From contig NZ_LZRN01000029.1 of the NCBI RefSeq assembly GCF_001678675.1, positions 1-51,565 of the forward strand: a stretch of DNA of 51,565 nt. The letters run 5' to 3'. The notes beneath the pieces are model-generated. The model did not search any database. It worked only from the letters and a program-made list of their open reading frames with translations, and was not told where the DNA came from. Below, in pieces: positions 1 through 51,565 of this stretch (positions are counted from its first letter, which is position 1; every line of letters begins with the position of its first letter). Both the position numbers and the translations under genes were made by a program. This DNA is from Gelidibacter algens (GTDB taxonomy: Bacteria > Bacteroidota > Bacteroidia > Flavobacteriales > Flavobacteriaceae).

Positions 1-33
1 ACAAATAATTTATAAATTTAAACAAAGGAAAAG

Positions 34-63
34 TCCTTTCCTTCGGAAAGGATTTAGGATAGG
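34..63 (+). repeat. Dispersed hairpin repeat, copy a
   Basis: An 8 bp perfect stem (TCCTTTCC / GGAAAGGA) with loop TTC at 34-52 is followed by the tail TTTAGGATAGG. The tail ends only three bases before the nucleotidyltransferase start codon. The same hairpin-plus-tail design occurs at 31022-31051 (opposite strand) and 31190-31217, so this is a dispersed element rather than a gene-specific leader. The hairpin would lie in the 5' UTR. Confidence 0.7.
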
Positions 64-66
64 CTT

Positions 67-1086
67 ATGAAAATAATAGTCCCAATGGCCGGACGTGGTT
101 CACGTTTACGCCCACATACATTAACAGTTCCAAAACCATTGATTCCGGTGGCAGGACAACCTATTGTTCACCGTTTGGTAAAAGATATTGCCAAAGTATT
201 GAATCAACCTATTGAAGAAATCGCCTTTATCTTGGGCGATCCAGCATTCTTTGGAGACGATGTGGTAGAGAGTTTAAAAGAATTGGCCACAGGTTTAGGT
301 GCCAAAGCCTCTATCTATCGTCAAGATCAACCTTTGGGAACGGGTCACGCGATTATGTGCGCGAAAGAGTCCCTTTCAGGCCCTGCAGTCATCGCCTATG
401 CCGACACCCTAATAAGAGCCGATTTTAATCTCGATCCAAACGCTGATGCCGTTATTTGGGTAAAGCAAGTGGACCGACCGGAGGCGTATGGTGTTGTTAA
501 ATTGAATGACCAAAAAGAAATTGTGGAGCTCGTAGAAAAACCAAAAGATTTTGTGAGTGATTTAGCAGTTATTGGTATATACTACTTTAAGGATGTCAGC
601 GTTCTTAAACAGGAGCTGCAGCATGTTTTGGATAACAACATCATTCATGGCGGCGAATATCAAATTAATGATGGGATTAAAGGCATGATGGCCAAAGGCA
701 AAGTTTTTAAAACGGGTGAAGTTGAAGAATGGATGGATTGTGGCAATAAAGAAGTTACCGTGGAGACGAACACCAGAATGTTGGGTTTTTTGAAAGCCGA
801 TGGTGAAGAACAAATGGTAGCAAACTCTGTAAGTTTGGATAATTCAAAGATTATTGAACCTTGCTTTATTGGTGAAAATGTTATTTTAAAAAATGCAACC
901 ATTGGTCCAAATGTGTCTATTGGAAACAATTGCACCATTACAAATGCAACCATAAAAAACAGTTTGATACAAACGCACAGCACCATAAAAAATGCTGATT
1001 TGGATGAGGCTATGATTGGGAATCACGTGCAGTACGATGGTTATTTTAAGACGATTAGTATTGGTGATTATTCTGTTTTGGAATAA
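67..1086 (+). CDS. Sugar-phosphate nucleotidyltransferase
   Basis: This 339-residue protein joins a nucleotidyl group to a sugar 1-phosphate, giving an activated sugar for surface polysaccharide or cell-wall synthesis in the cytoplasm. The N-terminus carries the family signature: GRGSRLRPHT at residues 9-18 and PKPL at 23-26. The catalytic domain runs to about residue 235. From about 255 to 325 there are isoleucine- and asparagine-rich short repeats (IGENVIL, IGPNVSI, IGNNCTI) of the left-handed beta-helix type. That architecture fits glucose-1-phosphate thymidylyltransferase-like or mannose-1-phosphate guanylyltransferase-like enzymes; the exact nucleotide and sugar cannot be read from sequence. 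It begins a rightward group with the three envelope genes that follow, though a 166 bp gap may hold a separate promoter. Confidence 0.88.
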   Translation: MKIIVPMAGRGSRLRPHTLTVPKPLIPVAGQPIVHRLVKDIAKVLNQPIEEIAFILGDPAFFGDDVVESLKELATGLGAKASIYRQDQPLGTGHAIMCAKESLSGPAVIAYADTLIRADFNLDPNADAVIWVKQVDRPEAYGVVKLNDQKEIVELVEKPKDFVSDLAVIGIYYFKDVSVLKQELQHVLDNNIIHGGEYQINDGIKGMMAKGKVFKTGEVEEWMDCGNKEVTVETNTRMLGFLKADGEEQMVANSVSLDNSKIIEPCFIGENVILKNATIGPNVSIGNNCTITNATIKNSLIQTHSTIKNADLDEAMIGNHVQYDGYFKTISIGDYSVLE

Positions 1087-1252
1087 TTCTTGCCAAGGCA
1101 GTGCCATATCAGGAACATCTGAGAGCCAAATTGTTAAGTCAAGCAAAAAACCTTTAGGTAAACATTATTAATCTCGTTATTTTTAAGATATTATTTCCAC
1201 CAGTCAAAAATGAGTTTGTCATGTCAAACCTAAGTGAGACATCACAAAAGTA

Positions 1253-2614
1253 ATGAAACATAATGTCTACATATTAATTCTCGTTTTAGGAATGTTTATC
1301 ATTCCCCAAACCACCTATGCCCAAGCTGATTTCAATCAAAGACCTACAGATGATCTCGGCAATATTGAAGACCAATTCCAAGAATATTTTTTTGAAGCAC
1401 TAAAGCAACAAGGCATTGAAAACTACCAACGTGCCATTGATGCGCTTTTGAAGTGTAAAAAATTGGATGACAAACCCGTGGTTTACTATCAATTGGGTAA
1501 AAACTTTAACAAGCTCAAAAATTTTGGCGCTGCCGAAGATGCCTTAAAAAGAGCGGTTTCCAAAGAACCTGATAACGAGTGGTATTTGGATGAACTTTAT
1601 GATTTATACAACCAACAGGGAGATACCAAAAATGCAATAAAAACCGTAAAACAATTGGTCAAATACCATCCTGATTACCGTCAGGACTTGGCATCATTAT
1701 ATATTAAGAGTAAGGATTACAAGGACGCTCTAAAACTGTTGGACGAACTGGACAAAGAGTTTGGGATTAGTGCCGATAGAGATTATTTGAGGAATCAAAT
1801 TTATAATATTACTGGACGTGATGAGGACCGGATCGAGAATTTACAAGAGCGTTTGGATAAAAATCCAGAAAACGAAACCAACTATCTGACGCTTATCTTC
1901 AGATATAGTGAGACAGGAGAAACTGAAAAAGCTTTTGAAACCGCTCAAAAATTATTGGAGTTACATCCAGAATCGAAGTTGGTGCATCTCGCGTTGTACA
2001 AATTTTATTTGGATAAAAATCAAACAGAGAATGCCATCGCTTCAATGAAAATCGTTTTGACTGCTCCTGAGATTAATGCCGATGCCAAGACCAAAGTGCT
2101 CAATGATTTTATAAATTTCGTTTCCAAACATCCAGAGCACGAAAAAGATCTTGTTGACGTTACCGCAATGATTGATGACACCAAAAGTTTTCAAACCTTG
2201 GTAGAGTTGGCACACTATTATTTAAAACTTGAAGATAAATCCAAGGCTTTATTCTATTTTGAAGAAGCCTTAAAATTAGAACCGAACAACTTTTCGGTAG
2301 TTAAGGATGCCTTGCTACTTCAAATCGATTTGGATCAGGAAGAAAAGGCAATTGCCAAAAGCCAAAAAGCTCTAGAATTATTCCCTGCACAACCTATTTT
2401 ATACCTCATTAATGGTGTGGCACACAATAAATTGAATCAGGCAAAAAATGCCATTGCCAGTTTGGAAACGGGCTTGGATTATGTTGTTGAAGATCCTAAG
2501 ATGGAAGCAGATTTTTACATCCAGCTCAGTGTGGCCTATAAGCTCAGTAATGATAATTCCAAATCACAAACGTTTGCAAAAAAGGCAGCCGCTTTAACAA
2601 ATCAAAATGAATGA
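1253..2614 (+). CDS. Exported tetratricopeptide-repeat protein
   Basis: The 453-residue product starts with a signal peptide (hydrophobic core ILILVLGMFII, likely cleaved after TTYAQA near residue 26), so it acts in the periplasm or at the outer membrane. The rest is alpha-helical and built of TPR units, visible as repeated A-x(2)-AL-x-L/K-x(3)-P patterns at roughly 50-160, 205-260 and 325-450. TPR proteins are scaffolds and no catalytic motif is seen. It overlaps the next lipoprotein gene by four bases (ATGA), so the two are translationally coupled. That coupling and the EnvC-like gene downstream suggest a shared role in envelope assembly, which is inference. The specific partner is unknown. 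Confidence 0.85.
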   Translation: MKHNVYILILVLGMFIIPQTTYAQADFNQRPTDDLGNIEDQFQEYFFEALKQQGIENYQRAIDALLKCKKLDDKPVVYYQLGKNFNKLKNFGAAEDALKRAVSKEPDNEWYLDELYDLYNQQGDTKNAIKTVKQLVKYHPDYRQDLASLYIKSKDYKDALKLLDELDKEFGISADRDYLRNQIYNITGRDEDRIENLQERLDKNPENETNYLTLIFRYSETGETEKAFETAQKLLELHPESKLVHLALYKFYLDKNQTENAIASMKIVLTAPEINADAKTKVLNDFINFVSKHPEHEKDLVDVTAMIDDTKSFQTLVELAHYYLKLEDKSKALFYFEEALKLEPNNFSVVKDALLLQIDLDQEEKAIAKSQKALELFPAQPILYLINGVAHNKLNQAKNAIASLETGLDYVVEDPKMEADFYIQLSVAYKLSNDNSKSQTFAKKAAALTNQNE

Positions 2615-3384
2615 GACTTTACAAAATTAGTGTGTTATTACTTATAATGGTTTTGGGTGTAGGGTGTAGATCTACCAAAACCTTAACTTCCAATGCCGTA
2701 ATTGACAAAAGCATTACCGCAAAACAGATCATCAAAGAAAATGGCAAACAAGATGTTCGGTTTAAAACGTTGCAGGCCAAGGTACGCATTGATTATACAG
2801 ATGGCGACAAAAGTAACGGCACCACAGTGACCTTGAGAATGGAGAAGGATAAAGTGATTTGGTTAAGTGCCCCTTTAGCTATTGCACGCGTTATGATTAC
2901 TCAAGACAGCGTGAAGTTTTATGACAAGCTCAGCAATCAGTATTTTGATGGCGGTTTTTCATTACTGACAAAACTTTTGGGGACTGAGATCGACTTCAAA
3001 AAAATCCAGAATATCTTTCTTGGGGAGCCCATCTTTAATTTAAAAGAGGATACCTATGTAACCCTTCCCAATGATGACTCTTACGTACTGCAACCAAAAG
3101 ATCAACGGGCCCTATTTGAACTGTTTTTCTTGATCAATCCAGGATTTTTTAAATTGGATTCTCAGCAATTATCTCAACCAGCAGAGAAACGTATGCTGCA
3201 GATAGATTACAAGAAATATCAAGAGGTGAGCAAGCAAATTTTTCCTGAAAACATTCGTATCATTGCAGTGGAAAAAAATGATGAAATCATTATCGATCTT
3301 GATTTCAAAGCTATAAGCTTAAATGGCGAGGTTCGTTTTCCATTCAACATTCCGTCAGGATTTAAAGAAATTGAACTTGAATAA
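2611..3384 (+). CDS. DUF4292-type lipoprotein, LolA/LolB-like
   Basis: The 257-residue protein has a lipoprotein signal ending in the lipobox LGVGC, with Cys19 as the lipidation site, so it is anchored in a membrane. The remainder looks beta-rich. Its size, its start RSTKTL..., the central pattern W-L-S-A-P-L-A-I-A-R and its place between a TPR gene and an M23-like gene match the DUF4292 family of Bacteroidetes, which resembles LolA/LolB carriers that bind lipid in a half-barrel. Function has not been demonstrated to my knowledge, so a lipid or lipoprotein handling role is inference. It overlaps both neighbours by one to four bases, indicating one operon with coupled translation. Confidence 0.8.
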   Translation: MRLYKISVLLLIMVLGVGCRSTKTLTSNAVIDKSITAKQIIKENGKQDVRFKTLQAKVRIDYTDGDKSNGTTVTLRMEKDKVIWLSAPLAIARVMITQDSVKFYDKLSNQYFDGGFSLLTKLLGTEIDFKKIQNIFLGEPIFNLKEDTYVTLPNDDSYVLQPKDQRALFELFFLINPGFFKLDSQQLSQPAEKRMLQIDYKKYQEVSKQIFPENIRIIAVEKNDEIIIDLDFKAISLNGEVRFPFNIPSGFKEIELE

Positions 3385-4607
3385 TGCGTTACCAACCTAA
3401 TATATTCCGATTGATCTTACTTTTTAGTTTGTGCACCCTCGTCATGAATGCACAAAGTAAAAAGCAACAGGAGTTGGAGGCGAAACGTCAATCTATTCTG
3501 AAAGAAATCCAACAGATCAACACTTTGCTTTTCACCAAAAAGAAGGAAGAAAAATCAATTATTTCTACCGTTGAAGATTTAAATTATAAGGTAAATGTCC
3601 GCAAGAACCTTATTAAGATCACCAATGATCAAGCCAATTTACTGACTCGGGAAATCAACACCAATCAAAAACAAATTAGCAGTCTGCGTGATCAGTTAAA
3701 ATACCTGAAGGAAGATTATGCCGCTATGGTAGTTAAATCATACAAAAGTAAATCAGAACAGAGTCGGGTTATGTTTTTGCTGTCGTCAGAGAATTTTAAG
3801 CAGGCGTATAAGCGACTTCAGTACATTAGGCAATATACAGACTACCAAAAGGAACAAGGCGAGGAAATCAAGCGTAAAACAGAGAAGCTACAAGAGTTGA
3901 ACATTACCTTGCTACAACAGAAGAAAGACAAGGACAAACTGGTTGAAGAAAACCGGTTGGCAAAGCAAAAGCTGGAAGACGATGTCAAAGAGCATCAAAA
4001 ACTTATGGCTTCAGTAAGAAAAAACATGACAGCTTATGTCTCACAAATTAGAACCAAACAACAAGAAGCAGATAGAATTGACCGGGAAATTGAAAAATTG
4101 ATCAGGGAAGCCATTGCAGCATCCAACAAGAAAGCGGGAAAATCTGAAACGACTTCAAAAGGTTTTGCGTTAACGCCTGAAGCTAAAGCGTTGGAAGCTA
4201 AATTTGAGTCCAATAAAGGAAAATTGCCTTGGCCCGTGCGCACGGGAGTTATAAAAGTACGTTACGGCAAACAGCGGTCACTTATTGACAACAGTATAGA
4301 AATTAACAGCAATGGCGTCAGGATTGCTACCGATAAAAATGCCAAGGTACGCGCGGTTTTTAATGGTGAAGTATTGGCCGTTCAAGGTACCAAGAACGGA
4401 AACCCGTGGATTTTAATTCAGCACGGTAATTACATTACGGTTTATAAAAACCTTTCAAGAGTGTATGTGGTTAAAGGCGATCGCGTGACTACCAATCAAG
4501 ATATTGCTGAAGTCTTCACGGACCAATCCAGCGGTGAAACTATGTTGAGTTTTGCTATCTATAAAGATTCAAAATTTCAGGATCCTTCAGTTTGGATTGT
4601 GCGCTAG
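3384..4607 (+). CDS. EnvC-like murein hydrolase activator
   Basis: This 407-residue exported protein has a signal peptide (cleavage near MNAQS, residue 24), then a long coiled coil from about 25 to 250 rich in K, E and Q. A C-terminal LytM/M23-like domain occupies about 275-407 (WPVRTGVIKVRYG onward). The order coiled coil then LytM matches EnvC/NlpD-type division proteins, which activate amidases instead of cutting peptidoglycan. Consistent with this, the usual zinc-site HxxxD and HxH motifs are missing: the first position reads NSIEIN and the last reads LSFAIY, and only one His (IQHGNYITVY) remains. The start ATG overlaps the stop of the lipoprotein gene. Calling it an active endopeptidase would be wrong on these residues. 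Confidence 0.87.
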   Translation: MRYQPNIFRLILLFSLCTLVMNAQSKKQQELEAKRQSILKEIQQINTLLFTKKKEEKSIISTVEDLNYKVNVRKNLIKITNDQANLLTREINTNQKQISSLRDQLKYLKEDYAAMVVKSYKSKSEQSRVMFLLSSENFKQAYKRLQYIRQYTDYQKEQGEEIKRKTEKLQELNITLLQQKKDKDKLVEENRLAKQKLEDDVKEHQKLMASVRKNMTAYVSQIRTKQQEADRIDREIEKLIREAIAASNKKAGKSETTSKGFALTPEAKALEAKFESNKGKLPWPVRTGVIKVRYGKQRSLIDNSIEINSNGVRIATDKNAKVRAVFNGEVLAVQGTKNGNPWILIQHGNYITVYKNLSRVYVVKGDRVTTNQDIAEVFTDQSSGETMLSFAIYKDSKFQDPSVWIVR

Positions 4608-4646
4608 GCTTATAATTCATGCCCAACACAATAGTGCCATTTTGCC

Positions 4647-4671
4647 GTTGTTGGTGTTTTCCACCAACAAC
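4647..4671. repeat. Solo copy of the GTTGTTGGTG hairpin
   Basis: A perfect 10 bp stem, GTTGTTGGTG / CACCAACAAC, with a five-base loop. The same hairpin recurs at 4683-4705 and 4804-4828 inside the 122 bp tandem units, so this is a third, truncated copy just upstream of the tandem array. Confidence 0.8.
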
Positions 4672-4674
4672 AAT

Positions 4675-4918
4675 TGTGGCCTTTGTTGGTGTTTTCCACC
4701 AACAACAATAATCACCTTTTTTGACGTTTTTTACAGTCTAGTATTCTCCATCAAGAATGTTCCCTAAACCGTAAAAAAGTAGAGCTGTGTTCTACTTGTG
4801 GCCGTTGTTGGTGATTTCCACCAACAACAATGATCACCTTTTTTGACGTTTTTTACAGCCTAGTATTCTCCATCAAGAATGTTCCCTAAACCGTAAAAAA
4901 GTAGAGCTGTGTTCTACT
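4675..4918. repeat. Tandem duplication, two 122 bp units
   Basis: Unit 1 is 4675-4796 and unit 2 is 4797-4918, directly abutting. I count four mismatches (at 4682/4804, in the hairpin loop, in CAATAATC/CAATGATC, and in CAGTC/CAGCC), about 97% identity. Each unit carries a GTTGTTGGTG-type hairpin, the runs CCTTTTTTGACGTTTTTT, and a second hairpin AGTAGA / TCTACT near its end. The last bases of unit 2 include the stop codon of the thioesterase gene on the minus strand. The array lies between two convergent genes and plausibly works as a double terminator. Confidence 0.85.
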
Positions 4919-5423
4919 GAAACAGCGCTTTAAGTTCCGTAGCCTCGTTAGGTTTCATTTTTCCAGCCAATACCAAACTCAGTTGTTTGCGTCTTAGGGC
5001 CGCTTCAAAACGTGCTTTTTCTAAATCAGTTTCAGGAACAATCTCAGCAATTTGTGTTGGACGCCCAGTTTCATCTACAGCCACAAAAGTATAAATGGCT
5101 TCATTGGCCTTTGCTCTAACACCCGATTCACGGTCTTCAATCCATACATCCATAAACACTTCCATTGAAGTTTTAAAAGCTCTGGAAACTTTAGCTTCAA
5201 TGGTCACAACACTTCCTAAAGGAATGGTTCTGTTAAATGCCACATGATTTACAGATGCAGTCACCACAATACGACGGCTATGACGCCTTGCAGCAATACT
5301 TGCAGCGCGGTCCATACGGGCCAACAGCTCTCCACCAAATAAATTATTGAGTGGATTGGTCTCACTTGGGAGCACCAAATCGGTCATAATGGAACAGGAT
5401 TCTCGTGGATGTTTAGGTTGCAT
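4914..5423 (-). CDS. Acyl-CoA thioesterase, hotdog fold
   Basis: A 169-residue enzyme hydrolysing acyl-CoA to free fatty acid and CoA in the cytoplasm. The segment LPSETNPLNNLFGGELLARMD carries the hotdog-family catalytic pattern (N-x-L-x-G-G followed by an Asp), and the central helix AASIAARRHS is typical of YciA/ACOT-type acyl-CoA hydrolases. I chose the ATG at 5423 (MQPKHPRES) rather than the upstream ATG at 5501 because the extra 26 residues look non-coding and the shorter form has the family length. The stop codon lies in the end of the tandem repeat. No operon partner is evident. Confidence 0.88.
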   Translation of the reverse strand: MQPKHPRESCSIMTDLVLPSETNPLNNLFGGELLARMDRAASIAARRHSRRIVVTASVNHVAFNRTIPLGSVVTIEAKVSRAFKTSMEVFMDVWIEDRESGVRAKANEAIYTFVAVDETGRPTQIAEIVPETDLEKARFEAALRRKQLSLVLAGKMKPNEATELKALFQ

Positions 5424-5598
5424 TGGGTATGTTTTAAAATGAGGTGCAAAGATAACTCGAATTTGCGAATTATTTACAGCCAACGTGACTGTTGAAAGCA
5501 AGACGCATGACTAATCTTTGAGTTGAAAAGTGGAGAACACCCAACTTTTAAGAAGAATGTTGCAGCATGTTAGGAATTAGGAAGTAATAATCTTAAAG

Positions 5599-6537
5599 TT
5601 ATTCAAGTTCCCTAACCAACAACCAAGCTTCCTTATTGTAGGTTTGACGAATATCACGTAAAGCAATCAGAGCCTCATTGCTATTCTCATAGCTGGAGTA
5701 GACCACTTCATGAAGTCCGTATTTATTGACGCCAATAGTTCTTGCTTTGAATCCGAGATCTTGTAGCTCTGCTATCTTCTTATCTGAGTTTTCTTCTACC
5801 CTATAGGCGCCCGCAATAATATGGTATTTGCCTTGTTGTTTTTCAACAGTTAATGTTGCAGAAGGCAACGGGTTTTCGATAATGAACGTCGCTTCCTGTA
5901 CTTTGGCGTCCAATTGTTGGTTGGCAGCTTCTTGGGCCAATTGGTTGTGGGTTTCTACCTTATTAATATAAAAGGTTGACGCCGCAAATCCGCCAACGGT
6001 CAATGCGATAAGAGCTACCGCAGCATATTTGAGATAAGAGCGTTTTTCGCGTCTTTCAGGAGTTATTGAGATAGGAATCACATCTTCAAGCGTTTCTACC
6101 TGTTGTTTATAAACTTCACGATTCACATGGGAAACTTCAAATTCTGAAAGTCCAAAAGCATCCGTTAGGTAATTGCTGTTGTAGGACGGTTCAAAAACAA
6201 TCTTCCCATCGGTGTTCAATGCCAAATCGCCAATCGTACTAAAGCTTAAGGTTTCACCTTCAGTCAAGAAAGATTTTATAGACTTGACCTGCTTGCTAAT
6301 TTTCTGAACGGCAATTTCATAAGGTATCTTTTCCGCGTCAGCAATATAACTGGCCAATAAGCCATCATTATGCTGCAATTGCTCATTGAATGAGATAACT
6401 TTTTTAGGTGGAAAAAAAGTATGGTTGCTTTCATCAAGTGTTGCAGAGACACGTTTGGTCAAAAAAGCACCAAATTCAGGGATCGTTACGCAGTCGTAAC
6501 GGTACAGTAAATCGCTTATGTAAGTTTCTATATGCAT
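5599..6537 (-). CDS. HU-CCDC81 and SPOR domain membrane protein
   Basis: The 312-residue protein has two CCDC81-like prokaryotic HU domains at the N-terminus (about 1-60 and 65-130), a linker, one transmembrane helix at 169-190, and a SPOR domain at about 237-312 (KYHIIAGAYR onward). The HU-like part should face the cytoplasm and the SPOR part the periplasm, where SPOR domains bind glycan strands stripped of stem peptides at division sites. This combination is a recognised Bacteroidetes family. A link between chromosome or cytoplasmic structure and septal peptidoglycan is an attractive inference but unproven. It is divergent from dprA, with an AT-rich 103 bp spacer holding both promoters. Confidence 0.87.
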   Translation of the reverse strand: MHIETYISDLLYRYDCVTIPEFGAFLTKRVSATLDESNHTFFPPKKVISFNEQLQHNDGLLASYIADAEKIPYEIAVQKISKQVKSIKSFLTEGETLSFSTIGDLALNTDGKIVFEPSYNSNYLTDAFGLSEFEVSHVNREVYKQQVETLEDVIPISITPERREKRSYLKYAAVALIALTVGGFAASTFYINKVETHNQLAQEAANQQLDAKVQEATFIIENPLPSATLTVEKQQGKYHIIAGAYRVEENSDKKIAELQDLGFKARTIGVNKYGLHEVVYSSYENSNEALIALRDIRQTYNKEAWLLVRELE

Positions 6538-6640
6538 TGAAACAAAGTTAGGAATTTTTGATTTTCATGGAAATTTAACCTCTACTATTTATTAACATTG
6601 ATTAAATTTAAATATTTTTCCCTCTAAATCAATCCTATAG

Positions 6641-7744
6641 ATGTCTGATCAGGACTTAATTTATATTCTTGCGCTGCAAAATGTGCCTAAAATAGGCGAC
6701 ATTACTGCTAAAAAGTTGATCGCACATTGCGGATCGGCGGAAGCGGTGATTAAAGAAAAGAAACACCATTTATTAAAAATTGATGGGATTGGAAGTAGCA
6801 TGTTGCAAGATGTTTATAACAAAACTCATTTGCTTGCTGCAGAAGCTGAGTTGAAATTCATCAAGGAAAATGCTGTAACATGTTTGTACTTTATGGATGC
6901 CAACTATCCCGAAAAATTGAAACATTGTATTGATGGTCCTATTGTTTTGTTTCAATCGGGGAAGGTCGATTTAAAGAAAAAGCGCCTCATTAGTATTGTG
7001 GGCACACGCATGATTACCTCTTCAGGCATTGCCTTTTGTGAGCAATTGATAGAACAGTTGGCAGTTTTTAATCCTGTCATCATTTCAGGATTTGCCTATG
7101 GCACCGATATTACAGCCCAAAAATTGGCTTTAAAGCACAATTTGCAAACGGTAGGTTGTTTGGCACATGGATTAAATCAGGTCTACCCAAAAGTGCATAA
7201 AAGATATGTGGCAGAAATAGAGAAAAACGGTGGATTTTTAACCGAGTTTTGGAGTACATCAAATCCGGAACGAGAGAATTTTTTAAAGCGCAACCGCGTG
7301 ATTGCTGGGGTGAGTGAAGCCACGATTGTTATTGAATCGGCAGAGCGGGGAGGAAGTCTGGTGACTGCTGATATTGCCAATTCTTACAATAGAGATGTTT
7401 TTGCAGTGCCAGGGAGAACTACGGATTCTCAAAGTGCAGGTTGCAATAACCTGATCAAATATCAAAAGGCACACTTGTTGTCAAATCCTATGGATTTACC
7501 GTATATGTTGAATTGGGAATTAAACACTGATAAAAAACCTGCGATTCAAAAGCAATTATTTGTAGAACTGGAAGCTGATGAAAAAATTATCTACAGTTTT
7601 CTCAAAATAAACGAGCAGCAGCTTTTGGACAGTATTGCTTTAGAATGTAAGATGCCTATTTTTAAAGTGGCGGGCGTCCTTTTAAATATGGAACTTAAAG
7701 GAGTGATTAGACCGCTTCCAGGTAAATTGTTTGAGGTGATTTAA
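6641..7744 (+). CDS. dprA: DNA-processing protein DprA
   Basis: A 367-residue DprA/Smf protein, which binds incoming single-stranded DNA during transformation and loads RecA. An N-terminal helix-hairpin-helix-like region (QNVPKIGDITAKKLI, about 13-28) precedes the Rossmann-type DprA core, seen in SIVGTRMITSSG (about 118-129), IISGFAYGTDITA (about 147-159) and the nucleotide-site segment ERENFLKRNRVIAG. SAERGGSLVTA and FAVPGR complete the family signature. The C-terminus (about 305-367) fits the winged-helix extension. Note recA lies 5 kb away in the same window. No other competence genes are seen. Confidence 0.94.
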   Translation: MSDQDLIYILALQNVPKIGDITAKKLIAHCGSAEAVIKEKKHHLLKIDGIGSSMLQDVYNKTHLLAAEAELKFIKENAVTCLYFMDANYPEKLKHCIDGPIVLFQSGKVDLKKKRLISIVGTRMITSSGIAFCEQLIEQLAVFNPVIISGFAYGTDITAQKLALKHNLQTVGCLAHGLNQVYPKVHKRYVAEIEKNGGFLTEFWSTSNPERENFLKRNRVIAGVSEATIVIESAERGGSLVTADIANSYNRDVFAVPGRTTDSQSAGCNNLIKYQKAHLLSNPMDLPYMLNWELNTDKKPAIQKQLFVELEADEKIIYSFLKINEQQLLDSIALECKMPIFKVAGVLLNMELKGVIRPLPGKLFEVI

Positions 7745-7789
7745 TTGTACCAACCCTTCAGGTATTAGAGACATGAAAGATCTTGTTAA

Positions 7790-8758
7790 TTAATAACCAA
7801 GCTTCGTACGCACACGTCCCAAAACGGCATTAGCCACTACTTTAGCCTTTTCAGCACCTACTGCAAGCGCATTGTCAATTTCTTCCAAATGATTCATGAA
7901 ATAATGGTAGCGTTCACGAGGCATTTCAAACTTGCTAATGATTAATTCATACAAGGCCTGTTTGGCATGTCCGTATCCATAATTACCTTGTTCATAATTC
8001 TGTTTCATGTTCTGAACGTCTTCATCAGAAGCCAATAAACTATAAATAGCGAAACAGTTGCAAGAGCTCCAATCTTTCGGCTCTTCTAAAGGAGTGCTGT
8101 CCGTTTCAATGGACATGATTTGTTTGCGCAATTGTTTTTCCGGTAAGAATATATTAATAAAATTATTTTTGCTTTTGCTCATTTTGGCACCATCAGTTCC
8201 AGGAATCAGCATCGTGTTTTCTTGAATTTTACCTTCGGGCATCACAAAGGTTTCGCCCATTTTGGCATGGAAACGGGAAGCTACATCTCGGGTCATTTCA
8301 ATGTGCTGTAATTGGTCTTTTCCTACCGGAATAATTTCAGCATCATACAATAAAATGTCTGCCGCCATCAACATGGGATAGGAGAATAGTCCTGCATTTA
8401 CATCTTCCAATCGATCTGATTTATCTTTGAAACTATGAGCCAAAGTCAAACGTTGATAAGGAAAAAAGCAACTCAAATACCAAGAAAGTTCAGCAGTTTG
8501 AGGGATATCACTTTGACGGTAAAAGACCACTTTTTCAATATCCAAACCAAAGGCCAACCAGGTTGCCGCAACGCTATGGGTATTATATCTTAGAGTATCG
8601 GCATCTTTAATTTGTGTTAAGGAATGCATGTCTGCAATAAATAAAAATGAACTGTTTTTAGTATCATTCGCCATTTCAATTGCTGGAAGGATTGCCCCTA
8701 GAATATTTCCTAAATGCGGTGTTCCTGTGCTTTGTATGCCTGTAAGTATTCTTGCCAT
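7790..8758 (-). CDS. trpS: Tryptophanyl-tRNA synthetase
   Basis: A 322-residue class I aminoacyl-tRNA synthetase that charges tRNA-Trp. The HIGH-type motif is TPHLGN at residues 13-18 and the KMSKS loop is present exactly (DGAKMSKSKNN, near residue 191). GKDQLQH and DILLYDAE are conserved TrpRS segments. The longer reading frame begins at 8809, but I start at the ATG at 8758 (MARILTGIQ) because family members begin right before this ATP-binding strand and the upstream 17 codons look like leader. It is divergent from plsC across about 100 bp containing a 9 bp inverted repeat. Confidence 0.95.
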   Translation of the reverse strand: MARILTGIQSTGTPHLGNILGAILPAIEMANDTKNSSFLFIADMHSLTQIKDADTLRYNTHSVAATWLAFGLDIEKVVFYRQSDIPQTAELSWYLSCFFPYQRLTLAHSFKDKSDRLEDVNAGLFSYPMLMAADILLYDAEIIPVGKDQLQHIEMTRDVASRFHAKMGETFVMPEGKIQENTMLIPGTDGAKMSKSKNNFINIFLPEKQLRKQIMSIETDSTPLEEPKDWSSCNCFAIYSLLASDEDVQNMKQNYEQGNYGYGHAKQALYELIISKFEMPRERYHYFMNHLEEIDNALAVGAEKAKVVANAVLGRVRTKLGY

Positions 8759-8817
8759 GGTAACTTCCCACGAAAATGGGAATATTGTTAATAGTTCAAC
8801 GAGCCACAAAGGTAATT

Positions 8818-8841
8818 TTTTTCGAGTTATAGCTCGAAAAA
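8818..8841. promoter_or_regulatory. Inverted repeat between trpS and plsC
   Basis: A perfect 9 bp stem, TTTTTCGAG / CTCGAAAAA, with loop TTATAG, lies between the two divergent start codons. It is 20 bases ahead of the plsC ATG and 60 ahead of trpS, so it could be an operator or a leader hairpin. Confidence 0.45.
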
Positions 8842-8861
8842 TTTAATTAGTTTTGGAATCG

Positions 8862-9602
8862 ATGAAAATTTTAAAATATCCGCTTTGGATTCTTTACCGG
8901 ATTTGGTTTTACATTTTGGTAACCCTACCAATCCTTCTGTTATTTCCTTTATTGGTGGTATCTATCCTAAAAGAGGAATGGTATCCTTATTTTTTTAAGC
9001 TGGCACGTTTATGGGCTAAAATCATTCTTGTTGGAATGGGATTTAGATGGCTTATAGAACGCGATCAAGCACCAGAATCTACACAGAGTTATATGTTTAT
9101 TGCCAACCATACGTCTATGGCAGATATTATGTTAATGTTGGTAAGTGCACAAAACCCTTTCGTTTTTGTAGGAAAAGCGGAATTGGCTAAACTTCCACTT
9201 TTCGGATTTTTCTATAAGCGTACCTGTATTTTGGTGGACAGAAGCTCTGAAAAGAGCAGAAAAGCGGTGTTTTTAAGAGCCCAGAAACGTTTAAAACAAG
9301 GGTTAAGCATCTGTATTTTTCCTGAAGGCGGTGTGCCTGACGAGAAGATTATACTGGACGAGTTTAAGGATGGGGCCTTTAGATTGGCCATTAATCATCA
9401 AATTCCGATTGTGCCCATGACTTTTGCAGATAATAAAAAACGGTTTTCCTTATGTTTTTTTAGTGGTGGACCAGGAAGGATGCGCGTTAAGGTACATCCA
9501 TTTTTGAGTACTGAAGGAATGACTTCAAAGGACGCAAAAACGCTGAATGAACAAGCGAGATCAACTATACTTGGGCAATTATTGGCTTACCACAACCATT
9601 AA
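8862..9602 (+). CDS. plsC: 1-acyl-sn-glycerol-3-phosphate acyltransferase
   Basis: A 246-residue membrane-bound acyltransferase converting lysophosphatidic acid to phosphatidic acid, the second acylation of phospholipid synthesis. The catalytic NHTSMAD (His83, Asp88) is the H-x4-D motif, and FPEGG at 153-157 is the substrate-phosphate motif; GKAELAKLPLFGFF and PIVPMTF match the other conserved blocks. One or two hydrophobic segments lie at about 13-36. An in-frame TTG at 8853 could extend the protein by three residues, but the ATG at 8862 is the more likely start. A bidirectional terminator follows its stop codon directly. Confidence 0.9.
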   Translation: MKILKYPLWILYRIWFYILVTLPILLLFPLLVVSILKEEWYPYFFKLARLWAKIILVGMGFRWLIERDQAPESTQSYMFIANHTSMADIMLMLVSAQNPFVFVGKAELAKLPLFGFFYKRTCILVDRSSEKSRKAVFLRAQKRLKQGLSICIFPEGGVPDEKIILDEFKDGAFRLAINHQIPIVPMTFADNKKRFSLCFFSGGPGRMRVKVHPFLSTEGMTSKDAKTLNEQARSTILGQLLAYHNH

Positions 9603-9604
9603 AA

Positions 9605-9630
9605 AAGCTGCTCTTGGCACAGAGCAGCTT
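9605..9630. terminator. Bidirectional terminator after plsC
   Basis: A perfect stem AAGCTGCTCT / AGAGCAGCTT with loop TGGCAC, flanked by an A run on the left. It sits between plsC (+) and the leftward barrel gene, so the A run serves as a U run for the minus-strand transcript. Confidence 0.75.
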
Positions 9631-9678
9631 CTCTTCATCATTGCAAATTGCAATAACTATCTAACCAACTAAAAAAAA

Positions 9679-11220
9679 CTAAAACTTAAAACTAAATCCT
9701 GTATATACCCCAATAAAATAAGGTCTAAAATCTCCAGAAGTATTGGTAAATGTGTTTATTTGATATTTGAACATGGGCTCAAGATTTAGTTTTAAGGTGC
9801 GCGACACGTTATAATTAAACCCTAAGCCAAAATTGGCGCTATAACTGGTGCTATTGATATTATTTGCTTCTCCCACAAGCAAACGTTCACTTTCAATCAA
9901 CGAGTAAATCTCATTAGTATTAAGAAAGAGTGTGCTAAAACCACCAATAACATTCAATCCGAATTTGGTATTGATAATGCTGTATTCTAATTCTAAAGGC
10001 ACTTCAATATAACCAAACCGCTGCTCCAAAGCCCCATCGGCATTTAAGACTAAAAATTGCGGTGCGGAATTCACATTAATGTTAGAAGTGCTCAAATAAG
10101 AATTTGAGGCACTTTGATTTTTAAAGTTGATATTACGCAATTCTGCCTTGCCTGTCTTTCCGCTGAAACTATTTATGTCATTAAAGGCAATAACACCATC
10201 AGTGCTATAACCTAAATCTACCTTATTGATTCCTGCCCTTATTTTTATCTTATCATTTAGGGCGTAACTCCCGCTAATGCCATAACTCATATTGACCTCA
10301 CCACTTTTGGTGTTATTTACAAACTGCCCGTCAATTGACGAGCCTTTACCTAAGCTGTTAAAATAAACAGGTGCCACATTAGGGGTAATGTTCCACCTGT
10401 TGGGTTGCTCTTCTTTTTCTTCTTCATTTGTAGGATTAGCTTTGGCAATAGCATCCTCAATACTTTCTTCTTTAGTTGAAGCTGCGAGATCTTTATCTGG
10501 AGTGATCTTTTCGGTTTCCTTTGATATATTTTGATCTGAAACTCTAGTTACCTCGGTATTCGCTTTTTTGCCATCAAGAATGGTTTTAGCACTTTCATTG
10601 CTTGGGCTGATAACTTCATCATTAGAGTTAGGCTGCGATAGATTTGAAGTGTTTTTAACGATAACGTCTTCCTTAGAATTTAAAGTAGCTGTTTGATCTT
10701 TTTGAGAAGCATTTTGTCCGGCTTGTGAATTGGACGTTGTATTGGAATTTTCTCTTGAAGAAGCCTCATGCGCAATTTGGTCGCCTGTTTTGTTATTGAT
10801 GGTGGCAAGGTGCTGCGTCTTGTTGTTTTTAGAATTAATGCTATCTGCTTGAGCAGGGTTCGTATTACCTATGGTATTAGAATTATCCTTTCCAAATTCG
10901 CTTGAATTGTTTTTATTTTTATCGGTGGTAGTTGTCTTGGTACCTTCAGATGAGCTCTTGTTAGTTTTAGTGCCAACCACAGTATGATTAGGCGTAGTCA
11001 AATTGTTGTCTTTGTTAAATACGGCATTGCCAACCGTAAGCAACAACGCTAACAGGGCCGCAACGCCTGCCGTTTTCCACCAAAAAGGAACCACGCGGCG
11101 TTTCCGCTCGTCTTTATGAAGCTCTTGGTGTATGTTTTCCCATACGGCATCGTCAGGAGTGGCTTCAAAACTCTTGAATTTCTCCTGAAAAAGGCGGTCT
11201 ATATGTTTTTTTTCATTCAT
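9679..11220 (-). CDS. Trans-envelope anti-sigma-like protein with outer-membrane barrel
   Basis: The 513-residue protein has three parts. Residues 1-42 are charged and cytoplasmic (DRLFQEKFKSFEATPDDAVWENI), resembling the N-termini of Bacteroidetes anti-sigma proteins. Residues 46-68 form one transmembrane helix. Residues about 70-270 are a low-complexity linker rich in N, S, T, K and Q. From about 274 on, alternating strands end in a terminal aromatic FKF, as in porin-type outer-membrane beta-barrels. One chain would thus start in the cytoplasm, cross the inner membrane and end in the outer membrane. The start codon directly follows the sigma-factor stop with no spacer, so it very likely controls or senses for that sigma factor; this role is inference. 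It lacks a classical signal peptide. Confidence 0.72.
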   Translation of the reverse strand: MNEKKHIDRLFQEKFKSFEATPDDAVWENIHQELHKDERKRRVVPFWWKTAGVAALLALLLTVGNAVFNKDNNLTTPNHTVVGTKTNKSSSEGTKTTTTDKNKNNSSEFGKDNSNTIGNTNPAQADSINSKNNKTQHLATINNKTGDQIAHEASSRENSNTTSNSQAGQNASQKDQTATLNSKEDVIVKNTSNLSQPNSNDEVISPSNESAKTILDGKKANTEVTRVSDQNISKETEKITPDKDLAASTKEESIEDAIAKANPTNEEEKEEQPNRWNITPNVAPVYFNSLGKGSSIDGQFVNNTKSGEVNMSYGISGSYALNDKIKIRAGINKVDLGYSTDGVIAFNDINSFSGKTGKAELRNINFKNQSASNSYLSTSNINVNSAPQFLVLNADGALEQRFGYIEVPLELEYSIINTKFGLNVIGGFSTLFLNTNEIYSLIESERLLVGEANNINSTSYSANFGLGFNYNVSRTLKLNLEPMFKYQINTFTNTSGDFRPYFIGVYTGFSFKF

Positions 11221-11763
11221 TTATAAACTTTGCGAATTGGATCGCGTTTTATAATGTTCAATTTTTTCTTTTAAAATCATTCGTGCCCTAGCAAGATTTG
11301 ATTTGGTAGTTCCTGTGGAAATATTGAGCATTTCAGCAATTTCCTTATGCGAATAATCATCTAACACATAAAGATTGAACACCAATCGGTATCTGTCTGG
11401 CAATTCCTGAATAATACCCAATAAAAAATCAAGACTCACCTCGTCTTCATTAATTTCAATGGCATCATCTTCTATTTGATCTTCATTGACGATGTCAAAA
11501 ACACCAACACTTCTATAACGCTGAAGCGCAGTATTGATGGTGATGCGTTTCATCCAACCTTCCAAAGAACCTTTATGGCTAAACTGATCCATCTTTTTAA
11601 AAATGGTCACAAAGGCATCCTGCAGATTGTCTTGTGCCTCTGCATAATTTTTAGAATACTTAAGACATAGCGAAAACAGTTTGCCCGAGAAGAGCTTGTA
11701 TATTTGGCTTTGTGCTTGAGCATCGTTCTTTTTACAATTGATGATGAGTTGTTCTAAACTCAC
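11221..11763 (-). CDS. RNA polymerase ECF sigma factor
   Basis: A 180-residue group IV sigma factor. Region 2 lies at about 20-90 (AEAQDNLQDAFVTIFKKMDQFSHKGSLEGWMKRITINTALQ, split here as one conserved block) and region 4 at about 115-170 (LPDRYRLVFNLYVLDDYSHKEIAEMLN then the recognition helix GTTKSNLARAR). The reading frame starts at a GTG at 11763; no in-frame ATG near it fits better. The downstream trans-envelope protein abuts it, and two small lipoprotein genes lie 29 bp and about 420 bp upstream in the same direction, so all four may form one transcript. The target promoter is unknown. Confidence 0.9.
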   Translation of the reverse strand: MSLEQLIINCKKNDAQAQSQIYKLFSGKLFSLCLKYSKNYAEAQDNLQDAFVTIFKKMDQFSHKGSLEGWMKRITINTALQRYRSVGVFDIVNEDQIEDDAIEINEDEVSLDFLLGIIQELPDRYRLVFNLYVLDDYSHKEIAEMLNISTGTTKSNLARARMILKEKIEHYKTRSNSQSL

Positions 11764-11792
11764 ATGTTTTAGTATTAGTGGTTTTCGGCATT

Positions 11793-12125
11793 TTATTTTA
11801 CTTCAACAATGTACATTAGTGGATATCCAATTCCCAATGTTGTACAAGCCACAGCTTCATCATTTTTAGGGGCTCTAACTTTGACTTTAATTTTCTTCCC
11901 TTCAATTTTATATGCGTCGGGTAAATTGATTTCGTAGAATATATTTTCAAAATCATATGTTGGAACTCCAGGCACAGCATTATTAAATTTAATCAAAAAT
12001 AAATTTCCACAATCCAATCCTTTCTCTAAAACTGTTGCGTCTTGAAATTCGTCATTCGTGTCATCTTTACTGCATGAAACTATAATGAAATTCAAAAAAA
12101 TAACTATGCAAATTAATTTTTTCAT
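11793..12125 (-). CDS. Small lipoprotein, function unknown
   Basis: A 110-residue protein with a lipoprotein signal (FIIVSC, Cys18 as lipidation site). The mature part has two further cysteines (in GLDCGN and AVACTTLG) that could pair, and is likely a compact beta domain. I do not recognise a family. It ends 29 bp before the sigma-factor start and begins 29 bp after the preceding lipoprotein gene, on the same strand, so it probably belongs to the same transcription unit and might be a sensor or target of that sigma system (inference). Confidence 0.7.
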   Translation of the reverse strand: MKKLICIVIFLNFIIVSCSKDDTNDEFQDATVLEKGLDCGNLFLIKFNNAVPGVPTYDFENIFYEINLPDAYKIEGKKIKVKVRAPKNDEAVACTTLGIGYPLMYIVEVK

Positions 12126-12154
12126 GAATTATATATTTGGTTCTTGTGTCTTAT

Positions 12155-12562
12155 TTATTCCACAACAGGCACTTCTACAATATAATATAAATCTGTTCCG
12201 CTGTCATCCTTCCCTTGCCAAAACTTAAAAATGTAAGTGCCATTGCTTGTTACTTTAAAGTTGAAGGTCGCTTGAGCTTCTCCTTCTTCGGCAAGTCCGC
12301 AATTTTCGTTAGGAAAAAAAGTGTTCATCACAGCAACGGTCCGTTGGTTTAAGTTGCGGGTATAATAAAAATCATAAAAAACATAACATCCAGCAGGTCT
12401 AATATAGGTTACAGTTATCGGGTAAATTTCTCCAAGAATAAATTCTTCAGGAATGTCTACGCTTTCAATAGGCAAAATCTCATTGTAAAACTCGTTGGAA
12501 TCGTCTGTATTACAAGAAGCCAAAGACAACATTACCGCACATATAAAAATTAACTTTTTCAT
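12155..12562 (-). CDS. Small lipoprotein, function unknown
   Basis: A 135-residue protein with a lipoprotein signal (LSLASC, Cys17) followed by an acidic stretch (NTDDSNEFYNE). Two cysteines in the mature part (PAGCYVF and NENCGLAE) could form a disulfide. The C-terminal strand pattern ATFNFKVTSNGTYIFKFWQG resembles an immunoglobulin-like or GOLD-type beta-sandwich, but I cannot assign a family. It is the first gene of the putative lipoprotein-lipoprotein-sigma-barrel unit, and shares with its neighbour the signal start MKKLI and the ending YIVEV, suggesting the two may be distant paralogues. Confidence 0.7.
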   Translation of the reverse strand: MKKLIFICAVMLSLASCNTDDSNEFYNEILPIESVDIPEEFILGEIYPITVTYIRPAGCYVFYDFYYTRNLNQRTVAVMNTFFPNENCGLAEEGEAQATFNFKVTSNGTYIFKFWQGKDDSGTDLYYIVEVPVVE

Positions 12563-12637
12563 AAGAATTTGATTTAATTAAAGATTCCTTTACATTCGTT
12601 AGATGCAGCTCATGCATAAAGGTTGCGTTGTAAATAA

Positions 12638-12663
12638 AAAAATCCCTCGTAAAAGGGATTTTT
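12638..12663 (-). terminator. Terminator of recA
   Basis: A 10 bp perfect stem AAAAATCCCT / AGGGATTTTT around CGTAAA, 35 bp past the recA stop. Read on the minus strand it ends in a U run, as for an intrinsic terminator. Confidence 0.75.
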
Positions 12664-12697
12664 ATAATTTATGTTTCAACTCTTGATTAATCGTGAT

Positions 12698-13714
12698 TTA
12701 CTCATCACCAGAAGTAGCAGCTTTGGCTATTTTTCTAACCTTGGCCTCAAGCTCATCCATCAACTCAGGATTGTCTTTAATTAGGGCTTTAACAGCATCT
12801 CTACCTTGGCCTAGTTTTGTCTCTTCATAGCTAAACCATGAGCCGCTTTTCTTTACAATTTCATTTTCTACGGCAATATCTAAAATCTCACCAACTTTAG
12901 AAATTCCTTCGCCGTACATGATGTCAAACTCTGCCATTTTAAAAGGCGGAGCCACTTTATTTTTCACCACCTTAACACGCGTTTTATTACCAGATACGCT
13001 ACCATCAGTTTCTTTTATTTGAGTTGAACGTCTGATATCCAGCCTTACAGAAGCATAGAATTTTAAGGCATTACCACCAGTTGTAGTTTCAGGATTCCCA
13101 AACATCACACCAATTTTTTCACGTAGTTGGTTAATGAAAATCACGGTACAGTTTGTTTTACTGATCGAGCCCGTAAGTTTTCTTAGAGCTTGAGACATCA
13201 ATCGGGCATGCAAGCCCATTTTGGAGTCGCCCATTTCGCCTTCAATCTCACTTTTAGGAGTCAATGCCGCAACAGAATCGATAACTACGATATCAATAGC
13301 GCCAGAGCGAATTAAATTATCGGCAATTTCCAAGGCTTGTTCACCATTGTCAGGTTGCGAAATAATCAAGTTTTCTAAGTCTACGCCTAATTTCTCAGCA
13401 TAGGTTCTATCAAAGGCGTGCTCTGCATCAATAAATGCAGCAATACCACCAGTTTTTTGCGCTTCGGCTATGGCGTGTAACGTTAGCGTTGTTTTACCAG
13501 ACGATTCTGGGCCATATATTTCAATCACCCTACCACGTGGATATCCACCAACACCTAAAGCGATATCCAAACCTAAGGATCCTGAAGAAATGGCCTCAAC
13601 ATCAACCACAGATTTGTCACTCATTTTCATCACAGTCCCTTTGCCATAGGCTTTATCCAACTTATCTAAAGTAAGTTGTAGGGCTTTTAATTTTGCTTCT
13701 TTTTCACTACTCAT
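12698..13714 (-). CDS. recA: Recombinase RecA
   Basis: A 338-residue RecA, the ATP-dependent strand-exchange protein that drives homologous recombination and SOS co-proteolysis. The Walker A motif is GPESSGKT at 68-75, the Walker B strand is [11 protein letters not shown], and the L2 loop [21 protein letters not shown] is conserved. Length matches the bacterial family (about 340). It is transcribed alone, with its own terminator. I saw no clear LexA-type operator in the upstream region 13715-13790. Confidence 0.98.
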
Positions 13715-13894
13715 TTGTTGTTCTTTTTCTAAATTTTATCGAGCTAAATTACGATTTTTTTTTCATCTTAATAATCTTAATGACGCAACCTTTTTATAGT
13801 TTTTGCATCTATTTAATAAGATTGGGAAATCTTGCTATGAAGTGGGTCATTTTATAAGATGCCACGTTTTATCTGAGTTTTAATAACCTTTAAA

Positions 13895-13996
13895 ATGCAC
13901 CAGATGAAGTTTTTTAAGAAAATTATTTTTAACAACGCATTGGGCGTTTCAATTGCCATAAGTGTAAATGGTAATTGTAAAGCCGATGGAGGTTAG
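13895..13996 (+). CDS. Candidate 33-residue peptide ORF
   Basis: The ORF opens at ATG 13895 (second ATG at 13904, MKFFKK) and ends at TAG 13994. It has a basic start (KFFKK), a hydrophobic middle (ALGVSIAISV), and ends CKADGG, so it resembles a signal or leader peptide. It lies alone in the 518 bp between the divergent recA and trhO genes and is followed by a hairpin at 13997-14045 and a strong terminator at 14056-14091, so a short plus-strand transcript probably exists. Alternatively the transcript is a non-coding RNA and this ORF is chance. I do not recognise the peptide. Confidence 0.45.
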   Translation: MHQMKFFKKIIFNNALGVSIAISVNGNCKADGG

Positions 13997-14045
13997 CTCG
14001 TTATGTATTTTATAAATGGAAATTTAAAAAATATTTGATAACGAG
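13997..14045 (+). other. Stem-loop after the 33-residue ORF
   Basis: An 8 bp perfect inverted repeat, CTCGTTAT at 13997-14004 and ATAACGAG at 14038-14045, encloses an AT-rich 33-base loop. It begins one base after the ORF stop codon and precedes the terminator by 10 bases. Confidence 0.6.
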
Positions 14046-14055
14046 TTAGTCCTCG

Positions 14056-14091
14056 AAAAAGCACCTAAGATTGATCTTCGGTGCTTTTTTT
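14056..14091 (+). terminator. Intrinsic terminator of the small transcript
   Basis: Outer stem GCACC / GGTGC, inner stem AAGAT / ATCTT separated by one T-C mismatch, loop TG, and a run of seven T. A flanking A run extends the outer stem. This is among the strongest intrinsic terminators in the window and has no annotated upstream gene except the 33-residue ORF. Confidence 0.85.
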
Positions 14092-14102
14092 ATGGAGATA
14101 CG

Positions 14103-14180
14103 ACAGATGACAGATGACCGATGACCGTTACTGCCGACTGCTCGCCCGTCCGAAGCTTTTGCGAAGGCGGGATGACTGCC
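14103..14180. repeat. Short direct repeats and GC-rich inverted motif
   Basis: GACAGAT / GACAGAT / GACCGAT / GACCGTT follow one another at 14102-14129. They are followed by CCCGTCC...GGCGGG, a partly paired GC-rich element that stands out from the AT-rich surroundings. It looks like a remnant of a dispersed intergenic element. No gene is seen here. Confidence 0.4.
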
Positions 14181-14192
14181 ACATTTTTTCCC

Positions 14193-14200
14193 TATCTTTG
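14193..14200 (+). promoter_or_regulatory. Candidate -7 box for trhO
   Basis: TATCTTTG matches the Bacteroidetes -7 consensus TAnnTTTG exactly and lies 32 bp ahead of the trhO start codon. No TTG is found at the proper -33 distance, so the promoter is only half supported. Confidence 0.5.
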
Positions 14201-14232
14201 CCCCACTTTAACCTTAAAACAATTAGTATAGC

Positions 14233-15297
14233 ATGCAACTGTACAATAACTTAAGCGCTAAAGAAAGAGCAGCACTTATTGATCAAGCGGGAAAAGACCG
14301 TTTGACCATCTCTTTCTATGCCTACGCCAAAATTGGCAATCCGGAAATTTTTAGAAATCACATGTTTCTAGCTTGGAACGCTCTTGATGTTCTTGGTAGA
14401 ATCTATGTGGCCCATGAAGGTATCAATGCCCAATTATCATTACCAGCCGATCAGTTTGAACCATTTAAAACCCATTTGGATAGTATTACCTTTTTGGAAA
14501 ACGTCCGTCTCAATATTGCTATTGAGCAGGATAATTTTGCGTTTTTAAAACTCAAGGTCAAAGTGCGCGATAAAATTGTAGCTGACGGATTGAACGATGC
14601 TACATTTGATGTGACCAATAAAGGTATTCATTTGGATGCAGCGCGGTTTAATGAACTTATTGAAGATCAAAATACCGTTTTGGTAGATATGAGGAACCAT
14701 TATGAAAGTGAAATTGGTCATTTTAAAAATGCCGTAACTCCTGATGTGGATACGTTCAGAGAATCTTTGGATATTATTGAGGCCGATTTGAAAGACCATA
14801 AAGAAGATAGAAACTTAGTCATGTATTGTACTGGAGGCATCCGTTGTGAAAAAGCAAGTGCGTATTACAAGCATAAAGGCTTTAAAAATGTGTTTCAGTT
14901 AGATGGTGGGATCATAAATTATGTGAGACAGATCAATGAAGAAGGTTTGGAAAATAAATTTATTGGAAAGAACTTTGTGTTTGACCAACGACGGTCAGAA
15001 CGTATTTCTGAAGATGTCATTGCCCAATGCCATCAATGCGGCCAACCTGCTGATTTACATACCAATTGTGCCAATGACGCATGCCATTTATTATTTATCC
15101 AATGTGAAGGTTGCAAAGCAAAAATGGAAAACTGCTGCTCAACTACTTGTATGGAAGTGAGCCGATTGCCATATGATGAGCAAAAAGAACTCAGAAAAGG
15201 ACAAGGCAACAGCAATGATATCTTTAAAAAAGGACGCGCTGATCATTTGTCTTATAAAAAGGACCTGCGAAATATTTTTGAAGTACTGCAGCAATAA
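14233..15297 (+). CDS. trhO: tRNA uridine(34) hydroxylase TrhO, rhodanese type
   Basis: A 354-residue rhodanese-domain enzyme. The TrhO/YceA family uses oxygen to hydroxylate uridine 34 of certain tRNAs to 5-hydroxyuridine, a wobble-base modification. Residues 1-125 form the N-terminal ferredoxin-like domain, and the rhodanese domain lies at about 135-235 with the active-site loop CTGGIRC (Cys199, Cys205). A cysteine-rich tail at about 263-302 (CHQCGQ, CANDAC, CEGCKAK, CCSTTC) probably binds zinc. The tail and length match the long form of the family. A terminator follows directly. Confidence 0.92.
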   Translation: MQLYNNLSAKERAALIDQAGKDRLTISFYAYAKIGNPEIFRNHMFLAWNALDVLGRIYVAHEGINAQLSLPADQFEPFKTHLDSITFLENVRLNIAIEQDNFAFLKLKVKVRDKIVADGLNDATFDVTNKGIHLDAARFNELIEDQNTVLVDMRNHYESEIGHFKNAVTPDVDTFRESLDIIEADLKDHKEDRNLVMYCTGGIRCEKASAYYKHKGFKNVFQLDGGIINYVRQINEEGLENKFIGKNFVFDQRRSERISEDVIAQCHQCGQPADLHTNCANDACHLLFIQCEGCKAKMENCCSTTCMEVSRLPYDEQKELRKGQGNSNDIFKKGRADHLSYKKDLRNIFEVLQQ

Positions 15298-15300
15298 AAA

Positions 15301-15329
15301 AAAGGCTTACGTAGTTTTTCGAAGCCTTT
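15301..15329. terminator. Terminator between trhO and the M23 gene
   Basis: An 8 bp stem AAAGGCTT / AAGCCTTT closes a 13-base loop, with an A run on its left. It lies between two convergent genes and can serve both. Confidence 0.65.
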
Positions 15330-15342
15330 ACTATTTGCAAGC

Positions 15343-16754
15343 TTATTCTTTTATCAATTTTATGATTTTGTGCTGGTTGGAATTCCCTTCTAAAGTCAAA
15401 AAGTACATACCTTTTGAAAGTGATTCAAGGTTTATTTCTTTGATGCCTTCATTAGAAGTACTGATAACTGAAACTGTTTTGCCCAAAACATCTGTAACCG
15501 TAGCTTTCTGAATCATACTTTTGGAAATAACGGTGACGCGATTTTTAAAAGGATTTGGATAGATGGATGTGGTGCTAAAATCTTCTTCATCAAGGCCTAA
15601 TACTCCAGTAACATTGAAGCTATGGGTTACCGTTTGAAGTTGATAGGTGGCTTGCCACCTCCACTGACCGTTCATATTGTAAACACCTGAATAGTACCAC
15701 ATCCACCAAGAGCTGTCGTAATTGTCAACTAAAGTGTAATCCCAATTATACAAGATCGAATCATCTGGTCTGATGATTTTTAAATTTATGGAGGTTCCAG
15801 CAAGCTGATCTCTCAAATAAACCCCAAAATGAATCTGGTCAGCAGCATTAAAATCATCACTTTCATAGGTGATTTCTGGGTTAGGACATTCAGGAAAAAC
15901 AGGAATATTGCCATGGGTTAACACAGCATTGATTTTTGGATCTGTGTGTGGTCTTTGATTTTGCCACCAAGAATCAGAATTGAGGCTGTTACAATTACCT
16001 GAAAAAGGATCAATCAAAACGTCAGGATCGATGGACGCATACACCTCAAAATGTAAATGTGGAGTTGCAGAATTTCCAGAACTTCCTACAATACCCAGAA
16101 ATTCACCTTCAGCTACCATATCACCAACAATTTTTGTAGTCAACGAATTTTTTTTCATATGGCCATATAGAGCAACACTTCCATCAGCATGTTGCACATA
16201 TACAGCATTCCAAACATTATCATTGTTTGTGCAGCTTCTATCAAATTGTGAACCCCCTTTGGCCATAATTTGACCAGCAGCGGCAGCAATGATCTCTACA
16301 CCGTTTTGGTCAACCATTTTCCACGCAAACGGCCAAGTCACGAGATCTACACCGGCGTGGTTATAACCAGCACTTGTATCATAAGTTTTAGTGCCACAGT
16401 TAAAGTCTAATATTTTGTTTGGATATGTCATGTCCTGATCTACATAGAATCTGGCAGTATAAATATCATCATAATTGATACCAGCTGCTTTTCTGATAGG
16501 CCAAGAAAATAAAGGATGACTGATAATTTTTTTAGCACCATCAAAGGCCAACTTGTTCTGCGTTTTTAACTGTGCAATACCGGTTTAATTTCCGCTTTAA
16601 CTGCATCTCTTTGATAATCAGTTAAACAAGGCGCTTGGTTTCCGTTCAGGGGGTACGCGCCTCCTACCACGTTGGCATTCATATCTTGTGCATATGTATG
16701 GTGGACGGTAAAGATCAAAAAGCCAATAAAAAATAAAGTAAAGTTCGATTTCAT
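15343..16754 (-). pseudogene. Frameshifted secreted M23 peptidase with type IX sorting domain
   Basis: Two frames make up one gene. The first (16754 to 16566) codes a signal peptide (cleavage after HHTYAQ) and about 40 mature residues, then hits TAA. The second (open through 16551 to 15343) codes an M23 domain with an intact zinc site (HAGVD and HLHFEV, plus ALYGHM), a beta-rich region, and a C-terminal sorting domain from about SIYPNPFKNRVTV to KIIKLIKE. Restoring one base near 16567-16569 (AGTTAAAAA to AGTTTAAAAA) joins them as HSLKTQNKLAF, giving a 470-residue protein. As read, the enzyme lacks its signal peptide and cannot be exported. The function would be peptidoglycan or protein cleavage outside the cell. 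Sequencing error remains possible. Confidence 0.85.
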
Positions 16755-17076
16755 GATGCTGTTTATTTAATGGTTACTTACACAACATCGAAGCGTTTTG
16801 AAAATGTGAGCAGGAGCATTTTCGAACATGTTAGAAACGGGTAGTTAAAGTTAATTAATAATTTTAATACACTGTTATTAAGAGTCTTGTAATTTTTTAA
16901 ACGATTATATCGAGTTACATGATCTTCAATTATACAACTGAAATAAATAATCTTATCTTTACGTTCTGAAAGTATATGGCATTGCCTTTTCCGTTATGGT
17001 GGTAATTTTTTTACAGACCAAGGCCATAATTATTAATCCTCATTCGTTACCAGACGAATTTTATATATAACATAGC
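16755..17076. other. Intergenic region with leader hairpins
   Basis: No gene is seen in these 322 bp between two divergent genes. A 7 bp inverted repeat GAAAATG / CATTTTC lies at 16800-16823. TATCTTTA at 16954-16961 resembles a -7 box reading rightward, which would give the ricT-like gene a leader of about 110 bases. That leader contains the small hairpin ATTCGT / ACGAAT just ahead of the start codon. Confidence 0.5.
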
Positions 17077-18351
17077 ATGAGTTGTACTAGTTGCTCAACC
17101 GGAAAGGATGGACAACCAAAAGGATGCAAAAACAATGGTACTTGTGGCACTGATAGCTGCAATAAACTGACGGTTTTTGATTGGTTGGCCAACATGTCTC
17201 TCCCACAAGGAGAGGAGCCTTTTATTGGTGTTGAAGTACGTTTTAAAAATGGACGTAAAGAATATTATAAAAATACAGAAAATTTAACCCTGAGTATTGG
17301 CGATGTTGTTGCTACCCAAGCGCAATCTGGCCACGATATTGGTATGGTGACCCTTACTGGAGAATTGGTAAGGATTCAAATGAAGCGTAAACACGTTAAA
17401 ATTGACGATGAAGAAAACGTTTTAAAAATCTACCGTAAAGCGTCACAACGCGATATTGATGTATGGTCTGAAGCCCGTGACAAGGAAGATCCAATGAAGG
17501 TCAAAGCGCGTCAATTTGCGATTGACTTGAAATTGCACATGAAGATTTCTGACATTGAATATCAAGGAGATGCCAGTAAAGCGACGTTCTATTACACTGC
17601 AGAAGAGCGTGTTGACTTCAGGGAATTGATAAAATTATTTGCCAAAGAATTCCGTACCCGTATTGAAATGAAGCAAGTTGGTTTCCGTCAGGAAGCGGCG
17701 CGTCTTGGTGGTATTGGGTCTTGCGGACGTGAGTTGTGTTGTTCGACGTGGTTAACTGATTTTAGATCGGTCAGTACCTCTGCAGCACGCTACCAGCAAT
17801 TGTCTTTAAATCCGTTAAAATTAGCGGGCCAATGTGGGAAGTTGAAATGTTGTCTTAACTATGAATTGGATTCGTACTTGGATGCTCTAAAAGATTTTCC
17901 AAAAACAGAGATCAAGCTTTACACTGAAAAAGGTACCGCAGTATGCCAAAAAACCGACATTTTTAAAGGCTTTATGTGGTACGCCTATGAAGGCGAATGG
18001 ATGAATTGGCACAAACTGACCACAGATCAGGCCAATGAAATTATTGCCTTAAACAAGAAAAAACAGAAGGTAGCAAGTCTTGAAGAATATGCCTCAGAGC
18101 TCATTGAAGAGGTCAAAGCCGATTTTGAAAATGTAGTAGGTCAGGATAGTTTAACGCGCTTTGATAGTCCAAAACGCAAAACGAAACGTAAAACCAATAA
18201 GAGTAAAACCAAAAGACCAGAGCAGCCGAGAGAAACTACTGATCAAAATAAACCTCAAGAGCAATCCCAACAAAAACCGCCTCAAAAAACCGGGCAGAAG
18301 AAACGCAGAAAGCCAAACCCGAAAAAATCTAATCCTAACGATGTCAAATAA
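17077..18351 (+). CDS. ricT: PSP1 domain protein, RicT/YaaT-like
   Basis: The 424-residue protein carries the PSP1 C-terminal domain, with the two paired-cysteine signatures GSCGRELCCSTW (about 212-223) and GQCGKLKCCLNYE (about 248-260). In Bacillus the homologue RicT works with RicA and RicF in an iron-sulfur complex that affects mRNA maturation; the role in Bacteroidetes is not established. Unlike the core family, this protein begins with an extra cysteine cluster (Cys3, 6, 17, 23, 28) and ends with a basic K/P/Q/N tail from about 365, fitting nucleic-acid contact (inference). The gldH start codon lies inside its last codons, so the two are coupled. Confidence 0.88.
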   Translation: MSCTSCSTGKDGQPKGCKNNGTCGTDSCNKLTVFDWLANMSLPQGEEPFIGVEVRFKNGRKEYYKNTENLTLSIGDVVATQAQSGHDIGMVTLTGELVRIQMKRKHVKIDDEENVLKIYRKASQRDIDVWSEARDKEDPMKVKARQFAIDLKLHMKISDIEYQGDASKATFYYTAEERVDFRELIKLFAKEFRTRIEMKQVGFRQEAARLGGIGSCGRELCCSTWLTDFRSVSTSAARYQQLSLNPLKLAGQCGKLKCCLNYELDSYLDALKDFPKTEIKLYTEKGTAVCQKTDIFKGFMWYAYEGEWMNWHKLTTDQANEIIALNKKKQKVASLEEYASELIEEVKADFENVVGQDSLTRFDSPKRKTKRKTNKSKTKRPEQPRETTDQNKPQEQSQQKPPQKTGQKKRRKPNPKKSNPNDVK

Positions 18352-18829
18352 ATTTTCTTGGATAATTTTAACAAGTGTGCTTTTGGTGTTCAGTTGTGAT
18401 TCCAATCAAATTTTTGACGAGTATAAATCGGTGCCCAATCAATGGAACAAGGACACTTTGATATCCTTTACCATGACACCTCCAGATTCTACAAAACTCT
18501 ACAATCTGTTTATCAACATCAGAAACACGAACGACTATAAATTCAGCAACTTATTCTTGATTGCAGAGATAAATTTTCCTAACGGTAAAACGGTAAAAGA
18601 CACCCTGGAGTATCAAATGACCAAACCCAACGGAGCCCTTTTAGGAGAGGGGTTTACAGATATTAAGGAGAATAAGTTGTGGTATAAGGAGCGTGTTCAG
18701 TTTGATGAAGCTGGTGCATATACGGTCACCATTCAACACGTTATGCGTAATAATGGTGAGGTTAATGGCGTTGATAACTTAGAAGGTATTACAGATGTGG
18801 GGTTCAGAATAGAGCCTGCAACTAATTAA
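18341..18829 (+). CDS. gldH: Gliding motility lipoprotein GldH
   Basis: A 162-residue lipoprotein with signal ending VFSC (Cys19), matching GldH by size, by the start CDSNQIFDEYK and by its neighbours. GldH is required for gliding in Flavobacterium johnsoniae and is part of the machinery tied to type IX secretion, though its exact role is not settled. The open frame extends to 18161, but that upstream part is the ricT frame read in another phase. The ATG at 18341, 11 bp before the ricT stop, gives a proper signal peptide. The penicillin-binding protein gene starts 7 bp after its stop, so ricT-gldH-pbp form one operon. Confidence 0.9.
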   Translation: MSNKFSWIILTSVLLVFSCDSNQIFDEYKSVPNQWNKDTLISFTMTPPDSTKLYNLFINIRNTNDYKFSNLFLIAEINFPNGKTVKDTLEYQMTKPNGALLGEGFTDIKENKLWYKERVQFDEAGAYTVTIQHVMRNNGEVNGVDNLEGITDVGFRIEPATN

Positions 18830-18836
18830 TTAAATT

Positions 18837-21155
18837 ATGGCAAAAAAGAAAGCTGAAACTCAAGATTTTTCTGCGTATATCCGATGGTTTTGGATGATCA
18901 TTGTAGGCGGTGTGTTATTTGTGGTCTTATTATTTTTATTGGCTTCTTGGGGTGTTTTTGGAGAGATGCCCGATTATACACGTTTGGAAAATCCATCCAC
19001 CAATTTGGCAACAGAGATTATTTCTTCAGATGGTGAATTATTGGCTAAAATTTACAATAATGATAACCGTACACCTGTAGATTATAAAGAGTTGCCGGAT
19101 CATTTGGTAAAGGCTTTAATTGCTACCGAAGATGCGCGTTTTCATGAACATTCAGGTATTGATGCTATAGGTACTTTGAGGGCTTTCATTTTTTTAGGAA
19201 AAAGGGGAGGGGCAAGTACCATATCACAACAGTTGGCTAGACAGTTATTTGTTGGCGTTAGATCTAAAAATATTGTGGAAACGGCAACACAGAAAATAAA
19301 GGAGTGGGTTATTGCTATCCGCTTGGAACGTCAATATACCAAGGAAGAAATCATTGCGATGTACTTCAATATCTATGACTTTGGAAATAATGCCGACGGA
19401 ATTAGAAGTGCCGCCAGAATTTATTTCGGGAAGGAACCTAAAAACTTAGACGTTAAAGAATCTGCGATGTTAGTGGGCATGTTTAAAAATTCCTCACTCT
19501 ACAATCCAAGACCTACACGCAATCCGGAAGGCACTCGAAACAGAAGAAATGTCGTATTGAACCAAATGGAAAAGTACGACTATATTGCAGAAAACGTTAA
19601 TGATTCTATCAAAAAATTAGACTTAGGTTTGCGTTATTCTCCAGAATCACATCGTGAAGGATTAGCTACTTATTTCAGGGCCTATCTCACCGAATTCATG
19701 AAAGATTGGATCAAAAACAATCCAAAACCGGATGGAACGGGGCTTTACAGTTTGTATGATGATGGTCTTAAAATCTATACCACCATCGATTCGCGCATGC
19801 AGCAATATGCTGAAGATGCAGTACATGAGCATATGGCGCGATTGCAGGCGGAATTTTTTAATCAAAATACACCCGATCGAAATAAGACGGCGCCGTTTTT
19901 AGATTTAAATCAAGATGAAATAACAGATTTGCTTAAGAGAAGTATGCGGCAATCTGAACGTTGGCGAATTATGAAAGCCAATGGTAAAAGTGAAAAGGAG
20001 ATTGTAGCGTCTTTTGAAAAGCCAACGCAAATGAACGTTTTTTCTTGGAAAGGTGAAATTGACACCATCATGAAACCGGCAGATTCTATGCGGTATTACA
20101 AATCGTTTTTACATACGGGTATGATGTCCATGGATCCGCAAACAGGGCATGTCAAAGCTTGGGTTGGTGGCATCAATTACAGACATTTTCAATATGATCA
20201 CGTTAAACAAGGAAAACGTCAAGTAGGTTCTACGTTTAAGCCCTTTGTTTATGCAACGGCTATTGATCAGTTGCATTTATCACCATGTGATACGTTTCCA
20301 AATACCAAAATAACCATTGAAGCAGGAAAGTTTGGGAATCCATTACCTTGGAGTCCTGATAATTCAGACGATAAATACGGTGGTTTTAAAACGTTGAAGA
20401 GTGCCTTGGCAAATTCTATTAACACGATTACCGCACGATTGATGGATAAAGTGGGTCCACAACCTGTGATTGATATGGCAAGAAATTTAGGGATTGAATC
20501 AGATATTCCTGCAGTACCTGCTATCGCCTTGGGCACCCCAGATTTAAGTGTTTATGAGATGGTAGCGGCCTATGCCACATTCGCCAATAAAGGGGTCTAT
20601 AACAAACCAGTAATGGTGATGAGGATTGAAGATAAAAATGGGACTATTCTCTATCAATTTACTCCAGAGTCAAAAGATGTGTTGAGTGAAGAAGTGGCTT
20701 ATGTTACCACTAATTTATTACAAGGGGTTACAGAAGGCGGATCAGGATCACGTTTAAGAGGTTCTTGGGCAACAGATAATCAATTATATAAAGAAATTAT
20801 TACAGGCTATCCTTATGCTTTGACGAATCCCATTGCTGGTAAAACAGGAACTACACAAAACCAAAGTGATGGATGGTTTATGGGTATGGTACCTAATTTG
20901 GTCACTGGCGTTTGGGTTGGTGGCGAAGAGCGCGCTACTCATTTTAAGAGCATTGCTTATGGCCAAGGTGCCTCTATGGCATTGCCAATTTGGGGGCTCT
21001 ATATGAAAAAATGTTATGCTGATAAAGAGCTCGACGTATCAACAGGAGACTTTGAACGTCCTGCTTATCTCTCCATAAATGTGGATTGTAACAAAAGAAG
21101 TGAAAGTGACAACTCAGATACCGAAGGTTTTGGAGATGACAGTTTAGACTTTTAG
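18837..21155 (+). CDS. Class A penicillin-binding protein (PBP1A type)
   Basis: A 772-residue bifunctional peptidoglycan synthase. A transmembrane anchor lies at about 15-38, the GT51 glycosyltransferase domain follows (catalytic Glu98 in ATEDARF, then GGASTISQQLARQLF), and the transpeptidase domain holds S465-x-x-K468 (GSTFKPF), S527-I-N529 and K669-T-G (AGKTGTTQ). All catalytic residues are present. The C-terminus is acidic (SDNSDTEGFGDDSLDF). It closes the ricT-gldH-pbp operon and is followed by a strong palindromic terminator. Confidence 0.95.
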   Translation: MAKKKAETQDFSAYIRWFWMIIVGGVLFVVLLFLLASWGVFGEMPDYTRLENPSTNLATEIISSDGELLAKIYNNDNRTPVDYKELPDHLVKALIATEDARFHEHSGIDAIGTLRAFIFLGKRGGASTISQQLARQLFVGVRSKNIVETATQKIKEWVIAIRLERQYTKEEIIAMYFNIYDFGNNADGIRSAARIYFGKEPKNLDVKESAMLVGMFKNSSLYNPRPTRNPEGTRNRRNVVLNQMEKYDYIAENVNDSIKKLDLGLRYSPESHREGLATYFRAYLTEFMKDWIKNNPKPDGTGLYSLYDDGLKIYTTIDSRMQQYAEDAVHEHMARLQAEFFNQNTPDRNKTAPFLDLNQDEITDLLKRSMRQSERWRIMKANGKSEKEIVASFEKPTQMNVFSWKGEIDTIMKPADSMRYYKSFLHTGMMSMDPQTGHVKAWVGGINYRHFQYDHVKQGKRQVGSTFKPFVYATAIDQLHLSPCDTFPNTKITIEAGKFGNPLPWSPDNSDDKYGGFKTLKSALANSINTITARLMDKVGPQPVIDMARNLGIESDIPAVPAIALGTPDLSVYEMVAAYATFANKGVYNKPVMVMRIEDKNGTILYQFTPESKDVLSEEVAYVTTNLLQGVTEGGSGSRLRGSWATDNQLYKEIITGYPYALTNPIAGKTGTTQNQSDGWFMGMVPNLVTGVWVGGEERATHFKSIAYGQGASMALPIWGLYMKKCYADKELDVSTGDFERPAYLSINVDCNKRSESDNSDTEGFGDDSLDF

Positions 21156-21178
21156 TTTAGAGAGCTTAACAAATGTGA

Positions 21179-21222
21179 AAAACCCATTTAAAATGAAATT
21201 TCATTTTAAATGGGTTTTTTTT
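21179..21222 (+). terminator. Long perfect-palindrome terminator
   Basis: A 40 bp perfect palindrome (arms AAAACCCATTTAAAATGAAA and its complement, no spacer) at 21179-21218 leads into a run of eight T. It follows the penicillin-binding protein gene by 23 bp. Confidence 0.88.
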
Positions 21223-21286
21223 GTCGATTCAATCGGTACTTGCCATATTTTAAAAAAGTCACACCCCCTACAAACTTAATTCATTT

Positions 21287-21315
21287 TTGAATGGCTATTT
21301 TATTTCGTAATTTTC
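21287..21315 (+). promoter_or_regulatory. Candidate promoter of the CoA-transferase genes
   Basis: TTG at 21287-21289, an 18 bp spacer and TAATTTTC at 21308-21315, which differs at one base from TAnnTTTG. It sits 22 bp ahead of the first CoA-transferase start codon. Confidence 0.45.
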
Positions 21316-21337
21316 AAACTCCTAAAAAAAAACACTC

Positions 21338-22039
21338 ATGATTAATAAAAAAGTAGCCAACGTTACCGAAGCCATGCAAGGGGTAAAGGATGATATGACC
21401 CTGATGTTAGGTGGTTTCGGACTATGTGGTATTCCTGAAAACGCTATCAATAATTTGGTACAAATGAACGTCAAAGGACTGACCTGTATTTCCAATAATG
21501 CTGGGGTGGATGATTTTGGTTTGGGATTGTTATTGCACAAGCGCCAGATCAAGAAAATGATTTCTTCTTATGTAGGAGAAAATGACGAATTTGAACGCCA
21601 AATGCTCAGTGGAGAACTAGATGTGGAGTTGGTGCCTCAAGGCACGCTTGTGGAACGCTGTAGAGCTGCGCAATCAGGTTTTCCTGCCTTTTTTACTCCT
21701 GCAGGTTATGGCACAGAAGTCGCAGAAGGCAAGGAGGTCCGGGAATTCAATGGAAAAATGTATGTGCTAGAAAAAGCTTTTGAAGCCGATTTTGCTTTCG
21801 TAAAAGCTTGGAAAGGCGATGCTGCAGGCAATTTAATCTTTAAGGGCACGGCTAGAAATTTTAATCCTGCTATGTGTGGCGCTGCAAAAATCACGGTTGC
21901 TGAGGTTGAAGAATTGGTGCCTGTTGGAAGTTTAGATCCGAATCAAATCCATATTCCGGGCATATTTATCCAGCGTATTTTTCAGGGTAAAGATTATGAA
22001 AAACGCATTGAACAACTAACTGTAAGGAAAAAGTTATAA
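21338..22039 (+). CDS. scoA: 3-oxoacid CoA-transferase subunit A
   Basis: A 233-residue alpha subunit of a family I CoA-transferase, most likely succinyl-CoA:3-ketoacid CoA-transferase, which moves CoA between succinate and acetoacetate in ketone-body and branched-chain breakdown. The CoA-site glycine-rich stretch [16 protein letters not shown] (about 22-37) and [15 protein letters not shown] are family signatures. The beta subunit gene follows on the same strand after 125 bp. Acetoacetate specificity is inferred from similarity to ScoA; acetate or other acids cannot be excluded. Confidence 0.9.
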
Positions 22040-22069
22040 GTAGTGAAGTTTTAGCGTCGACAATTCTGA

Positions 22070-22086
22070 CACATGCATGGCATGTG
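22070..22086. other. Small hairpin between CoA-transferase genes
   Basis: CACATGC / GCATGTG with loop ATG, a perfect 7 bp stem in the 125 bp spacer. No U run follows, so it is more likely an RNA-stability or processing hairpin than a terminator. Confidence 0.4.
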
Positions 22087-22164
22087 GTGCGTTTTCGAGA
22101 CACAAGTGAAAGTTGATATAAATTCATAAGATTTCCGTCTTCTCGGGAATGAAAAAACTAAAAA

Positions 22165-22818
22165 ATGTTAGACAAAACAGGAATCGCAAAACGTATTGCA
22201 AAGGAAGTTAAGGATGGATACTATGTCAATCTTGGAATCGGTATTCCAACCCTTGTTGCCAACTATGTAAGAGATGATATAGAAGTAGAATTCCAAAGTG
22301 AAAATGGTGTTCTGGGCATGGGACCTTTCCCTTTTGAGGGGGAAGAAGATGCTGATTTGATCAACGCCGGGAAACAAACCATCACGACCTTGCCAGGGGC
22401 TAGTTTTTTTGACTCTTCTATGAGCTTTGCCATGATCAGGGGAAAACATGTAGACCTGACTATTTTGGGCGCCATGGAGGTCTCAGAAGAAGGCGATATT
22501 GCCAATTGGAAAATTCCCGGTAAGATGGTTAAGGGTATGGGAGGCGCCATGGACTTGGTAGCAAGTGCTGAAAATATTATCGTGGCTATGATGCATACCA
22601 ATAAGGCAGGAGAATCTAAATTGTTGAAAAAATGTAGTTTGCCACTTACTGGAGTCGGTTGCGTAAAGAAGATTGTGACCAATTTGGCGGTCTTGGAAAT
22701 TACCAAGGACGGATTTAAATTGTTGGAGCGCGCTCCAGGAATCTCCGTTGAGGAGATTATTAAAGCTACTGAAGGGAAATTGATCGTAGAAGGTGATATC
22801 CCTGAGATGACTTTATAA
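22165..22818 (+). CDS. scoB: 3-oxoacid CoA-transferase subunit B
   Basis: The 217-residue beta subunit, bearing the catalytic glutamate (SENGVLG, Glu46) that forms the acyl-glutamyl and glutamyl-CoA intermediates. GIGIPTLVANY (about 24-34) and GAMEVSEEGDIANW are conserved in the family. It needs the alpha subunit encoded just upstream. The 125 bp spacer between subunits is long for this gene pair, which is often nearly abutting. A large terminator hairpin follows 24 bp after the stop. Confidence 0.92.
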   Translation: MLDKTGIAKRIAKEVKDGYYVNLGIGIPTLVANYVRDDIEVEFQSENGVLGMGPFPFEGEEDADLINAGKQTITTLPGASFFDSSMSFAMIRGKHVDLTILGAMEVSEEGDIANWKIPGKMVKGMGGAMDLVASAENIIVAMMHTNKAGESKLLKKCSLPLTGVGCVKKIVTNLAVLEITKDGFKLLERAPGISVEEIIKATEGKLIVEGDIPEMTL

Positions 22819-22841
22819 CAGTAGTTTTGTAATAAATTTTA

Positions 22842-22900
22842 AGCCACGAATTCACGAATGAACTAATAAATTAATTCGTGTATTGGTGGCTGTTTTTTTT
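22842..22900 (+). terminator. Terminator of scoB
   Basis: Outer stem AGCCAC / GTGGCT and inner stem CACGAAT / ATTCGTG form a long imperfect hairpin ending in a run of eight T. Confidence 0.85.
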
Positions 22901-23113
22901 ATTGAATTTTAGCGTTTCCCATACGACCCAAAGAAGCAAATCGGATAATTAACGTAAGAATAATCTTCATAATGGATTGTAATTGTTAAAATTTTGCGCA
23001 CTTCATCTAATAATTATGTATTTAGACTGATTTATAGAAATAATGTCACATATTTACAAAACAGAATAAAAATCGTCTATCTAAATAACCTTAAAATAAA
23101 CATAACTTTTTTT

Positions 23114-23267
23114 GCCCCAAAAAATTACCATAAACCTAACTTGTGATTAGCCCCAAATCTACCATAAATTTTGACTTATGAACACCGCCCCAAATCTATC
23201 AAAACCTACTTTATCTGAAAGCAAATTATTTGAAACCTTTCAGAAAACATTACACTTACTGAAAGGT
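23114..23267. repeat. Gene-poor stretch with degenerate 36-37 bp repeats and competing hairpins
   Basis: This lies in the 655 bp gap between scoB and the exonuclease gene. GCCCCAAA begins at 23114, 23150 and 23187, spaced 36 and 37 bp; TACCATAAA follows in the first two copies and TATCAAAA in the third. Downstream, CTGAAAG (23215-23221), ACCTTTCAG (23235-23243) and CTGAAAGGT (23259-23267) allow two mutually exclusive hairpins sharing the middle arm. The rest of the gap is AT-rich and I see nothing else supported in it. Confidence 0.55.
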
Positions 23268-23303
23268 ATGTTAATGCTCACAAAAAAAATATTCATGCTC
23301 TAA
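23178..23303 (+). CDS. Doubtful 41-residue ORF
   Basis: ATG 23178 to TAA 23301-23303 encodes a short protein beginning MNTAPNLSKP and ending TKKIFML. It overlaps the third repeat and the competing hairpins. The amino-acid mix is plausible (a helical, K- and L-rich second half), but there is no promoter box, family or neighbour to support it. It may be an eroded gene end or chance. Confidence 0.2.
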   Translation: MNTAPNLSKPTLSESKLFETFQKTLHLLKGMLMLTKKIFML

Positions 23304-23342
23304 TCCTCACCCCGGGTTTAAAGTGTAGTATTTTTTTTATGT

Positions 23343-23360
23343 GTGCTCTCAACTGAGCAC
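23343..23360. other. Small perfect hairpin
   Basis: GTGCTC / GAGCAC with loop TCAACT, preceded on the plus strand by a run of T. It lies 114 bp past the end of the leftward exonuclease gene and may be part of its 3' end. Confidence 0.4.
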
Positions 23361-23473
23361 CTAGTTTTCTATCAAGGATCAGCTTAACACCTATGAGTTT
23401 TAGTTTTGAGTTTGAATTATTTTAAAAAGAGATCTGCAGAATTCTGAGAATCTGTAGGCAATTAATTCGCCTA

Positions 23474-24184
23474 TCAAATATGCTTAATCTCACTCTCATC
23501 CAAAATTGAGTCCCCACGTAATCTTAAGAAGATTTGCGCTACAGCAATCGTGTCTTTCTCACAATAGATAACAATCCGTTCGACATCGTTTTCTTCATAA
23601 TAGACGCGACAAACCTCACTACCATCAATATCATCTTTGGGAGATGGAATACCTAACACATTGGTCAGTAATTTTAAGGATGTATAATTTTTATAATCGC
23701 CAAATTTCCAGAGTTCCAATGTATCTAAGTGCGGTACTTCCCATGGTTTCTTGCCGAAAAGATTCAGTTTATATGGCAGTTCAATATTGTGGATGATCAT
23801 GCGTCTGGCGATATATGGAAAGTCAAATTCCTTTCCATTATGGGCACATAATATATGCTTGGCTTGGCTGAAATGCGAGGCTAATAAAGTTTTGAAATCT
23901 TTTAAAATAGTGATTTCATCACCATGAAATGACGTGACGCGAAACGTTCTAATATCCCCTTGAAATTTGAAATAGCCAACTGAAATACAAACGATTTTTC
24001 CAAACTCAGCCCAAATTCCAGCCCGCTCATAAAACTCTTCTGCAGAAACTTCGGCTCTTTGGTACTTCGATTTAAGATCCCAAAGGTCTTGTTTGGTTTT
24101 ATCAAGTTCAGAAAAATGAGGTGTTTCTGGAACAGTTTCAATGTCCAGAAAAAGAATGTCTTCAAGGTTGAGTTTGTTGATCAT
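23474..24184 (-). CDS. DEDD-family 3'-5' exonuclease, PolB-like
   Basis: A 236-residue ribonuclease-H-like exonuclease. The DEDD residues can be traced: D-I-E in LFLDIETVPETPHF (about 13-20), the Asp in CAHNGKEFDFPYIARRM, and the Asp in YCEKDTIAVAQIFLRLRG near the C-terminus. This matches the predicted PolB-exonuclease-like family common in Bacteroidetes, which acts on DNA or RNA 3' ends; the natural substrate is not known. I start at the ATG at 24184 (MINKLNL) and not at 24205, since the family begins close to the catalytic strand. It is the last gene of a leftward row with no tight spacing. Confidence 0.85.
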   Translation of the reverse strand: MINKLNLEDILFLDIETVPETPHFSELDKTKQDLWDLKSKYQRAEVSAEEFYERAGIWAEFGKIVCISVGYFKFQGDIRTFRVTSFHGDEITILKDFKTLLASHFSQAKHILCAHNGKEFDFPYIARRMIIHNIELPYKLNLFGKKPWEVPHLDTLELWKFGDYKNYTSLKLLTNVLGIPSPKDDIDGSEVCRVYYEENDVERIVIYCEKDTIAVAQIFLRLRGDSILDESEIKHI

Positions 24185-24289
24185 GTGTACTTCCTGCGAA
24201 GGCAAGACTCTTATTAATTATTAGTCATCATCTATTTTGTATATACGTTCATTCCTGAAACAATTTGAGAAAATTCGCAATATTTGTAT

Positions 24290-25450
24290 CTAATTATTCT
24301 TCATCATCGCATAAGCCTCATCAATATACGTATATATATCCTGCGTAAAGGCATCGCCATCATAATCCACTTTTCTTGATTCGTGGCCCAAGCGTACAAT
24401 GATCACATTATCATCAGGTTGAACAATAACGTACTGACCCAAATGGCCACGCATCATAAAAAAGTCTTTCCCTTTATAATCTTGAATCAACCACCATCCG
24501 TAACCATACTCTGGACTTGCAGCGAACCTTGGCGTGACTGATTTGGCAACAAATGCCGAATCTAAAACTTGTTTGCCGTTCCATTTACCATGATCTTTGA
24601 ACAATTTGCCGTAACGGGCAAAATCTTTTGCGTTACTAGCGATACAGCAATAGGCTTTGACCAAATCATTTTCTTCACTGTCCACTTGCCAAAGTGTTGA
24701 ATTTTCAGAGCCTAAAGGTTTCCAAAAGGATTCAGAAAGATAGTCATACATTTTTTTACCGGTGGCTTTTTCAATCACCATCGCTAATAGTTGCGTGTCT
24801 CCACTGGCGTATTTGTAGGCTTGGCCGGGTTCATCCACGACCTTCAAACCGAGAATAACCTTTTCCAAATCGTCATCAAAATAGGCGCGTGTGGTGATGG
24901 ATAAAGGTGAATAGTAGGCCTCATCCCAATTGGTGCCAGAACTCATGGAGGATAAATCGCCAACCGTCATTTTCGCTGCTTTACCTTCGCTAAATTCCGG
25001 AAAGAAATCACCCACCGGTTGGTCCAAACTTTTGATATGGCCTTGTTCAATGGCTTTTTGCATCAGTCCAGACACATAACTTTTGGCCATTGAGAATGAA
25101 TTTGATTTAGAATCTTCTCCAAATCCATCGCAATAATTTTCAAACCAAATACTGTCATTTTTGATAATCACATAGGCGATAGTACCTAAATCTGTATTGA
25201 TTTTTTGAAGAGCTTCCGTTTCTTTAGCAGAATTGTAATCGGCGTGGTTTGGCCAAGGTTGGCCTGCGCCATTGGCCACAACTTCATTATCAAATTGTTT
25301 GTAATCTTCAAGATAGGCTGTAGAATGGCCTTTAAGGTAAATGGTTCTCACAGCTTTTAGCAAGTAATCAGTATCTGTGATATACAAAATGGCGACTATC
25401 AGCACAAGTAGGACGAGTAGCCATTTTAGGACTGTTTTAAGGAATTTCAT
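24290..25450 (-). CDS. Membrane-anchored serine hydrolase, beta-lactamase family
   Basis: A 386-residue class C beta-lactamase-like enzyme with an N-terminal transmembrane or uncleaved signal segment (KWLLVLLVLIVAIL, about 9-22), placing the catalytic domain outside the cytoplasm. The active-site S-x-x-K is FSMAKS, the second motif appears as KYASGD (Y-x-S in place of Y-x-N), and the third is MRGHLGQ (H-x-G). This set is typical of the esterase/D-aminopeptidase side of the family rather than true beta-lactamases. An upstream ATG at 25498 would add 16 residues; the start at 25450 puts basic residues directly before the hydrophobic segment. Substrate unknown. Confidence 0.85.
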   Translation of the reverse strand: MKFLKTVLKWLLVLLVLIVAILYITDTDYLLKAVRTIYLKGHSTAYLEDYKQFDNEVVANGAGQPWPNHADYNSAKETEALQKINTDLGTIAYVIIKNDSIWFENYCDGFGEDSKSNSFSMAKSYVSGLMQKAIEQGHIKSLDQPVGDFFPEFSEGKAAKMTVGDLSSMSSGTNWDEAYYSPLSITTRAYFDDDLEKVILGLKVVDEPGQAYKYASGDTQLLAMVIEKATGKKMYDYLSESFWKPLGSENSTLWQVDSEENDLVKAYCCIASNAKDFARYGKLFKDHGKWNGKQVLDSAFVAKSVTPRFAASPEYGYGWWLIQDYKGKDFFMMRGHLGQYVIVQPDDNVIIVRLGHESRKVDYDGDAFTQDIYTYIDEAYAMMKNN

Positions 25451-25502
25451 AAGTTGGTGTTTAGCGGAATAAATATAGGGAATAATCTTACCTTTCATGT
25501 AA

Positions 25503-25550
25503 AAGACCTGACAGGTTTTTAATCTGGAACTTTCGGGCAGGTGAGGTCTT
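25503..25550 (-). terminator. Hairpin downstream of ogt
   Basis: Outer arms AAGACCT / AGGTCTT enclose a partly paired stretch containing CCTGACAGG. On the minus strand it follows ogt after 7 bp and ends in a short U run, so it may act as a weak terminator before the serine hydrolase gene. Confidence 0.45.
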
Positions 25551-25557
25551 GGTTACT

Positions 25558-26034
25558 TCATTCAAATAAGCGTTGCTGAATATAAGGACTTTCATGTTCC
25601 AAAAGCCATTGCTTGCGATATAAGCCGCCGGCATATCCCGTCAAACTGCCATCTGAGCCAATAACACGATGGCAGGGTATCACAATCCACAGCGGATTTC
25701 TACCATTCGCATTGGCGACTGCTCTGATGGCTTTAATATCGCCCAATTGTTGGGATAGCTCTAAATAGGAACACGTTTTTCCGTAGGGAATGGTTTGAAG
25801 TTCATTCCAAACTTTCTTTTGAAAATCAGTGCCTTCAGGATTTAATTTTATATCGAATTGCGTGCGCTTACCTTCAAAATAGTCATGGAGTTGATGGACG
25901 CAGTCTTCAAGTTCTAAGGGAATAATATCGGTGATTTTTTCTTCAGAATTTAAAATGGAAATGGAGGAGATGCCGTCTTCAGTACCAACAATTTTGGTAA
26001 AACCTAAGGGTGATTCAACAACACAAACCGCCAT
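25558..26034 (-). CDS. ogt: Methylated-DNA--protein-cysteine methyltransferase
   Basis: A 158-residue suicide repair protein that takes the methyl group from O6-methylguanine onto its own cysteine. The active-site motif IPCHRVIG is present (Cys121), with the helix-turn-helix region TIPYGKTCSYLELSQQLG before it and the Asn hinge at ANANGRNP. The length matches Ogt rather than Ada, and no AdaA domain is fused. The start codon overlaps the stop codon region of the upstream transporter gene by one base, so translation is coupled. Confidence 0.93.
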   Translation of the reverse strand: MAVCVVESPLGFTKIVGTEDGISSISILNSEEKITDIIPLELEDCVHQLHDYFEGKRTQFDIKLNPEGTDFQKKVWNELQTIPYGKTCSYLELSQQLGDIKAIRAVANANGRNPLWIVIPCHRVIGSDGSLTGYAGGLYRKQWLLEHESPYIQQRLFE

Positions 26035-27122
26035 TAACTTTCATCGTTCGAAACGTCATTATCACCCCTTAGCATGCCCAAGCGTTTCGCTCTTGCCTCC
26101 CAACTTTTTCTGGCTTGCTTTTGAAGATCGGCAATATTATCGCTTTCATCCATAATTTCAAGTCCCAAAAGGGTTTCAATCACATCTTCCATAGTGACCA
26201 AGCCGGTAACTGTACCATATTCGTCCACCACCAAGGCCATGTGGTTTTTGCTTTCTACTAGTTTTTCAAATAGGATTGGTATGGGCAATTTACGCTCCAC
26301 AATAATAATTTCTCTCTTAATATCTGCCAATGTTTTATCGTCATTATCAAGTGCCATTTCTTTATAGATATCATCTTTTAGGACTAATCCCGTAATATTG
26401 TCTGGACTGCTAGAATAGATTGGGATTCGGGACACGCGAAGCTCTTGATTTTCATCAAAAAAGGTTTTGACGGAGGTTTTCTCATCCTCAGAGACCATGA
26501 TGGTCCGTGGCGTCATAATATCCTTGGCTACAATTTTCTTGAAGTTGATAAGGTTTTTAATCACTTTGCTTTCTGATTCTTGAAATACACCTTCTTCATG
26601 GGCGATATCCGTCATGGCCAGAAAGCTGTCTCTACTTACAGTGCTCACGTGTGAATTTTTGCCACCAATCAATTTTGTAGTGAGTTGCAATAGCCAAAGA
26701 ATGCCTGTATATTTTAAAGGAAAAATTAGAATATTAAGTCCTTTGGAAGTAAAATTCGCCAAGTTCTTCCAGTACGTCGCACCAATCGTTTTCGGGATGA
26801 TCTCAGAAAGGACTAAGATCATTAGTGTCATAAGAGCAGAGACGATCAAAATGGAATTGTCGCCATTTCCAAATACCTGTTCTGCCTGTACACCTACCAA
26901 AATGGCGCCAACGGTATGTGCAATGGTGTTTAGGGTCAATATGGCAATGAGAGGTTTGTCAACATCCTTTTTTAACATCTCTATGTTCTTTGCATAGTCT
27001 TTGCCTTCCTTCTTCTTAATATTGATAAAGGTTGGCGTGATGCTCAATAATACAGCTTCCAATATGGAGCAGAGAAATGAAAAGAATATGGAAACAAACG
27101 CATAAATAATTAATAACGTCAT
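26034..27122 (-). CDS. CNNM/hemolysin-family transporter with CBS pair
   Basis: A 362-residue membrane protein. The N-terminal CNNM (DUF21) domain has three or four transmembrane helices (about 1-23, 60-78, 85-107, 120-145), followed by two CBS domains (about 195-325, including DIMTPRTIMV and MALVVDEYGTVTGLVTMEDVIETLLG). The C-terminal CorC/HlyC domain seen in many relatives is absent; the chain ends in a short charged tail. Family members are linked to magnesium or cobalt transport and to divalent-metal balance; the old name hemolysin is not supported. It is coupled to ogt. Confidence 0.87.
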   Translation of the reverse strand: MTLLIIYAFVSIFFSFLCSILEAVLLSITPTFINIKKKEGKDYAKNIEMLKKDVDKPLIAILTLNTIAHTVGAILVGVQAEQVFGNGDNSILIVSALMTLMILVLSEIIPKTIGATYWKNLANFTSKGLNILIFPLKYTGILWLLQLTTKLIGGKNSHVSTVSRDSFLAMTDIAHEEGVFQESESKVIKNLINFKKIVAKDIMTPRTIMVSEDEKTSVKTFFDENQELRVSRIPIYSSSPDNITGLVLKDDIYKEMALDNDDKTLADIKREIIIVERKLPIPILFEKLVESKNHMALVVDEYGTVTGLVTMEDVIETLLGLEIMDESDNIADLQKQARKSWEARAKRLGMLRGDNDVSNDES

Positions 27123-27197
27123 GGGTGTTTAAGTTTATATGCTAATTTAAGAATATTATTAGGTTTTGTGTTTGTGTTTTGCTGAAACAATTTTAAC

Positions 27198-27605
27198 TTA
27201 GTTTTCTAAAATGATGCTGGTGTTGGGAACACCGTACTGTGAGATGCGTTCTATAAAAGTGATCAGATCTTTATTGCTTTTAAAGTATCCCAAAATAGAT
27301 AGGCGATCCTCACCCGTAATACGGTCACAGCGTTGTACTTCTTCTTGATGGACAATTTGGCTGTAAGCCGTTCTTAAAGTGCTCGATTGGTGGATTGTTA
27401 ACTGGATGTATGCCTTTGTAGCGACGCCGAGTTTTTCATGATCAAGTTTTAAGGAATAGCCCAAAATAATCCCTTTTTCTTCTAATTGCTTGACCCGTTT
27501 GCCTATTGCAGGTGCAGAAAGCTCCACGGCTTTACCGATGGTTGCAAAAGATTCGCGGGCGTTTTTACGCAGCATCTGGATGATTTTTGTATCTATACTA
27601 TCCAT
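27198..27605 (-). CDS. Lrp/AsnC-family transcriptional regulator
   Basis: A 135-residue regulator with an N-terminal winged helix (DSIDTKIIQMLRKNARESFATIGKAVELSAPAIGKR, split by the recognition helix SAPAIGKRVKQLE) and a C-terminal RAM/ligand domain. The glycine-rich ligand segment reads DRITGEDRLSILGYFKSN. Lrp proteins bind amino acids and assemble as octamers. It is somewhat shorter than the typical 150-160. The 152 bp upstream is very AT-rich and may hold autoregulatory sites. It lies between the heme cluster and the CNNM gene without tight spacing to either. Confidence 0.9.
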   Translation of the reverse strand: MDSIDTKIIQMLRKNARESFATIGKAVELSAPAIGKRVKQLEEKGIILGYSLKLDHEKLGVATKAYIQLTIHQSSTLRTAYSQIVHQEEVQRCDRITGEDRLSILGYFKSNKDLITFIERISQYGVPNTSIILEN

Positions 27606-27683
27606 TGAATCATAAATGTTTTAGCTGTTTGTAATTTTAATCGAAAATAAATATAAAATATTTTTTTGATTATAAACCAAAAA

Positions 27684-27732
27684 AGCGCTTTTCAGAGGTT
27701 TGCGTCAGTGCACAAAACTTTGAAAAAGCGCT
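27684..27732 (-). terminator. Terminator after hemB
   Basis: Arms AGCGCTTTT (27684-27692) and AAAAGCGCT (27724-27732) with a 31-base loop. On the minus strand it lies 26 bp past the hemB stop and ends in a U-rich run, closing the heme cluster. Confidence 0.7.
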
Positions 27733-27757
27733 AAAATTGTAAACTGGTAAATCTATA

Positions 27758-28750
27758 TTATTTATTTAAAAGTCTCACAACATCTTTTGCAAAATAAGAG
27801 GCAATCACATCAGCACCTGCACGCTTTATAGCAGTAATTTGCTCCATCATAACCGCATCATGATCTAACCAACCTTTTTCAGCGGCAGCTTTGAGCATGG
27901 CGTATTCGCCAGAAACTTGATACACGGCCACCGGAACATCGACGGCGTTTTTGATTTCGCGGACAATATCCAAATAACATAATCCTGGTTTGATCATGAC
28001 GATATCAGCACCTTCATCAATGTCCATTTCAGTCTCTTTGAGGGCTTCAAACCTATTGGCATAATCCATTTGATACGTTTTTTTGTCCTTCGGAATATTT
28101 TTCATGTTTACAGGTGCCGAATCTAACGCGTCACGGAAAGGCCCATAAAAGGCTGAGGCATATTTGGCGGAATAGCTCATAATGCCTGTGTCAGTAAAAC
28201 CTTCATCTTCTAAAGCTTCGCGTATGGCTAGAATACGACCATCCATCATATCACTTGGCGCCACAAAATCAGCTCCTGCTATAGCGTGGGACACACTCAT
28301 TTGTGCCAGTAGTTCGGCACTTTCATCATTTAAAATGATGCCATTTTCTATAATTCCATCATGTCCATAAGCGGAATACGGATCAAAGGCCACGTCAGTC
28401 ATCACCAACATATCAGGACAGGCATTTTTAACTGTTTTAATGGCGCGTTGCATCAATCCGTTAGCGTTGATGGCTTCAGTGCCTTTATTGTCTTTAAGGT
28501 TGTCTGCAACTTTTACAAAAAGCAATACTGATTTTAAGCCCATACTCCAAAGTTCTTTGACTTCCTTTTCGAGCAAGTCTAAACTATAGCGGAAGTAATT
28601 TGGCATGGAAGCTATTTCTTCTTTTACGTTTTTGCCTTCTACGATGAACAACGGGACCAAAAAATCATTTGGTGAGATTATGGTTTCCCGGACTAATGAC
28701 CGTATCGCCTCGTTGGTTCTTAATCTTCTATTTCTTCTTAATGGGTACAT
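27758..28750 (-). CDS. hemB: Delta-aminolevulinic acid dehydratase
   Basis: This 330-residue enzyme (porphobilinogen synthase) joins two 5-aminolevulinate molecules to porphobilinogen. The Schiff-base lysines are Lys196 (MSYSAKYAS) and Lys254 (VMIKPGLCY). The metal-site segment is TDVAFDPYSAYGHDG with Ala121, Asp123 and Asp131 where zinc enzymes have three cysteines, so this is the type without a catalytic zinc, probably magnesium-assisted. I start at the ATG at 28750 (MYPLRRNRRLR), the conserved start; the frame runs on to 28840 but those 30 codons are not family-like. It is the last gene of the heme run. Confidence 0.95.
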   Translation of the reverse strand: MYPLRRNRRLRTNEAIRSLVRETIISPNDFLVPLFIVEGKNVKEEIASMPNYFRYSLDLLEKEVKELWSMGLKSVLLFVKVADNLKDNKGTEAINANGLMQRAIKTVKNACPDMLVMTDVAFDPYSAYGHDGIIENGIILNDESAELLAQMSVSHAIAGADFVAPSDMMDGRILAIREALEDEGFTDTGIMSYSAKYASAFYGPFRDALDSAPVNMKNIPKDKKTYQMDYANRFEALKETEMDIDEGADIVMIKPGLCYLDIVREIKNAVDVPVAVYQVSGEYAMLKAAAEKGWLDHDAVMMEQITAIKRAGADVIASYFAKDVVRLLNK

Positions 28751-28829
28751 AATTTGAGTTTTCAGTTTGCAGTCTTCTGTCTGCAGTTTAATTCTTTGTT
28801 GAGGACTATTTAAAGTGTCTTTGTTTGTG

Positions 28830-29738
28830 TTATAATTCAATCCAATCTATAGGATTTTTTAATACGTCTAGTAACTTTTCTTCGTCGCTTCCTTTTTTAG
28901 GATGATGGTCATACACCCATTGGACGTGTGGTGGCAAACTCATCAAAATACTTTCGATGCGTCCGTTGGTTTTCAAACCGAACAAGGTGCCTTTGTCATG
29001 CACCAAGTTGAATTCTACATAACGGCCACGACGTATTTCCTGCCAAGTTCTATTGGCATCTGTATAAGGGAGGTTTTTTCGTTTTTCCACAATAGGGACA
29101 TAGCATTCAAGAAAACTATTGCCCACTTCAGTGACATAATTATACCAATCTTCCATAGAGAATTCTTCAGTGGCTTTACAATAATCGAAGAATAAACCAC
29201 CAATTCCACGTGCCTCGTTCCGGTGTGCGTTCCAAAAATAGGTATCGCATTTTTTTTTGTACAACTCATAAAACGCGGGGTGATGCTTGTCGCAGGCCAT
29301 TTTACAGACCTCGTGAAAATGCGTGGCATCCTCGCTAAACAGATAGTAAGGCGTTAAATCCTGTCCACCACCAAACCAAGAATCGACGATATGACCTTGT
29401 TGATCATACATTTCAAAGTAGCGCCAATTGGCGTGAACAGTCGGCACCATCGGGTTTGTCGGGTGCAATACCAAACTTAATCCGCAGGCAAAGAAATTGG
29501 CATCCTTAACTCCAAAATACTGTTGCATACTTTCTGGCAACTCACCATGAACGGCAGAAACATTGACGCCTCCTTTTTCAAAAACAGTACCGTTTTCAAT
29601 AACGCGCGTTCTTCCGCCGCCACCTTCAGGGCGTTCCCAGAGGTCTTCTTGAAATGTTGCTTTGCCATCTACAGACGCCAGTTTTGAGGTGATGGTATCT
29701 TGTAATTCTAGTATATAGTTGTAAAATTTATCTTTCAT
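28830..29738 (-). CDS. hemF: Oxygen-dependent coproporphyrinogen III oxidase
   Basis: A 302-residue HemF, which uses oxygen to decarboxylate coproporphyrinogen III to protoporphyrinogen IX. Conserved blocks include GGGGRTRVIENG, FFACGLSLVLHPTNPMVPTVHANWRYFEM, WFGGGQDLTPYY, RNEARGIGGLFFDY and the C-terminal RRGRYVEFNLVHDKGTLFGL region. It depends on oxygen, which fits an aerobic lifestyle; no HemN is seen here. Its first codons overlap the GNAT gene by 11 bp, so the two are coupled. Confidence 0.96.
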   Translation of the reverse strand: MKDKFYNYILELQDTITSKLASVDGKATFQEDLWERPEGGGGRTRVIENGTVFEKGGVNVSAVHGELPESMQQYFGVKDANFFACGLSLVLHPTNPMVPTVHANWRYFEMYDQQGHIVDSWFGGGQDLTPYYLFSEDATHFHEVCKMACDKHHPAFYELYKKKCDTYFWNAHRNEARGIGGLFFDYCKATEEFSMEDWYNYVTEVGNSFLECYVPIVEKRKNLPYTDANRTWQEIRRGRYVEFNLVHDKGTLFGLKTNGRIESILMSLPPHVQWVYDHHPKKGSDEEKLLDVLKNPIDWIEL

Positions 29739-30270
29739 GTTTTGAAAATTCGTAAAGTTCCATATCTAAAGAGGCTCCGTTTAAAGGGGTGAATTCATTT
29801 TTCAAAGTTTTTTTCCATTTGAAGCCAGAGTTTAAAGCGGCATTAACGCTTGATACATTCGTCTTGTGGGATATTATTAGAAGTGTTTTCAACCCCATCA
29901 CCTCAATTGCATAGGTGGAGATTGCCTTTATGGCGTGACTCATAAGTCCTTTGCCTTTAAAACCTTGCCCTATACAGTAGGCAAATTCACCTTGCTCGGT
30001 CTCCCAATCTACTTGCTTTAAAATGATCAATCCCATAATTTGAATTTGGTATGTATCTTTGATCACAAAAACATATTCTTCCTTTTTTTCAGCTGCCTCT
30101 ATTTTCTTATTGATGTAATTACGAGTGCTTTCCAATGTTCTATTATCTGCTAACGTAAGAGGGAGAAAGCGATTAAAGCGCTCAGTATTGGATACCAATA
30201 GTTTGTTCAACTGTAAGGCATCATTGGGTTGCACTAATGAAATGCTGATATGTTCTGAACTATATATCAT
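29728..30270 (-). CDS. GNAT-family acetyltransferase, RimJ-like
   Basis: A 180-residue N-acetyltransferase of the RimJ/RimL type, which moves an acetyl group from acetyl-CoA to an amino group. The acetyl-CoA loop is visible as YCIGQGFKGKGLMSHAIKAI (Q/R-x-x-G-x-G/A), followed by the conserved ...NVSSVNAALNSGFKWKKTL pattern. Its target is not evident; the RimJ-like type often modifies protein N-termini or small amines. It overlaps both the upstream EI24 gene and hemF by 11 bp, so it is embedded in the heme cluster by organisation but has no known part in heme synthesis. Confidence 0.87.
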   Translation of the reverse strand: MIYSSEHISISLVQPNDALQLNKLLVSNTERFNRFLPLTLADNRTLESTRNYINKKIEAAEKKEEYVFVIKDTYQIQIMGLIILKQVDWETEQGEFAYCIGQGFKGKGLMSHAIKAISTYAIEVMGLKTLLIISHKTNVSSVNAALNSGFKWKKTLKNEFTPLNGASLDMELYEFSKHER

Positions 30271-31021
30271 TTGATTTTAATCTGTTTTGCGCCTTAAGTA
30301 GCTTCACAGTTTCTGTGGAAGCTGCGGTTACTGATAATGGCAGCACGAGAATAATTCCAATAACAGGAATTAATAAAAATAGCATAAAAACGATACCGTT
30401 CCCAATGGCCAAGCCGCGATGCTGTTTTACAAATTTAATGCTTTCATCATATTTAAAATGACGTTCCAGGGTATAATCCATATTTCCAAAACCGGCGTAA
30501 TATGCTTGCACTAAAAAAAGTAGAATAGTGGAAGCGATGCCAACAATTGGTATAAAGCTAATCAGGACAATGGGAATGGTCAACAGCAATTCCAATAATA
30601 AATTCCTGACATTAATGCGTATGCCCCTTAACAATTGTTCTGAAAATGAAGTATCCCGATGTTGGTGTCTTTGAGCACCCAACAAATGGGCTTCAATTTT
30701 TTCAGAAACAGGGCTCATAAAAGGCGCTGAAAGTGCCATCACAATATGTTTGTAAAGGATAAATCCCAATACTAGAATCAGTACACCGCTGAGGATTTCA
30801 CTTATGACAAAGAACGTATCTTTTCCCCATTCCCAAACCCAAAGGTTTGAAATATACAACCCAAAATTATCAGCTAATGCATAAGCAGAAAGGATGATTG
30901 ATGTGGCCACTAATATGCTGATGAGCATGGGCACACCAAAATATTTCCAAAGCCTGAGTTTGGAAATCAATTGAAGGGTACCTGCGTAGGCTTTGATGCC
31001 GTTGAAAATGTTGTAGATCAT
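30260..31021 (-). CDS. EI24/CysZ-like integral membrane protein
   Basis: A 253-residue protein with about four long hydrophobic segments (roughly 22-50, 70-95, 140-172, 200-228), matching the EI24-domain (CysZ-like) family. CysZ takes up sulfate in proteobacteria; in Bacteroidetes members the substrate is not established. I start at the ATG at 31021 (MIYNIFNGIKAY); the open frame runs seven codons further to a TTG, but those codons lie in the dispersed repeat. The repeat tail ends exactly at the base before this start codon. It is coupled to the GNAT gene. Confidence 0.82.
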   Translation of the reverse strand: MIYNIFNGIKAYAGTLQLISKLRLWKYFGVPMLISILVATSIILSAYALADNFGLYISNLWVWEWGKDTFFVISEILSGVLILVLGFILYKHIVMALSAPFMSPVSEKIEAHLLGAQRHQHRDTSFSEQLLRGIRINVRNLLLELLLTIPIVLISFIPIVGIASTILLFLVQAYYAGFGNMDYTLERHFKYDESIKFVKQHRGLAIGNGIVFMLFLLIPVIGIILVLPLSVTAASTETVKLLKAQNRLKSNDI

Positions 31022-31051
31022 CCTATCCCTAGCCCTTTCCAAAGGAAAGGG
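31022..31051 (-). repeat. Dispersed hairpin repeat, copy b
   Basis: On the minus strand this reads as an 8 bp perfect stem CCCTTTCC / GGAAAGGG with loop TTT, then the tail CTAGGGATAGG. The tail abuts the EI24 start codon with no gap. It matches copies at 34-63 and 31190-31217. Confidence 0.7.
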
Positions 31052-31189
31052 AATTTTATTTGGCTATTATTTTAATTTGTTTCAAAAATCGTAAGTGCAC
31101 TCTTTTAAAAGTTCTTTTGACTTTTACAAGGTACAAGAAAACTTGTAGATGGTTTGACCAACTACAGGGGTGAGACAAACATAACAGTT

Positions 31190-31217
31190 CCTTCCCCTCG
31201 GGAAGGTTAGGATGGGA
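31190..31217 (+). repeat. Dispersed hairpin repeat, copy c
   Basis: A 7 bp perfect stem CCTTCCC / GGGAAGG with loop CTC at 31190-31206, then TTAGGATGGGA. Its tail overlaps the end of hemE on the minus strand and supplies the stop codon and the last residues (Ile-Pro-Ser). Confidence 0.68.
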
Positions 31218-32238
31218 TTTTATACTCCTTTACCGCATCAATAAAAGCTTTGGCGTTATCCAAAGGAATATTCGGTAAAATACCATGGCCTAAATTAACA
31301 ATGTATTTGTCTTTGCCAAATTCATTAATCATTTGGTTTACCATTTTTTTGATTTCTGACGGTGGCGAAAACAATCTGGAAGGATCAAAATTACCTTGTA
31401 ACGTGATGTTTCCTCCAGTCAAATAACGCGCGTTTTTTGGAGAACAGGTCCAGTCAATACCCAAGGCAGAAGCATTGGATTTTGCCATATCGCCCAATGC
31501 GAACCAACATCCTTTTCCAAAAGCAATGACAGGCGCATCATCTTTTAAAGCTTCAATAATTTGGTTCACGTATTGCCAAGAAAATTCGTTGTAATCTGTT
31601 GGTGACAACATGCCTCCCCACGAATCAAAAATTTGAACGGCGTCACAACCTGCCGCCACTTTGGCTTTTAAATAGGTGATGGTGGTGTCTGTAATTTTTT
31701 GCAGTAATTGGTGTGCAGCTATAGGATTGGTAAAACAGAATTCCTTTGCTTTGTCAAAATTCTTGCTGCCTTGGCCCTGCACACAATAGCATAAAATGGT
31801 CCATGGTGATCCAGCAAAACCAATCAAAGGCACTTCATCATTTAAAAGTTCTTTAGTAGCTTTGATAGCTTGCATCACATAGTCTAATTCAACATCCACA
31901 TCAGGAACAATCACATTATCTACATCTCTTTGCGTCCGTACCGGATGTGGTAAGTAAGGTCCGAAATTTGGTTTCATCTCTACTTCAATATTCATGGCCT
32001 GAGGAATCACCAAAATATCGCTAAACAAAATGGCAGCATCCATCCCGTAACGACGGATGGGTTGCACAGTAATTTCACTTGACAGTTCTGGTGTTCTACA
32101 ACGGGTAAAGAAATCATACTTTGCCTTGATTTCTTGAAATTCGGGTAAATAACGTCCTGCCTGACGCATCATCCATACCGGTGGTCGGGCAACAGTTTCT
32201 CCTTTTAATGCTCTTAAGTATAAATCGTTTTTTATCAT
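31207..32238 (-). CDS. hemE: Uroporphyrinogen decarboxylase
   Basis: A 343-residue UroD converting uroporphyrinogen III to coproporphyrinogen III by removing four carboxyl groups. Signatures are [16 protein letters not shown] near the N-terminus (with the substrate-site Arg of [10 protein letters not shown]), [11 protein letters not shown] with the catalytic-region Asp, and [18 protein letters not shown] and NLGHGI complete the set. I start at the ATG at 32238 ([11 protein letters not shown]); an upstream ATG at 32268 would add ten non-conserved residues. The last three residues and stop lie in a dispersed repeat element. It follows ktrA by 83 bp. Confidence 0.96.
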
Positions 32239-32321
32239 CTCTATTTTTGTGTAAAATGGTCCCAACATCTTGGAACATTTAAATTCAACTAATTTTTAAT
32301 GTTACAGACCTCCTGTGAGTC

Positions 32322-33005
32322 TTACTTTTTATTATTCAAATCCGCAATTTTTTCATTCAAACCAAAGACTACCATGATATCGTCTTTTTCAATTCGCGTA
32401 TTGGTGGTTGGTACGCCAATGACTTTTACTTTTGCTGGCGCCCCAATAAAATTGATTTTCTCTCTGATGCGCAATAAGGTAATGACATTGACATGATGGT
32501 TTAACCTGATATTCAATTCTCCTATGGTTTTACCAACAAAACTTTCTGGTGTTTTAATTTCTGTAATGGAATAGTGCTCATCAATTTTATAGTTATCGAT
32601 GACATTTTTTAAATTGATCTTATAGGTCAATTTTTGAGCAGCTTCTTGTTCAGGATGGACTATAAAATCAATTCCCATGGCCTGTAAAACCGTATCGTGA
32701 ATGGGAGATAGTGACCTGCTGATCACCTTTCCGGCGCATAGTTTTTTAACAATTGCGGTAGTAATAATGGCTGCGCCTTCATTTTCACCAATGGCTACTA
32801 CCGTTAAATCTGCCTGTTTTGTTGGCAGGGCTTGGTAGGCGAGTTCATTGGTGGCGTCCATACAAACCACGTGAGCCAGTTGGTCCTTTACCAAATTGAC
32901 TTTCTCCATTTGTCTATCAACACCAATGACTTCATTGCCTGTTTCAGTAAGATTCAGTGCCAATGCCAATCCAAAATTTCCGAGACCGATAATTATAATT
33001 TTCAT
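32322..33005 (-). CDS. ktrA: Potassium uptake regulatory subunit KtrA/TrkA
   Basis: A 227-residue cytoplasmic RCK protein that gates a Trk/Ktr potassium channel. The N-terminal Rossmann fold has the nucleotide motif GLGNFG (residues 7-12) and the acidic end of the second strand in EVIGVD, so it binds ATP/ADP or NAD. The C-terminal RCK-C domain covers about 145-225 (KTPESFVGKTIGELNIR onward). It holds a single RCK unit, as in KtrA, rather than the doubled form of E. coli TrkA. It starts three bases after the stop of the channel gene, so the two form a KtrAB pair. Confidence 0.92.
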   Translation of the reverse strand: MKIIIIGLGNFGLALALNLTETGNEVIGVDRQMEKVNLVKDQLAHVVCMDATNELAYQALPTKQADLTVVAIGENEGAAIITTAIVKKLCAGKVISRSLSPIHDTVLQAMGIDFIVHPEQEAAQKLTYKINLKNVIDNYKIDEHYSITEIKTPESFVGKTIGELNIRLNHHVNVITLLRIREKINFIGAPAKVKVIGVPTTNTRIEKDDIMVVFGLNEKIADLNNKK

Positions 33006-33008
33006 GTG

Positions 33009-34748
33009 TTAATTGATTAAAATGTTTTCTTGTGGATATTTATAAAACTTCTGTTCTATTTGCCCAAGCATTCCAAATAATAAATTCAGGGTGCCTATAC
33101 GTCCTAAAAACATCACCACTATAATAACATATTTGCTAGGTTGAGACAAGTTTGGAGTGACATTCATGCTCAATCCAACGGTACTATATGCAGAAAAAGA
33201 TTCAAAAGCAAGAGGTAACAATTGTTTGTCCGGTTCAAAGAACAACAACAATAATGTACTGGTGCCTATAACCAATAAAGAAATACAAATTATGGCAAAA
33301 GCTCTGTTGACAGAACTGCTGGAGATTTCTCGAGTATCGATTTCAATACGCTTTTTTCCACGTGCTGTGGCAATAATATTGAGGGTGGCTATGGCAAAGG
33401 TACTGGTTTTAATTCCACCGCCTGTAGAGGCCGGTGAGGCACCAATCCACATTAAAAAAATAACTACTAATATAGACGGTGTTGCCACTTGTGAATAATC
33501 TACCGTATTAAATCCAGCCGTTCTTGGGGTTACTGAAGAGAACATGGCTGAAGTAATTTTTCCATAGAGCGTGGTGTGTTCCTTTAGGGAATGGTCAGCT
33601 TCTGCAAAGAAGAAGAAGACAAATCCTGCCGCTAAAAGTATGCAGGTGGTAAAAAATATTATTTTTGAATTTAGTTTAAAAACCCTCACCGGTAAGGTTT
33701 TAATGCCTTTGATAAACGTGTTGATAAAAGCCGTTTTGAAGTACACGTAAGAATTGTGCACAATATTATAGCCTAACCCACCTATAATGATGAGCAACAT
33801 GACAGCCCATTGCAAGGAATAATCAAATCTGAAACTTGGATCATAAAAACTAGCTGATGAGGTGGAAAAGCCCGCATTACAAAAAGCTGAGATAGAATGG
33901 AAAATTGAGAAAAACACCTTGTCCTTGACAGAGTCAATATTATCAATTGAAAAATAGATTGCCACTGCGCCTATAAGTTCTAGAGTGATTGTGAAGAGGA
34001 CAATACGAACAGCTATTTTCAAGACATCCTGTAAATTCTCTGAAGCCGTAAAATCTTTGACATAAAGTCCTTCTCTAAATGATGAATTTTCCTTAAAAAA
34101 GTAGGCGAAAAACGAGGTAAATGTTAAAATGCCCAAGCCTCCAATTTGAATCAAGATTAAAATTACAATCTGACCTAGTTGCGTAAAGTCATTGGCTGTG
34201 TCCAACACGGCCAACCCAGTCACACAAATAGCGCTTGTAGCAGTAAATAGTGCATCAATAAAGCTAATGCCGTTGGTGGTGACCTTAGGAAGCATTAAAA
34301 ATAAAGCACCAATAAAAGAGAATATAAAAAAACTGCCCACAAAAAGAATGGCCGGATTAAAATAAATTTTGTAAACATGCTTTATAAGAATGGAAAGCCT
34401 TAACAACAAATAAATGAAGAGTCCTACTTCAAAAATCACCTTGGTCTCCTTTAGCAACGGTAGCATATCCTTACCATCGTTGAGCAATAAGTACCCACCT
34501 GCAGAAGTGATAATTACAATTAACAGGACCAAATTAAATTTGAGGGTTTTCCTGATATTAGCGTCAGAAAATTGATAAAATTTGAAAATATTAAATGCTA
34601 TCAGGAGACTGGTGAGTACAAAGAATATAGCCAGCTTATAAGGTTTATAGCTGTCATTAACGTTAAATCCGAAATCGAAAATCAGGAAGAACAAAATAAG
34701 GATATCGATAAATCGATACGCAGTTTTGAGCGATTTTGTGTTGATCAT
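33009..34748 (-). CDS. ktrB: Potassium transporter subunit KtrB/TrkH
   Basis: A 579-residue channel-like subunit with many transmembrane helices. Four short pore loops are seen near TSAICVTGL, SISAFCNAGFS, VTPRTAGFN and FSAYSTVGLS, each keeping the conserved glycine of the Trk/Ktr selectivity filter. The N-terminal region (about 1-150) adds extra helices beyond the core KtrB length, a feature of the Bacteroidetes type. With KtrA it takes up potassium, usually coupled to sodium or proton. It lies in the middle of the heme gene run, 53 bp after hemCD, which is a noteworthy position without known functional link. Confidence 0.92.
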   Translation of the reverse strand: MINTKSLKTAYRFIDILILFFLIFDFGFNVNDSYKPYKLAIFFVLTSLLIAFNIFKFYQFSDANIRKTLKFNLVLLIVIITSAGGYLLLNDGKDMLPLLKETKVIFEVGLFIYLLLRLSILIKHVYKIYFNPAILFVGSFFIFSFIGALFLMLPKVTTNGISFIDALFTATSAICVTGLAVLDTANDFTQLGQIVILILIQIGGLGILTFTSFFAYFFKENSSFREGLYVKDFTASENLQDVLKIAVRIVLFTITLELIGAVAIYFSIDNIDSVKDKVFFSIFHSISAFCNAGFSTSSASFYDPSFRFDYSLQWAVMLLIIIGGLGYNIVHNSYVYFKTAFINTFIKGIKTLPVRVFKLNSKIIFFTTCILLAAGFVFFFFAEADHSLKEHTTLYGKITSAMFSSVTPRTAGFNTVDYSQVATPSILVVIFLMWIGASPASTGGGIKTSTFAIATLNIIATARGKKRIEIDTREISSSSVNRAFAIICISLLVIGTSTLLLLFFEPDKQLLPLAFESFSAYSTVGLSMNVTPNLSQPSKYVIIVVMFLGRIGTLNLLFGMLGQIEQKFYKYPQENILIN

Positions 34749-34801
34749 GGATCCCTTTTTAAGTAGCTACAAAATTAGATATTTCTATCTCTTAAGATCA
34801 C

Positions 34802-36382
34802 CTATTGATTGTAATGAGCATTTACCAAATCAATGACACTTTCAACCGTTGGCAATTTGGCAACACGCACATCCTCAAAATATTTTTTGGCTTCGGTGGC
34901 GGTAGTTTCTCCAATACAATAAGCCACTTTGTCGTTTGGGCTATTGTTTTTAAGATAGCTATCAACGGTTGAAGGACTGTAAAACATGATCCCTTCTACG
35001 CTTGAATCGATTTTCTCTGAATCCAAAATAGTCTTATAGGCTTCTACCTCGTTGACTTTGATGTGGTTTTTTTCGAGAGTTTGTGATAGTTCATCCAGTC
35101 TGATATCACTACAAAAATGCGTCACTTCAGTACCGTCAATAAACTCTACTAAATATTCAGCAAGTGATTTGGCATAGTTTTCAGAATGCTTGACTTTGCC
35201 AATTTTGGACTCAATCAATTTTTTTGTGCGACGCCCTACGCAATAAATGTTCTTAAACTGTAATTCTTCTTTTGGAACAATGGCAGTAATAGCGTCTACG
35301 GCATTTTGGCTGGTGATAATGACGTTATCAATAGCCGATTTTAAAATAGGCTTCGGAATTCTGTTTAAGCTTATTTTTAAAAAGTCGGTACTTTCAACAT
35401 TGATATTCTTGAACCGTTGGCGTTGCATCTCGGACAAATTCTTGGTAGAGAACACATGAATCTTTTTATCGGCGTCTTTGAGGTCATTCATGACTCTATT
35501 TCCACCGCGTTCCAATACATAGTCGGCTGCATATTGCGCCATATTATGATGGTTGCCCAATTTTTCATTACGGGTAACTTCAATCTTTTTACTACCATCT
35601 AAACTCAACAAGACACCTTGAAAGTGTACTTCTTCATTTTTGATAAAGGCCAATGCACCAATAGGCGCAGAGCAACCACCTTCTAAAAGATTCAAAAATT
35701 TGCGCTCAATGGTGGTGCAAATTTCAGTTTCTTCATGATTGATCTCTTTGCAGATACTGAGCAGTTCCTCATCAGCTGAACGTGCAGTAATCATAATCGC
35801 ACCTTGTGCAGGGGCAGGTACCATCCAATCCAAATTAATGGCGTCATCTGGTCTTACACCAATTCTACCAATACCGGCTGCAGCAAAAATGGCTGCGTTC
35901 CAATCATCGTGATCTTCCAGTTTTTGTAACCGCGTATTGACGTTGCCACGCAATCCTACAACGGTATGTGTTGGATAACGGTTAAGCCATTGGGCTTTTC
36001 GTCTCAAACTTCCTGTGGCAATAGTGGCTTCTTTTTGGGATAAAAACTCTTCATTGTCTTTAAAGACTAAGGTGTCTCTGACATTTCCGCGTTTTAAAAC
36101 TGCGGCTTGAACAATGCCCTGTGGTAAAAGCGTGGGCACATCTTTAAGGGAATGTACGGCAATATCAATGTCGTCATTGAGCATTGCCATATCCAAGATT
36201 TTAGTGAATACACCTATAATGCCTAATTCGTAAATGGGTTTGTCAAGGAGTAGATCGCCTGTTGATTTAACAGGAACCAATACGGTTTTATGACCCAAAT
36301 GTTCAATTTGTTGTTGTACAGCTTTGGCTTGCCATAGCGCTAATTCGCTATCACGCGTACCAATTCTTATAAGTTTAGACAT
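34802..36382 (-). CDS. hemCD: Fused hydroxymethylbilane synthase and uroporphyrinogen-III synthase
   Basis: A 526-residue fusion. Residues 1-305 are HemC, which links four porphobilinogens; the dipyrromethane cofactor binds Cys237 (EGGCSAPIGA) and the catalytic Asp is in HSLKDVP (Asp81). Residues about 308-526 are HemD, which closes and flips the last ring; it is poorly conserved, with recognisable ITSQNAVDAI, YCVGRRTKKL, SPSTVDSYL and CIGETTATEAKK segments. The fusion delivers unstable hydroxymethylbilane straight to the second enzyme. It overlaps hemA by 8 bp and is coupled to it. Confidence 0.94.
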   Translation of the reverse strand: MSKLIRIGTRDSELALWQAKAVQQQIEHLGHKTVLVPVKSTGDLLLDKPIYELGIIGVFTKILDMAMLNDDIDIAVHSLKDVPTLLPQGIVQAAVLKRGNVRDTLVFKDNEEFLSQKEATIATGSLRRKAQWLNRYPTHTVVGLRGNVNTRLQKLEDHDDWNAAIFAAAGIGRIGVRPDDAINLDWMVPAPAQGAIMITARSADEELLSICKEINHEETEICTTIERKFLNLLEGGCSAPIGALAFIKNEEVHFQGVLLSLDGSKKIEVTRNEKLGNHHNMAQYAADYVLERGGNRVMNDLKDADKKIHVFSTKNLSEMQRQRFKNINVESTDFLKISLNRIPKPILKSAIDNVIITSQNAVDAITAIVPKEELQFKNIYCVGRRTKKLIESKIGKVKHSENYAKSLAEYLVEFIDGTEVTHFCSDIRLDELSQTLEKNHIKVNEVEAYKTILDSEKIDSSVEGIMFYSPSTVDSYLKNNSPNDKVAYCIGETTATEAKKYFEDVRVAKLPTVESVIDLVNAHYNQ

Positions 36383-37634
36383 GAGAAGGAGATTCTAACT
36401 GAAATACTTTTTTGATGAGTTCAATACTTTCATCAGTAGACATGTCATCATTTCTAAGGTGGCATGCAAAGTGGTTTGTTATTTTTTGGATAATATTATT
36501 GCTGATCAACTCTGCTTGTGCTTCGTTGAAATCTGAATGTTTTTTACGTTGTGTCTCTAATTCAGCATTTTTGAAATCGAGTAATTTGTGTTTCAAGGCG
36601 TTAATGGTAGGTGCAAACTTTCGCGTTACCAGCCAACTGTTGAAATCTAATTTTACCTCTTCAAGAATTTGTTCAGCAATTGGGATAAAAGTTTTTCTTC
36701 GCTCCAAAGTGTCATCGGTCATTAGCGATAGATCATCAAGATGAACTAAAGTCACATGATCCAACTCTGTTACGTTCTGATTAACGTTTCTTGGAATGGA
36801 CAAATCTAAAATCAACAACGGTTTTTTTGATTGGATGCAATGCTTATCTACCGTTGGATTGAGTGCTCCAGTGGCAACAATCAAAATATCAGAGGCATTG
36901 ATTTCCTCTTGAAGATTGGCGTAATCCTTAACTAACAGATTAAACTTACCGGCAATTTCTTCAGCCTTATTTTTAGTCCTGTTGATAAGGGTAATATGTT
37001 CGTTTTTGGTATGTTTGACAAGGTTTTCACAGGTGTCCCTACCTATTTTTCCAGTTCCGAAAAGAAGAATATTTTTGCCTGAAACATCCTTTACCGTGTT
37101 TAAGATATAATGTACAGAAGCAAAAGATACTGAGGTTGCACCAGAAGAAATCTCTGTTTCTGTCTTGATACGTTTACTGGCTTGAATGACCGCATTGATC
37201 AATCGTTCAGTAAAAGCATTGAGCAAGCCCAATTTTTTCGAACCTCTTGCGCTCTTTTTGAGTTGACTGATGATTTCAAAATCCCCTAAAATCTGGCTGT
37301 CAAGACCAGAGCCTACACGAAACATGTGGGAGATGGCTTCTGTATTCTTATAAATGTAAGCCACTTCCTGAAACTCTTCAACAGTACCTTTTGTGTTTTC
37401 ACAAAGTAATTTGATGAGTTGGTAAGGATGCTCTGCAAAGCCGTAGATTTCGGTTCTGTTACAGGTTGAGGTTACAATTAAGCTCTCAATGCCTTCTGTT
37501 TTTGCCTGGTTAAGGAGGTTTTCTTTGGAGGTTTCGTCTAAACTGAAACGTCCTCTAACATCGGCATCTGCTTTTTTATAGCTTAAGCCAATGGCGTAAA
37601 AATAAGTGCCTCTCGTCATGTGATAATGCTGCAT
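36375..37634 (-). CDS. hemA: Glutamyl-tRNA reductase
   Basis: A 419-residue enzyme that reduces glutamyl-tRNA to glutamate-1-semialdehyde, the first committed step of the C5 heme route. The catalytic Cys is in TSTCNRTEIYG (Cys58 in this numbering), and the NADPH domain has LLFGTGKIG. The dimerization helix forms the C-terminus. I start at the ATG at 37634 (MQHYHMTRGTYFYAIGLS). The frame also has an ATG at 37655, but it lies only two bases behind a -7 promoter box, so it would fall near or at the transcription start. It begins the leftward heme cluster. Confidence 0.94.
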   Translation of the reverse strand: MQHYHMTRGTYFYAIGLSYKKADADVRGRFSLDETSKENLLNQAKTEGIESLIVTSTCNRTEIYGFAEHPYQLIKLLCENTKGTVEEFQEVAYIYKNTEAISHMFRVGSGLDSQILGDFEIISQLKKSARGSKKLGLLNAFTERLINAVIQASKRIKTETEISSGATSVSFASVHYILNTVKDVSGKNILLFGTGKIGRDTCENLVKHTKNEHITLINRTKNKAEEIAGKFNLLVKDYANLQEEINASDILIVATGALNPTVDKHCIQSKKPLLILDLSIPRNVNQNVTELDHVTLVHLDDLSLMTDDTLERRKTFIPIAEQILEEVKLDFNSWLVTRKFAPTINALKHKLLDFKNAELETQRKKHSDFNEAQAELISNNIIQKITNHFACHLRNDDMSTDESIELIKKVFQLESPSHV

Positions 37635-37657
37635 ACCTGCTGTGGAAAATTTCATGA

Positions 37658-37689
37658 CAAAAATAGAAATGAGAATCCAATAAAAACAA
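37658..37689 (-). promoter_or_regulatory. Promoter of hemA
   Basis: On the minus strand TTG (37687-37689), a 21 bp spacer and TATTTTTG (37658-37665) match the Bacteroidetes consensus TTG-N(17-23)-TAnnTTTG without mismatch. It places transcription start near 37652, just ahead of the chosen hemA start at 37634. Confidence 0.72.
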
Positions 37690-37735
37690 CGCTCAAGGAA
37701 CTATAAGTATCGCTTGTGGTTTTTTACGGTTTAAT

Positions 37736-37767
37736 TTGATAAAAGTATGATAAATGTCATATTTTTG
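37736..37767 (+). promoter_or_regulatory. Promoter of the AraC-type gene
   Basis: TTG (37736-37738), a 21 bp spacer and TATTTTTG (37760-37767), a perfect match to the Bacteroidetes consensus, 72 bp ahead of the regulator start codon. It is back to back with the hemA promoter and has the same spacing and the same -7 box. Confidence 0.72.
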
Positions 37768-37839
37768 TAGTTATATCAGTGCTTTTTGAAGGTTTAGTTT
37801 AGAATCAATCTAAATAAAGACAAAATAAAATGGAAGTTT

Positions 37840-38724
37840 ATGGAATTAAAAAATGTCGCTAAAGGTTCTTTCGGGGAAACTCAGGTTGAAGATGGATTTT
37901 TTGTGTTGACCTGTCAAAATGAAAGTAATGTCGTTGAAGTTGTCCAACGTGCAATAGATAGTAATTTCATTCAATTCCATTTTTGTTTGAAGGGCTCAAG
38001 CAAGTTTGTGTTTAATGAAGGGCGTTACGCCTTAGATATTTTGGAAGAGAACTCACTTTTGCTGTACAATCCTCAACGTGATTTGCCTATTCATTTGGAA
38101 ATGCAGCCCAACTCATGGCTGGTTTCCATTTTGATCTCTATTAAAAAATTTCATGGCTTGTTTTCACAGGAAGCCGATTATATTACGTTTTTGAGTGATG
38201 ATAACAAAGACAAGAAATATTATAAGGATGGTAAGATTTCGCCTTCCTCTGCCATTGTCCTGACCCAATTGGTGCATTATAATTTAAATGCCTCTATAAA
38301 AAATCTCTATTTTAAAGGAAAGGCATACGAGTTGTTGAGTTTATATTTTAACAGAAGTGAAGAAGCAAATGTTGAGCAATGTCCCTTTCTGGTAGATGAA
38401 ACCAACGTGATCAAAATCAGGAAGGCTAAGGACATCGTTATTTCACGAATGGCAGAACCTCCATCATTACAAGAGCTGTCAGATGAAATTGGCTTGAATT
38501 TAAAAAAACTCAAAGAAGGCTTTAAGCAAATTTATGGCGATTCGGTTTATAGTTTTCTATTTGATTATAAAATGGAAGTCGCTCGGAAACTCTTGGAATC
38601 TGGCGAACACAACGTCAATGAAGTAGGCTTGAAAGTGGGTTACAGTACATCGAGTCACTTTATAGCGGCATTCAAAAAGAAGTATGGGACGACGCCTAAG
38701 AAGTATGTTTTGGCATCGAGTTGA
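37840..38724 (+). CDS. AraC-family transcriptional regulator
   Basis: A 294-residue regulator. The N-terminal part (about 1-190) is a cupin-like sensor with no recognised ligand; the C-terminal part (about 190-294) is the double helix-turn-helix of the AraC family (PSLQELSDEIGLNLKKLKEGFKQ, then NVNEVGLKVGYSTSSHFIAAFKKKYGTTPKKY). It is divergent from hemA and separated from hemH only by the accessory island, so it is a good candidate regulator of the heme genes. Heme or iron sensing is inference. Its stop is four bases from the convergent barrel gene, leaving no room for a terminator between them. Confidence 0.88.
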   Translation: MELKNVAKGSFGETQVEDGFFVLTCQNESNVVEVVQRAIDSNFIQFHFCLKGSSKFVFNEGRYALDILEENSLLLYNPQRDLPIHLEMQPNSWLVSILISIKKFHGLFSQEADYITFLSDDNKDKKYYKDGKISPSSAIVLTQLVHYNLNASIKNLYFKGKAYELLSLYFNRSEEANVEQCPFLVDETNVIKIRKAKDIVISRMAEPPSLQELSDEIGLNLKKLKEGFKQIYGDSVYSFLFDYKMEVARKLLESGEHNVNEVGLKVGYSTSSHFIAAFKKKYGTTPKKYVLASS

Positions 38725-38728
38725 GTGT

Positions 38729-41418
38729 TTAAAACTGATATTCTAATCTTAAAAGAACGAATCGTGGCAAGAGTTTGTATTCTCTAGTTGAGCTGCCGAT
38801 ATCGCTAATTGAGACATTTCTAAAAATTTTTGTATTAAAAAGATTTTTACCAGTTATGCCTACAGATAATTTGTTTTTCTTGAGCTGATAAGTGGAGTCA
38901 AAATCTAAAAAATAATAGGTGTTGTCGTCATTCTCTAAATTGCCAAAAGAATAACGTTCAAATTGCAATTGCGCATTAAATTTATCATTGAAAACAAAAC
39001 TCAAATCTAAGAAGCTGATGTTGTCTGTAAAAGAAGTAGTGCTTGTGGTTTTAATTTCATTAGAAGTCCATTTGGTACCAAGGTGGTAATTAAACATACC
39101 TCTGAAACTAGATCTTAACTCTAGACCATAATTGTAATTATGAGATATTACTGTTCTTAAATCTAAATTGTTGACGCTGTTTTTAAACTCACTTTTAATA
39201 AAGCCCAAATCTACTTTTAAGTTAGAGGACATAAACTTGAAATAATAATCTAATTTAGAATTAAAAGTAATAAACTCACGATCTCTTATAATTGTTTTAT
39301 TAGTAAGTGTAAAATTTTGGTCAATAATGGTATTAGTTGAAAAGAAGTCGTGGTTTTTACTGTAAAGCAAAAACGTATTTGCAAAAAAGACGATCGCTCC
39401 AATTGCCTAATTGATAATTTAGCAAAGCACTTGATGCGTCCAATTGATTAAGATCACCTGTGCCAGCCGAAAATGAGCGGAAACCAATTAAGACAAATTT
39501 GTTATAAACATCTAAAATTTTTGCGTTTGTTGTATTGTAACTGTAGCTCGTTATTATTTTATTTTTGTCATCTATTTTCCAGTCGAGACCAATACCTGGA
39601 TTTACAAAAAAAGGATTTTGTTTAGTTTTATTGTCTAATTCTTCTAATCGATTAAATAGCTGATGAAGATCTACCTTCCCTGTAAGGGAAAAATCTCCAA
39701 GTTTATAGCGATATTTACTTTTTAAGTACAAATCGCTGACAATGTATCTGGCTTCGTTTTGAAAACCTTTTGGGTTGTTAAGGTTATACTTGTCTTCTAA
39801 AAGCGAAAATTTTGTCCTTAATTGATCTTTTCTATATTCATTACCTATCTGCAGCTCCAATAGATTTCCATTTGTTTTTCTATCCAGTAAATGAGCATTA
39901 AAACCAAAAAACTGCATTTGGTTGCTGCTCTTTTGCTTTACATTATTTATAGTTTCTGAATCTTCAAATAAATCTTGAAAATAAAATTGATTGACTCTAT
40001 AGTTTTGAGGTGTTTTTTCGTGAATGAAACGACCAGTTAACAAAAAGACTTTAGTGTCCTTAAATTTATTGGTATAATTAATTTTTTGATCGAACAATGT
40101 GTTTTGATGCTGCAGATTTTCGATAGTAGAATTACCATTGAACAACAAACTAGAACCATCATTATAATCCCCACTGTTAAACTTTGTAGTGGCTTCTATC
40201 ATTTTAATTTTAGATATGTTGTAAGTGAGATCTAATTTACCAAAGGCAACTCTGTTCTTATTGCGTACTTTATAAATTTCTGTATTTGTAAAGCTGGTGT
40301 TATTGACATTGACAATATCTATACTGTTTCTAAAAAAATCATTTTCGTCCCAATTAAAAAAACCTAATGTTTTAATTTTTAGTTTTTCAGTTGGATTAAA
40401 AATGGCATTCAGAGAAACTAGTTCAGCATTGTTAAAATTGGTTCTGCTCCGCTTAAAGTTTAAATTTTCAAAAGAGAGATCTATCAAATCAGTAACTTTT
40501 TGATTGTCGCCTATAGTTCCAGGTTCATTAAAACGAAACGATTCAATGAGCTGTTGTATGTCTCCTGTGGCATCATAGCCAATACTATTAAGATTGGTCA
40601 AAAAGTAGTACTTGTCCTTTTTGCCAAAATTCATAAGGTTGCCTTTTATTTGATAGAAGTTATCATTACCAATACCCATTTCGGCATTACCAAACCAAAT
40701 ACGTTTGAATTTTTCATCGAGCTTTAAATTTAGGGCAACCTTATTACTTTCTTCTATATCCTTTAATAATCTGTTGTTGGAGTAACGTTGAAGTATTTCC
40801 ACCTCTTCAATAGGGTAAGCAGGCATGTTTTTTGAGAGTATTTTATAGCCCTTTTCAAAAAGGTCATCTCCGTCTATCATAAGTTTTTCGATTTCTTGAT
40901 TGCCAACTTTTATAGTGCCTTCACTATTAATGCTAAGTCCAGGGATTTTTTTCAATAACTCTTCTACGGTTTGCTCAGTCCCGTTTGTAAAGAATTTAGT
41001 TTTAAAATTGATGGTGTCATTTTTTTTTGAAATAGGACTTTCTGACACAATAATAACTTCATCTAAATTTGTAAGGCTTTCTTCTAAAAGCACATCGAAT
41101 ATAAATTACTTTTTGGTTTTTTTTTATTTCAAAAGAAAAAGTCTGGGTTTTGAAACCTAAAGAAGAAAAGGAAAGTTTAAAAAGTCCAGTGTTATCAGTA
41201 AATAGTTCATACGTACCATTTTCACTAGAAAGAGAATAATTTAGAACATAAGAATTTGTACTATCCTTTAGCAATATATTAGCCCCTAAAATTGGTGAGT
41301 TGTCATTTTGGATTATTGTACCTCTGATCTGAGTTTGAGAAGAGCACATTAAACCAATACATAAAAAGAGAATTACATAAACTAATCTTTCTTTTTTTCT
41401 ACTCTTCTTCCCATTCAT
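38729..41418 (-). pseudogene. TonB-receptor-like outer-membrane barrel, two frameshifts
   Basis: Three frames join as one gene. Frame 1 (41418-41059) codes a signal peptide and a carboxypeptidase-regulatory-like domain (IRGTIIQNDNSPILGANI...). Frame 2 (to 39357) codes the plug (VEELLKKIPGLSINSEGTIKVGNQ) and most of the barrel. Frame 3 (39370-38729) codes the last strands, ending in a terminal Phe (LRLEYQF). Skipping one base at 41097 restores KVIYIDVLLEESLTNLDE, and one T of a six-base run (39383-39388) restores WSDRLFANTFLLYSKN, giving 895 residues. As read it is not functional. The family imports or exports large substrates through the outer membrane. It follows the GLPGLI gene with a 20 bp overlap. 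Confidence 0.85.
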
Positions 41419-42164
41419 ATTTTAGTTCAAATCCTTGTCTCTTGTATGGCTCAACACTACGAATATCGGCTTCCCTTCCTAATTTTGCCATGGCATATTT
41501 TAGCATTAATTCATTCTCTCTCTGTTTTAGTTCAACATAATCTTTAATTGATAATGATTTTCCGTTCCCTTTGTTTGAATCAATGATTTTATCTACATCA
41601 ATATTGTCATTTATTTTTACTTGAATAGCGGAAGATTTTATTTGCCCAGTTTCATCTTGAAATTCAAGAATTCCCCCGGGTAAACCGAATAATTTCCAAG
41701 GGCCACACCATGAAGGTATGTCTTTGGTAAACCAAGCAATATAAGTTCTCCCTCTAAAATTACCTTTTGCTTTTTGACAATCAAAGCTATTGATGGTTTT
41801 GCTTTCTTTTACAAGTTCCCATTTTATTTTTGGAATACTTTCTTCAATAAGATAGGGTGTTGTTGCTACTGTACCTTGTGATTTAAGAGTTCTGGTATTA
41901 AGTGAAGCAACATAGAACTCTTTTACATTTAAATCTATAATTATTTTGTTTGAATCCTTATTAGAATCTTTTTTTTTATTCATCTTTTGTGCTATTAGTC
42001 TCTAAATAAATGGACTTTTTATTGTCGAAGTATAGAGTCCATTGCCTTTCAACAGGAACACCTAAATTAAGTGTTTCATTGTAGACAATAACTCCTGATG
42101 TTTGTCCTAGGGCGAAAGTTGTGAATAGAACAACAACTGGAAGAAATAGATGAGAAATTTTCAT
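41399..42164 (-). pseudogene. GLPGLI-family exported protein, frameshifted
   Basis: Frame 1 (42164-41976) codes a signal peptide (cleavage near TFALGQ) and about 40 mature residues ending STKDE and a TAA stop. Frame 2 (from 41983) codes the rest, including the family motif in WKLFGLPGGILEFQDETG. Removing one T before a nine-base A run (41970-41979) joins them as KDEKKKDSNKDS, giving 254 residues, the usual GLPGLI length. GLPGLI proteins are exported Bacteroidetes proteins of unknown role, often next to TonB-type receptors. Here it sits between the peptide gene and the barrel gene. The ATGAATAA overlap also allows reinitiation, but the second part alone would lack a signal peptide. Confidence 0.8.
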
Positions 42165-42181
42165 GGATGATATTTGATTAA

Positions 42182-42210
42182 ACCAAGATCATTTCTGAAA
42201 TGATCTTGGT
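42182..42210 (-). terminator. Strong hairpin between peptide and GLPGLI genes
   Basis: A 13 bp perfect stem ACCAAGATCATTT / AAATGATCTTGGT with loop CTG. On the minus strand it lies 9 bp past the peptide stop and is followed by only a short U stretch, so it may end some transcripts or protect the peptide mRNA. Confidence 0.65.
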
Positions 42211-42219
42211 GTAAAATTA

Positions 42220-42435
42220 TTACTCAGCAATTGTAAGAACAGCAGTACCACTACAACCTGATTCACCAGTATAAACACTTCCGTGTAAAGTTCTAGTTCC
42301 GTCGCTGTGACGAGTTTCAACTATGATGAAGCAAGGGCCATCCTCATCATTGGATGGGATCTCATTGTTTATAGTACTGGTAAACCCTGTGCCAAACACA
42401 AAAAAGAAAGCTAACATTAAAAATAGATTTTTCAT
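42220..42435 (-). CDS. 71-residue exported two-cysteine peptide
   Basis: A small protein with a signal peptide (hydrophobic core LFLMLAFFFVFGTGF, residues 4-18; cleavage near residue 20) and a mature part of about 50 residues. Two cysteines (Cys35, Cys61) could form one disulfide; the central stretch is polar (ETRHSDGTRTLHG). I do not recognise a family. It is the first gene of the leftward accessory operon; a 13 bp hairpin separates it from the GLPGLI gene. The layout, with a small exported protein first, a hairpin and then envelope proteins, resembles a highly expressed secreted product followed by its handling machinery. That is inference. Confidence 0.7.
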   Translation of the reverse strand: MKNLFLMLAFFFVFGTGFTSTINNEIPSNDEDGPCFIIVETRHSDGTRTLHGSVYTGESGCSGTAVLTIAE

Positions 42436-42457
42436 AATTTTCTTGATTTTAAAGCCC

Positions 42458-42489
42458 GATAAATAGGCCTGATTAATAAATTATGGCAA
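42458..42489 (-). promoter_or_regulatory. Candidate promoter of the peptide operon
   Basis: On the minus strand TTG (42487-42489), a 21 bp spacer and TATTTATC (42458-42465), which has two mismatches to TAnnTTTG. The TTG lies inside the innermost TGGCAAAG box, so a factor bound there would touch the promoter. The start codon follows at 42435. Confidence 0.4.
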
Positions 42490-42603
42490 AGTATTGGCAA
42501 AGAATTTTTGGCAAGGCGATCAGATGGCAAAGTAAAATAAAAATAAACCAGTACTGGTTTTGGAATTAATTCCTATCAAAATACTTATTTTGAGCCTTTG
42601 CCA
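42484..42603. promoter_or_regulatory. Array of TGGCAAAG boxes with a 16 bp palindrome
   Basis: TGGCAAAG occurs at 42484-42491, 42495-42502 and 42525-42532, and TGGCAAGG at 42509-42516; the inverted form CTTTGCCA is at 42596-42603. Between them lies the perfect palindrome AAACCAGTACTGGTTT (42545-42560). The region is non-coding, upstream of the peptide operon on one side and hemH on the other. This is the pattern of a binding site array. The rest of the 417 bp gap is AT-rich and holds nothing else that I can support apart from the hemH box. Confidence 0.7.
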
Positions 42604-42826
42604 AGCACCCTTGTAAATATCTTGATATCACAAACTTAGAAAAAAAAAATAAACACGTCAAATTTTTTAGAACAATTTTGTTAAGGAAATGTTAACTGTG
42701 GTAAAACCGTAATTTAATATGTTCTGATTAGTATAATTGATACGTACCCCCAAATCAACCTTGTGTTTAATTTTAATGTTTTATAAAATAAATTTATGAC
42801 CAAGTCTTAAAAATATTTAATGTCCT

Positions 42827-42834
42827 TATCTTTG
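42827..42834 (+). promoter_or_regulatory. Candidate -7 box of hemH
   Basis: TATCTTTG matches TAnnTTTG exactly and lies 18 bp ahead of the hemH start codon. No clear TTG is seen at the -33 position. Confidence 0.55.
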
Positions 42835-42852
42835 TAAATAGAAAAATTACTA

Positions 42853-43887
42853 ATGAAAAAAGGAGTCTTACTTGTTAATCTCGGTTCTCCAGACAGTCCA
42901 GAACCAGCAGATGTAAAAACCTATTTGGGAGAATTTTTAATGGACGAACGTGTTATTGATGTGCCGCTTTGGGCCAGAACACTTTTAGTTAAGGGTATTA
43001 TTTTAAACACACGCCCAAAAGCATCAGCTGCGGCCTACAAAAAAATCTGGTGGGATGAAGGGTCGCCCTTAATTGTTATTTCTGAACGCTTACAAAAAGG
43101 AATTCAAGAAAAAACTGAACTTCCGATTGCTTTGGCGATGCGCTATGGCAGTATGACCATCAAAAAAGGACTTCAGGAACTGGTAGACAAAGGAGTGGAA
43201 GAGGTCTTTTTGGTCCCACTTTATCCGCAATTTGCCATGGCAACCACTGAAACTATTGTGGTTTTAGCAGAAGAAATCAGAAAAGAATTTTTCCCACACC
43301 TAAAAATTACTGATTTAAAAGCGTTTTATAATCGTGAAGATTACATTACGGTGCTTTCCAATTCCATAGAAAGGCATCTAAAAAATCGTCCTTACGAGCA
43401 TTTGTTGTTTTCGTATCACGGGGTTCCAGAACGTCATATCCGCAAACGCGACATCACTAAATCCCATTGTAAAATGGATGGTAGCTGTTGTATCACACCG
43501 TCGCCAGCGCACGAATTTTGCTACCGTCACCAGTGTTTGGAAGTGACCCGCTTGGTTGCTGAAAAGCTAAATTTAAAACCAGGAACATATTCCAGTTCTT
43601 TCCAATCACGATTAGGATTTGATCCATGGTTGACGCCTGCCACAGATTTGACCATTGAGCGTTTAGGCAAACAGGGTGTAAAAAATATGGCCATTGCCAC
43701 GCCTGCCTTTGTGAGTGACTGTCTCGAAACATTAGAAGAAATTGCCATGGAAGGCGAAGAAATTTTCCATGAAATGGGCGGAAAGGAATTCACAACAATT
43801 CCGTGTTTAAATGATGACGAAGAATGGGTAAGCTTAGTTAGCGATTGGATTCATGACTGGGCAAATTCAGAAACCGTAACCGCGTAA
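42853..43887 (+). CDS. hemH: Ferrochelatase
   Basis: A 344-residue enzyme that inserts ferrous iron into protoporphyrin IX. The conserved metal-site His is in FSYHGVPERH, and VLLVNLGSPDSPEP at the N-terminus and TPAFVSDCLETLEEI near the C-terminus are family blocks. A cluster of five cysteines lies between them: Cys206, 212, 213, 223 and 228 (HCKMDGSCC...FCYRHQC). Internal cysteines of this kind ligate a [2Fe-2S] cluster in some bacterial ferrochelatases, so one is likely here (inference). Its stop overlaps the MATE start (TAATG), so translation is coupled. Confidence 0.95.
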   Translation: MKKGVLLVNLGSPDSPEPADVKTYLGEFLMDERVIDVPLWARTLLVKGIILNTRPKASAAAYKKIWWDEGSPLIVISERLQKGIQEKTELPIALAMRYGSMTIKKGLQELVDKGVEEVFLVPLYPQFAMATTETIVVLAEEIRKEFFPHLKITDLKAFYNREDYITVLSNSIERHLKNRPYEHLLFSYHGVPERHIRKRDITKSHCKMDGSCCITPSPAHEFCYRHQCLEVTRLVAEKLNLKPGTYSSSFQSRLGFDPWLTPATDLTIERLGKQGVKNMAIATPAFVSDCLETLEEIAMEGEEIFHEMGGKEFTTIPCLNDDEEWVSLVSDWIHDWANSETVTA

Positions 43888-45245
43888 TGGCAAAGATTTC
43901 CTCACAAGATTTGGGTACACAACCCATTAGCAAGCTTTTGATAAAGCAGGCGCTTCCGGCATCCATCGGAATATTGGTGATGTCACTCAATATTTTGGTG
44001 GATACTATTTTTGTGGGGAATTGGATAGGTTCAACCGCTATTGCAGCCATCAATGTGGTGTTGCCCGTGTCGTTTTTTATTGCGGCATTGGGGATGTCCA
44101 TTGGTATTGGCGGCTCGTCCATTATCTCAAGAGCTCTAGGTGCTGATAATTATGAAAAAGCCCTAAAAACCTTCGGCAATCAAATTACCCTGACCTTGGT
44201 ATTGACCTTGACCATGGTGACTGTCGGCTTGCTTTTTGCAAATACCATTATTGATTCATTCGGCGGTAAAGGTGCTATTTTTGAACCTGCCAAAATCTAT
44301 TATCAAATTGTGCTTTATGGCGTGCCTGTTCTGGCGCTTTGTATGATGGCAAATACCGTCATTAGAGCAGAAGGCAAGCCGAAATTCGCCATGTATGCCA
44401 TGATGATTCCATCGGTCAGTAATTTGCTCATGGATTATATTTTCATCAATCTTCTAGATTATGGAATGGAGGGAGCTGCTTGGGCTACCACGCTTTCTTA
44501 TGTGTTCTGTTTGGTATTTATCCTCTGGTTTTACAAATCTGATAAATCAGAGTTAAAAATTAACTTTTCGCATTTAGGCCTGAACTTTCCAATCGTAAAA
44601 GAAATCACTTCTTTGGGTTTTGTTACTTTGGCACGTCAAGCTGTAGTGAGCATCACCTACCTTTTTATGAACAATATTCTTTATGATTTGGGTGGTGAAA
44701 CCTCAGTTACCTCTTATGCCATTGCAGGTAGGATGTTGATGTTTGCCATGTTTCCTGTACTTGGCGTTACACAAGGGTTTTTGCCTATTGCAGGGTTTAA
44801 CTATGGCGCCAACAACTTCCAACGGGTTAAGGAAACCCTTAATACAGCTATCAAATATGCGGCTATTTTGGCCTCATTAGTATTTATTTTGTTGATGATA
44901 TTTCCGGAAAATATTGCCAGAATGTTCACCTCAAATGCAGAAGTTCTGCGTCAGGCACCAAATGATATGCGTTGGGTATTTGCTGCAACCCCAATTATTG
45001 CATGGCAATTGATTGGTGCTGCCTATTTTCAGGCTATTGGAAAAGCTAAGCCAGCCTTATTGTTGACCTTATCTAGGCAAGGTTTTTTCTTTATTCCGCT
45101 CATTTTTATTCTGCCTCGGTTTTATGGCGAATTGGGTGTTTGGATTTCTTTTCCAATATCAGATGTCTTGGCAACCATTGTGACTGCTTATTTTTTAAAT
45201 CGCGAAATCAAGAAGAATTTAATTCCTAAAGACGTTCAGTCATAG
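43887..45245 (+). CDS. MATE-family efflux transporter
   Basis: A 452-residue membrane protein with about twelve transmembrane helices in two similar halves, typical of MATE (NorM/DinF) exporters that use sodium or proton gradients to expel organic cations and other compounds. The N-terminal PISKLLIKQALPASIGILVMSLNILVDTIFVG and the mid-protein GVTQGFLPIAGFNYGA are conserved family patterns (given here as landmarks in residues about 9-40 and 288-303). Its substrate is unknown. Because it is translationally coupled to hemH, export of a porphyrin or protection from porphyrin stress is possible but is only an idea from context. Confidence 0.9.
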   Translation: MAKISSQDLGTQPISKLLIKQALPASIGILVMSLNILVDTIFVGNWIGSTAIAAINVVLPVSFFIAALGMSIGIGGSSIISRALGADNYEKALKTFGNQITLTLVLTLTMVTVGLLFANTIIDSFGGKGAIFEPAKIYYQIVLYGVPVLALCMMANTVIRAEGKPKFAMYAMMIPSVSNLLMDYIFINLLDYGMEGAAWATTLSYVFCLVFILWFYKSDKSELKINFSHLGLNFPIVKEITSLGFVTLARQAVVSITYLFMNNILYDLGGETSVTSYAIAGRMLMFAMFPVLGVTQGFLPIAGFNYGANNFQRVKETLNTAIKYAAILASLVFILLMIFPENIARMFTSNAEVLRQAPNDMRWVFAATPIIAWQLIGAAYFQAIGKAKPALLLTLSRQGFFFIPLIFILPRFYGELGVWISFPISDVLATIVTAYFLNREIKKNLIPKDVQS

Positions 45246-45286
45246 AATAATCCTTATTTTTAAATCCATAACCAATTCACTTTTTT

Positions 45287-48200
45287 ATGCGATTTTCAAT
45301 ACTTTCAGTATTCTGCTTTTTTTTCATCGGTAGTCTCATTCAAAGCCATGCGCAAACATTTAATGAAGATCAATATTCTGCTTTAGAGTATAGATTGATC
45401 GGACCTTTTAGAGGCGGACGCAGTGCTGCAGTAACAGGCGTTCCCAACAATCCTAACCTTTATTATTTTGGCGCTACAGGTGGCGGAATTTGGAAAACTT
45501 CAGATGGTGGACGCTCTTGGGAAAACATTTCAGATGGTTTTTTTGGTGGTAGTATTGGCGCCATTTCAGTGTCTAAGAGTGATCCCAACGTTATTTATGT
45601 GGGCGGTGGAGAGAAGACAGTAAGAGGAAATGTGTCTTCTGGTTATGGCGTTTGGAAAAGTGTAGATGCAGGAAAAACATGGACAGAGTCTGGACTTAAA
45701 AACTCGCGCCATGTGCCCCGAATTGCTATAGATCCTAAAAATCATGACATTGTATATGCCGGCGTTTTAGGAAATATTTACAAGCCAACCCAAGAACGAG
45801 GTGTTTTCAAGAGTATAGATGGTGGAAAAACATGGAAAAAAACCTTGTTTGCCAATGAAAATGCAGGCGTGGTTGATTTATTAATAGATCCAACCAACTC
45901 TCGAATTTTATATGCCTCTACATGGAATGTGCATCGCACGCCTTACAGTTTGAGTTCTGGAGGCGAAGGGTCTGCACTTTGGAAAAGTACGGATAGTGGC
46001 GAAACTTGGACAGAAATCTCTACCAAAAAAGGATTTCCTGAAGGGATTTTGGGAATTATCGGTGTGACCGTTTCACCAATCAATAACCAACGTGTTTGGG
46101 CTATTGTGGAAAATAAAGAACAAGGTGGGCTTTACCGAAGTGATGATGGTGGTGATACATGGAGCCAGGTTAACAGTGAACGCAGTTTACGCCAACGTGC
46201 TTGGTATTATACACGCCTTTATGCGGATACCAAAGATGTTAATACCGTATACGTATTGAATGTCAATTATCATAAGAGTACAGATGGTGGCAAAACTTTT
46301 GACACCAGTAATGCTCCCCATGGCGATCATCATGATTTATGGATCGCCCCAGAAAACCCAGACCGGATGATTATTGGCGATGATGGTGGGGCACAAGTAA
46401 CCTATGATGGTGGCGAAACTTGGAGTACTTATCACAATCAGCCTACAGCACAGTTTTATCGTGTGACGACCGACAATCATTTTCCATACCGAATTTACGC
46501 AGCTCAGCAAGACAATTCGACCATTCGTATTTCACATCGCTCTGATGGATATGCCATTTCAGAGGCCAATTGGGAAGAAACAGCAGGGGGAGAATCGGCA
46601 CATATTGCAGTCGACCCAGAAAATGATGATATCGTTTACGGAGGCAGTTATGATGGATTTTTAACCCGAGTGAACCATAAAACAGGAACCGTTAGAGCTA
46701 TTAACGTGTGGCCAGACAATCCAATGGGAGCGGGAGCAGAGGCTATGAAATACCGTTTTCAGTGGAATTTCCCTATTGTCTTTTCAAAACATAATCCGAA
46801 TCGTCTATACACGTTTTCGCAAAATGTACATGTTACTGAAAATGAAGGGCAATCTTGGGAGGTGATCAGTCCTGACTTGACAAGGAATGATCCTGAAAAG
46901 CTAAAATCATCTGGAGGCCCAATCACACAAGACAACACTTCAGTGGAATATTACTGTACCATTTTTGCAGCGCAAGAATCACCTTTAAAAGAAGGACTGC
47001 TTTGGGTAGGAAGTGATGATGGCTTAATCCACGTGACCCAAAATGGCGGACAAACTTGGGAAAACGTGACGCCAAAAGGCATGCCTGAATGGATGATGAT
47101 CAACAGTGTGGAGCCAAGTGCTTTTGATGCAGGCACCTGTTATGTGGCAGGAACAAAATATAAAACTGGCGATTTTGCGCCTTATCTTTATAAAACAACT
47201 GATTACGGAAAAACATGGACAAAAATCACCAATGGTATTCCAGCAGAACATTTCACACGTGTGGTTCGTGAAGATCCAAAACATAAGGGTTTGCTTTATG
47301 CGGGTACTGAAACGGGCATGTATATTTCCTTTGATGATGGCAAAAACTGGAAGTCATTTCAGTTGAATTTGCCAATCGTTCCCATCACTGATTTAGCCAT
47401 CAAAGACAACAATTTGATTGTTGCCACGCAAGGCCGTAGTTTATGGATTATTGATGATTTAACCGTACTTCACCAGCTTTACGAATCTAATTCAAGTACG
47501 GAATCAGACTCAAGATTGTTTAAACCCAAAGACACCTACAGAATGGATGGTGGTAGTAGAAAGGGCAGTACAACAACGGGTACAAATCATCCAAATGGGG
47601 TAATCACCTATTTTCATTTGAACGATTATGACCAAAAGAAGGATACCATTTCATTGACTTATTTTGATAGAAAAGGAGATACCATAAAAACATTTTCCAC
47701 CGCAAACATTAAGAAAGACAAACTTGAGGTCAGTAAAGGCATGAACCAATTTGTTTGGGACATGACCTATGATGGTGCCGAAAAATTGGACGGCATGATT
47801 TTATGGTGGGCCAGCTTAGACGGTCCACAAGCGGTTCCGGGAACCTATAAAGTTGGCTTAAATATCAAGAATGCTCTCTCATCTAAAGGCGTTGAGAAAT
47901 CCCAATCTTTCACTATTGTAGCCGATCCAAGAGCGGAAAGTACACCAGCAGAAATGGAACAGCAGTTTGAGTTTATCACTGATGTGAACAAAACGATGGA
48001 TGATGCACACCAATCCATCAAAAAAATCAAAAATATCAGGGAGCAATTGTCTGCTTTTGAAGCCCAATATAAAGACAATGAAAGCGTAAAGGATTTGCTC
48101 GAAAAAGCGAAATTATTAAAAGAAGAGTTTACTAAAATTGAGGAAGCGCTCTACCAAACCAAAAATAGAAGCGGACAGGATCCGTTGAATTTCCCTATCA

Positions 48201-48409
48201 AGTTGACCAATAAATTAGGCCATTTAAATTCCTTAGTGGGTATGGGCGATTTTGGGCCAACCGAACAGGATGTCGCCGTAAAGAATGAATTGACCTCAAA
48301 AATTAAAATAGAATTGGATGCTTTCAATAAATTAATGGATGATGAAATTACAGCGTTCAACACAGCATTCAACTCTAAAAATTTGAACTATTTATTTGTT
48401 GAAGATTAA
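45287..48409 (+). CDS. Exported sortilin/VPS10-like BNR-repeat protein
   Basis: A 1040-residue protein with a signal peptide (cleavage near SHAQT, residue 23) and a beta-propeller region of about 30-740. At least ten Asp-box motifs (S-x-D-x-G-x-T-W type) can be read: TSDGGRSW, SVDAGKTW, SIDGGKTW, STDSGETW, SDDGGDTW, STDGGKTF, TYDGGETW, TQNGGQTW, TTDYGKTW and SFDDGKNW. They indicate sialidase-like or sortilin-type blades, probably two propellers. A beta domain (about 770-885) and a helical C-terminus (about 900-1030) follow. Such proteins are often labelled glycosyl hydrolase, but no catalytic residues are evident. No type IX sorting tail is seen. Role unknown. Confidence 0.82.
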   Translation: MRFSILSVFCFFFIGSLIQSHAQTFNEDQYSALEYRLIGPFRGGRSAAVTGVPNNPNLYYFGATGGGIWKTSDGGRSWENISDGFFGGSIGAISVSKSDPNVIYVGGGEKTVRGNVSSGYGVWKSVDAGKTWTESGLKNSRHVPRIAIDPKNHDIVYAGVLGNIYKPTQERGVFKSIDGGKTWKKTLFANENAGVVDLLIDPTNSRILYASTWNVHRTPYSLSSGGEGSALWKSTDSGETWTEISTKKGFPEGILGIIGVTVSPINNQRVWAIVENKEQGGLYRSDDGGDTWSQVNSERSLRQRAWYYTRLYADTKDVNTVYVLNVNYHKSTDGGKTFDTSNAPHGDHHDLWIAPENPDRMIIGDDGGAQVTYDGGETWSTYHNQPTAQFYRVTTDNHFPYRIYAAQQDNSTIRISHRSDGYAISEANWEETAGGESAHIAVDPENDDIVYGGSYDGFLTRVNHKTGTVRAINVWPDNPMGAGAEAMKYRFQWNFPIVFSKHNPNRLYTFSQNVHVTENEGQSWEVISPDLTRNDPEKLKSSGGPITQDNTSVEYYCTIFAAQESPLKEGLLWVGSDDGLIHVTQNGGQTWENVTPKGMPEWMMINSVEPSAFDAGTCYVAGTKYKTGDFAPYLYKTTDYGKTWTKITNGIPAEHFTRVVREDPKHKGLLYAGTETGMYISFDDGKNWKSFQLNLPIVPITDLAIKDNNLIVATQGRSLWIIDDLTVLHQLYESNSSTESDSRLFKPKDTYRMDGGSRKGSTTTGTNHPNGVITYFHLNDYDQKKDTISLTYFDRKGDTIKTFSTANIKKDKLEVSKGMNQFVWDMTYDGAEKLDGMILWWASLDGPQAVPGTYKVGLNIKNALSSKGVEKSQSFTIVADPRAESTPAEMEQQFEFITDVNKTMDDAHQSIKKIKNIREQLSAFEAQYKDNESVKDLLEKAKLLKEEFTKIEEALYQTKNRSGQDPLNFPIKLTNKLGHLNSLVGMGDFGPTEQDVAVKNELTSKIKIELDAFNKLMDDEITAFNTAFNSKNLNYLFVED

Positions 48410-48440
48410 AAATCTCTTTAAGAAAGCTTCTAAAAGAAAC

Positions 48441-48512
48441 CTCTCAACGGTTTTCAAGATGACAGAACTAGACAACTATTCTCAATTTCTGTCATCTGGA
48501 GCATGTTGAGAG
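48441..48512. repeat. Imperfect long inverted repeat
   Basis: Outer arms CTCTCAAC (48441-48448) and GTTGAGAG (48505-48512), inner arms AGATGACAGAA (48457-48467) and TTCTGTCATCT (48487-48497), giving a two-part stem with a 19-base loop. It lies between the BNR-repeat gene and hemJ and resembles a small dispersed intergenic element. Confidence 0.7.
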
Positions 48513-48530
48513 TTGCTTACAATTATACAT

Positions 48531-49079
48531 ATGGACTATTATAACTACATCAAATCTTTACATCTCATTTTTGTCATTACTTGGTTTGCGGGACTGTTCT
48601 ACATTCCGCGCTTATTTGTGTATCAAATAGAAGCCTTCCATAAGCCATCTCCAGAAAAGGAAATTTTAGGCAAGCAACTTAAATTAATGGCCAAACGTTT
48701 GTGGAATATCATCACGTGGCCTTCTGCTATTTTGGCAACGGTATTTGCTATTTGGCTACTGATCTTACAACCGTATTGGTTACAACAAGGGTGGATGCAT
48801 GTGAAGTTGCTTTTTGTGGTATTGCTCATCATCTATCATTTAAAAACTCACCAATTTTACAAACAGCTACAGCGCGATGAGGTAAAAAAAACGTCTAATT
48901 TCATGAGACTGTGGAATGAAGGTGCCACGTTTATATTGTTTTCTGTTGTGTTTTTAGTCATCCTAAAAAATGCGATCAATTGGATCTTTGGCGTTGTTGG
49001 GATTTTAGTTTTAGGAGTGCTATTAATGGTGGGCTTCAAAATCTACAAAAATATCCGCAAGAGAAATCCCAATGCTTAA
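48531..49079 (+). CDS. hemJ: Protoporphyrinogen oxidase HemJ
   Basis: A 182-residue membrane protein with four or five helices that oxidises protoporphyrinogen IX to protoporphyrin IX, the step before ferrochelatase. The N-terminal helix has the conserved His of SLHLIFVITWFAGLFYIPRL (His10 with this start), and KLLFVVLLIIYHLKTH supplies the second conserved Lys/His region. I start at the ATG at 48531 (MDYYNYIKS); an upstream ATG at 48513 would add six residues. It is in the same orientation as hemH and completes the late heme steps in this window, though a 3 kb BNR gene stands between them. Confidence 0.9.
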   Translation: MDYYNYIKSLHLIFVITWFAGLFYIPRLFVYQIEAFHKPSPEKEILGKQLKLMAKRLWNIITWPSAILATVFAIWLLILQPYWLQQGWMHVKLLFVVLLIIYHLKTHQFYKQLQRDEVKKTSNFMRLWNEGATFILFSVVFLVILKNAINWIFGVVGILVLGVLLMVGFKIYKNIRKRNPNA

Positions 49080-49221
49080 AATTCGCCGGCTGTAATTAAG
49101 CAATCAATTCATTAGTCTGGAATAATCATTTGTAAGCTGACTATTATCGATCTATTGGAATTAACGATCAAGTCGTTTTTGGAGTGATTATTGCTATCTT
49201 TATCGCACTACAAATGTTTAG

Positions 49222-50673
49222 ATGAAAATTAGACGACTCTCCTTACGCGTACGCATCTTTTTTGCAATGATCCTATTGGTGCTTATCGCTTCCATACTAA
49301 TCGCATCAGTTACCATTTATCAATACAATGAAGAGGCACGAGACTATCACAGAGATCGTCTGGAGCGAAAGGAAAACAATATCAAGCGCAATCTTGATTT
49401 TGTAATTCGTGGAACAACCTGGGAAGTAAAGACTGAAAAGGTTCGATTGATTTTTAAGGAAGAAATTTATAAAATTGCAGATATCCACCAGAGTGAAATC
49501 AATATTTTTGATTTAGAGGGTGGTTTGTTGATGTCTTCAAAATGGAGTATTGAAGAGGATGCGTTTTCACAATGTTTAAGCCCCCAAATTTTAAATGTAC
49601 TTTCCAATACGGCAAAACACCGCTATGTTGAAAAAACGACATTAAATGATCAAACCTATCAATCGTCTTATACGTACATCACCGACGAAAAATTCAAACC
49701 TATTGCCATATTAAATCTACCTTATCTTGAAAATGACGATTTTCTGAACAAAGAACTGAATGAGTTTTTAGAGCGCTTAGGTTATGCCTATTTTGCAATG
49801 TTGATTTTAGCGATTTTGTTGGCTTACTTCCTGTCAAAATATATTACCAAATCGCTTAAAACCATTAGTGATAAAATAAATGCAACGCGTTTAGAAAAAC
49901 AAAACAAACGTATTGAAATCGAATCGTCCAGTGAGGAGATTGCCACTTTGGTGAATTCTTATAACAGCATGATTGACGAGCTGCAGGAAAGTGCGGTCAA
50001 GTTGGCTACTTCAGAACGTGAACAGGCGTGGCGTGAAATGGCAAAACAAGTCGCGCACGAAATCAAAAATCCGTTGACCCCCATGCGATTGAGCGTTCAA
50101 AGTTTTCAGCGTAAATTTGATCCTGAAGATCCTGAAATTCACCAAAAAGTTGACGAATATAGTAAAACACTTATCCAGCAAATCGATACGATGAGTTCTA
50201 TTGCATCTGCTTTTTCAAATTTTGCAAAAATGCCTGCGCAACAAAATGAAATGCTCAATGTTGTTCAAATTGTAAAGTTGGCCTTGGATATCTTTAGTGA
50301 AGATTACATCGTTTTTGTGGCCGATGAAAAGGAAGTCATTTCCCAATTGGACCGGACACAATTGATACGTGTGGTGACCAATTTGGTAAAGAATGCTATT
50401 CAAGCTATTGAAGATGATAAAGATCCTAAGGTCGTGGTCAGTGTGATTTCTGAGAATAATTTGGTTAAAATTGCAGTGTCTGACAATGGTAGAGGGATTT
50501 CAGAAGAAAACATCCCGAGAATATTTGAGCCCAAATTTACTACCAAATCCAGCGGAATGGGTCTTGGGTTGGCAATGGTTAAAAATATCGTGGAAACTTA
50601 CAACGGAACCATTACCTTTACTTCCCAAAGAGGAAAAGGAACCACGTTTACAGCCACTTTTCCAAAAGAATAA
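49222..50673 (+). CDS. Membrane sensor histidine kinase, NtrY-like
   Basis: A 483-residue two-component kinase. Two transmembrane helices (about 10-32 and 188-210) flank a periplasmic domain of about 155 residues with no recognised ligand motif. A HAMP-like linker follows, then the H-box QVAHEIKNPLTPMRLS with phospho-acceptor His279, and a C-terminal HATPase domain with the N-box NLVKNAIQAI and DNGRGISEENIPRIFEPKFTTKSSGMGLGLAMVKNIV. The HEIKNPLTPM form of the H-box is that of the NtrY group. No response regulator gene lies next to it, so the partner is elsewhere. It stands alone between hemJ and the crotonase gene. Confidence 0.92.
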   Translation: MKIRRLSLRVRIFFAMILLVLIASILIASVTIYQYNEEARDYHRDRLERKENNIKRNLDFVIRGTTWEVKTEKVRLIFKEEIYKIADIHQSEINIFDLEGGLLMSSKWSIEEDAFSQCLSPQILNVLSNTAKHRYVEKTTLNDQTYQSSYTYITDEKFKPIAILNLPYLENDDFLNKELNEFLERLGYAYFAMLILAILLAYFLSKYITKSLKTISDKINATRLEKQNKRIEIESSSEEIATLVNSYNSMIDELQESAVKLATSEREQAWREMAKQVAHEIKNPLTPMRLSVQSFQRKFDPEDPEIHQKVDEYSKTLIQQIDTMSSIASAFSNFAKMPAQQNEMLNVVQIVKLALDIFSEDYIVFVADEKEVISQLDRTQLIRVVTNLVKNAIQAIEDDKDPKVVVSVISENNLVKIAVSDNGRGISEENIPRIFEPKFTTKSSGMGLGLAMVKNIVETYNGTITFTSQRGKGTTFTATFPKE

Positions 50674-50747
50674 ATCACAAACCTTTATCCGCTGTCACTT
50701 CTTGTGCTTGCAAGAGGCTCGACATGATGCTTTTAAATATAATAAAA

Positions 50748-51530
50748 ATGTCTTACGAAAACATTCTATCCAAAACACATGACGGTATCACCACAATTAC
50801 GATCAACCGTCCAAATAAGTTAAACGCCTTAAATAAAGCGACAATTAATGAACTTAACCAAGCCTTTAAGGTGGCTGATAAGGACAAAAAAACCAAAGTG
50901 ATCATTATTACGGGAAGCGGTGAAAAGGCTTTTGTAGCCGGTGCAGATATTAGCGAGTTTGCTGATTTTGATGTAGCCGAAGGTGGAAAATTGGCGGCTA
51001 AAGGTCAAGAGCTATTATTCGACTATGTGGAGAATCTTTCTACGCCAGTTATTGCCGCAGTTAACGGCTTTGCACTTGGTGGCGGGTTGGAATTGGCAAT
51101 GGCCTGTCATTTCAGAATAGCTAGTGACAATGCTAAAATGGGCTTACCAGAAACGTCATTGGGAGTTATTCCGGGGTACGGTGGCACACAACGTTTGCCG
51201 CAATTGGTCGGTAAAGGTCGCGCCATGGAAATGGTCATGACCGCCGGAATGATTGATGCTGACACTGCTAAAGCTTACGGATTGGTCAATCATGTCACCA
51301 CACAAGAGGAGCTGATGCCTTTGTGCGAAAAGATTGCGGGTAAGATCATGCGCAATTCTCCAGTGGCTATTAAAGGCGCAATAAAAGCCATTAACGCAAA
51401 CTACAAAGATGGCGTGGATGGGTTTAAGGTGGAGATCAAACAATTCGGGAAGTGTTTTGGCACCGATGATTTTACCGAAGGCACGACCGCTTTTTTAGAA
51501 AAGCGTAAGGCGGAGTTTCCGGGGAGATAG
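50748..51530 (+). CDS. Enoyl-CoA hydratase, crotonase family
   Basis: A 260-residue enzyme that adds water across the 2,3 double bond of enoyl-CoA in fatty-acid or branched-chain breakdown. The oxyanion-hole segments are AFVAGADISEF (about 61-71) and NGFALGGGLELAMAC, with the two catalytic glutamates at Glu115 (GGGLELA) and Glu135 (GLPETSLGV). Both are present, which supports hydratase activity rather than another crotonase reaction. I start at the ATG at 50748 (MSYENILS); the frame begins eight codons earlier. It could act with the CoA-transferase pair at 21-23 kb, but they are not linked. The remaining 35 bases of the window hold nothing. Confidence 0.92.
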   Translation: MSYENILSKTHDGITTITINRPNKLNALNKATINELNQAFKVADKDKKTKVIIITGSGEKAFVAGADISEFADFDVAEGGKLAAKGQELLFDYVENLSTPVIAAVNGFALGGGLELAMACHFRIASDNAKMGLPETSLGVIPGYGGTQRLPQLVGKGRAMEMVMTAGMIDADTAKAYGLVNHVTTQEELMPLCEKIAGKIMRNSPVAIKGAIKAINANYKDGVDGFKVEIKQFGKCFGTDDFTEGTTAFLEKRKAEFPGR

Positions 51531-51565
51531 AAAATAGTAAACATCGATAATTAAAATAGCGACTA

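Follow-up and report, generated by a model that had tools for sequence, protein, structure and literature searches.

In many Flavobacteriaceae, a small exported peptide, a GLPGLI protein and a TonB-type barrel are encoded together as a unit, possibly a system for peptide export that has not been described before. Judged from mosaic loci, the signal sequence and the barrel stay constant, and the mature part of the peptide and the GLPGLI protein between them are exchanged together as a cassette. The trio in the window, the 51,565-bp stretch of Gelidibacter algens DNA analysed here, is a decayed copy of this unit.

The features of the window copy are collected in table 1. A preliminary description of the region had listed an exported two-cysteine peptide of 71 residues, a perfect 13-bp hairpin, a GLPGLI protein, a regulatory-like domain on the barrel and an upstream box array, and each of these is confirmed. 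The peptide begins with a signal-like N-terminus. The GLPGLI piece scores 123.6 bits against TIGR01200 and the GLPGLI protein of a related locus, L050, scores 144.8 bits (cut-off 50). The regulatory-like domain is PF13715 (CarboxypepD_reg-like; 42.2 bits, cut-off 32.2). The genes had also been described as running in one direction with the last two overlapping; all are on the minus strand and the overlap (41399–41418) is real and present in intact relatives, but both overlapping genes are frame-broken. The core of the window peptide is virtually identical to that of the L050 peptide. Searched against 299 genomes, it recovers itself, and the four other matches are weak (E 6e-4 to 0.01); it has no match in NCBIfam or among viral contigs, and its single Pfam match falls under the cut-off.

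Table 1. Features of the peptide/GLPGLI/barrel unit in the window.
Feature	Position	Strand	Basis
Exported two-Cys peptide gene, 71 aa, intact	42220..42435	-	ORF list; signal sequence, short linker, C...DG...C core
Hairpin between peptide and GLPGLI genes, perfect 13-bp stem, 3-nt loop	42182..42210	-	Sequence
GLPGLI gene piece 1 (N-terminus with signal sequence); frame change close to 9-A run	41976..42164	-	ORFs
GLPGLI gene piece 2, contains GLPGLI region	41399..41983	-	TIGR01200, E=1e-35
Barrel gene piece 1: signal sequence and CarboxypepD_reg-like domain	41059..41418	-	ORFs, PF13715
Barrel gene piece 2: plug (by position) and first barrel part	39357..41093	-	ORFs, comparison
Barrel gene piece 3: last barrel part	38729..39370	-	ORFs
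Four TTTGCCA/TTGCCA boxes upstream of peptide gene	42484..42531		Boxes read on minus strand

The AraC gene and hemH that flank the unit are, on the evidence of gene order, coincidental neighbours outside it. In 8/8 sister species the two genes are adjacent, about 90–120 bp apart, and the operon is absent; the unit was therefore acquired. An AraC or haem link is rejected for this site, since only here does the operon lie between the two genes. The window copy is probably inactive as well as acquired. That the frame changes are assembly errors in a locally intact unit is unlikely, even though the draft genome comprises 140 contigs and one break sits at the 9-A run: the flanking araC and hemH align over their full length with the sister genes, yet there are three breaks in about 2.6 kb, and barrel frames are also interrupted in four (L052, L053, L105 and L108) of 97 compared loci. 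Barrel ORFs of about 714 residues, found at many loci, were considered as further broken copies and rejected; their frames are open upstream, which indicates non-ATG starts. A second type of unit, with other two-cysteine peptides and a barrel of another clade, is intact in this genome.

Comparison of relatives bears out the grouping of peptide, GLPGLI protein and barrel. The GLPGLI gene precedes the barrel gene in 97/97 compared loci, a set from which the GLPGLI HMM itself was built. A crude detector finds a small exported ORF ahead of the pair in 73/97 loci, compared with 7/86 and 12/67 in controls. Relatives in which such a peptide precedes the pair are therefore common, and inspection by eye of the 20 detector misses with room for a peptide gene adds 11 that hold a peptide, part of one or a broken remnant. 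Nor does the peptide gene travel without the pair: when the L047 peptide is searched against 299 genomes, all eight matches precede a GLPGLI/barrel pair. No trace of a peptide is seen in 9/93 loci with room, and it is absent from 11/16 distant GLPGLI/barrel pairs of the genus, so the pair can exist without the peptide. Two peptides stand ahead of one GLPGLI gene in 9/97 loci, as called by the detector. The 73 curated peptides used below differ from the 73 detector hits in that three with ATT starts were removed and three found by eye were added.

Carriage of the unit by phages or plasmids was considered and set aside. Matches occur in 2 of 72,556 plasmid records (41% identity; one of the two was examined), and a phage collection gives none. 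Small circular plasmids do not explain the short contigs, with terminal overlaps in 0/7.

The components change at very different rates. Mature peptides have a mean similarity of 0.02 and hardly align; plug and barrel reach 0.55–0.66. Alignments drew on 57 references, yielding 56 GLPGLI proteins and 35 peptides, chosen by us as alignable, plus the window peptide. Co-variation was measured in 68 loci; the window, L053 and L172 were excluded for broken or cut barrels and two more on account of GLPGLI length. Partial rank correlations, set against 300 permutations that do not correct for shared ancestry, are 0.46 for signal and barrel given the mature peptide (reached by 0/300), 0.31 for mature peptide and adjacent GLPGLI given the barrel (0/300), 0.20 for GLPGLI and barrel given the peptide (1/300), 0.14 for mature peptide and barrel given GLPGLI (1/300) and 0.08 for mature peptide and its own signal given GLPGLI (8/300). 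With the barrel-proximal GLPGLI the mature peptide correlates at 0.23, below the value for the adjacent one. By these measures the mature peptide follows the adjacent GLPGLI and the signal follows the barrel. Among barrel pairs above 0.8 similarity, mature peptides are unrelated in 104/118; where mature peptides are related, so are the adjacent GLPGLI proteins in 27/34 pairs. The residual correlation of mature peptide and barrel is of the kind a ligand–receptor pair might show and to that extent speaks against export, as does that of GLPGLI and barrel.

Mosaics place the boundaries of the exchange. Two Maribacter loci at the same site (L057 and L109) match up to the end of the signal, diverge over the mature peptide and GLPGLI, and resume their match in the barrel. 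The replacement also took in the first barrel domain and part of the plug, which makes the constant part smaller than the whole barrel. Same-site replacement is seen in four of six scored pairs; 11 further pairs share both flanks and were left unscored because in one member the trio is not intact or no peptide was called. On one plasmid, four peptides stand beside a single barrel, their signals 90–100% identical and their mature parts 19–40%. Co-variation and mosaics together favour the peptide as cargo over the peptide as ligand.

The peptides share a general character. Cysteines number two, four or six in 66/73, and the net charge is negative in 64/73; most pore-forming antimicrobial peptides, by contrast, are not acidic. 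A search of 36 peptides against Pfam and NCBIfam finds no family matching more than one at E<=0.01, the best scores being 2.1e-4 (Pfam), 0.0023 (DUF6520) and 4.6e-4 (NCBIfam), and no known toxin or immunity family matches by sequence. The peptide structure model is weak (pLDDT 64, pTM 0.31).

Pfam labels the GLPGLI domain as of 'unknown function', and to our knowledge no role has been assigned to these proteins. The predicted GLPGLI structure (pLDDT 86.7) bears some resemblance to LolA/RseB carriers. Foldseek aligns the model with the PNGF-II N-domain (4.5e-9, TM 0.52) and with LolA, RseB and LprG (E about 1e-4 to 1e-3; probability 1.00 for LolA3 and RseB). The likeness to LolA is one of fold only, with TM-scores of 0.24–0.42 on model length, and ependymin-related proteins score equally. 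In the barrel, PF13715 is above its cut-off in the window piece, L047 and L104. In the two intact barrels scanned (L047 and L104), PF14905 (OMP_b-brl_3) stays below its cut-off of 27 (18.8 and 22.1 bits) and no Pfam plug matches at E<=0.001. A loose TonB-box-like pattern occurs in 83/89 barrels, a raw count uncorrected for chance.

A mechanism in which cognate GLPGLI proteins bring hypervariable mini-proteins to the TonB-type barrel for export or display has, in our judgement, about even chances. (i) A Sec-type exported mini-protein would be made in excess, the hairpin protecting the upstream message or lowering read-through. A hairpin lies 3' of the peptide gene in 65/68 loci (mean z -5.5), against 5/66 for a leader control; this prevalence and position support the earlier proposal that it could let the peptide exceed the machinery. 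(ii) Once in the periplasm, the mini-protein would adopt a small folded domain, which the cysteine pattern suggests is closed by disulfides. (iii) The cognate GLPGLI protein, with which it co-varies and whose model is LolA/RseB-like, would ferry it across the periplasm. (iv) The near-constant CarboxypepD_reg/plug/barrel protein, an Oar-like TonB-type barrel, would deliver it to the surface or medium, by analogy with Oar and PopC. (v) Rapid turnover of the peptide and GLPGLI cassette suggests an extracellular role for the peptides, in competition or recognition. More tentatively, and with odds somewhat against it, the trio would represent an extensive secretion system of Flavobacteriaceae not yet described, in which constant TonB-powered barrels export an open-ended set of disulfide mini-proteins, each paired with a dedicated LolA-like GLPGLI protein as carrier or immunity partner and exchanged as cassettes at the signal boundary for competition or kin recognition.

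Uptake is rather improbable. The mini-protein would leave by another route and bind a scarce nutrient or partner, the barrel would retrieve the complex and GLPGLI would be its periplasmic receiver. Most TonB-type barrels are importers (PMC6434023), and the weak peptide/barrel correlation fits this reading. A receptor is expected to track its ligand, and the near-constancy of the barrel over unrelated peptides, as in the plasmid array, thus speaks against it. No shared metal-type motif is seen by eye in the peptide core, and the genes flanking the unit include no recurrent export gene, the commonest extra neighbour reaching 4/81 loci downstream and 4/71 upstream. Poorer still are the chances that the peptide remains in or on the surface barrel and, changing fast, serves as decoy or antigen towards phages, grazers or hosts: hypervariable, acidic, exported peptides exchanged at a fixed site would suit such a role, but the co-varying GLPGLI, with its periplasmic-carrier-like model, would be left unexplained, and PADLOC (anti-phage defence) matches 0/5 proteins at E<=0.01. 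Least probable is that the peptide is not transported and serves GLPGLI in the periplasm as a rapidly evolving subunit or folding partner; co-variation and the peptide-less distant pairs agree with this reading, but it sits badly with a hairpin suggesting more peptide than GLPGLI, with tandem peptides before one GLPGLI and with same-site replacement, unusual for a subunit.

The export reading has partial parallels. Polymorphic toxin and bacteriocin loci likewise keep their trafficking parts constant and exchange an effector that has a cognate partner; here the peptides are acidic and lack toxin or immunity family matches, and a toxic role is putative. In T11SS/Slam systems a dedicated outer-membrane protein lies beside diverse small cargo genes; the present architecture differs in being TonB-type, with no DUF560 among the Pfam matches of two intact barrels. 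GLPGLI genes (TIGR01200/PF09697) near TonB-type receptors of Bacteroidota agree in family score and in overlapping or abutting the barrel gene, and the accessible portions of that literature mention no peptide, hairpin or cassette behaviour. The Oar protein of Myxococcus xanthus, which like the present barrels has a CarboxypepD_reg-type N-terminal domain ahead of the plug, is required for secretion of PopC, which builds up in the periplasm before release (PMC6434023). PopC, however, is a protease, and the available part of that account mentions neither a GLPGLI partner nor a hypervariable peptide or cassette exchange. For GLPGLI proteins, a cognate exported peptide offers a role that can be tested. 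If export is true, the unit adds to the TonB-type barrels that move protein outward, and it comes with a dedicated carrier and a cargo library diversified in nature. The exchange boundary is sharp at the signal end and shows how a single locus can rebuild its exported repertoire.

A folded 5' leader was considered as a conserved feature and set aside, the leaders sharing sequence but having weak predicted structure. Known RNA elements are absent from the window at gathering scores, and 15 loci hold a single Flavo-1, away from the operon. In the window, TTTGCCA lies at 42484, 42495 and 42525 and TTGCCA at 42509, all on the minus strand; both strands of the window together contain 33 copies of TTTGCCA, and about 0.03 would be expected per 50 bp. 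Upstream box arrays are found in 11/67 loci against 3.2 expected, with repeat units that vary between loci.

Relatives of the unit were retrieved with the 578-aa barrel piece of the window as query. In the collection of named genomes it matches 74 loci. Among family genomes, 31/397 have a match at E<=1e-80 (the window's own genome counted), and in the phylum sample 8/345 have one at E<=1e-60, one of the eight lying outside the family. The 74 loci, 36 fetched stretches and the window, minus 14 duplicates, make up a set of 97 loci. A GLPGLI ORF is found upstream of the barrel in all 97 by an HMM built from the same set. A crude detector places a small exported ORF ahead of GLPGLI in 73/97, as against 7/86 when the opposite strand of that stretch is scanned and 12/67 downstream of the barrel. 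One of the 73 matches, at locus L052, is the wrong ORF, the true L052 peptide being broken. Four loci without a match had no room; inspection by eye of the other 20 revealed a peptide, part of one or a broken remnant in 11 and nothing in nine, which include the three loci of the window's own genus. With the same detector, the gene order peptide–GLPGLI–barrel is seen in 49/97 loci, two peptides in 9/97 and more than one GLPGLI in 20/97. No recurrent other gene family was found beside the unit among the loci compared.

The trio falls into a variable cassette, the mature peptide with its adjacent GLPGLI, and a near-constant frame of signal sequence and barrel. Mean normalised similarity across 68 loci is 0.02 for the mature peptide, 0.19 for GLPGLI, 0.28 for the barrel N-terminal domain, 0.32 for the signal, 0.66 for the plug and 0.55–0.58 for the barrel. 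The mature peptide co-varies most with the adjacent GLPGLI (partial correlation 0.31), less with the barrel (0.14) and with its own signal (0.08), and the signal tracks the barrel (0.46). The peptide–barrel link is not zero, being equalled in 1/300 permutations, as is the GLPGLI–barrel correlation given the peptide (0.20; 1/300); these permutation tests leave shared ancestry in.

Cassette exchange is seen most directly where two loci occupy the same site. In the Maribacter pair L057/L109, most 100-bp windows agree at 94–100% across the leader, the signal codons and 2.4 kb of flanking DNA upstream. Identity is 0.35–0.64 from the signal end across peptide, gap, GLPGLI and the barrel first domain, climbs unevenly over the plug (0.61–0.87), and returns to 94–100% in the remaining barrel. 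The two diverge again about 0.4 kb past the barrel, the shared downstream flank being short (367 bp at 99%). Among the six scorable pairs sharing both flanks, the cassette is replaced in four and kept in two. A further 76 pairs, from 17 loci, were picked for a similar signal and an unrelated mature part, so that the contrast itself is built in by selection; the added information is the position and sharpness of the drop, from DNA identities of 0.71–1.0 up to codon 20 to <=0.49 beyond. The 30 bp ahead of the start codon are unlike among these pairs (0.27–0.53, ungapped comparison). By eye, L257 and L259, from two genomes of one genus and with the same neighbour genes, share a signal and differ in peptide and GLPGLI; their barrel belongs to another subfamily.

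On a Flavobacterium plasmid a single barrel lies in an array with three peptides, a hairpin, a pair of GLPGLI genes and a fourth peptide. Identity is 90–100% among the signals, 19–40% among the mature parts and 72% between the two GLPGLI; the annotation calls each of the four peptides hypothetical. Some unit copies lie beside a repeat, ACGCAAC...CGTTRGC or CGTTRCC, like the spacers of gene-cassette arrays. In L049, a 4.8-kb contig with the unit, visual inspection suggests that the two ends form an inverted repeat, perhaps a flanking insertion sequence at each end.

The peptides are small and, in their mature part, acidic and higher in cysteine than GLPGLI or the barrels. Beyond residue 20, the 73 curated peptides contain two Cys in 49 cases, four in 16, six in one and an odd number in seven; Cys makes up 3.3% of mature residues, versus 0.8% in GLPGLI and 0.1% in the barrels. 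The mean charge of the mature parts is -5.3, with 64/73 negative. In an alignment of 36 chosen peptides every member has the first Cys, and the turn G and second Cys are each present in at least 90%. A model of the L050 peptide, which has almost the same core as the window peptide, reaches an overall pLDDT of 64; it predicts a signal helix followed by a disordered linker and then a beta hairpin (56–63/69–77), the hairpin sitting between Cys 56 and Cys 82 in a block of pLDDT 77–84. Disulfide bonds probably form in the mature peptide. A simple search found a lipobox-like pattern in 0/73 mature peptides, and no Pfam or NCBIfam family matched more than 1/36 peptides.

The gap 3' of the peptide gene is strongly structured. 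Its mean folding z is -5.5 against mononucleotide shuffles, with 65/68 loci (window counted) below -2; the leader, as control, gives -0.1 and 5/66. A perfect stem of at least 8 bp occurs in 33/68 loci versus 18/340 shuffles. Since hairpin sequences differ between loci, it is the structure itself that is kept, and it may affect expression of the unit. Conserved 5' leader sequences recur across genera (GGTCG...GCTCAAGACCT...GGAGC; GTATTGCAAAAGTAATACACCTCG), with weak structure support.

The GLPGLI model of L050 (pLDDT 86.7) has the PNGF-II N-terminal domain as best structural match, followed by ependymin-related proteins, LolA3, RseB, LolA and LprG at about 1e-4 to 1e-3; TM-scores to the LolA group are 0.24–0.42. 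RseB and LolA are periplasmic carriers of peptides, lipids or lipoproteins, and because the model resembles them GLPGLI is proposed to carry the peptide. Delivery by GLPGLI and outward passage are suggested by analogy with Oar, a barrel required for PopC secretion that has the same kind of N-terminal domain as the unit's barrel (PMC6434023). GLPGLI would bring the peptide to the constant barrel, which would pass it outward, presumably with use of TonB. Passages of PMC9603813 describe GLPGLI expression changes without giving a function. Among the titles listed from openly licensed papers, none was on such a peptide/GLPGLI/barrel system, which is weak evidence of novelty.

Peptides also accompany more distant pairs. 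Within the genus, a peptide is absent from 11 of 16 distant GLPGLI/barrel pairs; the other five have one, with two Cys and helical-looking by eye. One such second-type unit, L198, lies in the same genome as the window; its frames are open and it carries a tandem pair of two-Cys peptides. With its barrel as query, 14/20 further loci fetched have the second-type peptide, or 19/25 once the five starting loci are counted; the gap hairpin is present in 12 of these 19. When 299 genomes were searched with the L047 peptide, 8/8 matches preceded a GLPGLI/barrel pair, four of them with other barrel subfamilies. Together, the second-type loci and L047 matches indicate that the peptide is part of several clades of the pair, not every one.

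Positions of the unit, related features and same-site pairs
Feature	Locus	Position	Strand	Remark
Unit	window	42435 to 38729	minus	order: peptide, hairpin, GLPGLI gene, barrel gene
TTTGCC box repeats	window	42484-42531
Second-type unit	L198	G000:C50:1-4600
ACGCAAC-type repeat	L038	50 and 4514
ACGCAAC-type repeat	L040	5995
ACGCAAC-type repeat	L104	6487 and 8703
Replaced same-site pairs	L057/L109, L060/L065, L062/L076, L079/L080
Kept same-site pairs	L075/L077, L085/L089
Conserved leaders	L071, L073, L085, L089, L106, L038, L063; also L080, L081, L083, L084, L092			before peptide start

The window copy is probably degraded. Its peptide gene is intact (71 aa, exported, two Cys), the GLPGLI gene is broken in two pieces, the second scoring 123.6 bits with TIGR01200, and the barrel gene in three, the first with a CarboxypepD_reg-like domain. 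The unit lies between araC and hemH, both on the plus strand and aligning over their full length with sister genes. As araC and hemH are adjacent, about 90–120 bp apart, in 8/8 other species of the genus, the unit of roughly 4.1 kb is an insertion between them. No close second copy of the barrel was found in the genus; the best other barrels, in 3/8 other genomes, are 42–45% identical. TTTGCC box repeats precede the peptide gene in the window and in L072, loci that are otherwise different, and arrays of other repeat units lie upstream of the peptide gene at other loci.
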